Source: Burkholderiales bacterium PBB1 (lineage in GTDB: Bacteria; Pseudomonadota; Gammaproteobacteria; Burkholderiales; Burkholderiaceae_C). From it: a DNA stretch of 64,000 bases. Both the position numbers and the translations under genes were made by a program. Shown here one piece after another: positions 1-64,000 of the stretch; the first letter of the stretch is position 1; every line of letters begins with the position of its first letter. The notes under the pieces were generated by a model, which saw only the letters and a program-made list of their open reading frames with translations, was not told the origin of the DNA and searched no databases. The stretch spans positions 285,925-349,924 of the forward strand of contig NKIN01000003.1 of NCBI GenBank assembly GCA_002255905.1. Reading direction: 5' to 3'.

Positions 1-1
1 G

Positions 2-1102
2 GTGGATGTTTTCGCCGTCAACGCGTCGCAGGCGTTCATTTCTGATGAGCCCATTCATCCAGTGGCTGCCAAATCTTCTGAAACCCATCGAGTGGTTGCC
101 GCTGACAAGCGCATCATCAACGGCCGCACCGATGTCAACCAATTGGTGCCGTTCAAGTACAAATGGGCGTGGGAAAAGTATCTCGCCACCTGCGCAAACC
201 ACTGGATGCCGCAGGAAGTCAACATGTCGCGCGACATTGCGACCTGGAAGGACCCCAACGGTCTCACCGATGACGAGCGTCGCATCATCATGCGAAATCT
301 CGGGTTTTTCGTGACCGCAGATTCCTTGGCTGCCAACAACATCGTCCTCGGGACGTATCGCCACATCACCGCCCCCGAGTGCCGGCAGTTTTTGCTGAGG
401 CAGGCATTTGAAGAAGCCATCCATACCCACGCATATCAATACATCGTGGAATCGCTGGGATTGGACGAAAGCGAAATCTTCAACGCCTACCACGAGGTCG
501 CGTCGATTCGGGACAAGGACCAGTTCCTGATCCCGTTCATCGAGGCGATCATGGACCCGAACTTCCAGACGGGTACGCCTGAAAACGATCAAAAGCTGCT
601 CAAGTCGCTGATCGTCTTCGCCTGTCTGATGGAAGGCCTGTTTTTCTATGTCGGATTCACCCAGATTCTGGCGTTGGGCCGACAAAACCGGATGACCGGT
701 GCTTCGACGCAATATCAGTACATCCTGCGAGACGAGTCGATGCACTGCAATTTCGGCATTGACCTGATCAATCAGATCAAACTTGAAAATCCGCTGCTGT
801 GGACGGCGCAGTTCAAGGCTGAAATCAAGGCGCTTTTCATGCGAGCGGTTGAATTGGAATATCGTTACGCTGAAGACACGATGCCTCGTGGCGTGCTCGG
901 CATGAATGCCTCGATGTTCAAGGGTTATTTGCGCTACATCGCCAACCGGCGCGCCACACAAATCGGCCTGGAGGCCCTCTTCCCGAACGAAGAGAATCCG
1001 TTCCCGTGGATGAGCGAGATGATCGATCTGAAGAAGGAAACCAATTTCTTTGAAGGGCGTGTCACCGAATACCAGTCTGGTGGCGCCCTGTCATGGGATT
1101 GA
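2..1102 (+). CDS. nrdB: Ribonucleotide reductase class Ia small subunit (5' end outside window)
   Basis: The beta subunit carries the diiron-tyrosyl radical used by class Ia ribonucleotide reductase to make dNTPs; its partner NrdA should lie upstream. Counted from the first codon in the window, the iron ligands are D107, E138-x-x-H141, E211 and E245-x-x-H248, and Y145, four residues after H141, is at the radical-tyrosine position. The C-terminal tail ends in GGALSWD, the region that docks on NrdA. A GTG sits at the window edge, but Burkholderiales homologues have a longer N-terminus, so the true start is probably upstream. Identification is very secure; only the 5' end is incomplete. Confidence 0.97.
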
Positions 1103-1316
1103 AAAGCGTCTTGCCGAAGCACCGCACCGGGTGGAGGTGAGGCGATCAAGATTTGCAAATGGGAAGAGGCCGACGCAGAAGCGGCATCTCCCGTTTGATA
1201 CCCGATTCATTGCACCGGGGCGCCCGTCATGGGCAGTTTTCGGGTGATGAATAACTGTTCGGGACCGGTCACCGGTGTTCGAGCAGTGTTCCTTTAACTT
1301 GATCAAGGAGAATGTA

Positions 1317-1763
1317 ATGGCAACTGCGAAGAAGGCCGCCCCGGCCAAGAAGGCTCCGGCCAAGAAGGCCGCCCCAGCCAAGAAGGCTCCGGCCAAGAAG
1401 GCCGCCCCAGCCAAGAAGGCTCCGGCCAAGAAGGCCCCTGCGAAGAAGGCTGCTCCTGCGAAGAAGGCCCCTGCGAAGAAGGCTGCTCCTGCGAAGAAGG
1501 CCCCTGCGAAGAAGGCTGCTCCTGCGAAGAAGGCCCCTGCGAAGAAGGCTGCTCCCGCGAAGAAGGCCGCTGCGAAGAAGGTCGTCAAGAAGGCCGCTGC
1601 TCCTGCGAAGAAGGCTGCTCCCAAGGCCCCTGCGAAGAAGGCTGCTGCGAAGAAGGCGCCCGCTACCCCAGCCCCTGCTGCGGCCAAGCCGGCCGCGCCC
1701 GCTGCGAAAACATCACTCAGCCCTCAGGCTGCGTGGCCGTTTCCGACAGGCTCCAAGCCCTGA
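1317..1763 (+). CDS. Histone H1-like lysine/alanine/proline-rich DNA-binding protein
   Basis: A 148-residue protein made almost wholly of K, A and P in repeats of the type AKKAAPAKKAP, resembling the C-terminal tail of eukaryotic histone H1 and bacterial H1-like nucleoid proteins (Bordetella BpH1 type). Such proteins bind DNA non-specifically and compact the nucleoid. The ATG at 1317 follows an AAGGAG ribosome site about 7 bases upstream; an upstream ATG in frame (1275) has no such site. Only the last 15 or so residues leave the repeat pattern (SLSPQAAWPFPTGSKP). The gene follows nrdB by 214 bp and ends just before a strong terminator. Length varies widely in this family because the repeats expand and contract. 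Confidence 0.9.
   Translation: MATAKKAAPAKKAPAKKAAPAKKAPAKKAAPAKKAPAKKAPAKKAAPAKKAPAKKAAPAKKAPAKKAAPAKKAPAKKAAPAKKAAAKKVVKKAAAPAKKAAPKAPAKKAAAKKAPATPAPAAAKPAAPAAKTSLSPQAAWPFPTGSKP
1344..1538 (+). repeat. 33-bp coding tandem repeats in two synonymous versions
   Basis: Inside the histone-like gene an 11-codon unit is repeated head to tail. Version A (GCC/CCG/CCA codons) occupies 1344-1376 and 1377-1409, with a shortened copy at 1410-1439. Version B (GCG/CCT codons) occupies 1440-1472, 1473-1505 and 1506-1538. The copies within a block are identical, while the two blocks encode nearly the same peptide with different codons. This indicates two separate local expansions by slippage or recombination. 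Confidence 0.9.
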
Positions 1764-1802
1764 TCCGAAGGTCCGCATCATGCGGGCTTTCGGTGTCATA
1801 TC

Positions 1803-1826
1803 AACCCGGCTTCGGCCGGGTTTTTT
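1803..1826 (+). terminator. Rho-independent terminator after histone-like gene
   Basis: A perfect 8-bp stem AACCCGGC / GCCGGGTT with a TTCG tetraloop is followed by a run of T residues on the plus strand. It lies 40 bp after the histone-like stop codon and before the convergent kinase gene. There is no T-run on the minus side, so it should act mainly on plus-strand transcription. Confidence 0.9.
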
Positions 1827-1852
1827 ACGCCCGCAACTGCGCTTGAGGTCGA

Positions 1853-2758
1853 TCAAAGCCCGAGCAGTGCGCGATCGATGAGGTGGTTCTGCCCGCCGCG
1901 GCAGGCGATCTTCAGTGCACCGATGCGATTGCCCAGTTCGACGCAGCGGCGCAGTGGCCAGCCCCGTTCCAGGCCGTACAACAAGGCGCCGCGGAAGGCG
2001 TCGCCACAGCCGGTCGGATCGACCACCTCGGTGGCTGTCACGCCTGGTACATGGGTGCGCTGGCCTTGTTCCCAGACATCGCACCCGTCGGCGCCCAGCG
2101 TGACGACAACCCCCGCCAGATGTGAGCGCGACAGCGACTCGAGGCTCTCGCCGGTGCGATCGCACAGCATGCGGGCCTCGTAATCATTGACGGCCACCCA
2201 GCGGGCCTGCGACACGAAACGTCGGAGCTCGGTGCCGTCGAACATGGGCAGGCCCTGACCTGGATCGAAGACGAACGGGACGCCAGCGGCGGCCAGCTGT
2301 GCAGCGTGTTCGAGCATCGCGTCGCGCCCGTCGGGCGCAATGATGGCAATGCGGATGTCGTCGCGGCGCGGCACCGGGGTTTGCTGTGCCGATTGCATCG
2401 CCCCTGGATGGAACGCGGTGATCTGGTTGTTGCTGCTGTCGGTGATGATGATGGCCTGTGCGGTGAAGCTGTTGCCGATGCTCGCGATGTGCTCGGTGCT
2501 GACACCCCAGGACTGCAGCCGCTGCAGGTACTCGCCACCATCGCTGCCCAAGGCTGCCAGCACCAACGGCTCGCCGCCGAGCCGGTTCAGCGTGTAGGCG
2601 ATGTTGCCGGCACAGCCGCCGAACTCGCGCCGCAAGGTGGGCACGAGGAAAGACACATTCAGGATGTGCACCTGCTCGGGCAGGATCTGATCGGCGAAGC
2701 GGCCGGGGAATGTGGTGATGGTGTCGAAGGCGAGAGAGCCGCAGATCAAGGCAGGCAT
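1853..2758 (-). CDS. PfkB-family carbohydrate/nucleoside kinase
   Basis: A 301-residue ribokinase-fold sugar or nucleoside kinase. The N-terminal PfkB signature region is GGCAGNIAYTLNRLGG (residues 47-62), and the C-terminal signature DPTGCGDAF (247-255) holds the catalytic Asp (D253) and the anion-hole GCG. Length and motifs fit the adenosine kinase-like branch of PfkB proteins, but the substrate cannot be decided from sequence alone; ribose, fructose-type sugars or adenosine are all possible. The gene is transcribed leftward and its end faces the histone-like gene across the terminator. The zinc-finger protein gene lies 64 bp upstream of its start. Confidence 0.88.
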   Translation of the reverse strand: MPALICGSLAFDTITTFPGRFADQILPEQVHILNVSFLVPTLRREFGGCAGNIAYTLNRLGGEPLVLAALGSDGGEYLQRLQSWGVSTEHIASIGNSFTAQAIIITDSSNNQITAFHPGAMQSAQQTPVPRRDDIRIAIIAPDGRDAMLEHAAQLAAAGVPFVFDPGQGLPMFDGTELRRFVSQARWVAVNDYEARMLCDRTGESLESLSRSHLAGVVVTLGADGCDVWEQGQRTHVPGVTATEVVDPTGCGDAFRGALLYGLERGWPLRRCVELGNRIGALKIACRGGQNHLIDRALLGL

Positions 2759-2822
2759 GGGTGCTCCAGTGGGGCGATGGCAATGGGAAGTCGGGGAAGC
2801 CGGCGCATGACGCGCTGCGCGA

Positions 2823-3929
2823 TCAGGGGTAGAACACCTCGACCGTGTAGCCGCTGACGCGACCGCCAGCCACCCGGAACCGCAGCGACAACGGTGTGTC
2901 CAGCCCAGGTGGCAGCTGCGGGTCGGTGACGCCGAAATCGCGCGGCGACAGCGACCGCCGGGCTACCAGCTCGCCATCGGAGCCGGTCAGGCTCAGGTCG
3001 ACCGAGGGCATGGCGATGTTCCACTGACCGCGGTTGCGCAAGGTGATTGCCAGGCGCAGGATGTGTGCGTCGCTGTCGGGTGCCGATGCCGCATCGTCTG
3101 CAGGCTGCGCTGGGCCCTGGCCCTGTGTCAGCGCGGTGTTTTCGATGCTCACATCGGCGATGCGCTGAAGGGTGTCGAGACGGCAGCCGGTCACGCCACA
3201 AAAGCCCTGCAACCAGGGCAACGCGCCCGGATGCTGCGCGGCAATGACCTGCGGGAAATGATGGATCACCTGTGTGCCCAGCAGCAGCGCGGACACCGCC
3301 ACCAGCGCCCACAACATCCGGCGCACCGGCGGTTGCTCCCAGCGTTCGTTGCGCGCGGCTTGTTTCAGGAAGGCCGGGGTGATTTCGGGCGGGGCGTCCG
3401 CGGGCTTGGAGGGCGCCGCGACATCGGCCTCGCCACGGTCATCGGCGGCGGTGACGGCCGTGACGGCGGGTTCGGCGTTCGCAGGGGCATCGATCGGCAA
3501 GCTGTCGGCCCGGTCTGCGGCTGGTTCGGCTGCGGGTTCGTCATCGTCTTCGGCACGCGCGGGCATGTCGAAGGCCTCCGCAGCGGGCTCCAGCGCGGCT
3601 TCCTGCCCTGGCGAACCGGGCTCCGTCCACGCCGGATGCGCATCTGGTGGCGGCTCTGGCTCGGCAATGCCGGCATGGTCCTCGGACGTGAACGAGGCGC
3701 TGACTGCGAGCTCGTCATCGGCAGGTGCCGCGCCGACGGTGGCCTCTGACGTCTCTGCCGGCGGCTGCCACGGCGGAGGGGTGTCATGTTCGAGGTCGAA
3801 CAGGTTCTCTTGTGCGTTGAACACGGCTTGGCATCGGCCACAGCGCACCCACCCCTCGGACACCTTCAGCTGGTCCTGGACCACCCGGAACATGGTGCCG
3901 CAAGCGGTGCAACGGGTGGCCAGATTCAT
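2823..3929 (-). CDS. MJ0042-type zinc-finger / DUF3426 membrane protein
   Basis: A 368-residue protein with an N-terminal zinc ribbon (C7-x-x-C10 and C30-x-x-C33, motif MNLATRCTACGTMFRVVQDQ), then a long acidic, Ala/Pro/Glu-rich linker (about residues 45-195). One transmembrane segment follows (about 203-225, RMLWALVAVSALLLGTQV), then a C-terminal DUF3426-type domain that would lie in the periplasm. This layout is typical of betaproteobacterial proteins encoded beside prmA. Its function is not established; the zinc ribbon suggests nucleic-acid or protein binding on the cytoplasmic side of the membrane. It lies 36 bp downstream of prmA, probably in one transcript with it. Confidence 0.85.
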   Translation of the reverse strand: MNLATRCTACGTMFRVVQDQLKVSEGWVRCGRCQAVFNAQENLFDLEHDTPPPWQPPAETSEATVGAAPADDELAVSASFTSEDHAGIAEPEPPPDAHPAWTEPGSPGQEAALEPAAEAFDMPARAEDDDEPAAEPAADRADSLPIDAPANAEPAVTAVTAADDRGEADVAAPSKPADAPPEITPAFLKQAARNERWEQPPVRRMLWALVAVSALLLGTQVIHHFPQVIAAQHPGALPWLQGFCGVTGCRLDTLQRIADVSIENTALTQGQGPAQPADDAASAPDSDAHILRLAITLRNRGQWNIAMPSVDLSLTGSDGELVARRSLSPRDFGVTDPQLPPGLDTPLSLRFRVAGGRVSGYTVEVFYP

Positions 3930-3965
3930 CGCGGAATGATGCCACGCGGGTTGCCGAAAACCGCC

Positions 3966-4868
3966 TCAGGCGGGCCGGTGCGCGGTCATCAGGATCCAGC
4001 CGTCTTCCGCATCACTGACCTGGAGGGTCAGCCAAGGCGCATAGGCGTCGACCAGTTCATCGGCTTGCCGTTCGAGGATGCCTGCCAGCACCAGGTCACC
4101 CCCTGCATGCACATGGCCGCACAGCAGCGGCGCCAGCAACTTCAAAGGCGTGGCGAGGATGTTGGCGAGCACCAGGGGATAGGTTTCGCTGGCGAGCTCG
4201 GGCAGACCCGCGCGCAGCACCACACCATTGGCCGTCGCGTTGTCTTCGGTGGCCTGCACGGCTGCAGGATCGATGTCCACCGCCTCCACGCCGGTCGCCC
4301 CGTGCAGCGCAGCACCGATCGCCAGGATGCCCGAGCCACAACCGTAATCGAGCACACGCGACCAGTGCGCAGCTCGTTCGGACGCATGGTTTGCTATCCA
4401 GCGCAGGCACATCCGCGTCGTCGGATGGGTGCCGGTGCCAAACGCCATGCCGGGATCGAGCTGGATCACCTTCTGTGCCTGAACTGGTGCCTCGTGCCAG
4501 CTCGGCACCACCCAGAACGTGGGCGTGACAGCCACAGGGGTGAACTGAGACTGCGTGAGCCGCACCCAGTCCTGGTCGACCAGTTCGGTGATCGACTGCC
4601 GTTGCACCGCCGAGGCCCACTCCTGCGCCAGCAGCACATCGCTGGCCTCTCGTGCTGCGGCATCGGTGTCGAACAGCGCCTTGACGATGGAGCGGTCCCA
4701 GCCGCCGCGCGGCGCCGGCATGCCGGGCTCGCCGAACAAGGCGCGCTCGGCATCGGTGTTCGCGTCGGCGTCCTCCACCGACACCGACAGCGCGCCCAGC
4801 TCGTCCATCAGCGCATCGGACACCGATTCGGCCTCGTCCTGCGGGCACAACAGCAGCAGCTCGACCAT
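3966..4868 (-). CDS. prmA: Ribosomal protein L11 methyltransferase
   Basis: A 300-residue SAM-dependent enzyme that trimethylates amino groups on ribosomal protein L11. An N-terminal substrate-recognition domain (about 1-110) precedes the Rossmann methyltransferase domain. Visible motifs are GMAFGTGTHPTT (140-151), SAM motif I VLDYGCGSGILAIGAA (172-187) and the acidic motif EAVDIDP (195-201), followed by the ANIL segment near 233. It starts 15 bp after accC ends and is co-oriented with accB-accC, the usual betaproteobacterial arrangement. Confidence 0.96.
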   Translation of the reverse strand: MVELLLLCPQDEAESVSDALMDELGALSVSVEDADANTDAERALFGEPGMPAPRGGWDRSIVKALFDTDAAAREASDVLLAQEWASAVQRQSITELVDQDWVRLTQSQFTPVAVTPTFWVVPSWHEAPVQAQKVIQLDPGMAFGTGTHPTTRMCLRWIANHASERAAHWSRVLDYGCGSGILAIGAALHGATGVEAVDIDPAAVQATEDNATANGVVLRAGLPELASETYPLVLANILATPLKLLAPLLCGHVHAGGDLVLAGILERQADELVDAYAPWLTLQVSDAEDGWILMTAHRPA

Positions 4869-4883
4869 GTCAGTTGGTCCGGG

Positions 4884-6236
4884 TCAGCGTTGCTTGCGAT
4901 CGCTCATCCACCCTTCGAGGTAGTGGATGTTGGTGCCGCCCTCGATGAACTTCGCGTCGGCCATCAGCTCCCGGTGCAGAGGGATGTTGGTCGAGATGCC
5001 TTCGATCACCGTTTCCGACAGCGCGATGCGCATGCGCGCCAGCGCCTGCTCGCGGGTGTCCCCGTGCACGATGATCTTGCCGATCATCGAGTCGTAGTTT
5101 GGTGGCACGTAGTAGTTGGTGTACGCATGCGAATCGACCCGCACGCCGGGGCCGCCGGGCGGGTGCCAGGTGGTGATGCGGCCAGGTGATGGCGTGAACT
5201 TGTACGGGTCTTCGGCGTTGATGCGGCATTCGATCGAATGGCCGCGGCACTCGATCTGCCGTTGTGTGAAGGGCAGCTTCTCCATCGCCGCGACCTTGAT
5301 CTGCATCTGCACGATGTCGATGCCCGTCACCAGTTCAGTCACCGGGTGCTCGACCTGCACGCGGGTGTTCATCTCGATGAAGTAGAACTCGCCGTTCTCG
5401 TAGAGGAACTCGAAGGTGCCGGCGCCGCGGTAGCCGATCTTCTTGCAGGCTGCGGCGCAGCGCTCGCCGATGCGCTCGATGATCCGGCGCGGGACGCCCG
5501 GTGCAGGCGCCTCCTCAATGATCTTCTGGTGCCGGCGTTGCATTGAGCAGTCACGATCGCCCAGCCACACCGCATTGCGGTGCTGGTCGGCCAGCACCTG
5601 GATCTCGATGTGGCGCGGGTTCTCCAGGAACTTCTCCATGTACACCGCCGGGTTGCCGAAAGCAGCGCCGGCTTCGGAGCGCGTGGTCTGTACCGCGTGG
5701 ATCAGCGCCGCTTCGGTGTGCACCACCCGCATGCCGCGTCCACCGCCACCGCCGGCGGCCTTGATGATCACCGGGTAGCCGATCGAGCGCGCGGCCTTGA
5801 CGATCTCGCGCGGGTCATCGCTCAGCGCGCCTTCGCTGCCAGGCACGCAAGGCACGCCCGACTTGATCATCGCCTGCTTGGCCGACACCTTGTCACCCAT
5901 CATGCGGATGCATTCCGGGGTCGGGCCGATGAAGGTGAAGCCGCTGCGCTCGACACGCTCGGCGAAGTCGGCGTTTTCGGACAGGAAGCCGTAGCCGGGG
6001 TGGATCGCCTCGGCGTCGGTGACTTCTGCCGTCGAGATGATCGCCGGCATGTTCAGGTAGCTCTGGCTCGAAGCTGCCGGGCCGATGCACACCGCTTCGT
6101 CGGCGAGCTTCACGTACTTCGCGTCGCGGTCGGCCTCGGAGTAGACGACGACCGACTGGATGCCCAGTTCACGGCAGGCGCGCTGGATACGCAGGGCGAT
6201 TTCGCCTCGATTGGCAATGAGTATTTTTTTGAACAT
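4884..6236 (-). CDS. accC: Acetyl-CoA carboxylase, biotin carboxylase subunit
   Basis: This 450-residue ATP-grasp enzyme carboxylates the biotin on AccB, the first half-reaction of acetyl-CoA carboxylase in fatty-acid synthesis. The N-terminus [20 protein letters not shown] is the classical biotin-carboxylase start. The glycine-rich ATP loop GGGGRGMR, the EAPAPG segment and the active-site region [16 protein letters not shown] are intact. I chose the ATG at 6236, just ahead of FKKIL and preceded by GAGG; an in-frame start 15 bp upstream would add five non-conserved residues. A short reading frame repeating its first codons lies immediately upstream. Confidence 0.97.
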
Positions 6237-6247
6237 GGTGCCTCGGC

Positions 6248-6346
6248 TCAATCGCCCTGACGGGCTGCGCCCGCCGTGCCATTTGGCTGCGCCGCCACGC
6301 CTGTGGCGTGGTCACCCCGGTTGGCCATCAGAATTTTTTTAAACAT
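6248..6346 (-). CDS. 32-codon leader frame duplicating the accC start
   Basis: Between accB (stop at 6360) and accC (start at 6236) a minus-strand frame begins [12 protein letters not shown] and runs 32 codons to a TGA at 6248, eleven bases before the accC ATG. Its first 12 codons match the first 12 codons of accC, with differences only at third codon positions (8 of them). Only two change the residue: I to M at codon 7 and E to D at codon 12. After that it diverges completely. The accC ribosome site lies just after its stop, so translational coupling is possible. It has no strong ribosome site of its own. It could be a leader peptide or the relic of a second biotin-carboxylase gene. Confidence 0.5.
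6295..6311 (-). other. Hairpin inside the accC leader frame
   Basis: A perfect 7-bp stem CCACGCC / GGCGTGG with a 3-base loop lies within the short leader frame ahead of accC. No T-run follows, so it is not a standard terminator. It could affect leader translation or RNA stability. Confidence 0.4.
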
Positions 6347-6359
6347 CAAACGGCCCGCA

Positions 6360-6812
6360 TCACTCGACGATGAACAGCGGTTGACCGTATTCGACCGCCT
6401 GACCGTTCTCGCACAGGATGCGGGTGATTCGCCCGGAGTGGTCGGCCTCGATCTCGTTCATGATCTTCATTGCCTCGATGATGCAGACCGCATCGCCTTC
6501 CTTGACCTCGGAGCCGATGTCGACCAGCGGCTTGCCACCAGGGCTGGACGAGCGGTAGAAGGTGCCAACCATCGGTGACTTGACGGTGTGGCCTGTCGCA
6601 ACCACCTCGGCAGCGACCGGGGCAGGCGTTGGCGCCTGATCAGCGGTTACCGGGCGTGCGGGCGTCGGCGGTGCAATCACATAGCTGGGCGCAACGGCCT
6701 GCGGATCGGCCTTGACGATGCGAACCTTGCCGTCGGCTTCCGTGATTTCGAGTTCGGAGATGTTCGATTCGGAGACCAGATCGATCAGCGTCTTCAGTTT
6801 GCGTAGGTCCAT
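6360..6812 (-). CDS. accB: Acetyl-CoA carboxylase, biotin carboxyl carrier protein
   Basis: A 150-residue BCCP. The N-terminal part ([20 protein letters not shown]) is followed by an Ala/Pro-rich flexible linker (about 40-75) and a C-terminal biotinyl domain. Biotin is attached to the Lys of [12 protein letters not shown] (K116); the usual proteobacterial motif is AMKMMN, so the residue after Lys is Ile here. I chose the ATG at 6812, which starts at the conserved MDLRKLK; an ATG 15 bp upstream is in frame but not conserved. The order aroQ-accB-accC-prmA on the minus strand suggests a single operon. Confidence 0.96.
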
Positions 6813-6885
6813 GGGGAGGGGCTCCAACGGGTGTAGGGGGTGCCTGGGTCAGCAGTGAGATGAAGGCGAAGGGGGCGTGGGGATG

Positions 6886-6905
6886 GGTCGAAGCGCACTT
6901 CGACC
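6886..6905 (-). other. Hairpin between aroQ and accB
   Basis: A perfect 8-bp inverted repeat GGTCGAAG / CTTCGACC with a 4-base loop sits in the 111-bp gap between aroQ and accB. It has no T-run. It may be a processing or attenuation structure in an aroQ-accB transcript, or chance. Confidence 0.35.
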
Positions 6906-6923
6906 GCCGCATGGGTGCCTTGC

Positions 6924-7361
6924 TCAGCGAACTCCGCGCGTGAGGGCGTGAGCGAGTGCCAGCCGGTAGCCATCGGCGCCCAGACCGCAGATCACGCCCA
7001 CGGCCAGGGCCGAGAAGTAGGAATGGTGACGAAAGGCCTCGCGCTGGTGGATGTTGGACAGGTGCACTTCGATAAAGGGCAGCGCCACGGCCGCCAGGGC
7101 GTCGCGCAGCCCCACGCTGGTGTGGGTCAGCGCAGCCGGGTTGATGATGATGAACTGGGTGCCGTCGTCGCGTGCGGCCTGCACCCGGTCGATCAGCGCC
7201 CCTTCGTGGTTGCTCTGAAAGGATTGCAAGGTCGATCCGGCATCGATCGCCAATTGGCGCAGATCAGCATCGATCTGCGCCAAAGTCAGTGTGCCGTAGA
7301 CGTCGGGTTCACGCGTGCCCAACAAGTTCAGGTTGGGGCCGTGGAGCACGAGGATTTGCAT
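6924..7361 (-). CDS. aroQ: Type II 3-dehydroquinate dehydratase
   Basis: A 145-residue dodecameric shikimate-pathway enzyme that dehydrates 3-dehydroquinate to 3-dehydroshikimate. Visible motifs are the N-terminal [21 protein letters not shown] with the catalytic loop Arg and Tyr, FQSNHEG with the conserved Asn/His/Glu, [12 protein letters not shown], and [18 protein letters not shown]. Its position just upstream of accB and accC is common in proteobacteria. A second shikimate gene, aroE, lies 2 kb away. Confidence 0.97.
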
Positions 7362-7504
7362 GGATGAATGTCTGCAGGTCCCGAAAGAACCTGGTCGCAG
7401 TGACGCAGCGGGCGGACTTTACGCTAGTTGAAGGCCGTAGTCGTGCGTTTGAACAAAATTGACGCGTCTATCTAAAAACGGGTTGGTTTTGAGTGCTGAT
7501 GCAA

Positions 7505-8035
7505 TCAGGTCTGGCCCTTGGCGGCCCAGCGGGCCAGGTCGGCATCGTCCAGCGCGCCCAGTTTGCGGTCGATGACCATGCCGTTTGCACCCACCACCAC
7601 GGTGAACGGCAGCGAGCCGCTGGGGTTGCCCAGCGTGCGGCTCAATTCGGTGCCGCCGAGACCCGCCAGGCCGATCGGAAAACTCATCGGCCGCCGGGTC
7701 AGGAACTCGCGCACCGGCGTCGGGCTGTCGATGGCCAGGCCCAGAACCTTCCAGCCGGAGGCCTGGTGCTGGCGATGAAAGTCGTCGAGCAAGGGCATTT
7801 CCTTGACGCAGGGTGGGCACCAGGTCGCCCAGAAATTCAACAGCAGCGGCGCGCCACGCAGGCTGTCGAGCACCAGTTCACCGCCTTCGGGCCGCTCAAA
7901 GCGCTGCGACCAGAAGTCGGGCCCGAGTGGGCTGCCACTGCTGGCGTTGAGCCGGAACCGCTGCCAGGACAGGCCAGCGCCCGCCGCGCCAGCGGCGATC
8001 GCGGCCCCTCCCAGCACCCAGGTACGTCGTTTCAT
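7505..8035 (-). CDS. TlpA-family thiol:disulfide oxidoreductase
   Basis: A 176-residue periplasmic thioredoxin-fold protein. The N-terminus MKRRTWVLGGAAIAAGAAGAGL looks like a signal peptide or signal anchor. The redox motif WCPPC occurs in LLNFWATWCPPCVKEMPLL, and the cis-Pro segment is SLPFTVVV. Proteins of this family reduce disulfides, often in cytochrome c maturation or in protecting exported proteins, but the partner here is unknown. Its start overlaps the end of the upstream gene by 4 bp (ATGA), showing translational coupling with the unrecognised protein. Confidence 0.9.
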   Translation of the reverse strand: MKRRTWVLGGAAIAAGAAGAGLSWQRFRLNASSGSPLGPDFWSQRFERPEGGELVLDSLRGAPLLLNFWATWCPPCVKEMPLLDDFHRQHQASGWKVLGLAIDSPTPVREFLTRRPMSFPIGLAGLGGTELSRTLGNPSGSLPFTVVVGANGMVIDRKLGALDDADLARWAAKGQT

Positions 8036-8631
8036 GCCGAAGCTTCCATCAAGCGGCGCAATGCCATCAGATCGCCGCGCTGGGTTTGTCCGCTGGCGTC
8101 GGGCTTGAGCCCGCCACGCAGGTCGTCGTGGTCGAGCACCGTCAGGAACACCGTCACCGTGTCGCCCAGCGCCCGGCTCGGGCTGCTGACGCTGAGCAAA
8201 TCCACGGGCAGGCCGCGCGGGCCATTGATGCTGCCGATGTCGAAATCGATGCCGCGGTTCAGCATCGCGATCTCGGCGCTCTTCGGGTCGTCGCAGAACA
8301 GTTGCAGGTGCACGCTGGACAGGCGCGTGGCCGTGCCACGCCAGACGGCGCCAGTCAGATGGGGGCGGAACTCAGCCAATCGCTCCATCCAGTGGGCCGC
8401 CACCTCGCGCAGCGCAGCCAGTTCGGCCGGCTGGGTGTCGGCACAGAACACCGCCAGGTAGGCGCGAACTTCGTCTTCGAGGGTGATGTTGTCGGGCATC
8501 TCCACCGCCCGCGTGCCGTGTTTGCCCATGGCGCGTGCGGCGCGCTGCTTGGCCGGCCCGTACTCCATGCCTTCTTCGACCACCAGCCGTGCGGCGGTGG
8601 CAGCGATCTCGGCCGTCAGTGCAGAAACCAT
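8032..8631 (-). CDS. Conserved-looking protein of unknown function
   Basis: A 199-residue, probably cytoplasmic protein that I do not recognise. It has no signal peptide or membrane segment. The N-terminal third is helical (EIAATAARLVVEEGMEYGPA, then KQRAARAMG), followed by MPDNITLEDEVRAYLAVF and a mixed alpha/beta C-terminal half. It overlaps the TlpA-like gene by 4 bp and lies 16 bp downstream of mtgA, so it belongs to the mtgA-side transcript. A role tied to nucleotide or envelope metabolism is possible from context only. Confidence 0.7.
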   Translation of the reverse strand: MVSALTAEIAATAARLVVEEGMEYGPAKQRAARAMGKHGTRAVEMPDNITLEDEVRAYLAVFCADTQPAELAALREVAAHWMERLAEFRPHLTGAVWRGTATRLSSVHLQLFCDDPKSAEIAMLNRGIDFDIGSINGPRGLPVDLLSVSSPSRALGDTVTVFLTVLDHDDLRGGLKPDASGQTQRGDLMALRRLMEASA

Positions 8632-8647
8632 GTCGTGTCCATTCCGT

Positions 8648-9427
8648 TCAGGGCAGTTCGACTGCGCCCATGCGCGCCGTGACGGTACTCGCCCGCGAGA
8701 TCACATACGCCGAGTCGGGTCGCTTTTCGAAGCGTTTCGGCGCCGGCAGCATCACCGCCAGCCGCGCAGCCGCCATCGGTGACAGCTGCGAGGCGGGGAC
8801 ATGGAAGTAGTGGTGTGCTGCCGCCTCGGCGCCGAACAGGCCTTCGCCCCACTCGACGTTGTTCAGGTAGATCTCGAGGATGCGACCCTTGTTCAATATC
8901 GCCTCCAGCATGAAGGTGATGATGAATTCCTGTGCCTTGCGCGGCAGGCTGCGCTCCCCGGCCAGAAACAGGTTCTTGGCCAGTTGCTGCGTGATCGTCG
9001 AGCCGCCGACGACCTTGGGTTCCACCGCTGCTCGGGCCTGCGGCGCCGCGTTGGGCCGGGTGGCTTGCCGCTCGATGCGCTCGTTGATCCGGGCCACCCG
9101 CGCCTCGGCTTTCTGGTTGCGCTCCCAGGCCTTTTCCAGCGCGTCCCATTCGACGCCGCTGTGCTCCACGAAGCCGGCATCTTCCGAGGCGATCACCGCG
9201 CGCTTCAGGTTGGGCGAAATCTGCGTGCCCGCCACCCACTGCTGGCTCCATTCGATGCTGTGCTTCTCGACCAGCAGCCGCCAGATTTCGGAGCGCTGGA
9301 AGCTGGTCGATTGCGGATCGACAACCCGCATCAGCGCGATGCGTGCGGCGAACACCAGTTGCAGTGCCAGCGTGCAGATCGCCAGCAATGCCACGAATCG
9401 CAGCAGCGATGACGTGCCGCGCTTCAT
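8648..9427 (-). CDS. mtgA: Monofunctional biosynthetic peptidoglycan glycosyltransferase
   Basis: A 259-residue GT51 enzyme that polymerises lipid II into glycan strands. An N-terminal membrane anchor (about residues 9-30) precedes the catalytic domain. Visible motifs are [10 protein letters not shown] with the catalytic Glu (E82), [38 protein letters not shown] and [11 protein letters not shown]. Compared with E. coli MtgA there is an extra Arg/Ala/Glu-rich stretch between motifs 1 and 2 (about 101-137). It overlaps aroE by 4 bp, so translation is probably coupled. Confidence 0.96.
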
Positions 9428-10368
9428 GGTGCCGGGCGGACCGCTCCGGCGCCGGCCAGCCGCTGCCGCAAGGCGGCCAGCACCGGCGCGGTCTCAGGCC
9501 GTACCCCGCGCCACAGCAAGAAGGCTTCGGCCGCCTGCTCGACCAGCATGCCCAGCCCATCACGTCCACGTGCGCCGTGCGACTCGGCCCAGGCGAGGTA
9601 TGGGTGCGCTGCGGTGCCATACATCATGTCGAGTGCCAGGCTGCCCGCGCGCAACGCGGTGGCCGGCACCGGTGGTGCGCTGGCCTGCAGACTGCTCGCG
9701 CTGCCATTGATCACGATGTCGAAGCCGATCCCGGGCTGGTGCAGAGGGGCCACGCTCAGCGAGACGCGGTGCGCACTTGCCCAATCCCCGTGCCGTGCCA
9801 CCAGGGCCTGCGCCTTCTCGGCCGTGCGATTGCAGACCACGATGGCAACCGGCCTCGCAGAGATCAGCGGGCCCAGTGCGCCGGCGGCGGCGCCACCGGC
9901 GCCGATCAGCAGAACGCGCTGCCCAGCCAGAGGCACGGCCGCGTTGTGCTCGATGTCGCGCACCAGGCCCGCGCCATCGGTGTTGTCGGCCAGCCAGCCG
10001 CCGCGGGTCGCGGGCTCGAAACTCAGCACATTGGCCGCTTGCGCCAGCAGCGCGCGCTCGGTGTGCCGGGCGGCGAGCTGAAAGGCCTCGAACTTGAACG
10101 GCACGGTGATGTTGCAGCCGCGCGCCGGTCCGCTGACAGATCCCGGAGGCAACGGATCGAATTCACCGACCTCACCGCCTGCTGATGCGGCGAACGCCTG
10201 CACTCGCCGGGCGAAACCGCCGTCCTCGTCGATCGGGCACAGCAGCCGTCCGTAGCGCAAGGCTTGCCCCGTGGCCTGCGCGAACATCGCATGGATGAAC
10301 GGCGACTGGCTGTGCGCCACCGGGTTGCCGGCGACCAGGTAATGGTCGAGGGACAGCGGCAGATTCAT
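9424..10368 (-). CDS. aroE: Shikimate dehydrogenase
   Basis: A 314-residue NADPH-dependent enzyme reducing 3-dehydroshikimate to shikimate. The N-terminal substrate domain has [20 protein letters not shown] and [13 protein letters not shown] with the catalytic Lys; [14 protein letters not shown] holds the catalytic Asp. The NADP-binding loop is [18 protein letters not shown], and [10 protein letters not shown] follows the second strand. The protein is longer than the usual 270-290 residues, mainly through a loop near [20 protein letters not shown]. It overlaps both neighbours by 4 bp. Confidence 0.96.
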
Positions 10369-11222
10369 CGTGTCGGTCCGAGCGTGGTGGCTTCGAGGCC
10401 GTCTTCGCGGGTGAAGCGAAAGCGCGACGTGACGACCAGCTGATCGGCCTGCGCGCGCATCTTCGCGTCGAACGGCCCGAACGGCGCAGCGGCCTGCACG
10501 ATCGCCACCGCCTGACGATCGAGCACGCGCGAGCTGGAGGCGCGCACGATTTCGGTCTCCACCACGTTCCCGGCGGCATCGATCGTCACGTTCATCGTCA
10601 GCTCGCCATACAGTTTCTGGCCGCCCTGCTCAGGGAAGTTGTGGGTGCCGCGTTCCTCGATCTTGCGGCGCAGCTGGTCGTAGTACTGCGCATAGGCGGC
10701 TTCCTTGGTGGCCGGGCTGATGTAGCGCTTCTTCGGCCGGGCGTTCGTCTCGTTGACGCGCTTTTCGATCTCGGCCAGCAACTGCACGAGGCGGCGGCGG
10801 CGCTCCTCCTGCGCACGCTCCTCGGGCGAGCCCTCGTCTTCCCGATCGCGGGGGGGCGGCATGGCCGCCAGCTCGCGCCTCACCTGGGTCAGCAGCTGCG
10901 CTTGAGTTTCCTGGAGCTGCTCGATCTGCTTGCGAGACTCGTCCTGCGCATCGCCCACCTCGGGTTGCGGCGAGGGCAGCAGCGGCGAGGTCGCACGGCC
11001 TCGGTCGGCTTCGCCGCCGCCGGCGAGCGTGGCCTGTGCGATCGCCTGCGCCTGGTCTGGTGCGATCGTGGTGCGCGAGTTGACCAGCACCACCTCCAGC
11101 GGCGTGTCCTCGAAGATCCGGTTGAAGCTCTCAGGCGCCACAAAGCGCACCGACAGCAGCACCGCATGGACTGCGGCCGAGACGATCAGCGCGATCTGCA
11201 GGGCCGACAGCTTGACCAGCAT
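10365..11222 (-). CDS. TonB-family energy transducer-like protein
   Basis: A 285-residue protein with one N-terminal transmembrane segment (about 6-27, [20 protein letters not shown]). A Gln/Glu/Arg-rich, coiled-coil-prone periplasmic region follows (about 85-180), then a TonB-like C-terminal domain (about 205-280) with [20 protein letters not shown]. Classic TonB proteins carry Pro-Glu/Pro-Lys repeats; this one does not, so it could serve as a TonB homologue for outer-membrane receptors or as a TolA-like structural protein. No exbB/exbD genes are adjacent. Confidence 0.82.
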
Positions 11223-11246
11223 CGTCTGTGGCGCGAGCGCGGTGGG

Positions 11247-13298
11247 TCAGGACGTTTCGGCCACGGCAGCGGCAGCACCGTCGAGTGCAGCGTCCTGCAT
11301 GTCGATGGCCAGCGTCAACGGGCCGGCGCTGTCTGCGCTGCCGTCAGCCGGGTCATCGAGCTCCGGGGCATCGTCGGCGGGGGTGGCCGGATCGTCGATG
11401 CGTGCGATCACGTTCGCGTGCAGGTCCAGCGTCAGCAGGTCGCTGCCGGTGATCCGCACCCGCACCCGGGCATTGCGTGGCAACGATTCGGCACCGAGCG
11501 CACGGAACACCAGCGGCAGCGTGTCGGCGCGCACCAGCCCGTCTTTCATCACCGCTGCGTCGAGCTCGGAGATCTGTTCCTGCGCCAGGTGTTTCAGCGT
11601 CCAGTAGCGCTCGATCGCCGACTGGAAGCCGTTGTAGGCGCTGTAGGCCGCATCGAAGCCCGAGATGATCGCGAACAACGCTGTGTCCTTGTGCCTGAAC
11701 GGCGCCACCAGCGCCGCGGTACGACCCTGGCGAGCGCAGGCAATGATCTGCCACTGGTTGACCAGATCGACATAGCGCCGCAACGGCGAGGTGGCCCAGG
11801 TGTACTGCGCCACGCCCATGCCGGCATGCGGCGCCGGCTTGGTGCCCATGCGCACCTTGACGCCCGGTGCCATGCTGAACTGGCTGCGGTAGATGCCCGG
11901 TACGCCGAGCTCGGCAATCCAGCCGCCCCAGGTGCTGTTGGCCAGGATCATCGCTTCGGCGACGATCAGGTCCAGCGCCGAGCCGCGGGCGCGGGTGCTG
12001 ATCACCACGCGTTCGTCGCCGCGCGGCTCATCGGCCACCTTGCCTTCCAGGCGGAAGTTGTAGTCGGGCCGGTTGAAGTTCTCCGGCTTGCCACGCACCA
12101 CTTCGCGGGCTGCCTTCAGATGCCGTGCCAGCCGGTGCGCAAAGGCCAGTTCGGCGGCGAAGGCGTAGTCGGCAGGCGCTTCACCGTTCAGCGACGCCTC
12201 GGTGATCACGCCGTCGAGTTGGTCGTGGCGCAGGTTGGCGGCAATCGGTACACGGTCGATGCGCGTTTCGCTGCCGGTGATGGCAAGCGTCGCCTCGTCG
12301 AGCGTCACGTAGAGCGACACCGCCGGGCATTCGCGTCCTGCCATCAGCGTGTACGTCTGCACCACCTCGTCGGGCAGCATCGTGAGCTTGTGACCGGGCA
12401 TGTAGACGGTCGAGTAGCGCTCGCGCGCGGCCTTGTCGACCGGGCTGTCGGGCGCGATCGCCAGACCCGGCGCGGCGATGTGCACCCCGAAGACCACCGT
12501 GCCCGTGCCCAGGCCTCGCACCGACAGCGCATCGTCGATCTCCGTGGTCTGTGAGTCGTCGATCGAGAAGGCCTGCACCGCCGCCAGCGGCAGCGTTTCC
12601 TTGATGGCGGGTGCGGTCAGTGCCGGGAAGCCGGTGCCCTTGGGGAAGTGCTCGAACAGGAAACGCTTCCAGTGAAACTGGTACGGCGAGTCGATCGCGC
12701 CCGCCGCGGTCAGCAGGTCGAGGGGCGGCTTCTGGGCGCGCTTGGCCGCTTCGACCACGGCCTTGTACTCGGGCCCGTTCTTGTCGGGCCGGAACAGGAT
12801 CTTGTAGAGATGCTCGCGCACCGGGGCCGGGCAGCTGCCAGCCGCCAGTTCGGCCGCCCAGGCGTCGATCTGCGCGAGCTGCTGCTTCTTGCGCTCGATA
12901 CCGAGCAGCGCGGCCTTGACGGTTTCCTCGGGGGCTTTCTTGAACTGTCCCTTGCCGAGGCGACGGAAGTAGTGCGGCGCTTCGAACAGCCGGAACAGGG
13001 CTGCCGCCTGGTGGGTCAGGCTGGCCCGGGCGTCGAAGTAGTCACGGGCCAGATCGGCAAAGCCGAATTCCTGCTCGGGGGCGAATTCCCAGGCCAGGTC
13101 CAGGTCGATGTCGCGGGCCAGCGCCTGCGCCTCGGTGATCAGCTCGGCGGGCTGAGGTTTCTCGAATTTCAGCAGCACGTTGGCCGCCTTCACCTTGACG
13201 CGCTTGCCCGAATCCAGCTCGATCTGCAGCGAGCTGTCAGCTTCGGACATCACACGTCCAGCGTGGAATTTCCCCGCGTCTTCATAGAGTGCATACAT
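11247..13298 (-). CDS. RNase II/RNB-family exoribonuclease
   Basis: A 683-residue 3'-5' exoribonuclease of the RNB family. The N-terminal region (from MYALYEDAGKFHAGRV) looks like a small beta-barrel. The catalytic RNB domain spans about residues 235-560 with the metal-binding aspartates in AFSIDDSQTTEIDDALSV, and the C-terminal part is S1/OB-like (NARVRVRITGSDLLTLDLHA). It is the divergent betaproteobacterial RNase II-like form rather than clear RNase R, which has extra cold-shock domains. It precedes the TonB-like gene by 24 bp. Confidence 0.9.
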   Translation of the reverse strand: MYALYEDAGKFHAGRVMSEADSSLQIELDSGKRVKVKAANVLLKFEKPQPAELITEAQALARDIDLDLAWEFAPEQEFGFADLARDYFDARASLTHQAAALFRLFEAPHYFRRLGKGQFKKAPEETVKAALLGIERKKQQLAQIDAWAAELAAGSCPAPVREHLYKILFRPDKNGPEYKAVVEAAKRAQKPPLDLLTAAGAIDSPYQFHWKRFLFEHFPKGTGFPALTAPAIKETLPLAAVQAFSIDDSQTTEIDDALSVRGLGTGTVVFGVHIAAPGLAIAPDSPVDKAARERYSTVYMPGHKLTMLPDEVVQTYTLMAGRECPAVSLYVTLDEATLAITGSETRIDRVPIAANLRHDQLDGVITEASLNGEAPADYAFAAELAFAHRLARHLKAAREVVRGKPENFNRPDYNFRLEGKVADEPRGDERVVISTRARGSALDLIVAEAMILANSTWGGWIAELGVPGIYRSQFSMAPGVKVRMGTKPAPHAGMGVAQYTWATSPLRRYVDLVNQWQIIACARQGRTAALVAPFRHKDTALFAIISGFDAAYSAYNGFQSAIERYWTLKHLAQEQISELDAAVMKDGLVRADTLPLVFRALGAESLPRNARVRVRITGSDLLTLDLHANVIARIDDPATPADDAPELDDPADGSADSAGPLTLAIDMQDAALDGAAAAVAETS

Positions 13299-13439
13299 AC
13301 GCAGAGGATTGTCACCGATGCGCCTGCAGCGACCAGGGCATAAGACCCCGCTGCGCAGCGCGCTGACCGGTGCCTCATTGCCCTACAGTGCAAGGGCATC
13401 GCGCCGGGCCTGCGACGGCCCACTTTCAAGGAGCACGCC

Positions 13440-13985
13440 ATGGTCAAGAAAGCCTCTACCCCCGCTGCCTCGCCGCTCGAGGCGGCGGCCGGCCTGTTCG
13501 ACAACGCCCTGGCGGGGCACGTCAAGGAGTCGGCACAGCAGATCTGGCTGGCCGGTCTGGGCGCTTTCTCGAAGGCACAGGAAGAGGGTGGCCGGGTGTT
13601 CGAGGCCCTGGTGCAGGAGGGCGTGACGCTGCAGCGCAAGACGCAGACGGTGGCTGGGGAAAAGCTCGGAGCGGTGTCCGCCCAGTTGAGTGACCGGCTG
13701 GCCGAGGTGGGTCAGAAGGTCGAGGAGGTGTCGGCCAAGGCCTCCGGACAGTGGGATCGGCTGGAAACCATCTTCGAACAGCGTGTGGCCAAGGCGCTGG
13801 CCAGTCTGGGCGTGCCACACGCCAACGACATCCGCGCGCTGACCGAGCAGATCGAGCAGCTGCGCGCCGAGGTGGCCGCGCTGACGCCCAAGCCGCCATC
13901 ACCACCCGCTCGCAAGAGACCGGCAGCGCGCAGCGTGGCATCGCCGGCACCGGTCGCGCCGAAACGCCGTACCCCGAAGCCCTGA
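13440..13985 (+). CDS. Phasin / polyhydroxyalkanoate granule-associated PhaF/PhaI-like protein
   Basis: A 181-residue protein with a helical phasin domain (about 15-145; VKESAQQIWLAGLGAFSKAQ) ending in a heptad-like segment (VPHANDIRALTEQIEQLRAE). A short basic Pro/Ala/Arg/Lys tail follows (PPARKRPAARS... to the end), like the DNA-binding tail of PhaF. Such proteins coat PHA granules and help segregate them with the nucleoid. A good AAGGAG site precedes the ATG. It stands alone, divergent from the RNB gene and convergent with the YqaA-like gene. Confidence 0.87.
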   Translation: MVKKASTPAASPLEAAAGLFDNALAGHVKESAQQIWLAGLGAFSKAQEEGGRVFEALVQEGVTLQRKTQTVAGEKLGAVSAQLSDRLAEVGQKVEEVSAKASGQWDRLETIFEQRVAKALASLGVPHANDIRALTEQIEQLRAEVAALTPKPPSPPARKRPAARSVASPAPVAPKRRTPKP

Positions 13986-13995
13986 TCGCAGCGCT

Positions 13996-14535
13996 TCAGG
14001 TGACGCCCGGAAAGAACCACAGCAAGGCCGCGGTCATCGTCACATAGCGGGCGAACTTGCCGATCGCCATGTACAGCAGGCAGGGCCAGAAGGGCAGCTG
14101 CAGCCAGCCGGCCACGGCACACAGCGGATCGCCCACCACCGGCAGCCACGACAGCAGGCAGGCCTTGGCACCGTAGCGTTTCAACCACCGCGAGGCACGC
14201 TCGTGGGCCGGCGACGGCGTCGCCGGCTCGGTGCCCGTGCTCACGACCGCATGGGCCTTGCGCCGTTGCGCCATTGCATGAAAGGCCCGCCCCGCGCCCA
14301 GGCCCATCCACCAAGTCACTGCACCGCCCAGCGTGTTGCCGGCGGTGGCCACCAGCACCGCCGGCCAGAACAGGCTGGGGTTCAGCTTCACCAGTCCGAA
14401 CACCGCGGGCTCCGAGCCCAGCGGCAGCAGTGTGGCCGATACGAAAGCAACGACGAACAGCGTGCTCAAGCCAAACTTGGGCAGCGCCAGCATCGCCATC
14501 AGCGCGGCCAGCAAGGACTCGATCCAGGCTTCCAT
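13996..14535 (-). CDS. YqaA/DedA-type (VTT domain) inner-membrane protein
   Basis: A 179-residue membrane protein starting MEAWIESLLAALMAMLALPK. It has about four hydrophobic segments, a helical re-entrant-like motif LPLGSEPAVFG and a Gly-rich stretch (ATAGNTLGGAVTWWMGLGAG), and its last segments are CLLSWLPVVGDPLCAVAGW and ITMTAALL-like. These fit the YqaA branch of the DedA superfamily, whose members act in lipid carrier transport and membrane homeostasis. The exact role is unknown. I chose the ATG at 14535, where the conserved part begins; the frame stays open far upstream only because it is antisense to dusB. Confidence 0.82.
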   Translation of the reverse strand: MEAWIESLLAALMAMLALPKFGLSTLFVVAFVSATLLPLGSEPAVFGLVKLNPSLFWPAVLVATAGNTLGGAVTWWMGLGAGRAFHAMAQRRKAHAVVSTGTEPATPSPAHERASRWLKRYGAKACLLSWLPVVGDPLCAVAGWLQLPFWPCLLYMAIGKFARYVTMTAALLWFFPGVT

Positions 14536-14588
14536 CGGCTGGATTATCGAGACGCGAAAATCCGCCTCTGAATGCCGGGATGCACAGC

Positions 14589-14594
14589 TATACT
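14589..14594 (+). promoter_or_regulatory. Candidate -10 box upstream of dusB
   Basis: TATACT, 38 bases before the dusB ATG, matches the sigma-70 -10 consensus closely. No convincing -35 element was found at normal spacing. Confidence 0.35.
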
Positions 14595-14631
14595 CTGCCT
14601 CCTTTTTGAGCAGACCGGCCTTGCCCCACGC

Positions 14632-15672
14632 ATGAAAATCGGCCACATCGAGTTGACAAACAACCTGTTTGTCGCACCGATGGCGGGGGTCACCGACCGG
14701 CCCTTCCGTCAGCTGTGCAAGCGCCTGGGCGCTGGCTATGCGGTCAGCGAGATGGTCACGTCGCGCCGCGAGCTGTGGAACAGCCTGAAGACCAGCCGCC
14801 GTGCCAACCACGATGGCGAAGTGGCGCCGATTTCGGTGCAGATCGCCGGCACCGACCCGCAGATGATGGCCGAGGCCGCCGCCTACAACATCGAGCGCGG
14901 CGCACAGATCATCGACATCAACATGGGCTGCCCTGCGAAGAAGGTGTGCAACACCTGGGCCGGCTCGGCGCTGATGCAGGACGAGCCGCTGGCCTTGCGC
15001 ATCATCGAGGCCGTGGTGGCCGCCTGTGCGCCGCACCGCGTGCCGGTCACGCTCAAGATGCGCACGGGCTGGTGCCACACCGAGCGCAATGCGCTGTCGA
15101 TCGCGCGCGACGCCGAGGCTGCCGGCATCGCGATGGTGACGGTGCATGGTCGCACCCGCGAACAGGGCTACAAAGGCGATGCCGAGTACGAGACCGTCGC
15201 CGCCGTGAAGGCCGCGTTGCGCATTCCGGTGGTGGCCAATGGCGACATCGACAGCCCGGAGAAAGCGCGCGAGGTGCTGCGCCACACAGGAGCCGATGCG
15301 CTGATGATCGGCCGCGCCGCCCAGGGTCGACCATGGATCTTCCGCGAGATCGCGCACTTTCTCGCCACCGGTGAGCACCTGCCAGCGCCCGAGGTGATGC
15401 AGGCCAAGCGCTGGTTGCTCGAGCACCTCCACGACCACTACAGCCTTTATGGCGAATTCGCCGGGGTGCGCACCGCGCGCAAGCACATCGGCTGGGCGGT
15501 GCAAGCCCTGCCGGGTGGTGCAGCCTTTCGCAGCGAGATGAACCAGCTCGAGACCTGCGACACCCAGGTGCGCGCCGTCAGCGACTGGTTCGACGCGCTC
15601 GCCGACACCCACACGCTGTGGCCTGCCGCGACCCCCGCCGCCAACCAGCCTTTCATCCGTTTGAGCGCATGA
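14632..15672 (+). CDS. dusB: tRNA-dihydrouridine synthase B
   Basis: A 346-residue FMN-dependent enzyme reducing uridines in the tRNA D-loop. The TIM-barrel start is KIGHIELTNNLFVAPMAGVT; the catalytic Cys is C100 in DINMGCPAKKVC, and VTVHGRTREQGYKG and VVANGDIDSPEKA supply FMN-phosphate and substrate contacts. I chose the ATG at 14632 (MKIGHIEL); an in-frame start 60 bp upstream would precede the likely promoter. The stop overlaps the fis ATG (ATGA), the same dusB-fis operon known from E. coli and other proteobacteria. Confidence 0.96.
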   Translation: MKIGHIELTNNLFVAPMAGVTDRPFRQLCKRLGAGYAVSEMVTSRRELWNSLKTSRRANHDGEVAPISVQIAGTDPQMMAEAAAYNIERGAQIIDINMGCPAKKVCNTWAGSALMQDEPLALRIIEAVVAACAPHRVPVTLKMRTGWCHTERNALSIARDAEAAGIAMVTVHGRTREQGYKGDAEYETVAAVKAALRIPVVANGDIDSPEKAREVLRHTGADALMIGRAAQGRPWIFREIAHFLATGEHLPAPEVMQAKRWLLEHLHDHYSLYGEFAGVRTARKHIGWAVQALPGGAAFRSEMNQLETCDTQVRAVSDWFDALADTHTLWPAATPAANQPFIRLSA

Positions 15673-15908
15673 GCAACCAGAAGCAGATCGAAGAATGCAT
15701 CCGCGAGGGGCTGGAGAGTTACTTCAGCGACCTGAACGGCGTCGAGCCAGCGGCGATGTACGACATGATCCTGAAAGTGGTCGAACGCCCGTTGCTCGAC
15801 GTCGTGATGAAGCACGCCGACCAGAACCAGAGCCGTGCCGCCGAGTGGCTGGGCATCAACCGCAACACGCTGCGCCGCAAGCTGGTCGAACACAGGCTGA
15901 TCAAGTGA
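15669..15908 (+). CDS. fis: Fis-family nucleoid/transcription factor
   Basis: A 79-residue DNA-bending protein. The C-terminal helix-turn-helix SRAAEWLGINRNTLRRKL is the signature, with a four-helix dimer core before it. Betaproteobacterial Fis is shorter than the 98-residue E. coli protein because it lacks the flexible N-terminal arms; this one fits that form. It starts within the dusB stop codon and ends 32 bp before purH, so all three may share a transcript. Confidence 0.95.
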   Translation: MSNQKQIEECIREGLESYFSDLNGVEPAAMYDMILKVVERPLLDVVMKHADQNQSRAAEWLGINRNTLRRKLVEHRLIK

Positions 15909-15940
15909 ATCCCGAACCCCGCCGCACCCGAGACTGAGCC

Positions 15941-17545
15941 ATGCACGCACTGATTTCCGTATCCGACAAGACCGGCGTTCTCGAACTCGCGCGCGGCCTG
16001 CATGCACTGGGCATCCGGCTGCTGTCCACCGGTGGTACCGCCAAGCTGCTCGCCGATGGGGGCCTGCCCGTGACAGAGGTGGCCGATCACACCGGCTTCC
16101 CCGAGATGCTCGATGGCCGGGTCAAGACCCTGCACCCGAAGATCCACGGCGGACTGCTCGCGCGCCGCGACCTGCCCGAACACCGCGCGGCGTTGACCAC
16201 GCACCAGATCGACACCATCGATCTGCTGATCGTCAACCTGTACCCGTTCGAGGCCACGGTCGCGAAGCCCGGTTGTACGCTGGAAGATGCGATCGAGAAC
16301 ATCGACATCGGCGGCCCGGCGATGGTGCGCAGTGCGGCGAAGAACTGGGAGCACGTGGCGGTACTCACCGACGCCTCGCAGTACGCCGGCGTGCTGGCCG
16401 AGCTGCAGGCCCATGGCGCGGTGCAACGCGCCACGCGGTTTGCGCTGGCAGTGGCGGCGTTCAACCGCATCGCGAACTACGACGCGGCCATCAGCGATCA
16501 TTTGTCGTCGCTCACGCTGGCCGAGGGCAGCGAACCCACCCGTGCCGAGTACCCGGCCCAGAGCAACGGTCGCTTCGTCAAGCTGCAGGACCTGCGCTAC
16601 GGCGAGAACCCGCACCAGAGCGCCGCGTTCTACCGCGATCTGCATCCGGCCCCGGGCTCGCTGGTGACCGCGACGCAGCTGCAGGGCAAGGAGCTGTCAT
16701 ACAACAACATTGCCGATGCCGATGCGGCGTGGGAGTGCGTCAAGTCCTTCGGCCTCGACGATGCGCCGGCCGTCTGCGTGATCGTCAAGCACGCCAATCC
16801 GTGCGGCGTGGCCGTCGGTGCCAGCGCCGGCGAGGCCTACGCGCAAGCCTTCAAGACCGACCCGACCTCGGCCTTCGGCGGCATCATCGCGTTCAATGTC
16901 GAGGTCGATGCCGACGCCGCCAAGCGCGTCACGACGCAGTTCGTCGAGGTGCTGATCGCGCCGTCGTACACGCCGGAGGCCTTGGCGGTACTTGCCGGCA
17001 AGACCAACATGCGTGTGCTGCAGATCCCGCTCGCGGGTGTCGATCGCAACGGCCCCACGGCGTGGTCGCGCGGGCGCAACCTGCAGGACATCAAGCGCAT
17101 CGGCTCGGGCCTGCTGATCCAGAGCGCCGACAACCGCGAGATCACCCGCAGCGAGCTGAAGGTGGTCACGAAGCTGCAACCGACCGAAGCCCAATGGCGC
17201 GATCTGCACTTCGCCTGGAAGGTGGCCAAGTACGTGAAGAGCAACGCGATCGTGTTCTGCGGTGGCGGCATGACGCTGGGCGTCGGTGCCGGCCAGATGA
17301 GCCGCATCGATTCGGCGCGCATCGCGAGCATCAAGGCCGCCAATGCCGGCCTGACGTTGGCCGGCTCCGCGGTGGCCAGCGATGCGTTCTTCCCGTTCCG
17401 CGACGGGCTCGATGTGGTGTGCGAAGCGGGCGCGACGTCGGTGATTCAACCGGGCGGGTCGGTGCGAGATGACGAGGTGATTGCAGCCGCTGATGAGCGG
17501 GGCATCGCGATGGTGCTCACGGGGGTGAGGCACTTTCGGCACTGA
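15941..17545 (+). CDS. purH: Bifunctional AICAR transformylase / IMP cyclohydrolase
   Basis: A 534-residue enzyme for the last two steps of IMP synthesis. The N-terminal MGS-like cyclohydrolase domain (1-about 190) shows [26 protein letters not shown] and [12 protein letters not shown]. The C-terminal formyltransferase domain carries the Lys-His pair K283-H284 in [10 protein letters not shown], plus [19 protein letters not shown]. Length is normal for the family. A long inverted repeat region follows. Confidence 0.97.
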
Positions 17546-17591
17546 TTGCGTGCTGAGACCGCGCCGGGTGTTCGCCCCGGCGGGCGAGTCA

Positions 17592-17615
17592 CTTTTTCTG
17601 CGGGGCCAGAAAAAG
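17592..17615 (+). repeat. Small palindrome at left end of the purH-ruvC repeat region
   Basis: A perfect 9-bp hairpin CTTTTTCTG / CAGAAAAAG with a 6-base loop. It begins 46 bp after purH and mirrors a second hairpin at the right end of the region. The stem has no following T-run. Confidence 0.75.
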
Positions 17616-17656
17616 TAACCCAAAAGAGGCCCTCAACACCAGCCATTTGAGTGGCT

Positions 17657-17829
17657 CGCTTCGGCCAAAGGCGAACGGCAAAGGCTCTGGCACGAGAACA
17701 TGAACCGGACTACTTCAGTGGTGACCTCGCTCAGGTTCAAACATGCGGTCTCGCTGCGCCTTGACCCTGTCGGGTACTCGGTTTGGGTTCTCGTGCCAGA
17801 GCCTTTGCCGTTCGCCTTTGGCCGAAGCG
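17657..17829. repeat. 43-bp perfect inverted repeat, centre of a longer imperfect palindrome
   Basis: The 471-bp gap between purH and ruvC holds two arms that are exact reverse complements for 43 bp (17657-17699 and 17787-17829), separated by 87 bp. Outside them the arms remain alignable with a few mismatches for roughly another 25-30 bp each side (to about 17630 and 17857). Small hairpins flank the whole. No coding frame in the gap looks real. This resembles dispersed intergenic palindromic repeats of Burkholderiales rather than an IS element: there is no transposase and no target duplication visible. Confidence 0.85.
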
Positions 17830-17873
17830 TGACAGCCAAATGGGCTGGTGTTCAGGCCCTTTGCTTTGGTGAC

Positions 17874-17897
17874 TTTCATTTGGGCCCGCAAATGAAA
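17874..17897 (+). repeat. Small palindrome at right end of the purH-ruvC repeat region
   Basis: A perfect 9-bp hairpin TTTCATTTG / CAAATGAAA with loop GGCCCG. It occupies the position that mirrors the left hairpin but differs in sequence, with compensating changes on both stem sides. Confidence 0.75.
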
Positions 17898-18016
17898 ACG
17901 GGTTTCGGCGGAGCCAAAGTTACTCGGGTGCCGGGCCGAGACCCGGCGGGCTGTACCGCAAGGGCAAGGCCCTTCGCAGAGGCAAACCAAAAGCGGCCGA
18001 TCGCCAAGCCGATACC

Positions 18017-18565
18017 ATGAGAATCCTCGGCATCGACCCCGGCCTCCGCGTGACCGGCTTCGGCATCATCGAGTCCGAAGGCTCGAAGTTGCACTACATC
18101 GCCAGCGGCACGATCAAGACCGATGCGGTGGCGATCGGAGAATTGCCAGCGCGATTGAAGATCATCTTCGACGGCGTGCGAGAGGTCACCACGCGCTACC
18201 AGCCCAGCTGCGCAGCGGTCGAGATCGTGTTCGTCAACGTCAACCCGCAGTCGACACTGCTGCTGGGGCAGGCCCGCGGCGCAGCGATCACCGGGCTGGT
18301 GACGGGCGGGCTCACCGTGTCGGAATACACCGCCTTGCAGATGAAGAAGGCCATCGTCGGCCACGGTCATGCGCGCAAGGAACAGGTGCAGGAGATGGTG
18401 ATGCGGCTGCTTCAGCTGCCCGGGCTGCCCAGCAAGGACGCGGCCGATGCGCTGGGTCTGGCGATCTGCCATGCGCACGCCGGGGCGTCGTTTGCGGCCA
18501 TGGCCAAGGGCACCACGCTGGCGCGCCGCGCGCATGCGCAATTCAAGGGTGGGCGCACCTACTGA
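18017..18565 (+). CDS. ruvC: Holliday junction resolvase
   Basis: A 182-residue RNase H-fold endonuclease cutting Holliday junctions in the RuvABC system. The acidic catalytic tetrad is D7 (GIDPGL), E69 (AAVEIVF), D141 and D144 ([16 protein letters not shown]). Normal family length. ruvA and ruvB are not adjacent in the window. It is convergent with the Cache-CheW gene, with 37 bp between the stop codons. Confidence 0.97.
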
Positions 18566-18602
18566 CGTTGGCGTTGTCCGGCGTGCCAAGGTGCCCCACG
18601 GG

Positions 18603-21140
18603 TCAGCGTGTGGTCGTCAGCGCAGGCGCTGACAGGACACTGGCCTCGGTGGCCTGTCCCGCAGGTTGAACCAGGGCCGTCAGCCATGACACGTCGATCC
18701 ACTGCACCAGAACGGGTTCCTTGCCATGCTCGGTGTTGATCTGCATCGGCAGCAGTCCGCAGATCCAGGGCGCGAACGACTGGAAGCCGCGGGGCGATTC
18801 CTGCAACTGCCGGCGATCGATGTCGGTGACGGCCAGCAGGTCATCGACGCGCAGCCCCATCAGCGGCAGCTCGGAGCGCCGCGGACAGCGCAGCACCAGC
18901 ACCACGCCGTCCGCGGCACGTGGCTTGTAGAACACGCCGAACTGCTGGCGCGCACAAATCACGGGCACCATCTGGCGACCCGCAGGCGCACGGGCGTCCA
19001 CCAGGCCGAGCTTCGTGGGGTCGGGGTGGGGGGTGCGAACAATCTCGGACTTCGCCACCGCATCGACCAGCACCGACGCCGGCACAGCGTAGCGCATGGC
19101 GCCGACCTGAAACACCGCGACCTCCATCGCCTGCGTTCGATCGGCCACGGCCGTGTGGATCAAGGTCTGGTCCGACAGATTCGATCGCCGATGCTCGATC
19201 GCGCCGAGTCGCAGCGCCACCACCGCGCTCAGGCGGTTGTCGTAGCCATCGCTGGTCTTGAACTCCCGGTACCCGGTGGCCCGCACGCGGGCGCAGGCGT
19301 AGTGGGTGCCTTCGTGTTCGACGACGCCCAACCCACCAGGCACCTCGATCAGCGGTTGGTCGACGCCGGCAGGGCGTGTTGACGCGATCACCTTGCCCGA
19401 GTTCTCGACGAAGGCCGCAAAGCCGGTGCGATCGCCAAGGATGTCCTCGAGCATGTTCGCGAACTCCCGGGCCGCGTTGAACACGATGGCCATGCCCCCC
19501 AGCAGTTTGTTCCCGTCTTCGGCATCGCGCACCGCCGACAGGTAGACGTAGGTCGGTCCTTCGGCATGCGCCGAGGTGTCTTCGAAGGCGCTCACCGCGT
19601 ACTGCTGCGAGTTGTGCAGCGCCTGCGCCGCCGCGGCCCAGCGCGGATCGATCGCGCTGCCCACGAGCCCTGGTGCGTCGGTGGCGCGCGAGACGCCCCG
19701 GATCACGCCGCGGGTGTCGAACGCGATCAGGCGGGTGTACACGGTGTACAGCCCGTTCACATGGTCCAGCAGCGCGTTCAGCGCCCGGGTCTCTGACCCA
19801 TCGTCGGGCGCGCGCAAGGTTCGTTGCAAGGCGGGCGACAGCGCCCACCACCGGCAGTCGTTGGCGCGCTCGTAAAGGTTGCGGTCGATCAGGTCGGTGG
19901 CCAGGGTCGCCAGCTGTTCGGCACGCAGCTGCATGCGGTTGATCGAGGTGCCGTACAGGTCCTTGATGGCCATGTCGACCCGCGCCCGGGTGCGCATGCC
20001 GGCCACGCTGACCTGTGTCAGCACCGCCTTCAGCTGTGCCTGCTTGTCGCCCTGGTTGCCGGCCATCAGGCGACCATTCCAGACCGCAGTGCGCAGATCA
20101 CGGTTGATGCGCTGCGTCTCGCTCTCGATGGCAATCAGCTCCGGGCTGTCCAGCAGGACGTTGCCCGGGATGGGCGCTGCCCCATCGCGATGCCTGAACG
20201 CGGTCAGCAGCGACACCATCGCCTGAGCGCGCCAGGCCGGCCCGGGGTATCCCTGGTAGCCCGGGCTCGCGCAGACCACCGTCAGGTAATCCCGCCCGGC
20301 AAACGAGGTGCGCACCACCTGTCCGTTGGCCACTGGCCGCAGGGTGACGGCGGTGGGCACGTGGCCCTCGTCGTTGGTGGCAATCACGCGGCCGGACTCG
20401 TCGATCAGGACCAACGCCACTTCCGGAGGCGCTTGCCCGTCGCCACTGTGGAAGATGCGGTGCATCTCGTCGATGAATCTGAACCGCAGCACCAGAACAC
20501 CGACGTTCACACCGCCCTTCGCAGCAATGCGGTGGGCGTACAGCAGATCGGGCGTGTCGCCGCTGCCCAGGTCACTGGCGCGAAAGCGCTCGACATAGGC
20601 GGGTGCCTTCAGGGCCTCGGCAACGATGGTGTCGCTGCTGCGGGGCAATGTCGCCTCGGTGTCCATGCGCACCAGCACCTCGCCGGTCGGAGACAGCAGC
20701 ACGATGTCGTCGTACACGGTGTACTTGGCCTGGTAGTCGCGCAGCCGGTGCACCATCGCCGCCCGGTGTGTCTGTTGATGGTCAGCGTCGCCACTGCAGA
20801 ACTCCACCACCACGTCGTCGGTGGCGAGGAAGCCGACGTCGGCCGTCCGTTCGTACAGGTTGCGCACCAGGATGTCGATCGCGCACTGGGCCTGGGCCAT
20901 CAACTCGTCACCGAGCGCGGCCTTCTGCTCGTCGACCATCCTCGCGATCAGGCGCTGTTGCAACTCGTTGAATCGCTCGCGGGTCTGGATCAGCGTGGGC
21001 AGGATCGGCGCGACCTCGTCGGGGCAGCTGATCGTCGCGCTGGATTCGATCATCTGCCAGAGCATCCCGAGATCGCGAAGGTCACGTTCGCACGTCTGCA
21101 CACGGTGCATGTGGTTGACCAGATCATCATGTGCGGCCAT
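18603..21140 (-). CDS. Soluble tandem Cache-like sensor with C-terminal CheW domain
   Basis: An 845-residue protein without signal peptide or membrane segments. Two related sensor blocks are visible, each starting with the same kind of motif: NLYERTADVGFLATD (about residue 93) and NLYERANDCRWWALS (about 418). Each is followed by a Cache-type fold (YDDIVLLSPTGEVLVRMDTE and YTRLIAFDTRGVIRGVS). The last about 170 residues form a CheW-like domain (AVFQVGAMRYAVPASVLVDA). It lacks the methyl-accepting coiled coil, so it probably couples ligand sensing directly to a CheA complex. No other chemotaxis gene lies nearby. Confidence 0.8.
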   Translation of the reverse strand: MAAHDDLVNHMHRVQTCERDLRDLGMLWQMIESSATISCPDEVAPILPTLIQTRERFNELQQRLIARMVDEQKAALGDELMAQAQCAIDILVRNLYERTADVGFLATDDVVVEFCSGDADHQQTHRAAMVHRLRDYQAKYTVYDDIVLLSPTGEVLVRMDTEATLPRSSDTIVAEALKAPAYVERFRASDLGSGDTPDLLYAHRIAAKGGVNVGVLVLRFRFIDEMHRIFHSGDGQAPPEVALVLIDESGRVIATNDEGHVPTAVTLRPVANGQVVRTSFAGRDYLTVVCASPGYQGYPGPAWRAQAMVSLLTAFRHRDGAAPIPGNVLLDSPELIAIESETQRINRDLRTAVWNGRLMAGNQGDKQAQLKAVLTQVSVAGMRTRARVDMAIKDLYGTSINRMQLRAEQLATLATDLIDRNLYERANDCRWWALSPALQRTLRAPDDGSETRALNALLDHVNGLYTVYTRLIAFDTRGVIRGVSRATDAPGLVGSAIDPRWAAAAQALHNSQQYAVSAFEDTSAHAEGPTYVYLSAVRDAEDGNKLLGGMAIVFNAAREFANMLEDILGDRTGFAAFVENSGKVIASTRPAGVDQPLIEVPGGLGVVEHEGTHYACARVRATGYREFKTSDGYDNRLSAVVALRLGAIEHRRSNLSDQTLIHTAVADRTQAMEVAVFQVGAMRYAVPASVLVDAVAKSEIVRTPHPDPTKLGLVDARAPAGRQMVPVICARQQFGVFYKPRAADGVVLVLRCPRRSELPLMGLRVDDLLAVTDIDRRQLQESPRGFQSFAPWICGLLPMQINTEHGKEPVLVQWIDVSWLTALVQPAGQATEASVLSAPALTTTR

Positions 21141-21303
21141 CTCGGGTACTCCTGAACTCGAAGCCCCCAGTCTAGGAATGCTGCAACGCAGCGTAAGCGC
21201 GCATTTCAGGCAGGGTTACCCCGTATCTCTCGGCGATGACCCTGTAGAGGCCCTTCAGGTGGCAGCATGGCGTCGGTGGGCGGTGGCCCGGTGCCCGGCC
21301 ACC

Positions 21304-21309
21304 TACAAT
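21304..21309 (+). promoter_or_regulatory. Candidate -10 box upstream of argB
   Basis: TACAAT, 53 bases before the argB ATG. No clear -35 is seen. Confidence 0.3.
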
Positions 21310-21361
21310 TTTCCGTTGAGCCCATTCCGCTCCCCCTGCCTGTCCCACCGAAAGCCGACCG

Positions 21362-22297
21362 ATGAACCTTCCCCCGCCCGTCCCCGCCGCAGCCAGCGCC
21401 TCGCCGACGGTCGATCTGTCGCACATCGCCGCGCGCGACAAGGCCGAGATCCTGGCCCAGGCCCTGCCCTACATCCGCAAGTTCCACGGCAAGACCATCG
21501 TCATCAAGTACGGTGGCAACGCGATGACCGATCCGGCGCTGCAGCAGGATTTCGCTGAAGACGTGGTGCTGCTGAAGCTGGTGGGACTCAATCCGGTGGT
21601 GGTCCATGGCGGCGGGCCGCAGATCGAGGAGGCGCTGGCCAAGATCGGCAAGAAGGGCACCTTCATCCAGGGCATGCGGGTGACCGACGACGAAACGATG
21701 GAGGTCGTCGAATGGGTGCTGGCCGGGCAGGTGCAGCAAGACATCGTCGGCCTGATCAATGTGGCCGGCGGCAAGGCGGTCGGGCTCACCGGGCGCGATG
21801 GCGGGCTGATCCGCGCGCACAAGCTGCGCATGCAGGACCTGAAGGACCCGACCAAGGAGCACGATGTCGGTCAGGTCGGCGAGATCGAATCGATCGACCC
21901 CAGCGTGGTCAAGGCGCTGCAGGACGACCAGTTCATCCCGGTGATCTCGCCGCTGGGCTTCGGTGCCAACAACGAGAACTACAACATCAATGCCGACGTG
22001 GTCGCCGGCAAGCTGGCCGAGGTGCTGAAAGCCGAGAAGCTGATCATGCTGACCAACATCCCCGGCGTGCTGGACAAGAACGGGAAACTGCTGACCAACC
22101 TGACAGCCCGCGAGATCGACGAGCTGTTCGCCGACGGCACCATTTCCGGCGGCATGCTGCCCAAGATCGCCAGCGCGCTCGATGCCGCCAAGAATGGCGT
22201 CAACACCGTGCACATCATCGACGGCCGGGTGCCGCACGCAATGCTGCTGGAAGTGCTGACCGAGCAGGCCTACGGCACGATGATCCGCAGTCATTGA
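21362..22297 (+). CDS. argB: Acetylglutamate kinase
   Basis: A 311-residue amino-acid kinase catalysing the second step of arginine synthesis. Motifs are [11 protein letters not shown] (phosphate-binding Lys and GG), [40 protein letters not shown] and [12 protein letters not shown]. An N-terminal extension of about 20-25 residues ([15 protein letters not shown]) precedes the N-helix [20 protein letters not shown] found in arginine-sensitive hexameric forms, suggesting feedback inhibition by arginine. A second arginine-pathway gene, argJ, lies 22 kb away. Confidence 0.96.
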
Positions 22298-22311
22298 GCC
22301 CCCCAGGCTTG

Positions 22312-23025
22312 ATGGGGAAGCACCGAACCGACAGGGTCTGGTTGTTCGATCTGGACAACACACTGCACGACGCGTCTCACGCCTCGTTCGGCCCGACCAA
22401 CGAGGCGATGACGCAGTACATCGTCGATCACCTGGGACTGCCGCACGCCGAAGCGGGCTCGCTGCGTCAGCACTACTGGCTGCACTATGGCGCGACGATG
22501 CTGGGCCTGGTGCGCCACCATGGGGTGAAGGCCAGCCACTTCCTCAAGGCCACCCACCAACTGCCGGGCCTGGAAGCGCGCTTGCGCACCAGTGCCCACG
22601 ACCGTGCGGTGCTGCGCCGACTGCGCGGACGCAAGCTGATCCTCACCAACGCACCGCGTGCCTATGCCCTGCGGGTGCTGAACACGCTGCGACTGGCAAA
22701 GTGCTTCGATGGCGTGATCAGCATCGAGGACATGACGATGTTCGGCCACCACCGCCCCAAGCCCGATGCGCGGATGTTCCGCTACATTGCTGCGCGTTTG
22801 AAGGTGCCTGCGCACCGTTGCACCCTGGTCGAGGACACGCTCGAGCACCAGCGCGGGGCGCGCGGCGTCGGCATGCACACTGTCTGGATGCAGCGTTATC
22901 TGCCCTCGCGGCGGCGCCCCGACCGCCCCCTGGATGTGGGGGCGGCCGTCAGTGTTCACCCTTGCCATCGGCCGGCCTACGTGTGTGCCAGAATCAAATC
23001 GCTGCAGGGCTTGTTGATGCTGTAG
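22312..23025 (+). CDS. HAD-superfamily pyrimidine 5'-nucleotidase-like hydrolase
   Basis: A 237-residue haloacid dehalogenase-type phosphatase. Motif I is WLFDLDNTLHDASH (nucleophile Asp in FDLDNTL), motif II LILTNAP, motif III Lys in HHRPKPDARMF and motif IV LVEDTLEHQRGA. This matches the bacterial pyrimidine 5'-nucleotidase family usually encoded between argB and slmA in Burkholderiales. Its start is 14 bp after argB. The C-terminal about 30 residues after RRPDRPLD look poorly conserved. Confidence 0.9.
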   Translation: MGKHRTDRVWLFDLDNTLHDASHASFGPTNEAMTQYIVDHLGLPHAEAGSLRQHYWLHYGATMLGLVRHHGVKASHFLKATHQLPGLEARLRTSAHDRAVLRRLRGRKLILTNAPRAYALRVLNTLRLAKCFDGVISIEDMTMFGHHRPKPDARMFRYIAARLKVPAHRCTLVEDTLEHQRGARGVGMHTVWMQRYLPSRRRPDRPLDVGAAVSVHPCHRPAYVCARIKSLQGLLML

Positions 23026-23049
23026 CGCCCCTCCAGTGGTGCCCGTGCA

Positions 23050-23730
23050 ATGACGAATCGCCCCGACGACGACACCCTGGACAGCGACGGTGAGGCAGCC
23101 GGTGTGCTGGCCGCTGACCCGATCGAAGCAACTCCTGCAGACTCGGGTCGCAAGCGCCCCAAGCCCGGCGAACGCCGCGCGCAGATCCTGCAAACCCTGG
23201 CTGGCATGCTCGAACAACCAGGTGCCGAACGCGTCACCACCGCTGCGCTGGCTGCGCGCCTGGGCGTCAGCGAAGCAGCGCTGTACCGGCACTTCGCCAG
23301 CAAGGCGCAGATGTTCGAAGGGCTGATCGAATTCATCGAAAGCAGCGTCTTCACGCTGATCAACCAGATCACCGAGCGCGAGCCCTCCGGCCTGCAGCAG
23401 GCCTGCAAGGTGGTCACGCTTGTGCTGCAGTTCGGCGAAAAGAATCCGGGCATGACGCGCGTGATGGTCGGCGATGCGCTGGTGTTCGAGCACGACCGCC
23501 TGGGCGCCCGGATGAACCAGTTCTTCGATCGCATCGAGTCGCAGCTGCGCCAGAGCCTGCGCGTTGCAGGCGATGACGCCGGGTCGCTCACTGCCTCGGC
23601 CGATGCGAATGCGAGAGCGTCGGTCCTGACCGCGTTTGCCGTCGGACGCCTGCAGCGCTACGCCCGGTCGGGCTTCAAGCGTTTGCCGACCGAGCACCTG
23701 GAGGCGGCGCTCGGTCTGATCGCCGCTTGA
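23050..23730 (+). CDS. slmA: TetR-family nucleoid occlusion factor SlmA
   Basis: A 226-residue TetR-type DNA-binding protein. After a non-conserved acidic N-terminus (about 1-35), the helix-turn-helix region reads RRAQILQTLAGMLEQPG then VTTAALAARLGVSEAALYRHFASKAQMFEGLIEF split over residues 55-95, matching SlmA rather than generic repressors. SlmA binds chromosomal sites and blocks FtsZ ring assembly over DNA. Neighbours argB and the HAD gene match the usual betaproteobacterial slmA setting. Confidence 0.9.
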   Translation: MTNRPDDDTLDSDGEAAGVLAADPIEATPADSGRKRPKPGERRAQILQTLAGMLEQPGAERVTTAALAARLGVSEAALYRHFASKAQMFEGLIEFIESSVFTLINQITEREPSGLQQACKVVTLVLQFGEKNPGMTRVMVGDALVFEHDRLGARMNQFFDRIESQLRQSLRVAGDDAGSLTASADANARASVLTAFAVGRLQRYARSGFKRLPTEHLEAALGLIAA

Positions 23731-23761
23731 GTCCGGCGCTTGTTGCGCCGAGGCCTGCGAC

Positions 23762-24412
23762 ATGCTGACGATTGCGGTGGCGGGCGAGTCGCTGACGCTG
23801 CTGCCCGAAAAGGCTGTCTACCTCGCTGAACGCCAGTTGTTGCTGATCGCCGATGCGCACCTGGGCAAGGCGGTGTCGTTTCGTCGGCTGGGCGTGCCGG
23901 TGCCCCAAGGCAGCACCGCCGGCAACCTGGCCACCCTGAGTGCACTGATCGACCGGCTCGCGGTCAGGCACACCGTGTTCCTGGGTGACCTGCTGCATTC
24001 CGCCCACGCGCATTCAGCTGCCACGCAGGCGGCCCTGGCGCAGTGGCGTGAGCGCCACCGTGACCTGCAGCTGACGCTGGTGCGTGGCAACCACGATGAC
24101 CACGCCGGCGATCCGCCCTCGGCGCTCGGTATCGACGTTGTGGACGAGCCGCTGCGCCTCGGCCCTTGGGCGCTGTGTCACCACCCTCAGGCGCAACCCG
24201 AAGGGTACGTGCTGGCCGGCCACCTGCACCCCTGCGTGAGATTGCAAGGACGGGCCCGCGAGCGGCTGCGTCTGCCGTGCTTCTGGTTCGGTGACCAGGT
24301 CGGTGTGCTGCCGGCCTTTGGCGAGTTCACCGGCATGCATCCGATCGAGGCGCAGCCGCAGGATCGTGTGTATGCGCTGACCGGCGACGGGATGCTCGAA
24401 GTGCCCCGCTGA
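23762..24412 (+). CDS. pdeM: PdeM-type metallophosphoesterase
   Basis: A 216-residue calcineurin-like phosphoesterase. Metal-binding motifs in order are DAHLGK (31-36), LGDLLHSAH (about 77), RGNHDDHAG (about 105) and AGHLHPCV (about 157). The family is named ligase-associated DNA-damage-response endonuclease PdeM because homologues often sit with an ATP-dependent DNA ligase and Lhr helicase. Neither is adjacent here, so the functional assignment rests on motif similarity alone. Confidence 0.85.
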   Translation: MLTIAVAGESLTLLPEKAVYLAERQLLLIADAHLGKAVSFRRLGVPVPQGSTAGNLATLSALIDRLAVRHTVFLGDLLHSAHAHSAATQAALAQWRERHRDLQLTLVRGNHDDHAGDPPSALGIDVVDEPLRLGPWALCHHPQAQPEGYVLAGHLHPCVRLQGRARERLRLPCFWFGDQVGVLPAFGEFTGMHPIEAQPQDRVYALTGDGMLEVPR

Positions 24413-24439
24413 ACCGTGGCTCCTGGGAGTGGCTCTGGC

Positions 24440-24445
24440 TACACT
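24440..24445 (+). promoter_or_regulatory. Candidate -10 box upstream of the P-loop ATPase gene
   Basis: TACACT in the context GGCTACACTGCC, 39 bases before the ATG. The same hexamer precedes hisI, the DUF971 gene and epsD. No -35 was recognised. Confidence 0.3.
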
Positions 24446-24484
24446 GCCTGCCTTTCGCGCTCCCTGCCCCCCGGCACGTCGTCC

Positions 24485-25366
24485 ATGTCGAACCTTCCCG
24501 ACTCTCTGTTGCCGCTGATCTCCCGCGCCGAAGCGCTGTTGGTGAGGCTGGAAGCGGTGCTCCCGCATCCGCTGGCAGCCCCCGACTGGCATGCGTCGAT
24601 TGCCTACCGTTACCGGCGCCGCAGTGCCGGTGGCAGCGCACTGGAGCCGGTGCGGCATGTGGCGCAGATCAGTCTCGACGACCTGGTGGAAGTCGAGCCG
24701 CAGAAAGAGCGTCTGCTGCGCAACACCGAGCAGTTCGTGGCCGGCCGCGCTGCCAACAACGTGCTGCTGACGGGCGCGCGTGGCACCGGCAAGAGTTCGC
24801 TGATCAAGGCCTGCCTCAACGAGTTCGCCCCGCAGGGGCTGCGGCTGATCGAGGTCGACAAGGCCGATCTGGTCGACCTGCCCGACATCGTCGATCTGGT
24901 CGCCGAGCGGGCCGAGCGCTTCATCGTCTACTGCGACGACCTCAGCTTCGACGAGGGCGAGCCTGGGTACAAGGCGTTGAAATCTATCCTCGACGGTTCG
25001 GTGTCACAGGCCTCGGACAACGTGCTGATCTACGCGACCAGCAACCGCCGCCACTTGCTGCCCGAGACCATGGCCGAGAACCTGACCTACCAGCACCTGG
25101 AGAACGGCGAGGTGCATCCGGGCGAGGTGGTCGAAGAAAAGATATCGCTGAGCGAGCGCTTCGGTCTGTGGATCAGCTTCTACCCGTTCACGCAGGATGA
25201 ATACCTGGCCATCGTCGCGCAATGGCTGCGTGGTTTTGGCGTGAGCGAAACTGCGATCGAGGCGGCGCGGCCAGAAAGCCTGGTCTGGGCGCTGGAGCGC
25301 GGTTCGCGCTCTGGGCGCGTCGCATTCCAGTTCGCCAAGGACTACAGCGGGCGGCAGCCACGGTGA
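24485..25366 (+). CDS. DUF815 AAA-type P-loop ATPase
   Basis: A 293-residue ATPase of the DUF815 family. Walker A is LLTGARGTGKSSLIKA (GARGTGKS at 97-104), Walker B-like IVYCDDLSFDEGE follows near residue 145, and a sensor-type segment LIYATSNRRHLLPETM near 185. The cellular role is not known. I chose the ATG at 24485 (MSNLPDSLLPL); the frame is open upstream but over the preceding intergenic region. The stop overlaps the start of the NUDIX gene. Confidence 0.85.
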   Translation: MSNLPDSLLPLISRAEALLVRLEAVLPHPLAAPDWHASIAYRYRRRSAGGSALEPVRHVAQISLDDLVEVEPQKERLLRNTEQFVAGRAANNVLLTGARGTGKSSLIKACLNEFAPQGLRLIEVDKADLVDLPDIVDLVAERAERFIVYCDDLSFDEGEPGYKALKSILDGSVSQASDNVLIYATSNRRHLLPETMAENLTYQHLENGEVHPGEVVEEKISLSERFGLWISFYPFTQDEYLAIVAQWLRGFGVSETAIEAARPESLVWALERGSRSGRVAFQFAKDYSGRQPR

Positions 25367-25827
25367 GCGCCTCCGAGCGCACGCCCCTCGATACCGATCC
25401 CGTCGCACCGCGTCATCCGGTCGATGTCGCGGTCGGGGTCCTGATCGATGCCGAAGGTCGATTTCTGATGACCTCGCGCCCCGAGGGCAAGGTCTATGCG
25501 GGCTACTGGGAGTTTCCGGGAGGCAAGCTCGAATCAGGCGAGACCGTCGAGGCCGCATTGCGCCGTGAGCTGCACGAAGAACTCGGCATCGTGATCGGTG
25601 CGGTGCACCCTTGGCAGGTCGAACTGGTCGATTACCCGCACGCGCGGGTGCGGCTGCACTTCTGCAAGGTGTATGCGTGGCACGGGGATTTCGAGATGCG
25701 CGAGGCGCAAACGATGGCTTGGCAGACCCTGCCGGTCGAGGTGATGCCGGTGCTGCCGGGCACGATCCCGGTACTGCGCTGGTTTGCCGAGGAGCGGCGT
25801 CATGAGGGCCCGACCCACAGGGGTTGA
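25363..25827 (+). CDS. mutT: NUDIX hydrolase, MutT-like (8-oxo-dGTPase type)
   Basis: A 154-residue pyrophosphohydrolase. The full NUDIX box is present, from GGKLESGE to RELHEELGI. The layout VAVGVLIDAEGRFLMTSRPE followed by GYWEFPGGK matches MutT, which removes oxidised guanine nucleotides. The start is a GTG at 25363 overlapping the TGA of the upstream ATPase gene (GTGA); no ATG lies in frame between the upstream stop and the conserved region. Substrate specificity is inferred, not shown. Confidence 0.85.
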   Translation: MSASERTPLDTDPVAPRHPVDVAVGVLIDAEGRFLMTSRPEGKVYAGYWEFPGGKLESGETVEAALRRELHEELGIVIGAVHPWQVELVDYPHARVRLHFCKVYAWHGDFEMREAQTMAWQTLPVEVMPVLPGTIPVLRWFAEERRHEGPTHRG

Positions 25828-25842
25828 GACTGACGCGGTTGC

Positions 25843-25848
25843 TACACT
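25843..25848 (+). promoter_or_regulatory. Candidate -10 box directly before hisI
   Basis: TACACT lies only six bases before the hisI ATG, which would place the transcription start at or next to the start codon. No ribosome-binding sequence fits in the gap, which suggests a leaderless mRNA or translation from an upstream transcript. Confidence 0.35.
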
Positions 25849-25854
25849 GACCCG

Positions 25855-26244
25855 ATGAGCTGGATCGACGATGTGAAATGGGACCCGCAGGGGTTGGTGC
25901 CGGTGATCGCGCAGGAAGTCGGTACCAACGATGTCCTGATGTTCGCCTTCATGAACCGCGAGGCGCTGCAGCGCACCGCCGAGCTCGGTGAGGCGGTCTA
26001 CTGGAGTCGTTCTCGCGGCAGGCTGTGGCACAAGGGCGAGGAGTCTGGCCACATCCAGAAGGTGCACGAGCTGCGCATGGACTGCGACAACGATGTCGTG
26101 CTGATGAAGGTCGAGCAGTTGGGGCACACGCCTGGCATCGCTTGCCACACCGGCCGCCACTCTTGCTTTTTTCAGAAGTACCGCGATGGCGCGTGGCATG
26201 ACATCGAACCCGTTTTGAAAGACCCGGAGCACATTTACAAATGA
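25855..26244 (+). CDS. hisI: Phosphoribosyl-AMP cyclohydrolase
   Basis: A 129-residue zinc enzyme of histidine synthesis that opens the adenine ring of PR-AMP. The ligand segments are [14 protein letters not shown] and [15 protein letters not shown], and [20 protein letters not shown] holds substrate contacts. It is the monofunctional form; the pyrophosphohydrolase step is encoded by hisE, whose ATG overlaps its stop by 4 bp. The other his genes are not in the window, though they may lie nearby in related genomes. Confidence 0.96.
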
Positions 26245-26609
26245 GCGCCCCAGAGCCCATTGCCTTGTCGCAGGATGTGCTGGCCCGGCTGGCCGAGGTG
26301 ATCGAAACGCGCAAGGCAGGTGACCCCGACAAGAGCTACGTCGCCCGCCTGTTCCACAAGGGCACCGATGCGATCCTGAAAAAGATCGGCGAGGAGGCCA
26401 CCGAGGTCGTCATGGCCGCCAAGGACGGCGATCCGAAACAGGTGGTCTATGAGGTGGCCGACCTCTGGTTCCACTCGATGCTGGCGCTCAGTGCCTTTGG
26501 TTTGAGCCCGGCGGACGTTCTCACGGAACTGCAGCGCCGCGAAGGGCTCTCAGGATTGGAAGAGTTCGCGGCCCGCAAGGCGCGCGAGCGCGAAGCCAAC
26601 GGAACCTGA
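26241..26609 (+). CDS. hisE: Phosphoribosyl-ATP pyrophosphohydrolase
   Basis: A 122-residue all-alpha NTP pyrophosphohydrolase, second step of histidine synthesis. The MazG-like motif [18 protein letters not shown] and [18 protein letters not shown] carry the acidic metal-binding residues. It is translationally coupled to hisI through an ATGA overlap and ends 6 bp before the next gene. Confidence 0.96.
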
Positions 26610-26615
26610 GACCCC

Positions 26616-26996
26616 ATGGACGACGTGATCGACCTGCCCGAAGCCAACCCGTCGCTGAAGACGGTCGGCCACATCAGCTACCTGCTGCACACCATCGTGG
26701 CGGTCGGTGCGGTGCTGCCCGGCGTGCAGGCCAGTGTCGCTTTGCTGATCGTCGCGTTCGTGATCGACCTGGTGAAAAAGGACGATGCGGCCGGCACCTG
26801 GCAGGCGTCGCACTTCCGCTGGCGCATCCGCAGCGTGCTGTGGGCCGGTGGCCTCTACCTGCTCACCGCCCCGCTGTGGCTGATGTTGGTGCTGCCCGGC
26901 TGGATTGCCTGGGGGCTGGTATCGATCTGGTTTCTGTACCGCGTGGTGCGTGGCTGGATGAACCTGAACCGCAGTCAGCCGATGCCGCTGAGCTGA
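26616..26996 (+). CDS. Small integral membrane protein
   Basis: A 126-residue protein with three predicted hydrophobic segments: about 22-50 (ISYLLHTIVAVGAVLPG and VALLIVAFVIDLV), 75-90 (VLWAGGLYLLTAPLWLMLVL) and 92-110 (WIAWGLVSIWFLYRVVRG). It resembles DUF4870-like membrane proteins. Function unknown. It sits 6 bp after hisE and 6 bp before the HIT gene, a placement seen in related betaproteobacteria, so it belongs to the his-HIT transcript. Confidence 0.75.
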   Translation: MDDVIDLPEANPSLKTVGHISYLLHTIVAVGAVLPGVQASVALLIVAFVIDLVKKDDAAGTWQASHFRWRIRSVLWAGGLYLLTAPLWLMLVLPGWIAWGLVSIWFLYRVVRGWMNLNRSQPMPLS

Positions 26997-27002
26997 CGTG
27001 AT

Positions 27003-27380
27003 ATGTCGACGACACAAACAATGACCGACGCCAAGACACACGATGCGAACTGCATCTTTTGCAAGATCGTCGCAGGCCAGATCCCGAGTCGCAAGGCTTA
27101 CGAGGACGAAGACCTGCTGGTGTTTCACGACATCAACCCGTGGGCACCTGTGCATTTGCTGATCATTCCGAAGCAGCACATCGCAACGCATGCCGACGTG
27201 CAGCCCGAACACGAGCGTCTGCTCGGTCGGATGCTGCTGCTGGCACCGAAGCTCGCGCGAGAGCACGGTGCGACCAATGGATTTCGCAGCATCATCAACA
27301 CTGGCCGCGATGGCGGCCAAGAGGTCTATCACCTGCATCTGCATGTGATCGGTGGTCCCCGGCCCTGGAAACAAGGGTGA
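27003..27380 (+). CDS. HIT-family (HINT-type) nucleotide hydrolase/transferase
   Basis: A 125-residue histidine-triad protein. The N-terminal CIFCKIVAGQIPSRKAYEDE and the C-terminal triad HLHLHVIGG place it in the HINT branch, whose members hydrolyse adenosine phosphoramidates. The start ATG is at 27003. It lies between hisE's downstream membrane gene and tatA, as in many proteobacteria. Confidence 0.93.
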   Translation: MSTTQTMTDAKTHDANCIFCKIVAGQIPSRKAYEDEDLLVFHDINPWAPVHLLIIPKQHIATHADVQPEHERLLGRMLLLAPKLAREHGATNGFRSIINTGRDGGQEVYHLHLHVIGGPRPWKQG

Positions 27381-27432
27381 CGGCTGTCACGCGCCACGGG
27401 TATGTCAATGCGGATGGGTCAGTGGGCTGACC

Positions 27433-27438
27433 TAGAAT
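27433..27438 (+). promoter_or_regulatory. Candidate -10 box upstream of tatA
   Basis: TAGAAT, 28 bases before the tatA ATG, in the context CCTAGAATCC. A ribosome site GCAGGAG follows. No -35 was recognised. Confidence 0.3.
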
Positions 27439-27466
27439 CCGCCGTCCTTTCGCAGGAGAAACAAAA

Positions 27467-27694
27467 ATGGGCTCATTCAGCATCTGGCATTGGCTGATCG
27501 TGTTGGTGATCGTGGTGTTGATCTTCGGCACCAAGAAATTGAAGAACATCGGCGCCGACCTCGGCGGTGCGGTCAAGGGGTTCAAGGACGGCGTGCGCGA
27601 TGGTGGCGCGCCGGCCGAGCCCGCCGCGCAGGTGACCGCGCAGAAGTCGGCGGACGCCAACACCGTCGACGTGGAAGCCAAAACCAAGTCGTGA
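27467..27694 (+). CDS. tatA: Sec-independent translocase subunit TatA
   Basis: A 75-residue pore-forming Tat subunit. The short N-terminal membrane helix ([20 protein letters not shown]) ends in the conserved FGTKKL hinge and is followed by an amphipathic helix ([20 protein letters not shown]) and a variable tail. Its stop codon overlaps the GTG start of tatB. Confidence 0.96.
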
Positions 27695-28188
27695 TCGATT
27701 TCGGGTTCGACAAGATCGCGCTGATCGGCGCGGTCGCGCTGATGGTCATCGGGCCAGAACGCCTGCCCAAGGTTGCCCGCACCGTGGGCCACCTGATGGG
27801 CAAGGCGCAGCGCTACGTGGCCGATGTCAAGGCGGAGGTCAATCGGTCGATCGAACTCGAAGAGCTGAAGAAGATGAAGGGCGAGTTCGAGACCGCTGCG
27901 CGCGATGTCGAACAGAACGCCGCGAGTGCGATCTACCAGGCGAGCACCGATCTCAGCAAGAACTGGGAAGAGCGTGAGGCGTCGTCCACCGACGAGCGAC
28001 CGCACAACTACGACCAATACGACACGCTGCTGCTCCCGATTCCCGACTACCGCAACCCGAACAAGCGCTGGCGCCTGAAACGGGGCGCCATGCCGCAGTG
28101 GTACAAGCAGCGCCATGGCATACGCGGCAAGGCGCAGTCGGGTGCGGCACGTGTGGCGCGTTTTCGGCCGCCGTCCTCGTCGGCCTGA
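27691..28188 (+). CDS. tatB: Sec-independent translocase subunit TatB
   Basis: A 165-residue Tat receptor subunit. The N-terminal segment [20 protein letters not shown] and the conserved [13 protein letters not shown] hinge and amphipathic helix mark TatB. The C-terminal tail is hydrophilic. The start is the GTG at 27691, overlapping the tatA TGA; the first residues VIDFGFDK match the conserved start MIDFGF. Confidence 0.96.
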
Positions 28189-28191
28189 TCC

Positions 28192-28980
28192 ATGGCATCG
28201 AACCCGTCAGGCCCTGATGAACTCAGCGGCAAGGAACAGCCTTTCGTCACTCACCTGATCGAGCTGCGCGACCGTTTGGTGCGCGCTGCCATCGCGGTGG
28301 GGCTGGTGTTCGGTGTGATGTGCCTGTGGCCAGGCCCTGCCGGCCTTTATGACCTGCTCGCCGCACCGATGGTGGCCCACCTGCCCAAGGGCGCCACGCT
28401 GATTGCCACCAACGTCATCTCGCCGTTTGTCGTGCCATTGAAGATCACGCTGATGGCGGCGTTTCTGGTGGCGTTGCCCGTGGTGCTGTACCAGATGTGG
28501 GCGTTCGTCGCGCCTGGGCTCTACACGCACGAGAAAAAGCTGGTGCTGCCGCTGGTGATTTCGAGCACGGTGCTGTTCCTGATGGGCGTGGCGTTTTGCT
28601 ATTTCTTCGTGTTCGGCAAGGTGTTTGCCTTCATCCAGAGCTTCGCGCCCAAGAGCATCACCGCCGCGCCGGACATCGAGGCCTACCTGAGTTTCGTGCT
28701 GACGATGTTCATTGCCTTCGGCGCGGCCTTCGAGGTGCCCATCGTGGTGGTGGTGCTCGCCCGGATGGGTCTGGTCAGCATTGAAAAGCTGAAGGAATTC
28801 CGCAGCTACTTCGTGGTGCTGGCCTTCATCATTGCCGCGATCATCACGCCACCGGACGTCGTGTCTCAGCTGGCGCTGGCGATCCCGATGTGCATCCTGT
28901 ATGAAGTGGGGATCATTGCCGCGCGCATCTTCATCAAGCACACGCAGGCGCCGGTCGAGGAGAGCAAGCCAGCGGCGTGA
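28192..28980 (+). CDS. tatC: Sec-independent translocase subunit TatC
   Basis: A 262-residue six-helix membrane protein that recognises twin-arginine signal peptides. The cytoplasmic N-terminal segment FVTHLIELRDRLVRAAIAVG holds the signal-binding HLxELR motif, and PVVLYQMWAFVAPGLYTHEK follows the second helix. It starts 4 bp after tatB. Its end faces the DegS-like protease gene with 4 bp between stops. Confidence 0.97.
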   Translation: MASNPSGPDELSGKEQPFVTHLIELRDRLVRAAIAVGLVFGVMCLWPGPAGLYDLLAAPMVAHLPKGATLIATNVISPFVVPLKITLMAAFLVALPVVLYQMWAFVAPGLYTHEKKLVLPLVISSTVLFLMGVAFCYFFVFGKVFAFIQSFAPKSITAAPDIEAYLSFVLTMFIAFGAAFEVPIVVVVLARMGLVSIEKLKEFRSYFVVLAFIIAAIITPPDVVSQLALAIPMCILYEVGIIAARIFIKHTQAPVEESKPAA

Positions 28981-28984
28981 GGCA

Positions 28985-30196
<1,212 letters not shown>

Positions 30197-30197
30197 G

Positions 30198-30203
30198 AGG
30201 AGG
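30198..30203 (+). promoter_or_regulatory. Shine-Dalgarno that decides the Nif3-like start
   Basis: A consensus AGGAGG lies five bases before the GTG at 30209. An earlier in-frame GTG at 30203 overlaps this site, so translation should start at 30209. The site begins one base from the start codon of the divergent protease gene. Confidence 0.7.
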
Positions 30204-30208
30204 TGTCT

Positions 30209-30958
30209 GTGGCCCGCCGTTCGGAGATCGATGAGTACCTGTCGGCACAGCTGCAGACGGCGAGCTTCAAGGATTATGGGCCGAACGGTTTGCAGATCGA
30301 GGGTCGCGACGAGGTGCGCCGGCTGGTCAGCGGCGTCACCGCCAGCCGCGCGCTGATCGACGCGGCCATCGATGCCCAGGCCGACGCCGTGCTGGTGCAC
30401 CACGGCCTGTTCTGGCGCGGCCATGAGGGGCGCATCACCGGCTGGTTGAAGCAGCGCGTCGCGCGGCTGCTGGGGCACGACATCAGCCTGTATGCCTACC
30501 ACCTGCCACTCGACGCGCATGCCGAGTTCGGCAACAACGCGCAGCTGGGGGCTCGCCTCGGCATCACGGCCGATGCGCGCTTCGGCGAGCAGTCGCTGGG
30601 CTTCATCGGCACGCTGACGGTGCCGTCCACGGTGGCCGATCTGGCCGCTCGCTGTGCGCGCCTGTCGGGCCGGCCGACCACTGCGATCGATGGCGACGGC
30701 CGTGCGCTGGTGCGGGTCGCCTGGTGCAGCGGTGGCGCGCAGTCGTATTTCGAATCGGCCATCGCAGCCGGTGCCGACGTGTTCATCACCGGCGAAATCT
30801 CCGAGCCACAGGCGCATCTGGCGCGTGAGACCGGCACCGCCTTCTTGGCCATCGGTCACCATGCGAGCGAGCGCTATGGCGTGCAGGCGCTGGGGGCCCA
30901 TCTGGCGACGGTGTTCGGCATCGAGCACCTCCACATCGAGATCGACAACCCGGCCTGA
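30209..30958 (+). CDS. Nif3-like dinuclear metal centre protein
   Basis: A 249-residue member of the Nif3/DUF34 family (YbgI-like). Metal-binding segments are VLVHHGLFWRGHEGRITG near residue 60 and AIGHHASERYGVQALGAHL near the C-terminus. NGLQIEGRDEVRRLVSGV is the typical N-terminal block. The molecular role is unsettled; GTP cyclohydrolase-like and metal-insertase roles have been proposed for relatives. The GTG start at 30209 follows a strong AGGAGG. Confidence 0.92.
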   Translation: MARRSEIDEYLSAQLQTASFKDYGPNGLQIEGRDEVRRLVSGVTASRALIDAAIDAQADAVLVHHGLFWRGHEGRITGWLKQRVARLLGHDISLYAYHLPLDAHAEFGNNAQLGARLGITADARFGEQSLGFIGTLTVPSTVADLAARCARLSGRPTTAIDGDGRALVRVAWCSGGAQSYFESAIAAGADVFITGEISEPQAHLARETGTAFLAIGHHASERYGVQALGAHLATVFGIEHLHIEIDNPA

Positions 30959-31000
30959 GGGCGTGCTGCGTCGCCGTAGGAGTGGCGCAGAATTTGAGTC

Positions 31001-32047
31001 ATGAACGACGCTCCTCGCCCTGTGTGCACGTCACGTGCTCCCATCGTGATCACGATGGGCGATGTCTGCGGCATCGGGCCGGAGACCATTGCCCGGCTGT
31101 TTCACCGTGCGCAACCGACCGACTGTTTCGTGCTGGGCGATGTCGGCGTGATGCGCCGCGCCGTGCAGATCACCGGCGGTGGGCTGGTGGTGGCGGAAAT
31201 CGACACCGCGCAGGCGGTGGCCGAGGTGCCTGCGAACGCGTTGCCTGTGCTTCAGGCTCAGGCCTTGCCAGCGGACCTGCTCAGCGCGCCGTGGGGCGCC
31301 GTCGATGCCCGGGCGGGTGCTGCCGCGGCGCGTTGCATCGAGCAGGCGGTGATGCTGGCGCGGCGTGCCGAGGTGTCGGCCCTCGTCACGGCGCCGGTGC
31401 ACAAGGAGGCGCTGGCTGCGGCCGGTGTCGCTTTCCCGGGCCACACTGAAATGCTGCAGTCGTTGGCGACCGAGCCGGGCAGGGCGCCGCCGCCGGTGCG
31501 GATGATGCTGGCCAACGGCGAGCTCCGCACGGTACTCGTGACCATCCACCAGTCCTTGCGCTCGGCCCTCGACGCGGTCACCTTCGATGCGGTGCTGGAC
31601 ACACTTCGCATCGCGCACCGCGCGGCCCGCGCGTGGGGGCAGGTCGCGCCCCGCATCGCAGTGGCCGGGTTGAACCCGCATGCCGGCGAGGGCGGCCTGT
31701 TCGGCGACGAAGAGATCACCATCATCGCGCCGGCCATCGCTGCGGCCCGCGCCGAAGGCATCGACGCGGGGGGCCCCTTTGCGCCCGACACGGTCTTCAT
31801 GCGGGCGCGCCATGCGCCCGGCCACCCGGGCGAGTTCGACATCGTGATCGCGATGACGCACGACCATGGCCTGATCCCGGTCAAGTACCTGGGCATCGAG
31901 GACGGTGTCAATGTGACGCTGGGCTTGCCCTTCGTGCGCACCAGCCCGGACCACGGCACGGCGTTCGACATCGCGGGCACCGGCGTGGCGGACGCGTCGT
32001 CGCTGGCTGCTGCGCTCGCAATGGCCCGACAGCTGGTGTCGCCCTGA
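31001..32047 (+). CDS. pdxA: 4-hydroxythreonine-4-phosphate dehydrogenase
   Basis: A 348-residue NAD-dependent enzyme of pyridoxal 5'-phosphate synthesis. Motifs are ITMGDVCGIGPETIARLF, the metal-ligand segment FPGHTEMLQ, ALVTAPVHKEAL, GLNPHAGEGGLFGDEE and NVTLGLPFVRTSPDHGTAFD. The N-terminus is extended slightly before the conserved start (MNDAPRPVCTSRA). No pdxJ lies nearby. It is convergent with the DUF1631 gene. Confidence 0.96.
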   Translation: MNDAPRPVCTSRAPIVITMGDVCGIGPETIARLFHRAQPTDCFVLGDVGVMRRAVQITGGGLVVAEIDTAQAVAEVPANALPVLQAQALPADLLSAPWGAVDARAGAAAARCIEQAVMLARRAEVSALVTAPVHKEALAAAGVAFPGHTEMLQSLATEPGRAPPPVRMMLANGELRTVLVTIHQSLRSALDAVTFDAVLDTLRIAHRAARAWGQVAPRIAVAGLNPHAGEGGLFGDEEITIIAPAIAAARAEGIDAGGPFAPDTVFMRARHAPGHPGEFDIVIAMTHDHGLIPVKYLGIEDGVNVTLGLPFVRTSPDHGTAFDIAGTGVADASSLAAALAMARQLVSP

Positions 32048-32068
32048 CGCGCCTCGCGGCGCGTGCCA

Positions 32069-34657
32069 TCACGAACGGGTGTTGACGGCCAGCGTTGCCA
32101 GCTGCTGACGAGCCCGCGACGTGGCGCGCTCCATCAGGTAGTTGTTTTCCACGGCGCGCAGCCGCTCGGCCTCGCACATGCGCGCCAGCATCCGCGCGGT
32201 CAGCGAAATCGTTTCCTGCAGGTTGCGCCCGTGCGTGAAGACGAAGAAGCTGCGACCCGGGCTCATGTAGGTCAACCGCACCTTTTGCCACTGGTCCTTC
32301 AGCAGCATCTGGTAGGCAAAGCCGATGCGCAGGTGGTCCATCAGGCGAGCCCCATGCGAGACCTCGGCCGGGTCCGCGGCAATCAGGTCGAGGTTGATGT
32401 CGATGCCCAGGTTCAGCGGTTCGACCGGTGCTGCCGGCACTTCGGCGCTCAGGTCGACATCGACCGGCTTGTCCCAGTCCACGGCCTGCTCGTCGATCAG
32501 GCCGACGCGCTTGGCTTCCTCGGCGGTGAAGCGCTGCTCCACGTCGGCAGGCATCGCTGTACCTGCCGCTGCTGCGATGTGCGCCGGATCGCCCTGGCCG
32601 GGCACCGCGCTGTTGAACACCGACTCCATCTGCTTGGCCAGCAAGTTGTAGTCGAGCTCGCTCATGGCGGGCACCTTCAGCGACTCGGCATGGGCCGGCA
32701 TCAGCTGGGCGAAGAATTCCTTGGTGGCGGCCTCGGGCCAGCCGATCAGCTTCAACCCGGCATTCAGATCGCGCATCAAGGTGGGCAGCTGCATCAGGAA
32801 GCGCTTGCGCATTGCGGGCGACCCCTTGGGCTGCACGCTCATCACCAGATCGCGTCCCGCTTGCCGGTAGCGCTTGACCGTCTCGCCGTCCACGCCTTCG
32901 GCTCGACTGGACTGCACCAGCGCCTGGCTCCACACCTGACACAGGAAGGTGCGCAGGAATTCGGGCATGGCGACCGAGGACAACGCACTTTGCAGCTGGA
33001 TCAGGTAGCGCTGCTGGGTGCGCAGGTCGGATTCCTTGGTCTCCAGCACGGCGACAGCGCCCTGGTCCTGAACGACGGCCTCGGCCTGCTGTGCGATGAA
33101 AGCTTCCAGCTCCGACAGCTTGGCCGCATACAGATCGACCTGGTCGAAGTCGCCATCGACGATCTCCTGCACCAGGTCGCGCACGCGAGTCACGAATTCC
33201 TTGCCGGGTCCTTCCTCGAAATCGTCGAACGCGCAGGCCAGCGAGGCGATGCGGTTGACGAAGCGGCGCACCGGATGCTTGCGTGAGGAGAAAAACGTCG
33301 GATCGACGAGCGCCACTCGCAGCACCGGCAGTTGCAGCCGCGCGATCTGGCGCGCCATCTGCGGTGGCACCCGGGTGTCGGAAAGGATCTGGTCGAACAG
33401 GCTGCCGACGACGTCGATCACCATGTGATCGAGCTTGCCGTTGGACGCCTGCATCAACTCGTCGCGGTGGGCGCGGATCAGGTTGACGGCCATCAGGCCG
33501 GCCGATGCGTCTTCAGCGTAGGCGCTGGCAGTGCCCGGGTCGGTGTAGGGGTTGCCGGCCATGGTGCGCAAGTCGCCCAGGCCCGAGCGCAGCCCTGAAG
33601 ACGCGGAATATCCGCCCGCGGCAGTTGGCCGCTGACCACCGCCACCCGCAAAGCCGCCACCCGCGAGGCCGCCACCCAAACCACCGCCGGCCGCGCTGCC
33701 CGACTCGCCCGTCAGGCTGGTCAGCCGACGCAGCAAGGTCATCAGGTGCGCCTCCTGGGCCGGGGAGCTCATCCCGCCACCCGAGTCGCGCGCACCGCTG
33801 CCGTATCCGGTCGTTCCGCCACTGCCGCCAGTGCCACGCCCGGTTTGCCACCCACTGGTGCCGGCGTGCCGCGTCCCTGAAATCGAACGGCGGCCGGTCA
33901 GGCCCGAGTGCGTCGAATCATGGAAATCGCTGCCGGAATGGCGTGTCGACGGGCTGTCGTCACGCAGTGACTGGTAGCCGGAATTGAGCCCGGGCAACTG
34001 GTTACCGGGCCCGTCCACCGTGCGCACCTGCAGCCCCACCGGGGTGATGCCGCGTGACTGCAACTCGACCACGATGGCGGCGTAGCAGGCCGGCATCGCA
34101 TGGGCCATCACCGAGGCGAACTCGCGGGTCAGCACCGCCCGCTCGTTCGGGTCGATGCTCACCGTGCCAATCGCCATGTGCAACGCGTGGCCGATCACGC
34201 CAGGGCGCAGCGGGTTGCGCTCGTCGTCGGCGGTGCCGAAGCCTGTGATGCGACCCATGTAGCCCGATAGCTCGCGCAATTCGACTTCGCAGGCCTGGGC
34301 GATCTGCTGCCCCAGGCGGTCGGACAGCATGCGGTCGTCGACCTCCTTGTCGTCGACCAGGGTCAGCGACTGCCAATCGGCTGGTGCGGGCTTGCGCTTG
34401 GAATCCGACGGCGGAGCCAGCGTCTCCAGCATGCGGGTGTCCAGGCGGGTCTGGAACTGCATCCGAAACGAGCCCAGCTGTCGGTGCAGTGCCAGTTGGG
34501 CCGCAAACATCGTGTTGCGGTCCGCCGCCTTCGAGACCGACTGCGACTGCGCCGCCAGCGTCTGGCACACGCGCTCTGCCACCGTCAGGGCCGTGGCCTT
34601 GACGAGGTCGGCCGCAACGACGAGGTCCGGCGGCAGTCGCGGGTCGGAGGGGCTCAT
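32069..34657 (-). CDS. Large DUF1631 protein
   Basis: An 862-residue soluble protein of the DUF1631 family, found in beta- and gammaproteobacteria. It is mostly alpha-helical; the central region around residues 255-345 is low-complexity and rich in Gly, Ser and Thr. The C-terminal part (about 690-850) contains a conserved-looking segment RLMDHLRIGFAYQMLLKDQW. The function of this family is not well established; I do not see catalytic motifs. It lies 29 bp after mscL and may be transcribed with it. Confidence 0.8.
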   Translation of the reverse strand: MSPSDPRLPPDLVVAADLVKATALTVAERVCQTLAAQSQSVSKAADRNTMFAAQLALHRQLGSFRMQFQTRLDTRMLETLAPPSDSKRKPAPADWQSLTLVDDKEVDDRMLSDRLGQQIAQACEVELRELSGYMGRITGFGTADDERNPLRPGVIGHALHMAIGTVSIDPNERAVLTREFASVMAHAMPACYAAIVVELQSRGITPVGLQVRTVDGPGNQLPGLNSGYQSLRDDSPSTRHSGSDFHDSTHSGLTGRRSISGTRHAGTSGWQTGRGTGGSGGTTGYGSGARDSGGGMSSPAQEAHLMTLLRRLTSLTGESGSAAGGGLGGGLAGGGFAGGGGQRPTAAGGYSASSGLRSGLGDLRTMAGNPYTDPGTASAYAEDASAGLMAVNLIRAHRDELMQASNGKLDHMVIDVVGSLFDQILSDTRVPPQMARQIARLQLPVLRVALVDPTFFSSRKHPVRRFVNRIASLACAFDDFEEGPGKEFVTRVRDLVQEIVDGDFDQVDLYAAKLSELEAFIAQQAEAVVQDQGAVAVLETKESDLRTQQRYLIQLQSALSSVAMPEFLRTFLCQVWSQALVQSSRAEGVDGETVKRYRQAGRDLVMSVQPKGSPAMRKRFLMQLPTLMRDLNAGLKLIGWPEAATKEFFAQLMPAHAESLKVPAMSELDYNLLAKQMESVFNSAVPGQGDPAHIAAAAGTAMPADVEQRFTAEEAKRVGLIDEQAVDWDKPVDVDLSAEVPAAPVEPLNLGIDINLDLIAADPAEVSHGARLMDHLRIGFAYQMLLKDQWQKVRLTYMSPGRSFFVFTHGRNLQETISLTARMLARMCEAERLRAVENNYLMERATSRARQQLATLAVNTRS

Positions 34658-34685
34658 CGCGCGGGCGCGTTACGTGGTCAGCTGC

Positions 34686-35111
34686 TTACTTCTTGAGTGC
34701 GTCACGGATTTCGCGCAGCAGCAAGACGTCTTCAGCGGGCGGTGGCGGGGGCGCGGGTTCGGCGGCCACGGCAACCTCTTGTTGCTTCAGCCGGTTGACG
34801 GCCTTGACCATCATGAAAATGATGAACGCGAGGATCACGAAATTGATGGACACCGTCAGGAAGCTGCCGTACGCCAGTACTGCACCTTCCTTCTTGGCCT
34901 CGACCAGCGTGGTGGCGGTCTGGCCCGAGAGCGCGATGAAGTAGTTCGCGAAATCGAGGCCGCCGAAGATCTTGCTGACCACCGGCATGATCACGTCACC
35001 GACCAGCGAATCGACGATCTTTCCGAAAGCCCCACCGATGATCACGCCGACCGCCAGATCGACAACGCTGCCTTTCATCGCGAATTCTTTGAACTCGGTC
35101 GTGAATCCCAT
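34686..35111 (-). CDS. mscL: Large-conductance mechanosensitive channel
   Basis: A 141-residue two-helix channel subunit that opens in response to membrane tension. Helix 1 is [20 protein letters not shown] (about 14-34) with the gate-region glycines; helix 2 is [20 protein letters not shown] (about 83-103), then the C-terminal bundle ending [10 protein letters not shown]. The ATG has an AAGGAG site upstream. Normal family length. Confidence 0.97.
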
Positions 35112-35295
35112 TGCGCTCGCTCCTTGTTGGTGTATTTAGGGGGTTGCGCTGCGCTGCTGCGTCCAGGCGCACCCGGACGCAAGTATTGCCGATCGACCCC
35201 AGTGTGCGTGGGGTCGATGCCGTCCACGGCCCGCAAACGCAATTCGAGAGCCCCTTGCCTGGACCCAGACCCATTACCCGCGCAAAGGCCTCCGC

Positions 35296-35301
35296 TAGAA
35301 T
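35296..35301 (+). promoter_or_regulatory. Candidate -10 box upstream of petA
   Basis: TAGAAT in the context CGCTAGAATC, 39 bases before the petA ATG, inside the 229-bp divergent region between mscL and petA. No -35 was recognised. Confidence 0.35.
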
Positions 35302-35340
35302 CTCGTGTTGTCCTGGAATCGTTGTCACACGCGAGGTTTT

Positions 35341-35940
35341 ATGAGTGAGCAGCAAGTTGACGGTGCGAAGCGCACCTGGTTGATCGCATCGAGTTGCATG
35401 GGTGCGGCCGGTGGTGTGGCGGTGGCGGTCCCCTTCGTCAGCACGTTTCAGCCCTCAGAGCGCGCGCGCGCAGCAGGTGCGGCGGTCGAGGTCGACATCA
35501 GCGCGCTGAAGCCCGGCGAGAAGATGACGGTCGAGTGGCGCGGCAAGCCGGTGTGGATCATCAAGCGTACCCCGGAGCAGATCGCCAGTCTGCCCAAGGT
35601 GGACGCGTTGCTGGCGGATCCGAAGTCGCTGCGCAAGCCGGACGAGTTCACCCCGGAATATGCGCGGAACGAGTACCGATCGATCAAGCCGGAAATCATG
35701 GTGGCGGTAGGCATTTGCACCCACTTGGGGTGCTCGCCTTCCGATAAGTTCACGCCCGGTGCCCAGCCCTCGTTGCCCGATGACTGGGCCGGAGGCTTCC
35801 TGTGCCCGTGCCACGGTTCAACGTTCGACATGGCCGGACGTGTCTACAAGAACAAGCCTGCGCCGGACAATCTGCCCGTGCCGCCGTACATGTTCCTGTC
35901 GGACACCCGGTTGCTGATCGGTGAAGACAAGAAGGCCTGA
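35341..35940 (+). CDS. petA: Ubiquinol-cytochrome c reductase, Rieske iron-sulfur subunit
   Basis: A 199-residue Rieske protein of the cytochrome bc1 complex, carrying electrons from ubiquinol to cytochrome c1. The N-terminal anchor is RTWLIASSCMGAAGGVAVAV. The [2Fe-2S] ligands are C126-x-H128 (with C131) in CTHLGC and C155/H158 (with C157) in CPCHGS. The Tat-type signal region reads GAKRTWL, so the usual Arg-Arg pair is Lys-Arg. First gene of petABC; petB follows by 35 bp. Confidence 0.96.
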   Translation: MSEQQVDGAKRTWLIASSCMGAAGGVAVAVPFVSTFQPSERARAAGAAVEVDISALKPGEKMTVEWRGKPVWIIKRTPEQIASLPKVDALLADPKSLRKPDEFTPEYARNEYRSIKPEIMVAVGICTHLGCSPSDKFTPGAQPSLPDDWAGGFLCPCHGSTFDMAGRVYKNKPAPDNLPVPPYMFLSDTRLLIGEDKKA

Positions 35941-35975
35941 CGGCCAAGCAGTAACGGACCTCAGGAGAACACTCG

Positions 35976-37376
35976 ATGGCCACCATGAAGGAAGCACCCG
36001 CCAATGCCAGCGCAGCCGAGAAGCTGCTGACCTGGGTTGACAACCGGTTCCCCGCGACCAAGCTCTACAACGAGCACCTCGCCGACTACTACGCTCCGAA
36101 GAACTTCAATTTCTGGTATTTCTTCGGCTCGCTGGCGCTGCTGGTGCTGGTGATCCAGATCGTCACCGGCATCTTCCTGGTGATGCACTACAAGCCCGAT
36201 GCGAACCTGGCCTTCGCCTCGGTTGAGTACATCATGCGCGATGTGCCGTGGGGCTGGCTGGTGCGCTACATGCACTCCACCGGCGCCAGCGCGTTTTTCG
36301 TCGTCGTCTACCTGCACATGTTCCGCGGGATGATCTACGGCAGCTACCGCAAGCCGCGTGAACTGGTCTGGATCTTCGGTTGCGCGATCTTCCTTTGCCT
36401 GATGGCCGAGGCTTTCATGGGCTACTTGCTGCCCTGGGGCCAGATGAGCTACTGGGGCGCCCAGGTCATCGTGAACCTGTTCACCGCCATCCCGTTCATC
36501 GGCCCTGACCTGTCGCTGCTGATCCGCGGTGACTACGTGGTGAGCGACGCCACGCTGAACCGGTTCTTCAGCTTCCACGTGATCGCAGTGCCGTTGGTCC
36601 TGCTGGGCCTGGTCGTTGCGCACGTGATCGCACTGCACGAAGTGGGTTCGAACAACCCCGACGGCGTCGAGATCAAGGCCAAGAAGAATGCGGCCGGCAA
36701 GCCGCTGGACGGCATTCCGTTCCACCCCTACTACACGGTGCACGACATCCTGGGGGTCAGCGTGTTCCTGATGATCTTCACAGCGATCATCTTCTTCGCA
36801 CCTGAGTTGGGTGGCTACTTTCTGGAATACAACAACTTCATTCCTGCCGACTCCCTGACCACGCCGCTGCACATCGCGCCGGTCTGGTACTTCACGCCTT
36901 ACTACTCGGTGCTGCGCGCCATCACTGCGGAGTTCATGTATGTGCTGATCGCATGCGTGCTTGCCGCGGCCGCATTCACGCTGCTCAAGTCCAGGCTGGG
37001 CGGGTTTTTCAAGATCGTGGTGCTGGCCGCTGCCGCGGCATTGGTCGCCATGATGTTGTCGATCGACGCCAAGTTCTGGGGCGTGGTCGGCATGGGCGGC
37101 GCGGTGGTCATCCTCTTTTTCCTGCCCTGGCTCGACAACAGCGAAGTCAAGTCGATTCGTTACCGTCCCGACTGGCACAAGTACCTCTACGCCGTCTTCG
37201 TGATCAACTTCCTGATGCTGGGCTACCTCGGCGTTCAGCCGGTTTCTCCAGTGGGTGAGCGCTTGTCCCAGCTCGGCACGCTGATCTACTTCGGTTTCTT
37301 CTTGTTGATGCCGTGGTGGAGTCGCCTGGGTGAGTTCAAGCCCGTTCCTGATCGCGTGAACTTCGCAGCCCACTGA
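35976..37376 (+). CDS. petB: Ubiquinol-cytochrome c reductase, cytochrome b subunit
   Basis: A 466-residue cytochrome b with eight membrane helices. Haem b ligands are H100 and H114 (MHSTGASAFFVVVYLHMF) and H201 and H216 (FHVIAVPLVLLGLVVAH). The Qo-site motif reads PVWY (302-305) rather than PEWY, a form common in beta- and gammaproteobacteria. The C-terminal extension beyond 400 residues is also typical of this group. Confidence 0.97.
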   Translation: MATMKEAPANASAAEKLLTWVDNRFPATKLYNEHLADYYAPKNFNFWYFFGSLALLVLVIQIVTGIFLVMHYKPDANLAFASVEYIMRDVPWGWLVRYMHSTGASAFFVVVYLHMFRGMIYGSYRKPRELVWIFGCAIFLCLMAEAFMGYLLPWGQMSYWGAQVIVNLFTAIPFIGPDLSLLIRGDYVVSDATLNRFFSFHVIAVPLVLLGLVVAHVIALHEVGSNNPDGVEIKAKKNAAGKPLDGIPFHPYYTVHDILGVSVFLMIFTAIIFFAPELGGYFLEYNNFIPADSLTTPLHIAPVWYFTPYYSVLRAITAEFMYVLIACVLAAAAFTLLKSRLGGFFKIVVLAAAAALVAMMLSIDAKFWGVVGMGGAVVILFFLPWLDNSEVKSIRYRPDWHKYLYAVFVINFLMLGYLGVQPVSPVGERLSQLGTLIYFGFFLLMPWWSRLGEFKPVPDRVNFAAH

Positions 37377-37398
37377 TCGACGAAGCAGGCTTTCCAAA

Positions 37399-38169
37399 AT
37401 GAAAAAACTCATCCTCACCCTGCTGATCTCTGTGGGTGCCTGGTCGGCAGCCCACGCCAACAGTGGCGGCATCGCCTGGGACAAGTTCCCTGTCGAGAAG
37501 ACGACCGATGTCGCTGCATTGCAGGACGGCGCCCGTACCTTCGCCAACTACTGCCTGAACTGCCACAACGCAGCTTTCATGCGCTACAACCGCCTGCGTG
37601 ACATCGGGCTGACGGAAGCACAGATCAAGGCCAACCTGATGTTCGCCACCGACAAGGTCGGTGAGGTGATGAAGGTGTCCATGGACCCCAAGAACGCCAA
37701 GGATTGGCTGGGCAAGGTGCCGCCTGACCTGACGCTGATCGCCCGCTCGCGCTCGGCCGCCGGCCAGGGCACGGGTTCCGACTACCTGTACACCTTCTTG
37801 CGCACCTTCTATCGCGATGAGACGAAGGCGACGGGTTGGAACAATCTGGCGTATCCCAATGCAGCGATGCCGCACATCCTGTGGGAGTGGCAGGGCCAGC
37901 GCGCGGCAAAGTTCGTCGAGGTGGCCGATCCGCACGACGAAACCAAGAAAGTCGAGCGGTTTGCCGGCTTCGAGCAACTGACACCGGGGACCAAGTCGCA
38001 GCTCGAATACGACAACGCCGTGGCGGATCTGGTGGCGTACCTCACCTGGATGGGCGAGCCGGCGCAAAGCGAGCGCACCCGTCTGGGCGTGTGGGTGCTT
38101 CTGTTCCTGTCGGTCTTCACCGTGGTTGCGTGGCGCCTGAACGCTGCCTACTGGAAAGACATCAAGTGA
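37399..38169 (+). CDS. petC: Ubiquinol-cytochrome c reductase, cytochrome c1 subunit
   Basis: A 256-residue haem protein. A cleavable signal peptide (MKKLILTLLISVGAWSAAHA) precedes the haem c attachment site C52-L-N-C55-H56, and the sixth ligand Met lies in YPNAAMPHILWEWQG. A C-terminal membrane anchor (about 228-245, LLFLSVFTVVAWRLNAAYW) fixes it in the inner membrane. It ends the petABC unit; sspA starts 111 bp later. Confidence 0.96.
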   Translation: MKKLILTLLISVGAWSAAHANSGGIAWDKFPVEKTTDVAALQDGARTFANYCLNCHNAAFMRYNRLRDIGLTEAQIKANLMFATDKVGEVMKVSMDPKNAKDWLGKVPPDLTLIARSRSAAGQGTGSDYLYTFLRTFYRDETKATGWNNLAYPNAAMPHILWEWQGQRAAKFVEVADPHDETKKVERFAGFEQLTPGTKSQLEYDNAVADLVAYLTWMGEPAQSERTRLGVWVLLFLSVFTVVAWRLNAAYWKDIK

Positions 38170-38280
38170 CATCATGCCGGCCCAGCGACCCTTTCGGGCG
38201 CCGGGTCATCGCGCAGTGGGCCAGCCCGACAAGGCGCCCCCTGCGTTTTTCTTTTCTGATCCCATGAGGAGCTCGCCCAC

Positions 38281-38892
38281 ATGATGGTGCTTTACTCCGG
38301 CACGACCTGCCCTTACTCACACCGCTGCCGTTTCGTGCTGTTCGAGAAGGGCATGGACTTCGAGATTCGCGATGTCGACCTCTTCGCCAAGCCCGAAGAG
38401 ATCGCGCTGATGAACCCGTACAACGAGGTGCCGATCCTGGTCGAGCGCGATCTGATCCTGTACGAGTCGCACATCATCAACGAGTACATCGACGAGCGTT
38501 TTCCGCATCCCCAGCTGATGCCCGGCGATCCGGTGGCGCGTGCGCGCGTGCGTCTCTTTCTGCTGAACTTCGAGAAGGAACTGTTCACCCACGTGAACCT
38601 GCTCGAATCGCGCGGCGTGAAGGCGACCGACAAGCAGCTCGAAAAGGCGCGGTCGCAAATCCGCGACCGGCTGACGCAGCTCGCCCCCATCTTCCTCAAG
38701 AACAAGTTCATGCTGGGCGACGACTTCTCGATGCTCGACGTGGCCATCGCGCCGCTGCTGTGGCGCCTCGACTACTACGGCATCGACATGTCCAAGAACG
38801 CGGTGCCCTTGTTGAAGTACGCCGAGCGCATCTTCTCGCGGCCGGCCTACATCGAAGCACTGACGCCGTCCGAGAAGGTCATGCGCAAGTGA
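38281..38892 (+). CDS. sspA: Stringent starvation protein A
   Basis: A 203-residue glutathione-S-transferase-like, RNA-polymerase-associated regulator of stationary-phase transcription. The thioredoxin-like N-domain starts MVLYSGTTCPYSHRCRFVLF, then PYNEVPILVERDLILYESHI, with an alpha-helical C-domain. Two ATG codons stand in tandem; GAGGAG lies about 12 bases upstream. The position after petC and before sspB is the standard betaproteobacterial order. Confidence 0.95.
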   Translation: MMVLYSGTTCPYSHRCRFVLFEKGMDFEIRDVDLFAKPEEIALMNPYNEVPILVERDLILYESHIINEYIDERFPHPQLMPGDPVARARVRLFLLNFEKELFTHVNLLESRGVKATDKQLEKARSQIRDRLTQLAPIFLKNKFMLGDDFSMLDVAIAPLLWRLDYYGIDMSKNAVPLLKYAERIFSRPAYIEALTPSEKVMRK

Positions 38893-38929
38893 GTTCCGGC
38901 GCCGACTGTCTGCACCCGGTTCTGCGTCG

Positions 38930-39481
38930 ATGACTCAGCCGCCTGCACCACCGCTGATCGGCAACAACGGGTCGTCCACGCGCCCGTACCTGATCCGTGC
39001 CTTGCACGAGTGGTGCACCGACAACGGCTTCACGCCCTACATCGCGGTGTTTGTCGGGCCGCAGGTGCGGGTGCCGATGGAGTACGTGAAGAACGGCGAG
39101 ATCGTGCTGAACGTCGGTTTCGAAGCCACCACGGCGCTGGAGCTCGGTAACGAACGCATCGAGTTCAAGGCGCGGTTCGGCGGCAGCTCTCGCGAGATCT
39201 CGGTACCTGTCGATCACGTCATTGCGATCTACGCCCGGGAAAACGGACAGGGCATGGCATTTCCGGTACCGGCTGGTGGCGCCACCTCCGGGCCGACCCC
39301 CGCAGCACAGGCACAGGATGCGGCGGATCGCCCCGGCATGGTGCTGCACCTGGCCACCGAGCGCGACGAGCCTGCACCCGCAGCCGCACCCGCCGGCAAG
39401 AAGGCGCCTGACCCCGACGCCGAGCCACCAACCGATCCGCCACCGGCCGCGGGCCGACCGGCTCTCAAGCGCATCAAGTGA
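38930..39481 (+). CDS. sspB: ClpXP protease specificity-enhancing factor SspB
   Basis: A 183-residue adaptor that brings ssrA-tagged proteins to ClpXP. The SspB fold region spans about 15-105 (TRPYLIRALHEWCTDNGFTP, later NFGFEAT-like block VLNVGFEATTAL, and ISVPVDHVIAIYARENGQGM). A flexible Ala/Pro/Asp-rich tail follows and ends in GRPALKRIK, matching the ClpX-binding tail of SspB. It lies 37 bp after sspA. Confidence 0.95.
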   Translation: MTQPPAPPLIGNNGSSTRPYLIRALHEWCTDNGFTPYIAVFVGPQVRVPMEYVKNGEIVLNVGFEATTALELGNERIEFKARFGGSSREISVPVDHVIAIYARENGQGMAFPVPAGGATSGPTPAAQAQDAADRPGMVLHLATERDEPAPAAAPAGKKAPDPDAEPPTDPPPAAGRPALKRIK

Positions 39482-39524
39482 TGTGTTGCCGGTGAATAGC
39501 CGGTGTTGGCGTCGCTGGCGCCAG

Positions 39525-39530
39525 TAAACT
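39525..39530 (+). promoter_or_regulatory. Candidate -10 box of the tRNA-Thr gene
   Basis: TAAACT, ending ten bases before the 5' end of tRNA-Thr. No clear -35. Confidence 0.3.
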
Positions 39531-39539
39531 TTCGTGATT

Positions 39540-39615
39540 GCCCTTGTAGCTCAGTTGGTAGAGCAGCGGTTTTGTAAACCGAAGGTCGCGGGTTCGATTC
39601 CTGCCGGGGGCACCA
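39540..39615 (+). tRNA. tRNA-Thr (anticodon TGT)
   Basis: A 76-base cloverleaf with CCA encoded. The acceptor GCCCTTG pairs with CGGGGGC including two T-G pairs, the D-arm is GCTC/GAGC, the anticodon loop TTTGTAA gives TGT (Thr, ACA codons), and the T-arm is GCGGG/CCTGC with loop TTCGATT. The top pair of the anticodon stem (27:43) is G-A rather than Watson-Crick. It lies between sspB and a small unknown gene; no integrase or attachment-site repeat is seen beside it. Confidence 0.96.
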
Positions 39616-39708
39616 AACCAGGGGTGAGAAGCAGGGCCGCGGCTCGCCCCGCCGAGGCGAGTGCCGGTCGTGCACAGTGCTGCCCGTCTGTGCTGAAAGG
39701 AAAACACG

Positions 39709-40074
39709 ATGTTTCTCCTCCGTGATCGAACGAAGTTCAACTCCGACGTCGATCTGATCCTTCGAATGACCTTCGAGATCGAGACCGACAGCAGCAAGAA
39801 CTCGGCGTTCCCGTCCTTCATCAGCTACCTGAGCCACCTGAGCGAAATCTGGAACGGCAACGGCACGCCGGAGCACGCGGCGGTCCACATGGCGTGCACG
39901 TACTGCAAGAGCCTGGTGGACAAGGGTGATGCGGTGCGCAAGGCCGAAGCGCAGGCGCTGCGAACCCGCATCGACGAGGCCATCCCGGTGTATGTGTCGC
40001 GTGGTCAACTGACCCAGGATTGGGGCTCGCACTATGCGGGCTTGCTCCAGAAGTGCGCCAGTCCGATGGCGTAA
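39709..40074 (+). CDS. Small protein of unknown function
   Basis: A 121-residue soluble protein starting MFLLRDRTKFNSDVDLILRM. I do not recognise it. A good AAAGGA site precedes the ATG and codon use resembles neighbours. It has four cysteine or histidine positions (H near 63, C near 64 and 67 in MACTYCKSLVDKG) but no clear metal motif. It sits 93 bp after tRNA-Thr and is convergent with the DUF721 gene. Confidence 0.65.
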   Translation: MFLLRDRTKFNSDVDLILRMTFEIETDSSKNSAFPSFISYLSHLSEIWNGNGTPEHAAVHMACTYCKSLVDKGDAVRKAEAQALRTRIDEAIPVYVSRGQLTQDWGSHYAGLLQKCASPMA

Positions 40075-40113
40075 CCCGCTGACCCTCGGCTTGCAGGCGC
40101 GCCAGCGCGCCCT

Positions 40114-40428
40114 TCAGACCGATCGCACCTTGATCTTGAGCGGCACAGCCGCAAACCCGCAGTCGAGCAGCCGCTGTTCAAGCCGAGGTTGAAGCTGGCG
40201 CAGCTTGGCCGCCACGCTGGCGTTGGCGGCCACCAAGGTCCACCCGCCTTCGTCTGCCGGGCTGGCGCTCACGTGGGGCGCCAGAGACGCGGCGAGGCAA
40301 GGCATCACCGCGGCGTGGCGGCGCCTGGAATCCTCCAGCCGGTGCCGCAGCACCGACAAGGAGGTGCTGGCGTTCAGCGCCTGGCTGATCGGCAGGGCAT
40401 CGGGGACACTGGCTGTGTTCTTGCTCAT
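40114..40428 (-). CDS. DUF721 / DciA-like protein
   Basis: A 104-residue protein fitting the DUF721 family, one branch of which is the replicative-helicase loader DciA. The KH-like core is WTLVAANASVAAKLRQLQPR followed by QRLLDCG. It lies divergently 163 bp from secA; DUF721 genes are commonly found next to secA in proteobacteria. The helicase-loading role is inferred from family and not shown here. Confidence 0.75.
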   Translation of the reverse strand: MSKNTASVPDALPISQALNASTSLSVLRHRLEDSRRRHAAVMPCLAASLAPHVSASPADEGGWTLVAANASVAAKLRQLQPRLEQRLLDCGFAAVPLKIKVRSV

Positions 40429-40515
40429 GCGTCAAGTCAGTGTAGGCCAGCACAGCCGGCGGCAAATGCTGGCGCCGGGGCACCGCGATCACCGGGGAAC
40501 GCGGTGGCCGAGCGG

Positions 40516-40521
40516 TAAACT
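40516..40521 (+). promoter_or_regulatory. Candidate -10 box upstream of secA
   Basis: TAAACT, 71 bases before the secA ATG in the divergent DUF721-secA region. No clear -35. Confidence 0.25.
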
Positions 40522-40591
40522 CGAAGGCTTTGCCGCGTCACCCGGCCTCGATGGCCCGGCGTGCGCGACGCCAACTCCCTCCTGACGCCGC

Positions 40592-43396
<2,805 letters not shown>

Positions 43397-43439
43397 GCGC
43401 AGCGCAGACACCGTCCAGTCCGACCCCGAGGAACCTGCG

Positions 43440-44681
43440 ATGCCCGTCCATCTGCAAGCACCGAATCCCGCCGACCTGAAGCCCGTCCCGGGCGTGCAAC
43501 TGGGCACCGCGAGGGCCGGCGTGCGCAAGGCGAACCGGCGCGATGTGCTGGTCGTCACCGTGGCCGAAGGTTCACAGGTGGCTGGCGTGTTCACCAGCAA
43601 CCGCTTCTGCGCGGCGCCGGTGCAGCTGTGCCGGCAACATCTGGCGATCGCCCGCGCTGCCTCGCCCGGCATCCGCGCGATTCTGGTCAACACCGGCAAT
43701 GCCAACGCCGGCACCGGTGAAGACGGCCTGGCGCGTGCCCGCTCGACCTGCGTGGCGCTGGCGGCGCACCTGGGTGTGACGCCTGAACAGGTGCTGCCGT
43801 TTTCCACCGGTGTGATCATGGAAACGCTGCCCAACGACCGCATCGAAGCCGGCCTGCCCGCGGCGCTGGCCGATCTGCATGCCGACCACTGGGCCCAGGC
43901 CGCCGAAGCCATCATGACCACCGACACCCTGCCCAAGGCGGCGTCGGCGCAGGTGCTGATCGGCGGCAAGACGGTCACCATCACCGGCATCAGCAAGGGG
44001 GCCGGAATGATCCGCCCGAACATGGCGACGATGCTGGGCTTCGTGGCCACCGACGCGGTGCTGGCACCTGGTCTGCTGGACGCCTTGGTGCGCGAGACAG
44101 CTGACCGCTCCTTCAACCGCATCACGATCGATGGCGACACCTCCACCAACGATTCCTTCGTGCTGATCGCCACCCAGCAGGCCGGCCATGCGCCGATCAC
44201 GCAGCTCGACAGCGGTGACGGCGCGGTGTTGCGCGACGCCGTGATCTCTGTTGCGACGACGCTGGCCCAGGCCATCGTGCGCGACGGCGAAGGCGCGACG
44301 AAATTCATCACCGTGCAGGTCGATGGCGGCGCGACCGAAGCCGAATGCCAGCTGGCGGCCTATGCCATCGCCCACTCGCCGCTGGTCAAGACGGCTTTTT
44401 TCGCGAGCGACCCGAACCTGGGCCGCATCCTGGCGGCCGTTGGTTACGCCGGCATCACCGACCTCGACCAGACGCTGATCGACTTGCACCTCGACGACGT
44501 GCAGGTGGTCTCGCGTGGCGGGCGTCACACGGCGTACCGCGAGGAAGACGGCCAACGGGTGATGAAGCAAAGCGAGATCACGGTGCGGGTGAACCTGAAC
44601 CGCGGCGCAGCCAGCACCACGGTGTGGACCTGCGATCTCAGCGTCGACTACGTGAAGATCAACGCCGACTACCGCAGCTAG
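43440..44681 (+). CDS. argJ: Bifunctional ornithine acetyltransferase / N-acetylglutamate synthase
   Basis: A 413-residue self-cleaving enzyme that recycles the acetyl group in arginine synthesis. The autoproteolysis region reads [18 protein letters not shown], with cleavage expected between A196 and T197, giving alpha and beta chains. I chose the ATG at 43440 ([10 protein letters not shown]); the frame is open upstream but overlaps secA. Its end overlaps the convergent phosphodiesterase gene by 23 bp. Confidence 0.96.
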
Positions 44682-45450
44682 ACGAGGGCAGCCGGTCCAC
44701 CGCGTCGGTGAACAGCGCATCCACGCCCCAGCCGAACAGCTGCCGGGCCACCGCCGCATCGTTCACCGTGTAGGCCATCGCCAACAGGCCTGCGGCGTGC
44801 AGCTGCTCGACCCATCCGGCGTCCACCAGCACGAAGTCCGCCACCACCGCCACGCAGCCCAGCGCCTGCGCCTGTTCGAACCAGCCCGGCGTCAGCGCGT
44901 CGATCAGCAGCGCCCGCGGCAACTCAGGCGCTGCGTCGCGGGCGGCGGCCACCGCGTCCGCCGAAAACGAACTCAGCAACGGCACCTCGGCCTGACCCCG
45001 CCACATCCGCGCCGCCTCGGCGGCCACCTGCTGGCCGGTCAGCACCTCCTCCCCGGGCGTCGGTTTGATCTCGATGTTCAGCAATGAACCGGTGGCGATG
45101 CAGAACTGCGCGATCGACGCCAGCGTCGGCAGGCGCTCTCCGGCGTAGGCGGCGCTGTGCCAACCGCCGGCGTCCAGCGCAGCCAGCTCGGCCCACGGCC
45201 GATCCCCGGCCACGCCAGCAGCGTTGGTGGTGCGCTCCAGCGTGGTGTCGTGCAGCAGGAAGGCCACGCCATCGGCGCTGAGCTTCACGTCGCATTCAAA
45301 GGCGCGGCAGCCGTGGTCGCGTCCGAGGCGAAAGGCCGCCAGCGTGTTCTCGGGCGCCAGCGTGCCGGCGCCGCGGTGCGCGAGCCAGCGGCAGGACCGC
45401 CACGGGCTTTCCGGCGGCAACGGGGCGGGGTGCGGCGTGTCGGTGTTCAT
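44659..45450 (-). CDS. Glycerophosphodiester phosphodiesterase
   Basis: A 263-residue cytoplasmic GDPD-family enzyme (no signal peptide). The active-site segments are [19 protein letters not shown] and [19 protein letters not shown] with the catalytic His/Glu/Asp residues, and [10 protein letters not shown] holds the second acidic site. Products would be glycerol-3-phosphate and an alcohol. I chose the ATG at 45450 (MNTDTPHP); upstream in-frame ATGs would add a poorly conserved, Cys/Arg-rich stretch. It could be called ugpQ-like, but the ugp genes are not adjacent. Confidence 0.9.
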
Positions 45451-45587
45451 CGGTTCAGGTCGGCTGTGGTGGCATCGGGGTGCGCTCACGCAACAACGAT
45501 AGAGCGGTTTGGCATGTCGCGGAGTCCCCACATCGCGGTTTGGGCCGGTGAGCAACGACAATCGGGGATTCGCCAGTCGCCTCATCC

Positions 45588-48500
45588 ATGAACGCACCCA
45601 CGACCCTGACCGAATTGGTGTCTGCGAGCCGCGTCGAACCCGGTTCGCCTCGCCTGCGCGAGATTCCCTACAACTACACCTCGTTCTCCGACCGCGAGAT
45701 CGTGCTGCGGTTGCTCGGCGCGCGCGCCTGGGAACTGCTGGGCCGGCTGCGCGGCGAGCGCCAGACCGGCCGCTCGGCGCGCATGCTCTATGAGGTGCTG
45801 GGCGACATCTGGGTGGTGCAGCGCAACCCCTACCTGCAAGACGACCTGCTCGACAACCCCAAGCGCCGCCAGCTGCTGATCGACGCGCTGCACCATCGCC
45901 TCAGCGAGGTCGAAGCGCGCGCCAAGCCCAGCGATGGCGCTCACCACAGCGAAGTCAACGAACTCCTCGCCTGCGCCAAGGCCGCGGTTGGGCGTTTTGC
46001 CGACCAGTTCGACGAGGTCGCCCGCCTGCGCCGCCGCGCCACCAAGACGCTGCGCCGCTGCACCGCCGCCGACAACATCAAGTTCGACGCACTGTCGCGC
46101 GTGTCGCATGTCACCGACGCCACCGACTGGCGCGTCGAGTACCCGTTCGTCGTGCTCATGCCCGACACCGAGGCCGAGATGGCCGCGCTGGTCAAGGCGT
46201 GTGTCGAGCTGGGCCTGACCATCATCCCGCGCGGCGGCGGCACCGGCTACACCGGCGGCGCGATCCCGCTGACCTGGAGCAGCGCTGTCATCAACACCGA
46301 AAAGCTCGAGGCCATGAGCGAGGTCGAGATGCGCCAGCTGCCCGGTGTCGAGCAGCCCGTGGCCACGGTGTGGAGCGAGGCCGGCGTCGTCACCCAGCGC
46401 GTGGCCGACGCGGCCGAGCGCGGCGGCTACGTGTTCGCGGTCGACCCGACCTCGGCCGAAGCCAGCTGCATCGGCGGCAACATCGCGATGAACGCCGGCG
46501 GCAAGAAGGCCGTGCTGTGGGGCACCGCGCTCGACAACCTCGCCTCGTGGCGCATGGTCACCCCCGAAGCCAAGTGGCTCGAAGTCACGCGGCTGAACCA
46601 CAACCTCGGCAAGATCCACGATGTTGAAGTGGCCAGCTTCGAGCTGAAGTACTTCGACGCCAGCGGCAAGACGCTCGAGCGCACCGAGCGGCTCGACATC
46701 CCCGGCGCCACCTTCCGCAAGGAAGGCCTGGGCAAGGACGTCACCGACAAGTTCCTTGCCGGCCTGCCCGGCATCCAGAAGGAAGGCTGCGACGGCCTGA
46801 TCACCAGCGCGCGCTGGATCGTTCACAAGATGCCGGCGCACATCCGCACGGTGTGCCTCGAATTCTTCGGCAACGCCAAAGACGCGGTGCCCAGCATCGT
46901 CGAGATCAAGGACTACATGTTCGCCCAGGCCAAGGCCGGTGGCGCCGTGCTGGCGGGTCTTGAGCACCTGGACGACCGTTACCTCAAGGCGGTCGGCTAC
47001 GCCACCAAGAGCAAGCGCGCCCATGCCGGCGCCAACGCCAACGGCCTGCCCAAGATGGTGCTGTTCGGCGACATCGCCGGCGACGACGCCGACGTGGTCG
47101 CACGCGCCACCAGCGAAGTCATCCGCATTGCCAACAGCCGTGCCGGCGAAGGCTTTGTGGCGGTCAACCCCGAAGCGCGCAAGAAGTTCTGGCTCGATCG
47201 CAAGCGCACCGCAGCGATCAGCAAGCACACCAACGCCTTCAAGGTGAACGAAGACGTGGTGATCCCGCTGCCGCGCATGGGTGAGTACACCGAAGGCATC
47301 GAGCGCATCAACATCGAGCTCAGCCTGCGCAACAAGCTGGCGCTGCTCGACGCGCTGGAGGCCTTCTTCCGCAAGGGCCAGCTGCCGCTGGGCAAGGGCG
47401 ACGACGCGGTCGACATCCCGTCGGCCGAGCTGCTCGAAGACCGTGTGCAACAGGCCCTCACGCTGATCGACGAAGTGCGTGCGCTGTGGCAGCACTGGAT
47501 GACGCATCTCGACGTCGGCCCCGCCCCTGGCGAGCCAGGCTACTTCGCGCAGCTGCAAGACCACACGCTGCGTGCCTCCTGGAAGCTCCAGGTGCGCGCA
47601 CCGCTGCAGACGATCTTCTCCGGCGCGGCGCTGTCGCCGGTGGTCGACGCCTGCCAGGCGATCCACAAGGAGGTGCTGCACGGCCGCGTCTGGGTGGCGC
47701 TGCACATGCATGCCGGCGACGGCAATGTGCACACCAACATCCCGGTCAACAGCGACGACTACCAGATGCTGCAGACCGCGCACGAAGCGGTCACGCGCAT
47801 CATGAACCTGGCGCGGCGTCTCGACGGCGTGATCTCCGGCGAGCACGGCATCGGCATCACCAAGCTCGAATTCATGACCGACGCTGAGCTGGCCGATTTC
47901 GCCGCCTACAAGCAGCGCATCGACCCCGAAGGCCGCTTCAACAAGGGCAAGCTGCTGCGCGGCGGCGCCGGCCGCGCCGATGTGGCTGAACTGGGCACCG
48001 AGGCGGAGTTGCGCCCCTCAGACCTGACCCAGGCCTACACGCCCAGCTTCGGGCTGATGGGCCACGAGTCACTGATCATGCAGCAGAGCGACATCGGCGC
48101 CATTGCCGACAGCGTCAAGGACTGCCTGCGTTGCGGCAAGTGCAAGCCGGTGTGCGCCACCCACGTGCCGCGCGCCAACCTGCTGTACAGCCCGCGCAAC
48201 AAGATCCTCGCCACCTCGCTGCTGGTCGAGGCCTTCCTGTACGAGGAGCAGACCCGCCGCGGCATCAGCCTGCGCCACTGGGAAGAGTTCGAGGACGTTG
48301 CCGACCACTGCACCGTGTGCCACAAGTGCCTGAGCCCGTGCCCTGTCAAGATCGATTTCGGCGACGTGTCGATGAACATGCGCAACCTGCTGCGCAAGAT
48401 GGGCAAGAAGAGCTTCCGCCCCGGCAACGCGGTGGCCATGACCTTCCTGAACGCGACCAACCCGCAAACGATCAACCTGATGCGCAGCGCGATGGTCGGC

Positions 48501-49535
48501 ATCGGCTTCAAGGCACAGCGCTTGGCGAACGACCTGCTGCAGCGCATCGCGCGCAAGCAGACGTCGCTGCCACCGGCCACGGTGGGCACCGCGCCGATCA
48601 AGGAGCAGGTGATCCACTTCATCAACAAGAAGCTGCCCGGCGGCCTGCCGAAGAAGACAGCGCGTGCCTTGCTCGACATCGAGGACAAGGATTACGTGCC
48701 CATCATCCGCAACCCGCAGACAACCACAGCTGAAACCGAGGCGGTGTTCTACTTCCCGGGCTGCGGCTCGGAGCGGTTGTTCTCGCAGGTCGGCCTGGCC
48801 ACGCAGGCGATGCTGTGGCACGCCGGCGTGCAGACGGTGCTGCCACCGGGTTATCTGTGCTGCGGCTACCCGCAGCGCGGCAGCGGCCAGTTCGACAAGG
48901 CCGACAAGATCATCACCGACAACCGGGTGCTGTTCCACCGCGTGGCCAACACGCTGAACTACCTCGACATCAAGACGGTGGTGGTCAGCTGTGGCACCTG
49001 CTACGACCAGCTGCAGGGCTACCAGTTCGACGAGATCTTCCCCGGCTGCCGGATCATCGACATCCACGAATACCTGCTCGAAAAGAACATCACCTTGCCA
49101 GGGCAGGGCGGCTACCTGTACCACGACCCCTGCCACAGCCCGATGAAGCTGCAGGAGCCGATGAAAACGGTGAAGGCGCTGCTCGGCAACAACGTCATCG
49201 ATGCCAAGCGCTGCTGCGGCGAAAGCGGCACGCTGGGCGTGACGCGGCCCGACATCAGCACACAGATCCGTTTCCGCAAGGAAGAAGAGCTGCGCAAGGA
49301 TGAGGCCGCGCTGCGCAAGACCGGTGCGGTGGCCGAAACCGGTGCGGTCAAGGTGCTTACCTCGTGCCCGAGCTGCCTGCAAGGGCTCAGCCGTTACACC
49401 GGAGACCTGCAGAACGGCCTGCTCGAAGCCGACTACATCGTTGTCGAGATGGCCAACCAGCTGCTCGGCCCCGACTGGATGCCGCAGTACGTGGCGCGCG
49501 CCAACGAGGGTGGCATCGAGCGGGTGCTGGTCTGA
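45588..49535 (+). CDS. DUF3683-type FAD/Fe-S oxidoreductase (D-lactate dehydrogenase-like fusion)
   Basis: A 1315-residue fusion. An N-terminal DUF3683-like region (1-about 160) precedes a PCMH-type FAD-binding domain (about 180-480; [12 protein letters not shown] near 212, [16 protein letters not shown]) and a FAD-linked oxidase C-domain ([26 protein letters not shown]). A ferredoxin-like domain follows with two Fe-S motifs ([11 protein letters not shown] about 845; [13 protein letters not shown] about 907). The C-terminal part has two CCG cysteine-rich domains (LCCGYP about 1090, CCGESGTLG about 1207). This is the layout of membrane-associated D-lactate or 2-hydroxyacid dehydrogenases, fused into one chain. 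Confidence 0.88.
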
Positions 49536-49972
49536 AGTCGGCCGGTTGTCCACTGTGTGAGGCGGCAGGAGGGGTGCTGATCGCCAGCAGTCCTCTCTGG
49601 CGCGTCATCCGTGACGAGGATGCGACCTTTCCGGCGTTCTACCGTGTCGTGTGGAACGAGCATGTTGCCGAGTTCAGTGCCTTGTCATCCGCACAGCGCA
49701 TCGAATGCATGGAGGTGGTTTGCACCGTGGAACAGGTCTTGATCACGGCGCTGCAGCCCACCAAGATCAACCTCGCCGCTCTGGGAAACGTGGTGCCACA
49801 CCTGCACTGGCACGTGATCGCGCGCTTCGAGGCGGACAGTCACTTTCCGCAGCCCGTTTGGGGAGCATCGCAGCGCGAGCAGGTGGATGCCAGCCGCCTC
49901 TTGAAGATCGGCCTGAACGAGCTGGACGTCCGCATGAAGGCCGCTTTGCAACGCGTTTTTCAATGTGCGTGA
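49532..49972 (+). CDS. HIT-family protein, start codon uncertain
   Basis: A histidine-triad protein of about 146 residues. The conserved core begins at CPLCEAAGG and includes [40 protein letters not shown] (triad HLHWHV) and FPQPVWG. No ATG, GTG or TTG lies in frame between the FAD-oxidoreductase stop and the CPLC motif. The only plausible initiator there is a CTG at 49532, which overlaps that stop. The next in-frame GTG (49574) would cut off CPLC. The gene is translationally coupled to the upstream gene either way. Confidence 0.75.
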
Positions 49973-50000
49973 CCGCACTGATGCGCTACCCGCCCTTCGA

Positions 50001-50006
50001 TACACT
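50001..50006 (+). promoter_or_regulatory. Candidate -10 box upstream of the DUF971 gene
   Basis: TACACT, 36 bases before the DUF971 ATG in the short gap after the HIT gene. No clear -35. Confidence 0.25.
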
Positions 50007-50036
50007 GCTCCGTCAGTCGACGCAAACACCGTCACC

Positions 50037-50450
50037 ATGGCCGGACTCAACGCCAACACGCCGCATCCCACCGCCGTCACCTTGCACCAGCAATCCCGTG
50101 TGCTGGAGATCGGGTTTGCCGACGGCAGTGAATTCCGTATTCCGTTCGAGCTGATGCGGGTGTACTCGCCGTCTGCCGAGGTCCAGGGCCATGGGCCAGG
50201 CCAGGAGGTGCTGCAGTCCGGCAAGCGCGACGTGGAGGTGGTTGCGCTGGAACCGGTGGGCAACTACGCGGTGTTGCCCACGTTCTCCGATGGGCACAAC
50301 ACCGGCATCTACTCGTGGGACTACCTGTATTTCCTCGGCTCGCAGCAGGCGCAGCTGTGGAAGCAATATGAAGAACGCCTCGCCGCCGCTGGCCTGGATC
50401 GCGACACGCCGATGAAGGCACCCTCTGGATCGGCCTGCAGCGGCCACTGA
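50037..50450 (+). CDS. DUF971 protein
   Basis: A 137-residue protein of the DUF971 family, found as a domain or stand-alone in Fe-S and hydroxylase-related contexts. The conserved pattern runs [48 protein letters not shown] and [19 protein letters not shown]. Its function is not clear. I chose the ATG at 50037 ([10 protein letters not shown]); earlier in-frame codons reach back into the HIT gene. It lies 19 bp before ubiE. Confidence 0.85.
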
Positions 50451-50469
50451 ATACACACCAAGGCATCCC

Positions 50470-51201
50470 GTGAGCAACACCCACTTCGGTTTCAAGTCCG
50501 TCGACGAGTCGCAGAAGGCCAGCCGCGTCCGCGGCGTGTTCGACTCGGTGGCCTCGCGCTACGACGTCATGAACGACCTGATGTCGATGGGCCTGCACCG
50601 CGCCTGGAAGGCCTACACCATCGCGGTGGCAAATGCCCGTCCCGGTGACCGCGTGCTCGACATCGCCGGCGGCACCGGCGACCTTGCCGCGGCTTTTCAC
50701 AGGAAGGTCGGCGCCAGCGGCACCGTGGTCCACACCGACATCAACGAAGCCATGCTGCGCCAGGGACGCGACCGCCTCACCGACACCGGTGTGCTGCTGC
50801 CCACGGCGATCTGCGATGCAGAAACGTTGCCCTTCCCGAGCGACAGCTTCGATCTGGTGTCGGTCGCCTTCGGCTTGCGCAACATGACGCACAAGGACCG
50901 TGCACTGGCCGAGATGAACCGCGTGTTGCGCCCCGGAGGCCGGCTGCTGGTGCTCGAGTTCTCGAAAGTCGCCAAGCCACTCGAGAAGGTCTACGACTGG
51001 TATTCGTTCAAGGTATTGCCCAAGATCGGCCAGTGGGTCGCCGACGATGCCGACAGCTACCGCTACCTGGCCGAATCGATCCGCATGCATCCCGACCAGG
51101 ACGCGCTGAAGGCGATGATGAAGGCCGCCGGTTTCGGCCATGTCGACGTGCACAACCTGAGCGCCGGCATCGTCGCGCTGCATGTCGGCATCAAGTGCTG
51201 A
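50470..51201 (+). CDS. ubiE: Ubiquinone/menaquinone biosynthesis C-methyltransferase
   Basis: A 243-residue SAM-dependent methyltransferase that adds the ring methyl group in ubiquinone synthesis. The N-terminal UbiE signature is [20 protein letters not shown]; the SAM motif is [15 protein letters not shown], with [19 protein letters not shown] and [15 protein letters not shown] following. It starts at a GTG (50470). It is the last gene before the exopolysaccharide locus. Confidence 0.96.
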
Positions 51202-51310
51202 CGTGACAAAAAGCGTCGCACTTACCAGCCGCTACATATTCACGTTTTTCCGCATTGCCATGCATCTCCGCCCCGCGTTCGTGGGTGCGTGAAATGTCAT
51301 GTTGCACGGC

Positions 51311-51316
51311 TACACT
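51311..51316 (+). promoter_or_regulatory. Candidate -10 box of the exopolysaccharide locus
   Basis: TACACT in the context GGCTACACTG, 77 bases before the epsD ATG. GTGAAA sits 16 bases upstream of it and could act as a weak -35. Confidence 0.35.
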
Positions 51317-51387
51317 GTTTTGTGACCAGCAGCCCGACCGTGGCGGCTCGACGTCGCACATCAATCAACTCGCTGGAGATACCCTGG

Positions 51388-52383
51388 ATGATTTCGAGTC
51401 TTGACGGGCGCGGCCACCACCGCGAAAGCCGATTCGGTGGCCGCATCACCTTGATCGCGTTGGCCTCCGCCCTGGTTCTGCTGTCGGCTTGCGGCGAGAA
51501 GAAAGAAAAAGCCGCGTCGCAGACCGCTGCCAAGGTCAACAAGGAAGAGATCACCGTTCACCAGATCAATTTCGTGCTGCAGCAGCAGCGCGGCCTGAAG
51601 CCCGAGCAGGCCGAAGCAGCCGGCAAGCAGATCCTGGAGCGCCTGATCGACCAGGAGCTGGCCGTGCAAAAGGCCGAAGAGCTGAAGCTCGATCGCGATC
51701 CGCGCGTGGTTCAGCAGATGGAGGCCGCACGGCGCGAAATCATCGCGCGGGCTTACGTCGAGAAGACTGGCGAGGCCGCATCCAAGCCCACCGACGCCGA
51801 GATCAAGGCCTACTACGACGCCAAGCCAGCGCTGTTCTCGGCACGCCGCATCTACAGCCTGCAAGAGATCGGCATCGAGGCCAAGCCCGAGCAAATCGCG
51901 ACGCTGCGCGAGCAGCTGGGCGCTGCCAAAAGCATCAACGATTTCGTCGAATTCCTGAAGGCCAACGGCTACCGTTTCTCGGGCAACCAGGCGGTGCGTC
52001 CGGCCGAGCAGCTGCCGCTGAATCTGCTCGACACCTTCGCCAAGCTCAGCGACGGCCAAGCCGTGCTGCTGCCATCGCCCGCTGGCGCGCAGGTGGTGCT
52101 GTTGGTGGGTTCTCGGTCCGAGCCGGTCGATGAAGCGCGCGCCAAGCCGGCCATCGAGCAGTTCTTGTTGAATGACGCCAAGCGCAAGCTCGTCGAATCC
52201 GACATCAAGGCCTTGCGCGCAGCCGCCAAGATCGAATACGAGGGCAAGTTCGCCCCGGCGCCAGCGGACGCAGCCTCTGCGGCGCCTGTCGTGGCCCCCG
52301 CCCCAATCTCTGCGCCGCCCTCTGCGGCTTCCGAGGCTGGTCTGAGCGCCACTGACATCAGCAAAGGGATGGGCTTCAAGTGA
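51388..52383 (+). CDS. epsD: EpsD-family peptidyl-prolyl isomerase lipoprotein
   Basis: A 331-residue SurA/PpiC-like parvulin associated with exopolysaccharide loci. The N-terminal signal ends in the lipobox LLSAC-G, so it should be a lipoprotein. A SurA-type N-domain (VNKEEITVHQINFVLQQQRG, QILERLIDQELAVQKAEELK) is followed by a degenerate PPIase region and an Ala/Pro-rich tail. It first appears in the eps locus and probably helps fold or stabilise the exporter. I chose the ATG at 51388 with GGAG upstream. Confidence 0.88.
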   Translation: MISSLDGRGHHRESRFGGRITLIALASALVLLSACGEKKEKAASQTAAKVNKEEITVHQINFVLQQQRGLKPEQAEAAGKQILERLIDQELAVQKAEELKLDRDPRVVQQMEAARREIIARAYVEKTGEAASKPTDAEIKAYYDAKPALFSARRIYSLQEIGIEAKPEQIATLREQLGAAKSINDFVEFLKANGYRFSGNQAVRPAEQLPLNLLDTFAKLSDGQAVLLPSPAGAQVVLLVGSRSEPVDEARAKPAIEQFLLNDAKRKLVESDIKALRAAAKIEYEGKFAPAPADAASAAPVVAPAPISAPPSAASEAGLSATDISKGMGFK

Positions 52384-53219
52384 TGAAACACACCTTTCAA
52401 TCGGCGCTGCTGACAGCGACCGTCGCCCTTTGTTCAATATCGCCGGTGGTTCAGGCGCAGACTGAATCGAAGGTCGCCTCGGCGCCGGTGATAAACGAGT
52501 ACAAGCTCGGTTCTGGTGATGTGATTCGCATCAGCGTCTACCAGAACCTCGATCTGACGCTGGAAACGCGCGTCACCGAAGCGGGGCTCGTCACCTTTCC
52601 GCTGCTGGGCACCATCCGACTCGGCGGTCTCGGCGTCACCGCCGCCGAAAAGCTGATCTCCGACGGCCTGCGCAATGGCAATTTCGTCAAGCAGCCACAG
52701 GTCACCATCGTCGTGCTGCAGGTGCGCGGCAATCAGGCCAGTGTGCTGGGCCAGGTCAACCGTCCCGGCCGCTTCCCGATCGAGGTGGCCGACATGCGCC
52801 TGACCGATCTGTTGGCCACAGCCGGCGGTACTTCACCGATTGGCTCCGATCGGGTGGTGCTGTCCGGTACGCGGAACGGTGCACCCTACCGAATGGAAGT
52901 CGATCTGCCGACACTGTTCGGTCCCGGTGGACGCGACAAGGATGTCGTTATCCAAAACGGCGATACCCTGTGGGTCGATCGGCAACCACTGATCTTTATC
53001 TACGGTGAAGTGCAGCGCCCCGGCGCCACCCGACTGGAGCGCGGTATGACGGTGATGCAGGCCCTCGCCACGGGGGGTGGTCTGAACCTGCGTGGTACCG
53101 AACGAGGTATTCGCGTGCACCGCAAGGGCGCCGATGGCAAGGTACAGGTCTTGCAGCCGAAGATGGACGACACCTTGCTCGAGGGCGATGTGGTCTTCGT
53201 CCAAGAGAGCCTGTTCTGA
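52383..53219 (+). CDS. epsE: EpsE-type polysaccharide export protein (Wza-like)
   Basis: A 278-residue outer-membrane/periplasmic exporter. A signal peptide (about 1-25, ending VVQAQ) is followed by the polysaccharide-export domain (YKLGSGDVIRISVYQNLDLT) and two SLBB-type segments (VRGNQASVLGQVNRPGRFPI; IYGEVQRPGATRLERGMTVM). Unlike E. coli Wza it has no lipobox Cys. Either GTG 52380 or ATG 52383 could start it; the ATG overlaps the epsD stop. Confidence 0.9.
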   Translation: MKHTFQSALLTATVALCSISPVVQAQTESKVASAPVINEYKLGSGDVIRISVYQNLDLTLETRVTEAGLVTFPLLGTIRLGGLGVTAAEKLISDGLRNGNFVKQPQVTIVVLQVRGNQASVLGQVNRPGRFPIEVADMRLTDLLATAGGTSPIGSDRVVLSGTRNGAPYRMEVDLPTLFGPGGRDKDVVIQNGDTLWVDRQPLIFIYGEVQRPGATRLERGMTVMQALATGGGLNLRGTERGIRVHRKGADGKVQVLQPKMDDTLLEGDVVFVQESLF

Positions 53220-53231
53220 TCGGAGTAGCCG

Positions 53232-54662
53232 GTGACCCTCACAAATTTCATCGCCATTGTTCGGGCGCGTCTGTGGATACTCCTGTTGGTCACCGGGGTC
53301 ACCGTTGTCACCGCCGTCGTCATCAGTTTTCTGCTGCCTAAAAAGTACGTGGCAGTGGCGTCGGTCGTCCTCGATGCGAAGCCAGACCCCGTGTCGGCGC
53401 TGATCTATCCAGGGATGGCTTCGCCGGCATTCATCGCGACGCAGGTCGACGTGCTTGGCAGTGACCGCGTCGCGCTGCGAGTGGTGCGTGACCTGAAGCT
53501 CACCGAAAGCCCCGAGATCCGTCAGCAATGGCAGGACGCCACCGACGGCCAGGGCACTGTCGAGCAATGGCTGATCGAAACTCTCAAAAAGAGCGTCGAC
53601 ATTCAGCCGTCCAAGGAAAGCAATGTCATTTCGGTGGCCTACAAGGCCCCTGATCCCCGCTTCGCAGCGGCCCTGGCCAATGCCTATGTGCAGGCTTACA
53701 TCGCCACTTCGCTGGAGTTGCAGGTGGGCCCGGCCAAGCAATACAACACCTTCTTCGATGATCGCGCCAAAGCCGCTCGTGCGGCACTGGAAGCTGCGCA
53801 AACCAAACTGTCCAACTTTCAGCGTCAGAACGGCATCCTGGTCGATGACGAGCGCCTGGACGTCGAAACCGCACGCATGAACGAGTTGTCCTCGCAACTG
53901 GTGGCGTTGCAGGGCTTGAGTGCGGAATCGAGCAGCCGACAGGCGCAAGCCGGTGGGGCGTCAGCCGACCGCCTGCAAGAGGTGCTGATGAACCCGGTCA
54001 TCGGGCAGCTCAAAGCTGATCTTGCCCGGTCCGAAGCGCGCCTTCAAGAACTCAGCACCCGATATGGCGACAGCCATCCGCAGGTGGTGGAGGCCCGCGC
54101 CAATATCGCTGAACTCCGCGCACGGGTTGATGCCGAAACCCGCCGTGTCACCGGAGGCACCGTTGTCACCAACACCATCAATCGCCAGCGTGTGGCTGAC
54201 ACGCGGGCCGCCCTGGAGGCGCAGCGGATCAAGGTGTTGCGCATGAAGGCCATGCGCAATGAAGGCTCGGTCTTGCAACGTGATGTCGACAGTGCTCAGC
54301 GCGCGTTCGAGGGCGTGTCCGCACGCCTGACGCAAAGCGGACTGGAGAGCCAGACCACGCAGAGCAATGTGAATGTGTTGAGCCCCGCCATGGCGCCCAT
54401 CAAGCCATCGTCCCCGAACATCCTCCTGAACACAGCGCTGTCCATCGTCGTTGGCCTGATCTTTGGCACGGGCCTGGTGTTGTTGCTTGAATTGCGTGAC
54501 CGCCGTGTGCGCGGCATTCAGGACGTCATCGAGGCACTGAAGCTGCCCATCCTGGGCGTGATGCCCAAGCCAGGCACGCGTCGCGGCGGGCCGCAGCGCC
54601 TGCTCGGCATGGAGCAGCGTGTGCTCGGCCACAGTGTGGCGCCGGGCAAGGGAGCCGCATGA
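53232..54662 (+). CDS. epsF: EpsF-type chain length determinant protein
   Basis: A 476-residue Wzz-like polysaccharide co-polymerase. An N-terminal membrane helix (about 13-34, LWILLLVTGVTVVTAVVISF) precedes a long periplasmic coiled coil (about 170-380; EAAQTKLSNFQRQNG), and a second helix (about 410-430). It controls polymer length with the EpsG kinase. It starts at a GTG and overlaps epsG by 4 bp. Confidence 0.9.
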   Translation: MTLTNFIAIVRARLWILLLVTGVTVVTAVVISFLLPKKYVAVASVVLDAKPDPVSALIYPGMASPAFIATQVDVLGSDRVALRVVRDLKLTESPEIRQQWQDATDGQGTVEQWLIETLKKSVDIQPSKESNVISVAYKAPDPRFAAALANAYVQAYIATSLELQVGPAKQYNTFFDDRAKAARAALEAAQTKLSNFQRQNGILVDDERLDVETARMNELSSQLVALQGLSAESSSRQAQAGGASADRLQEVLMNPVIGQLKADLARSEARLQELSTRYGDSHPQVVEARANIAELRARVDAETRRVTGGTVVTNTINRQRVADTRAALEAQRIKVLRMKAMRNEGSVLQRDVDSAQRAFEGVSARLTQSGLESQTTQSNVNVLSPAMAPIKPSSPNILLNTALSIVVGLIFGTGLVLLLELRDRRVRGIQDVIEALKLPILGVMPKPGTRRGGPQRLLGMEQRVLGHSVAPGKGAA

Positions 54663-55573
54663 TGGCCAAGTTTCGAAGCTCCAGCGTCGTCGAGCCTATC
54701 CACTCGGCCGAGTCCATCGAGGAAAACGAGCCGGAAGGCGGGGTGCTCGACCGATCCATCGGCTCCATCATCAGTGAACTGCGTGACCTGTCCACCGATC
54801 AGGTCGAGCAGATCCTGGCCTACCAGCAACAGCATGGTGTGCGATTCGGCGAGGCCGCTGTGGCGCTCGGTCTGGTCAGCAACGACGACGTGTTGCAAGC
54901 GCTGTCGCAGCAGTTTCATTACCCGTACGCGCCCAAGCGTGCCGACAACCAGGAACTGGTCGTTCTCACCCAGCCGTTCTCGGTGCAGGCCGAGGCGTTT
55001 CGGGCCATCCGCAGCCAGATCACCATGCGGCTCAATCACGAGGGCGAACAGCGCAAGGCCCTGGCCATCATCAGCCCCGACACGATGGACGGCAAGAGCT
55101 TCTTCGCCGCCAATCTGGCAGTGGCCTTGGCTCAGCTTGGCAGCCGCACACTGCTGGTCGATGCCGACATGCGCGGCCCGCGCCAGCACCAGATCTTCGA
55201 AGTGCCCAACAAGACCGGCTTGTCGTCCGTGCTGTCCGGCCGAACGTCAACGCAAGTGATCCAGCAGGTCGAAGGGGTGCCTGGGCTGTTCGTGATGCCG
55301 GTGGGTGTCACCCCGCCAAACCCCCTTGAACTCGTGGAACGCCCGGCCTTCGGCCTGCTGATGCGAGAGCTGTTGAACAAGTTCGACTACGTGCTGGTCG
55401 ACACGCCCGCGGCACAGTACGGTGCCGATGCCAGCGTCATCGCGGCCCGCTGCGGCGCGGCGCTGGTGCTGGCCCGCAACAACGAATCGCGCGTGGCCGA
55501 TTTGGTGGACTTGGTCGGCTCGTTCGAGAACTGCCCTGTGCGCATCACGGGCGTGGTGATGAACGAGTTCTGA
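54659..55573 (+). CDS. epsG: EpsG-type BY-kinase/P-loop ATPase with MshEN-like N-domain
   Basis: A 304-residue partner of EpsF. The C-terminal part is a MinD/ParA-like P-loop domain: the Walker A variant is PDTMDGKSFFAANLAVALAQ, A' is LLVDADMRGPR and Walker B-like VLVDTPAAQY. The N-terminal part (about 25-85) carries two MshEN-like segments, of which RFGEAAVALGLVSNDDVLQA is the better. The C-terminus ends VVMNEF with no tyrosine cluster, which classic BY-kinases use for autophosphorylation. It could be a kinase or just an ATPase. Confidence 0.85.
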   Translation: MMAKFRSSSVVEPIHSAESIEENEPEGGVLDRSIGSIISELRDLSTDQVEQILAYQQQHGVRFGEAAVALGLVSNDDVLQALSQQFHYPYAPKRADNQELVVLTQPFSVQAEAFRAIRSQITMRLNHEGEQRKALAIISPDTMDGKSFFAANLAVALAQLGSRTLLVDADMRGPRQHQIFEVPNKTGLSSVLSGRTSTQVIQQVEGVPGLFVMPVGVTPPNPLELVERPAFGLLMRELLNKFDYVLVDTPAAQYGADASVIAARCGAALVLARNNESRVADLVDLVGSFENCPVRITGVVMNEF

Positions 55574-55622
55574 CACCGCGTTGCGCGGCCGGACCCATGC
55601 CTTCGAGCAAGACACACACACG

Positions 55623-56528
55623 ATGCCCGAACTGACAGAGCCCTCCGCACCGTACGCACCGCGAGTACCGCCGCTGCGTGACCTGGCCCCTTGGCTCATT
55701 CTGTTCGCCGGGCTCGCTGCGCTTTACGTCCCCACCATCATTGATTTCGTGCAGGGCCCGTGGCGCGGCGACCGTAACTCGCACGGCCCCATCGTGCTCG
55801 CCCTGTCGGCCTGGTTCTTCTATTTCCAGGCCAAACGCATCCAGGAGCAGCAGCTCAACTTGCCACGCATCCCGGCGCCGCTGTCAGGCAGTGTGATGGT
55901 GGCGATCGGCTTGGCGTTGTACGTGCTGGGCCGCTCCCAGGCACTGCCCATGTTCGAGCTGGGCTCGCTGATCCCGTTGCTGATCGGGGTGGTGTTGCTC
56001 TTCTTCGGCCGGCAGATTGCGGCTCGCTTCTGGTTTGCGTTTTTCCTGTTGTTCTTTGCCGTGCCGATGCCTGCATCGGTCGTCGATGTGCTGACGCAGC
56101 CGATGAAGATCGGTGTGTCGATATCAACCGTCGAACTGCTGCACGCATTCGGTTACCCAGTCGCGCGCTCAGGGGTGATCATCAGCATCGGCAGCTACCA
56201 GTTGCTGGTGGCCGATGCCTGCGCCGGGCTGAACTCGCTCTTCACGCTGGAGGCACTCGGCTTGCTGTACATGAACGTGATGCGCCACGAATCGGTGTTT
56301 CGCAACATCACGCTTGCCATCCTGATCGTGCCGATCTCGTTTTCGGCCAACGTGACCCGCGTGATCATCCTGTCGCTGCTCACCTACTACTTCGGTGACG
56401 AGGCCGGCCAGGGTTTCCTGCACGAGTTCTCGGGCATGGTGCTCTTCTTGACCGCGCTGTTCCTGATCTTTGCTGCCGATGGTGCGTTGCGTGCCCTGGC
56501 ACGCCGGTTTGAGCGCCCCAGCGCCTGA
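55623..56528 (+). CDS. xrtB: Exosortase B
   Basis: A 301-residue integral membrane transpeptidase-like enzyme that processes PEP-CTERM proteins. About eight hydrophobic segments; the catalytic residues are C200 (VADACAGLNSL), R246 (NVTRVII) and H267 (FLHEFSGM). The N-terminal block GPWRGDRNSHGPIVLALSAW is typical of exosortases. XrtB is the variant found in betaproteobacterial EPS loci. I chose the ATG at 55623 (MPELTEPS). Confidence 0.93.
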   Translation: MPELTEPSAPYAPRVPPLRDLAPWLILFAGLAALYVPTIIDFVQGPWRGDRNSHGPIVLALSAWFFYFQAKRIQEQQLNLPRIPAPLSGSVMVAIGLALYVLGRSQALPMFELGSLIPLLIGVVLLFFGRQIAARFWFAFFLLFFAVPMPASVVDVLTQPMKIGVSISTVELLHAFGYPVARSGVIISIGSYQLLVADACAGLNSLFTLEALGLLYMNVMRHESVFRNITLAILIVPISFSANVTRVIILSLLTYYFGDEAGQGFLHEFSGMVLFLTALFLIFAADGALRALARRFERPSA

Positions 56529-56557
56529 GCGCTGCCCCCGAGTCTGTTCGAGCCCCC

Positions 56558-57268
56558 ATGCTGAAGATCACCCGTTTGTCGCTGCGTACCTGCGCCTTTG
56601 TGGCGTTGGCCATGGTGGCCGCTGTGGCCCTGGCCATGGTGGCCACGCCGCGCTTTGCGGCCACCAAGGCGGCGCCCAGCCTCGACGCCACCGTACCCAA
56701 GGTCTTTGGCGATTGGCGGGCCGTGGAGGGCAACTCCATCCAGGTGTCGGTATCGCAAGGCGTGGAAACCTCGTTCGAGCAACCGTACGACCAGACGGTG
56801 CTGCGCACCTACGTCAACAGCCGTGGCGACCAGATCATGCTGGCACTGGCCTGGGGCGAACGCCAGCGTCAGGACGTGAAGGTGCATCGACCCGAGGTGT
56901 GTTACCCGGCGCAGGGCTATGTGGTCAGGAGCCTGCACCACGAAACGCCGATCGCTGTGGCTGGCCGCACGGAGCCGGTGCCCACCATGGGCATGCTGGC
57001 AGGCCGCGGTGGCAAGGGCGGCGAACTTGAAGCCGTGCGCTACTGGATACGCATCGGCACCAACTACACCGGTGACGGCCTCAGGGCGCGCTGGTACATC
57101 CTGCAGGAAGGCCTGAACGGCCGCGTGGTCGATGGCGTGCTGGTGCGCGCCTCGCAGCGCATACGCAGCGAGGAAGAAGCTACCCGCGCCAACGCGCTGA
57201 TGGCTCAGTTCTTGAGCGAGTTGACCCAGGCGGTGCCACCTGCCACGCTGGCAATGCTGGTTCGTTGA
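56558..57268 (+). CDS. epsI: Exosortase-associated protein EpsI, B-type
   Basis: A 236-residue protein with an N-terminal membrane anchor (about 8-32) and an EpsI domain (VPKVFGDWRAVEGNSIQVSV, VKVHRPEVCYPAQGYVV, RYWIRIGTNYTGDGLRARWY). It is nearly always encoded next to exosortase, sometimes fused to it, and is thought to act with it in EPS export. Its stop overlaps a possible TTG start of the next gene. Confidence 0.93.
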   Translation: MLKITRLSLRTCAFVALAMVAAVALAMVATPRFAATKAAPSLDATVPKVFGDWRAVEGNSIQVSVSQGVETSFEQPYDQTVLRTYVNSRGDQIMLALAWGERQRQDVKVHRPEVCYPAQGYVVRSLHHETPIAVAGRTEPVPTMGMLAGRGGKGGELEAVRYWIRIGTNYTGDGLRARWYILQEGLNGRVVDGVLVRASQRIRSEEEATRANALMAQFLSELTQAVPPATLAMLVR

Positions 57269-57273
57269 CCATC

Positions 57274-58761
57274 ATGGCGCTGGCCAAGGCTTTCAAGTTC
57301 GGCGGCGCTGGCGTTACTGGCCGAACCGGCACCCTGCGATCCATCAGCCTTGTGATGGCGTTCATGGCCGCGGCATTTGTGCTCGGCGTGATGTGCGTTT
57401 TCATTGGCGACGCGACAGCGGTGAAACCGGCGTTCTTTATCGGGCTTCCGCTGGCGTTGCTCATCGGTTTCGCCTTCATCATCAGCCCAAAGACGTTGGT
57501 GCTGGCCATTCTCCTGACACGGGCTGGACTCGACCCGGTTTTCAGCGAAGCCAAGTTCGCGGCCATTGGTGGCCTGGGTGGACTGGTGAACCTGGCGATC
57601 ATCCTGCTTGCGGCCTTGCTCATCGCCAGCGACCCAAAGCGAGTCCCGCGTGCCGCCTGGATGGTCTGGTTGCCATTCATGACCATTCAACTGATCGGCC
57701 TCGGCTACTCGCCCGATCTGCTACCGAACGTTCGTCTGTTCCTGGGCCAATCGGCGACCATGGCCGTGTTCCTGTTGGCGTTCTATCTGGTCGACGATTG
57801 GGACTCCATGCGCCGCATGCTGAAGCTCATCGTCATCTCGTCGTTCCCGGTCGCGGTGTACACGCTGGTGTGTATCGCCTTGGGAAAGACCTCGGGCAAT
57901 CTGGATGATGTTTCGGCCGCGTCAAGTCGCTACGCTGGCCCGTTCTCGCACCCTAACTTGCTCGCGTTCTACGTCGTCCTGGTAATGGGCATCCTGTTGT
58001 ATCTGTGGCGGCGCAAAGGATCGACTGCGGGATGGTTGTCTCGCGCCGGCATCATGGTCTACATGCTGGTGCTGCTGGTGATGTTGTTCGCCACAAAGAC
58101 GCGCAGCGCATGGGTCTCGGCAGCGGCGCTTTTCTTCCTGTACGGGCTATTCGTCGAGCGCCGTTTCCTCGTCTATCTGGCGCTGGTCGGATTCGCAGCA
58201 ATGCTGGTGCCAGATGTGCGTGACCGCGTGCTGGCGTTAAACCAGGGCAACGAAGTAGTGCAGTACGCCCGACTCAATTCGTTTGCCTGGCGCAAGGTGC
58301 TCTGGGCTGATGCTTTGAATTGGATGGGTGCCAAGCAGTATCTGTTCGGCTATGGTGCGGGCGGGTTCTTCTTTAACTCGCCGCACTTCTTCTCGCTGTC
58401 TGGCGGGCACCGCGTCGGCGCGCATAGTGTGCCTGTCCAGTTGCTCTTTGAAGTCGGCGTGATCGGTGTTTCCACTTATCTCCTGATGTTCTGGCGCACC
58501 ATGCGCTTTGCCTTGCGTATCCACATGGCCGACCGGACCTTGGCGGTCGTGGCCAGCGCAATCGTCATCAGCTACCTGCTGATTTCGTTCTCCGACAACA
58601 TGCTGGCCTACTTGGTCTTCAATTGGTACTTCTGGTTCGCTGTTGGTGCTGTTTGCAGCGTTGCCATCAGGTCGACCGTCGCCGTGTCGCCAGCCGCCAC
58701 TGCTGTCACAGCCAGCCCCCCGCGATTCACCGCAAGACGGACCTACGGCCAGCTGCGCTGA
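57274..58761 (+). CDS. O-antigen ligase/polymerase-family membrane protein
   Basis: A 495-residue protein with about 10-12 hydrophobic segments. A large periplasmic loop (about 320-390; LFGYGAGGFFFNSPHFF and GGHRVGAHSVPVQLLFEVG) carries the Wzy_C-like conserved Arg/His region, and AMKTRS-type segment ATKTRSAWVSA precedes it. It is likely the EPS polymerase or ligase. An alternative TTG start at 57265 overlaps the epsI stop; I chose the ATG at 57274. It ends inside the acyltransferase start (TGATG). Confidence 0.85.
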   Translation: MALAKAFKFGGAGVTGRTGTLRSISLVMAFMAAAFVLGVMCVFIGDATAVKPAFFIGLPLALLIGFAFIISPKTLVLAILLTRAGLDPVFSEAKFAAIGGLGGLVNLAIILLAALLIASDPKRVPRAAWMVWLPFMTIQLIGLGYSPDLLPNVRLFLGQSATMAVFLLAFYLVDDWDSMRRMLKLIVISSFPVAVYTLVCIALGKTSGNLDDVSAASSRYAGPFSHPNLLAFYVVLVMGILLYLWRRKGSTAGWLSRAGIMVYMLVLLVMLFATKTRSAWVSAAALFFLYGLFVERRFLVYLALVGFAAMLVPDVRDRVLALNQGNEVVQYARLNSFAWRKVLWADALNWMGAKQYLFGYGAGGFFFNSPHFFSLSGGHRVGAHSVPVQLLFEVGVIGVSTYLLMFWRTMRFALRIHMADRTLAVVASAIVISYLLISFSDNMLAYLVFNWYFWFAVGAVCSVAIRSTVAVSPAATAVTASPPRFTARRTYGQLR

Positions 58762-59786
58762 TGCCAGACCGTACGGATTCGCCCGTGCCGCCCTCCCGTC
58801 GTAAGCCGGTGCTCGACGGTGTGCGAGCGTGCAGCATCGTCCTCGTGCTGATGGCCCACCTGCTGCCATTGAATGATTTACTCGCGGGGTCCAATTACGC
58901 GGTCGGCGAGTTCGGCATGGCGCTGTTCTTCGTGCTGTCTGGCTACCTGATTGGTGGACAGTTGCTTCGGCGTGTCAGCCCACGGGTTTTCGTTGCCCAC
59001 CGGTTGGCGCGTGTGTTGCCTTTGGCTTGGACGGTCGCATTGATAGTGGGTCTGGTCTGGGCGATCGACCCTCCCCGCCTGATAGCGCACCTGCTGTTCT
59101 ACGCCAACCTACCGCCGAAGCAACTGACTCATCCGCTCGATCATTACTGGAGCCTTTGCGTCGAGTTGCAGTTCTACGCCATCGCGGCGCTGCTGCTGTG
59201 CCTGCAGCCAAGATGGACATGGTTCGTCGTCCCCGCCCTGCTACTGGCTGACACGACTTACCGTGTCAGCCAGGGCGCGATGGGTGGCAGCGTCACTTGG
59301 GTTCGGGGCGACGACATCCTGGCCGGTGCGGTACTGATATTGCTGTTGAAGGGCCCGGCCCGCGAGCGAGTGTGCAGATTCTTGGCGGCACGGCTGTGGC
59401 CGTGGCTGATGCCGCCATTGCTTTATGTAGCGTGTGTGTTGCCCGAGGGTGGCAATCATTTGAACTACTTTCGCTCCTACTTCGCTGCGATTTGGGTCGG
59501 GTCTCTGTTGTGCCAACCTTCATCGAGACTGTCGTGTTGGTTGTCCCATGCCCGCTGGGCATGGCTGGCCGCAGTGTCATACGCCGTCTACATCTTGCAC
59601 GTGCCGCTGGCTGCAACTTGGTTAGGGAGCGGTGACCTGCTGGAAAAGTACGCGAAGCGCCCGCTGCTGCTGGTGGTGGTGTTCGCGCTTGCGCACCTGT
59701 CAACTTTCTACTTCGAGCGCCGCTTCACGCGCTGGGCGCGTGCCTATGGCGAACGTCAGGCGCGCAGGATTCAGCCACTTCACTGA
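58761..59786 (+). CDS. Acyltransferase 3 family membrane protein
   Basis: A 341-residue OafA/ExoZ-type O-acyltransferase with about ten membrane segments. The family start is PVLDGVRACSIVLVLMAHLL with the catalytic-type His, followed by FGMALFFVLSGYLIGGQLLR and YWSLCVELQFYAIAALLL. It probably acetylates sugars of the polysaccharide. It starts at the ATG overlapping the upstream TGA. A second member of this family begins at the right edge of the window. Confidence 0.88.
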   Translation: MPDRTDSPVPPSRRKPVLDGVRACSIVLVLMAHLLPLNDLLAGSNYAVGEFGMALFFVLSGYLIGGQLLRRVSPRVFVAHRLARVLPLAWTVALIVGLVWAIDPPRLIAHLLFYANLPPKQLTHPLDHYWSLCVELQFYAIAALLLCLQPRWTWFVVPALLLADTTYRVSQGAMGGSVTWVRGDDILAGAVLILLLKGPARERVCRFLAARLWPWLMPPLLYVACVLPEGGNHLNYFRSYFAAIWVGSLLCQPSSRLSCWLSHARWAWLAAVSYAVYILHVPLAATWLGSGDLLEKYAKRPLLLVVVFALAHLSTFYFERRFTRWARAYGERQARRIQPLH

Positions 59787-59797
59787 CGGATCTGATC

Positions 59798-61264
59798 ATG
59801 CTCCGAGCCACAACCCCGCGAAGCTGTCACGTCGCCATCGTGCTGATGATTCTTGCCTCAGCTTGCGCCTTTCTACCGGCGGTGTCGGTGGCTGCGGAAG
59901 CCTTTGGCACACCGTTGAGGCCGTTTTCCGCCCAATCCCCGTGGAATGCTCGCCCAGTGGCCCCAGTGTTTGGTGACTTCGAGATTCCGCGCTCCGCGTA
60001 CTACCCGACGCTCGCCGAGGGCAAGTGGTCGACCGGCGTGTTCATTGCCTCCGCTGGCGATAAGTCGGTGACTGTGCTTGGCCCGCTCGACAAGCCTGGT
60101 GTCTGGGACCCGGATTCAGAAGTCACGCACGAAAGCATCGTCATTCCGCGCTGGCCTGCGGACGTGGTACCTGCAGAGGGTACCGACGGACATGCCGACA
60201 TTGTCGACCCTATCACCGGCATCATTCATTCGCTCTTCAAGTTGAAGAGAGTCGATGGTCAGTGGCGAGCGCTGCAGTACGCATGGACCCGACTTGATGG
60301 TCGCGGTTGGGGCGAGCCGGGCCACTACTTTCAGGGCGCACGCGCCTCGGCCGTGCCGACGATGGGCGGGCTGATCCGCACCCACGAGGTGAACGATGGT
60401 GACAGCGTGTACCGCCACGCGCTCGCGATGTCGCTCACTTTTAACGGCTTATCGCCAAGTCCTGCCTACGTCTTCCCGGCCACGTCTGCAGATGGCGGCG
60501 CCGAGAAAACCAACAGCGGCCAGATTCCAGAAGGCGCTTTGATGATGCTGCCGCCTGAATATGACACGGCCTCAATCAAGGAACCGAAGCTGCGCAAGGT
60601 TGCCGAGACCTTGAAGCTTTTCGGTGCGTATGTGGTCGATCGCAACGTAGGAACGCCATTTGTTATTTACGTCGAAAACGGCACCCAGCTCAACGTGCAT
60701 GGTGGGAAATGGAACAGCGAGGTCGCCCGCGAGCTTGACCGCATGCGCAGCGGCCTACGCCAGGTGGTGGCTGTCAATGGGTGGATCGATGGCAACGGCC
60801 GCGCGCTGACGCAACTGGATCAGCAGCTCAACCTGCTGTCGATGCGAGGCCCGTGGCGGCTGGTCAAGGGTGATGGCCCGCTGGGTGATTTCCAGACCTG
60901 GCAGCAGGCCGTCGTATTCCCGCCTGGCGGCAGCGTCACACATCAGATAAACACCAGCGGGCGCACCTTGCACACGATTGCTTGGGCTCGGCCGCAGCCG
61001 GGCGATCGGTATCTCCTGACGGCACGCGCTGAGGGCGGCGGCAGCCTGCGCCTGCAGCTTTATGACGCCGGTGGCCAGTCGTTGCTCTATGACAGTGGCG
61101 AGCTGGCCGATGGGCAGAGCGCTGAGTTTGCTTGGCCTAAGGGGCAGCGTGCTGTCGCCGTCACTGTGCGTGGTGGCGGTAGAGCGACCGCCTGCGTGGT
61201 GGGCGGCAGCTTGCGGCCGTTGGTCATGCCCGCGCCTGCCATGCCGCACAGGCCTGATAGATAG
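59798..61264 (+). CDS. Large exported protein of unknown function in the EPS locus
   Basis: A 488-residue protein with a signal peptide (about 1-34, ending VSVAAEA). The mature part starts with SAQSPWNARPVAPVFGD, then has motifs such as TMGGLIRTHEVNDGDSVYRH, AMSLTFNGLSPSPAYVFPA and IPEGALMMLPPEYD. The C-terminal about 100 residues look like a beta-sandwich. The pattern recalls a family of exported proteins in soil bacteria with no known function, but I cannot name it. It could be a polysaccharide lyase, hydrolase or surface-binding protein. Confidence 0.75.
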   Translation: MLRATTPRSCHVAIVLMILASACAFLPAVSVAAEAFGTPLRPFSAQSPWNARPVAPVFGDFEIPRSAYYPTLAEGKWSTGVFIASAGDKSVTVLGPLDKPGVWDPDSEVTHESIVIPRWPADVVPAEGTDGHADIVDPITGIIHSLFKLKRVDGQWRALQYAWTRLDGRGWGEPGHYFQGARASAVPTMGGLIRTHEVNDGDSVYRHALAMSLTFNGLSPSPAYVFPATSADGGAEKTNSGQIPEGALMMLPPEYDTASIKEPKLRKVAETLKLFGAYVVDRNVGTPFVIYVENGTQLNVHGGKWNSEVARELDRMRSGLRQVVAVNGWIDGNGRALTQLDQQLNLLSMRGPWRLVKGDGPLGDFQTWQQAVVFPPGGSVTHQINTSGRTLHTIAWARPQPGDRYLLTARAEGGGSLRLQLYDAGGQSLLYDSGELADGQSAEFAWPKGQRAVAVTVRGGGRATACVVGGSLRPLVMPAPAMPHRPDR

Positions 61265-61272
61265 TTCGCTGC

Positions 61273-61812
61273 ATGGCGATTGATTCTGATTGGCAAGCCG
61301 ATGTGGCCCGCTGGGGTCTGGGCCGAGTGCCTTGGCGCGAGCAATCGATGTGGGCATTGTGGGTGTACCGCTTCGGCCGCCGCGCCGATGCCCGACCCGC
61401 CAGCCCGGCTCAGGACTTGCTGTTGCTGATTTACAAGCTACTGAACGCACCCGTCAAAACCTTGACCGGCATCAGCATCCAGAAGGAGACGCGCATCGGT
61501 CCTGGCCTGCAGATCTGGCACTTCGGCAATGTGATCATTCACCCGAACACTGTGATCGGCGCGAACTGCACGCTGCGTCAGGGTGTCTCACTGGGCGAGC
61601 GTTACGAAGGCGGCCCTTGCCCAGTGCTGGAAGACGACGTGAATCTGGGCTCGCATGCGCACGTGCTGGGCGGCGTGCGCCTAGGCCGCGGTTGCCACAT
61701 CGGCGCCATGGCTGTGGTGCTGTGCGACGTGCCTGCGGGGTGCACGGCCGTTGGCAATCCTGCGCGCATCCTGTCTCCGCGGGAAGCTAGACGGCCATCT
61801 CCTGGTGTCTGA
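61273..61812 (+). CDS. Serine acetyltransferase-like left-handed beta-helix acyltransferase
   Basis: A 179-residue hexapeptide-repeat enzyme. The SAT-like segment is IHPNTVIGANCTLRQGVSLG, then LEDDVNLGSHAHVLGGVRLG and the usual IGAMAVVLCDVPAGCTAVGN-PA. The N-terminal alpha domain of true CysE (about 140 residues) is mostly missing. This and the setting suggest a polysaccharide O-acetyltransferase rather than a cysteine-pathway enzyme. It starts 8 bp after the preceding gene. Confidence 0.82.
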   Translation: MAIDSDWQADVARWGLGRVPWREQSMWALWVYRFGRRADARPASPAQDLLLLIYKLLNAPVKTLTGISIQKETRIGPGLQIWHFGNVIIHPNTVIGANCTLRQGVSLGERYEGGPCPVLEDDVNLGSHAHVLGGVRLGRGCHIGAMAVVLCDVPAGCTAVGNPARILSPREARRPSPGV

Positions 61813-61824
61813 CCTGAAACCTAA

Positions 61825-62697
<873 letters not shown>

Positions 62698-62713
62698 CGG
62701 GCGCTAGTGCGCC

Positions 62714-63784
62714 ATGAATCACGACCGTGCCAAGGACAGGCCTGCTTCCCTGTGCGAGCAAGTGCAGGCGCAGGTGTGTCTGTGCCTGACGCCGCTGCAT
62801 GTACTGACCGTGGCAGCCATCGTTTCACAACGGGGCCTGCGTTTCGCTTTAGGCTGGTACGTATGCGCGGTCGATACCCCTCAGCACCGCGCCTACGCGA
62901 GTCGGATGGAGCGTTGTTGCGACGAGGTGCGCTACGTCGTTGAATCGACGTCAGACGGACGCGGCCTCAAGAAGTACGTGCGCATCGCTGGGCGGCGATT
63001 CCGGCTGCGCCAAGAATTCCTTCAACATGCGCCAAGGAACGTCGATCAGGCATTCATTCCCTCATCTCTGAGCGACTATTGCTATGTGTTCGTCTCGGCA
63101 GTGCGGTGCCGTCGGCTGGTGACCTTCGACGACGGCTGGTCGAACGTGCAGCCCGACTCCCCACTCACACAGGTGCACACCCGTTGGTCGACTCGGCTGC
63201 TCAATGCGATGACCGGCATAAGCGTGTTGCCCGAACGAATTCCAGAGCTGTCCACCAGGCACTTTTCCATCTACTCGCTGCCGAACCACGCACATCGAGT
63301 TGAGGTGATCAGCCTGCTGCCAGCTGCAGACACGGCGGCGCCCAAGGTTGACGCTGAGGCGTCCATGCAACGGTTGTCCTACCTGGTGGGGCCCGCGCCA
63401 GAAGCGGCGCCCGCGGTCTATGCGGCTATTGCTGACCTACTCGGCAAGGTGCGCATTGACGGTGTGTTTGCCCATCCCAGAGACACGCTGCGCAAGATCA
63501 ACGGCGTGCCTTATGTCGACACCAGTCTGATCGTAGAGGACTACGTCTTCCGTCTGCTGGTTGAGCGGCCACAGGCCGAGATCGACGTCTATGGATACGA
63601 ATCGTCGGTGCTACTGAATCTGGCTCATGTGCCTCGGGTCCGCGCCTTCACCATTTGCCGCCCTGGTGCCGAGCGGGCCCAAGCGGTGGCAGCCATGGTT
63701 AGCGGTGGCGTATTGCGATTCAGCCTGTCACCAGGCAGCCCGGAATTATTGCTATCGCCAACGGGATGCGGGGAGAAAAGATGA
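62714..63784 (+). CDS. GT52-family (sialyltransferase-like) glycosyltransferase
   Basis: A 356-residue soluble enzyme. The N-terminus VCLCLTPLHVLTVAAIVSQR matches GT52 (lipooligosaccharide sialyltransferase) starts. The C-terminal half has VFAHPRDTLRKINGVPYVDT, IVEDYVFRLL and VYGYESSVLLNLAHVP, matching the CMP-sugar-binding and catalytic parts of that family. The donor could be CMP-Kdo or another CMP-ulosonic acid given the adjacent kdsA. Its stop overlaps the next short frame (ATGA). Confidence 0.8.
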   Translation: MNHDRAKDRPASLCEQVQAQVCLCLTPLHVLTVAAIVSQRGLRFALGWYVCAVDTPQHRAYASRMERCCDEVRYVVESTSDGRGLKKYVRIAGRRFRLRQEFLQHAPRNVDQAFIPSSLSDYCYVFVSAVRCRRLVTFDDGWSNVQPDSPLTQVHTRWSTRLLNAMTGISVLPERIPELSTRHFSIYSLPNHAHRVEVISLLPAADTAAPKVDAEASMQRLSYLVGPAPEAAPAVYAAIADLLGKVRIDGVFAHPRDTLRKINGVPYVDTSLIVEDYVFRLLVERPQAEIDVYGYESSVLLNLAHVPRVRAFTICRPGAERAQAVAAMVSGGVLRFSLSPGSPELLLSPTGCGEKR

Positions 63785-63891
63785 TGGACTGGCCCTCATT
63801 ACAGGCTTGGCTGCAACCGCTTACTAAAAATCGCTTGCAAGATTTGGCGGAAGGTCAATTGGCCAAGTATTCTGAAGCGAATTTATATTAA
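63781..63891 (+). CDS. Short 36-codon frame overlapping the GT52 stop
   Basis: The frame starts MMDWPSLQAWLQPLTKNRLQ and ends after 36 codons at a TAA in strongly AT-rich DNA. It overlaps the GT52 stop by 4 bp (ATGA), the coupling style used throughout this locus. The peptide resembles nothing I know. It could be a small protein, or the stump of a longer gene broken when the AT-rich DNA joined. Confidence 0.4.
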   Translation: MMDWPSLQAWLQPLTKNRLQDLAEGQLAKYSEANLY

Positions 63892-63945
63892 AAGCAATTC
63901 TTCTGAAAATTCTCAGATGAGAAAAGCCTCTTTCGGAGACCCTGC

Positions 63946-64000
63946 ATGAACGAAACGCGGCGATTTCACGAGTTAGATGCATTGCGTTTTTTGGCTGCGC
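63946..64000 (+). CDS. Acyltransferase 3 family protein (3' end outside window)
   Basis: The 5' end of a gene starting MNETRRFHELDALRFLAA, the signature start of OafA-type acyltransferases. A GGAG ribosome site lies 7 bases upstream. Only 18 codons are visible. It would be the second such enzyme in the locus. Confidence 0.75.
   Translation, partial: MNETRRFHELDALRFLAA

Follow-up and report, generated by a model that had tools for sequence, protein, structure and literature searches.

A leader frame that copies the start of accC lies in a conserved hairpin cassette at biotin-carboxylase genes and may be coupled to carboxylase translation

Introduction

Fatty-acid synthesis has acetyl-CoA carboxylase at its committed step, and how bacteria control this enzyme is still a matter of debate (PMC11602165). 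The same source describes two proposals for Escherichia coli, namely that AccB autoregulates transcription of accBC and that the carboxyltransferase represses translation of accA and accD, the latter of which has been challenged (PMC11602165).

The junction of accB and accC in Burkholderiales bacterium PBB1 holds a short reading frame that opens with a near-copy of the first codons of accC, which raises the question of why a gene should be preceded by its own beginning. An earlier note on this DNA offered two answers: a conserved leader peptide coupled to accC, or an accC-like paralogue truncated by recombination. From the comparisons below, we consider it moderately likely that this reading frame serves as the leader ORF in a conserved cassette that acts in cis at biotin-carboxylase genes, and that it is translated and is coupled to, perhaps gating, translation of the carboxylase.

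Organization of the accB–accC junction

The DNA analysed, referred to here as the window, is a stretch of 64,000 nt (GCA_002255905.1, contig NKIN01000003.1, positions 285,925–349,924 of the forward strand). On its minus strand, accB is followed by a gap of 123 nt and then by accC. The features of the junction, in window positions, are as follows.

6363–6812, minus strand: accB (biotin carboxyl carrier protein), the upstream gene, with its stop codon extending to 6360; the open reading frame at 6360–6827 has a longer TTG start.
6312–6346, minus strand: T1, the copy of the accC start (codons 1–12 minus one base), which opens the leader frame; from sequence comparison.
6248–6346, minus strand: leader ORF (uORF) of 32 codons plus TGA; from the list of open reading frames, with the T1 frame open in 68 of 68 copies.
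6295–6311, minus strand: hairpin 1, CCACGCC-ACA-GGCGTGG, with a covarying stem; from a covariance model and the fold of the window.
6285–6293, minus strand: mini hairpin GGC-GCA-GCC, invariant in the accC-type set and covarying in the pccA-type set.
6250–6283, minus strand: hairpin 2, whose 3' side overlaps the tail; from the accC-type and pccA-type core models.
6242–6259, minus strand: tail, complementary to about codons 12–16 of accC (arms 6192–6206 and 6245–6259, 87%).
6241–6244, minus strand: GAGG, the presumed accC ribosome site, part of the cassette; from the sequence.
4887–6236, minus strand: accC (biotin carboxylase), the downstream gene; from the list of open reading frames and AccC protein matches.

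The first 12 codons of the leader (ATG TTT AAA AAA ATT CTG ATG GCC AAC CGG GGT GAC) and of accC (ATG TTC AAA AAA ATA CTC ATT GCC AAT CGA GGC GAA) differ at eight bases, every one of them at a third codon position, just as the earlier note had described for this 32-codon frame; two of the eight alter the residue (I7M and E12D). The third base of codon 12 is part of the inserted core, and the true copied block therefore comprises about 35 nt with seven differences (28 of 35 positions equal). The note was also right that the frame stops 11 nt before the ATG of accC with a ribosome site in between, as GAGG lies there and is the likely ribosome site of accC. The whole cassette measures 110 nt and is arranged in the order T1 (about 35 nt), hairpin 1, mini hairpin, hairpin 2, tail, ribosome site and gene. 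The hairpins, the gene-pairing tail and the occurrence at other biotin-carboxylase genes described below are additions to what the note contained.

Within the genome of PBB1, three matches to the AccC protein were found at E values up to 1e-10, and a model of the core produced its sole strong match at accC, the next having an E value of 0.85. By eye, codons 12–15 of the gene look similar to the 5' side of hairpin 2 (AAATTGCC).

T1 stands where accC starts in relatives

accB was matched in 39 of 40 genomes searched. The genus sample consisted of 15 genomes, in 14 of which the accB–accC junction was obtained, the remaining one (G007) being without an accB match. In 12 of the 14 junctions, accC directly follows accB with a gap of 13 nt, whereas the other two, those of the window (G000) and of G010, have a gap of 123 nt with a matching insertion of 110 nt. 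T1 begins 13 nt after accB, at the same distance as the accC start in the 12 cassette-less junctions, and because this distance is the same in both arrangements T1 occupies the native position of accC.

This arrangement speaks against a paralogue truncated by recombination, the second answer of the earlier note: T1 sits at the start place that accC itself has in relatives, and codon 12 is followed by a conserved hairpin core instead of further paralogue homology and a decaying frame. The note had added that loss of the frame in relatives would mark it as a relic, and on this point the genus is mixed, since 12 of the 14 junctions lack the cassette while G010 keeps both the frame and its stop. 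T1 of G010 reads MFKKTLITHQGD, with four T1 residues changed, or five including codon 12. The cassette-less junctions look clean, which is compatible with loss as well as with gain.

We also compared the 131-nt region with its own genome and the genus. Beyond the copy in G010 and the starts of genes, only short GC-rich matches were found among the matches listed, and a dispersed repeat was rejected on these grounds.

The cassette recurs before biotin-carboxylase genes

A DNA search with the 131-nt region against 399 genomes of the family revealed this layout not only upstream of accC but also upstream of other biotin-carboxylase genes, which we label pccA or mccA from their N-terminal sequence. 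The repeated start is not a chance resemblance, since dozens of further genomes share the arrangement. A covariance model (R1), built from 11 accC-type cores with the start copy excluded, contains 24 pairs with 90.5% of cells paired, far above slid controls, and eight pairs changed on both sides compared with 4.2 in shuffles (1 of 500 as high). Likewise, a second model (R2) from 11 pccA-type cores showed 95.9% pairing and seven pairs changed on both sides compared with 2.9 in shuffles; its further pair types were not above shuffles (401 of 500 as high). Comparison thus shows covarying hairpins in both types of core.

At E values up to 0.001, R1 matched at least 57 of the 399 family genomes, in at least 38 of 141 genera, and had no match in 342. 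R2 matched 27 of 399 genomes of the order, from which two (L213 and L214) were removed as false, leaving at least 25 including PBB1 and spanning ten family codes. These genome counts are lower bounds because filtering was stricter in the large scans and either model was made from a single type. A scan of 274 genomes of the class returned only PBB1 and one other place (L218), which does not adjoin a biotin-carboxylase gene. Judged by their downstream sequence, the R2 matches L213, L214 and L218 and the R1 match L169 are false. The distribution is patchy, with 12 of 14 genus junctions lacking the cassette and 342 of 399 family genomes lacking an R1 match, and the cassette is therefore dispensable.

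R1 listed 80 places in the 399 family genomes. A biotin-carboxylase start lies within 90 nt downstream in 67 of these, while nine precede a further unit, one (L147) precedes a unit missed by the pattern, two are at contig ends and one (L169) lies elsewhere, so that 77 of 78 evaluable matches stand before biotin-carboxylase genes or a further unit. A T1-like peptide is present upstream in 74 of the 80; the six places without one are single units of L129, L122 and L180, together with L148 (which contains N), L168 and L169. All places listed by R1 are included in the 80, and 21 other rows are repeats, copies from the DNA search and weaker units (including L176:1074, inside a gene, and L138:2976). 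Tandem arrays of two to five cassette units occur, and some genomes carry copies at two carboxylase genes. In L147 (G128:C12:836537-837196), five closely alike tandem units of about 139 nt each precede one carboxylase gene. In seven copies (L082, L089, L105, L139, L171, L173 and L182), found before accC and other carboxylase genes, hairpin 1 is replaced by a longer insert resembling GCTCGCGCG...GGGGGAACGCTCA....

A search of named genomes with a strict pattern returned two Burkholderiales MAG contigs, whose cassettes group with that of the window on the core tree. In a plasmid collection, the cassettes of the window and of L097 had no match, and that of L164 had partial matches only, which from their listing are taken as the starts of carboxylase genes.

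The copied start is constrained as protein

Near-identical copies were removed before counting, reducing the two copy sets from 72 to 68 and from 95 to 87, and L029 was left out because its resemblance to T1 was judged fortuitous. The T1 frame is open in all 68 copies, compared with 16 and 53 of 68 for the other two frames. Comparison likewise shows that the position of the stop is kept: among 87 non-redundant copies, all but one have the stop of the T1 frame at −22 to +19 nt relative to the gene start, most commonly overlapping it (+8 in 43 copies and +4 in 6). The coupled leader put forward in the earlier note gains support from this placement and from the protein-level constraint on T1 described next. 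The one exception, L102, is an in-frame fusion. In L102/L129 (G301), several tandem units are present and no stop separates the leader frame from the carboxylase gene, so that the predicted protein would be extended and would carry its N terminus twice. The start codon of T1 is ATG in 81 of the 87 copies, GTG in three and TTG in one, and no in-frame start was found in two. On average, T1 is preceded by a weak ribosome site (−5.15), between the values of genes (−6.51) and of a random control (−4.28).

Differences between T1 and its own gene numbered 27, 14 and 156 at codon positions 1, 2 and 3 (68 copies, one with N skipped). Among 39 disjoint pairs, the corresponding counts were 31, 11 and 140 for T1 against T1 and 14, 0 and 122 for gene against gene. 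In a set of 27 pairs, from which pairs of unequal length or less than 70% alike had been dropped, T1 showed 21, 11 and 98 differences, whereas the rest of the frame, the hairpin part, showed 89, 74 and 72. Because differences are skewed to the third position only in T1, the codon counts indicate that the copied start is kept at the protein level and the hairpin part is not. Moreover, the third bases of T1 agree with those of its own gene at a rate of 0.668, compared with 0.486 for other genes. Since T1 is closer to its own gene than to others, sequence exchange between T1 and the gene probably adds to its conservation, although exchange alone should not favor third positions so strongly. Ribosomal bypassing from T1 into the gene is not favored, as the third bases of codons 10–11 agree at only 55 of 86 class C sites.

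The tail matches the gene that follows it

The pccA-type tail is the reverse complement of codons 10–15 of the downstream gene, perfectly so (18 of 18) in L141, L152 and L161, and matches at a mean of 15.6 of 18 positions in 35 class C copies. The accC-type tail is complementary to about codons 12–16, with a mean of 12.4 of 18 in 27 class L copies. The tail doubles as the 3' side of hairpin 2, and its pairing with the gene and the pairing of hairpin 2 therefore compete.

We then compared the tail with the third bases of the gene, leaving out copies with a tail match below 12 of 18 (3 of 46 in class C and 8 of 35 in class L, so that 43 and 27 were used). As the tail was placed by best match, placement favors agreement, and the permutations ignore relatedness except in the T1 control; with these properties, class C agreed at 40, 37, 37 and 43 of 43 copies for R10, G11, E12 and I13, compared with 24.8, 15.6, 23.1 and 37.3 in shuffles, and showed no excess at A14 (38 and 38.1) or residue 15 (26 and 25.5). 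Class L agreed at I13 in 24 of 27 copies and at A14 in 22, compared with 16.3 and 14.9 in shuffles, with no clear excess at R10 (11 and 11.0), G11 (27 and 27.0), E12 (23 and 21.4) or residue 15 (15 and 12.9). T1 provides a control of equal relatedness at those sites of codons 10–11 where it differs from the gene. There, the tail agrees with the gene at 32 sites, with T1 at 2 and with neither at 3 in class C; the corresponding counts are 6, 1 and 0 in class R, and 12, 2 and 9 in class L. Across 1152 tail–gene positions of copies that passed the limit of 12 of 18, 991 form Watson–Crick pairs, and GU pairs (38) outnumber A·C mismatches (10). Complementarity matched to the following gene is thus apparent from comparison.

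In the window, the minimum-energy fold includes the stem between the tail and accC (z = −3.14), and codons 10–15 are predicted to pair with the last part of the leader at a mean probability of 0.69. Shuffling the tail left the predicted openness of the gene start almost as it was (intact and shuffled, 0.467 and 0.470 for class C, 0.487 and 0.501 for class L, and 0.511 and 0.507 for class R); only blocking the tail, as a ribosome would, raised it, to 0.61, 0.651 and 0.63, respectively. Masking of the gene start by the tail on its own is not apparent from these folds.

Discussion

In the mechanism that we propose for the cassette, ribosomes leaving accB would initiate at T1, the position of the accC start in relatives, pass through the hairpins as they translate the leader, and terminate at the start of accC. 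The tail at the end of the leader would pair with about codons 12–16 of accC and enclose the ribosome site and ATG of accC in a loop, and the ribosome completing the leader would break this stem and either hand over to the accC start or free it. The tail–gene stem may act as a gate or as an aid to re-initiation. We infer translation of T1, repression by the tail stem, its relief by leader translation and a response to some signal from the conserved layout.

Several known systems resemble parts of this layout. In the RNA-unfolding model of translational coupling, which passages of PMC12548453 review together with coupling by scanning, the upstream frame ends at the downstream start, as in the cassette, and the upstream ribosome opens structure over that start, for which the predicted tail–gene stem is a candidate here. 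The cassette differs in that its upstream frame is a short leader combining hairpins with the beginning of the gene itself, and in that this leader recurs in front of numerous genes of a single enzyme family. Leader peptides, motifs of uORFs (candidates are given in PMC11109978) and attenuators similarly have a short conserved leader frame and alternative RNA stems upstream of a metabolic gene, but the conserved part of the cassette copies the N terminus of the target protein, and, unlike in attenuators, neither a run of a single codon nor a terminator T-run was seen in the window copy.

A known RNA family was rejected: Rfam returned only a tRNA at gathering score across the whole window, with no match for the cassette at threshold, and nothing near threshold at the loci of 16 relatives. 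The weak matches were to RF04311 dauA (18.9 bits, window cassette) and RF02917 Burkholderiales-2 (25 bits, L093), both far short of the respective gathering scores of 45 and 67.9; dauA is known from Streptomyces, before a gene for a STAS protein. A literature search, whose coverage left most subscription papers outside, found no paper on such a cassette. Because it recurs in scattered members of the order, nearly always before biotin-carboxylase genes, the cassette is probably an undescribed kind of translation control. If this holds, a leader family that re-uses the start of its target, with a tail covarying with target codons, would add a new layout to those known for translation control and would provide a natural setting for telling RNA unfolding from re-initiation.

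The strongest competing explanation, which we regard as unlikely but serious, is that the cassette is a DNA-level element. It would spread among biotin-carboxylase starts by recombination at the start copies of about 35 nt, template switching at highly stable DNA hairpins with GNA loops would preserve the match between its inverted repeats, and the leader frame and tail pairing would be by-products, tolerated because the cassette rebuilds a ribosome site and start. C(GNA)G loops account for 111 of 199 four-pair triloop hairpins counted, an abundance that fits a DNA-level history, and GNA loops are reported in passages of PMC4686876 to form exceptionally stable DNA mini-hairpins. The tandem arrays, the patchy distribution, the tracking of the own gene by T1 and the clean-looking cassette-less junctions are also in keeping with such an element, although these junctions fit loss equally. 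On the core tree, which is weakly resolved (80 columns, 87 rows), the gene class changes 12 times, where the least possible is three, and two starred branches hold core subtypes common to accC and other genes. Some copies thus seem to have moved between biotin-carboxylase genes, but class labels are still strongly clustered, as shuffling gives 33.4 changes. A recombinant 5' end of accC was set aside, as identities in its first 60 nt were suggestive but not clear. Against by-products, it counts that T1 is under a coding constraint unlike that of the hairpin part, that the frame and its stop position are kept, that GU pairs exceed A·C mismatches and that the tail follows the gene, not T1.

REP- and MITE-like palindromic repeats are short, hairpin-rich, GC-rich and sometimes tandem. 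The cassette shares these features but differs in that nearly all of its places stand before biotin-carboxylase starts, with one strong match in its own genome. Several dispersed copies per genome at unrelated sites, as for a mobile repeat, were not found, and only 1 of 80 family places is clearly off a biotin-carboxylase start.

A bolder extension, which we hold as doubtful, is that the cassette is specific to a gene family and tailors itself: it would settle only at biotin-carboxylase starts, carry a start copy for its own leader and an anti-start tail matched to the host gene, and as one RNA/DNA module control different carboxylases across the order. Here, the 11-residue peptide of T1 might have a role of its own, such as mimicking the first strand of the enzyme in nascent or free form.

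It is improbable that the leader frame has no regulatory role and only keeps ribosomes on the spacer, so preventing polarity between accB and accC through Rho or RNase. As this would have it, the hairpin part has kept an open frame but not its peptide. Such a role, however, would call for neither the start copy nor a tail matched to the gene, nor for cassettes at other biotin-carboxylase genes, and the spacer is 13 nt long in 12 of 14 genus junctions. That T1 is an old accC start, left and now neutral after a recombining fragment brought a second one, draws on its native position and spacer and on the altered T1 residues of G010 but is likewise improbable given the same cassette with open frames in many genera and ten family codes of the order and the coding constraint on T1.

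Two further features of the window lie away from the junction. On the plus strand, a frame at 1275–1763 encodes 162 residues of AAPAKKAPAKK repeats with a 33-base period and looks histone H1-like by eye. At 17643–17843, a long imperfect inverted repeat has arms of 65 nt that are 89% complementary and spaced by 71 nt.
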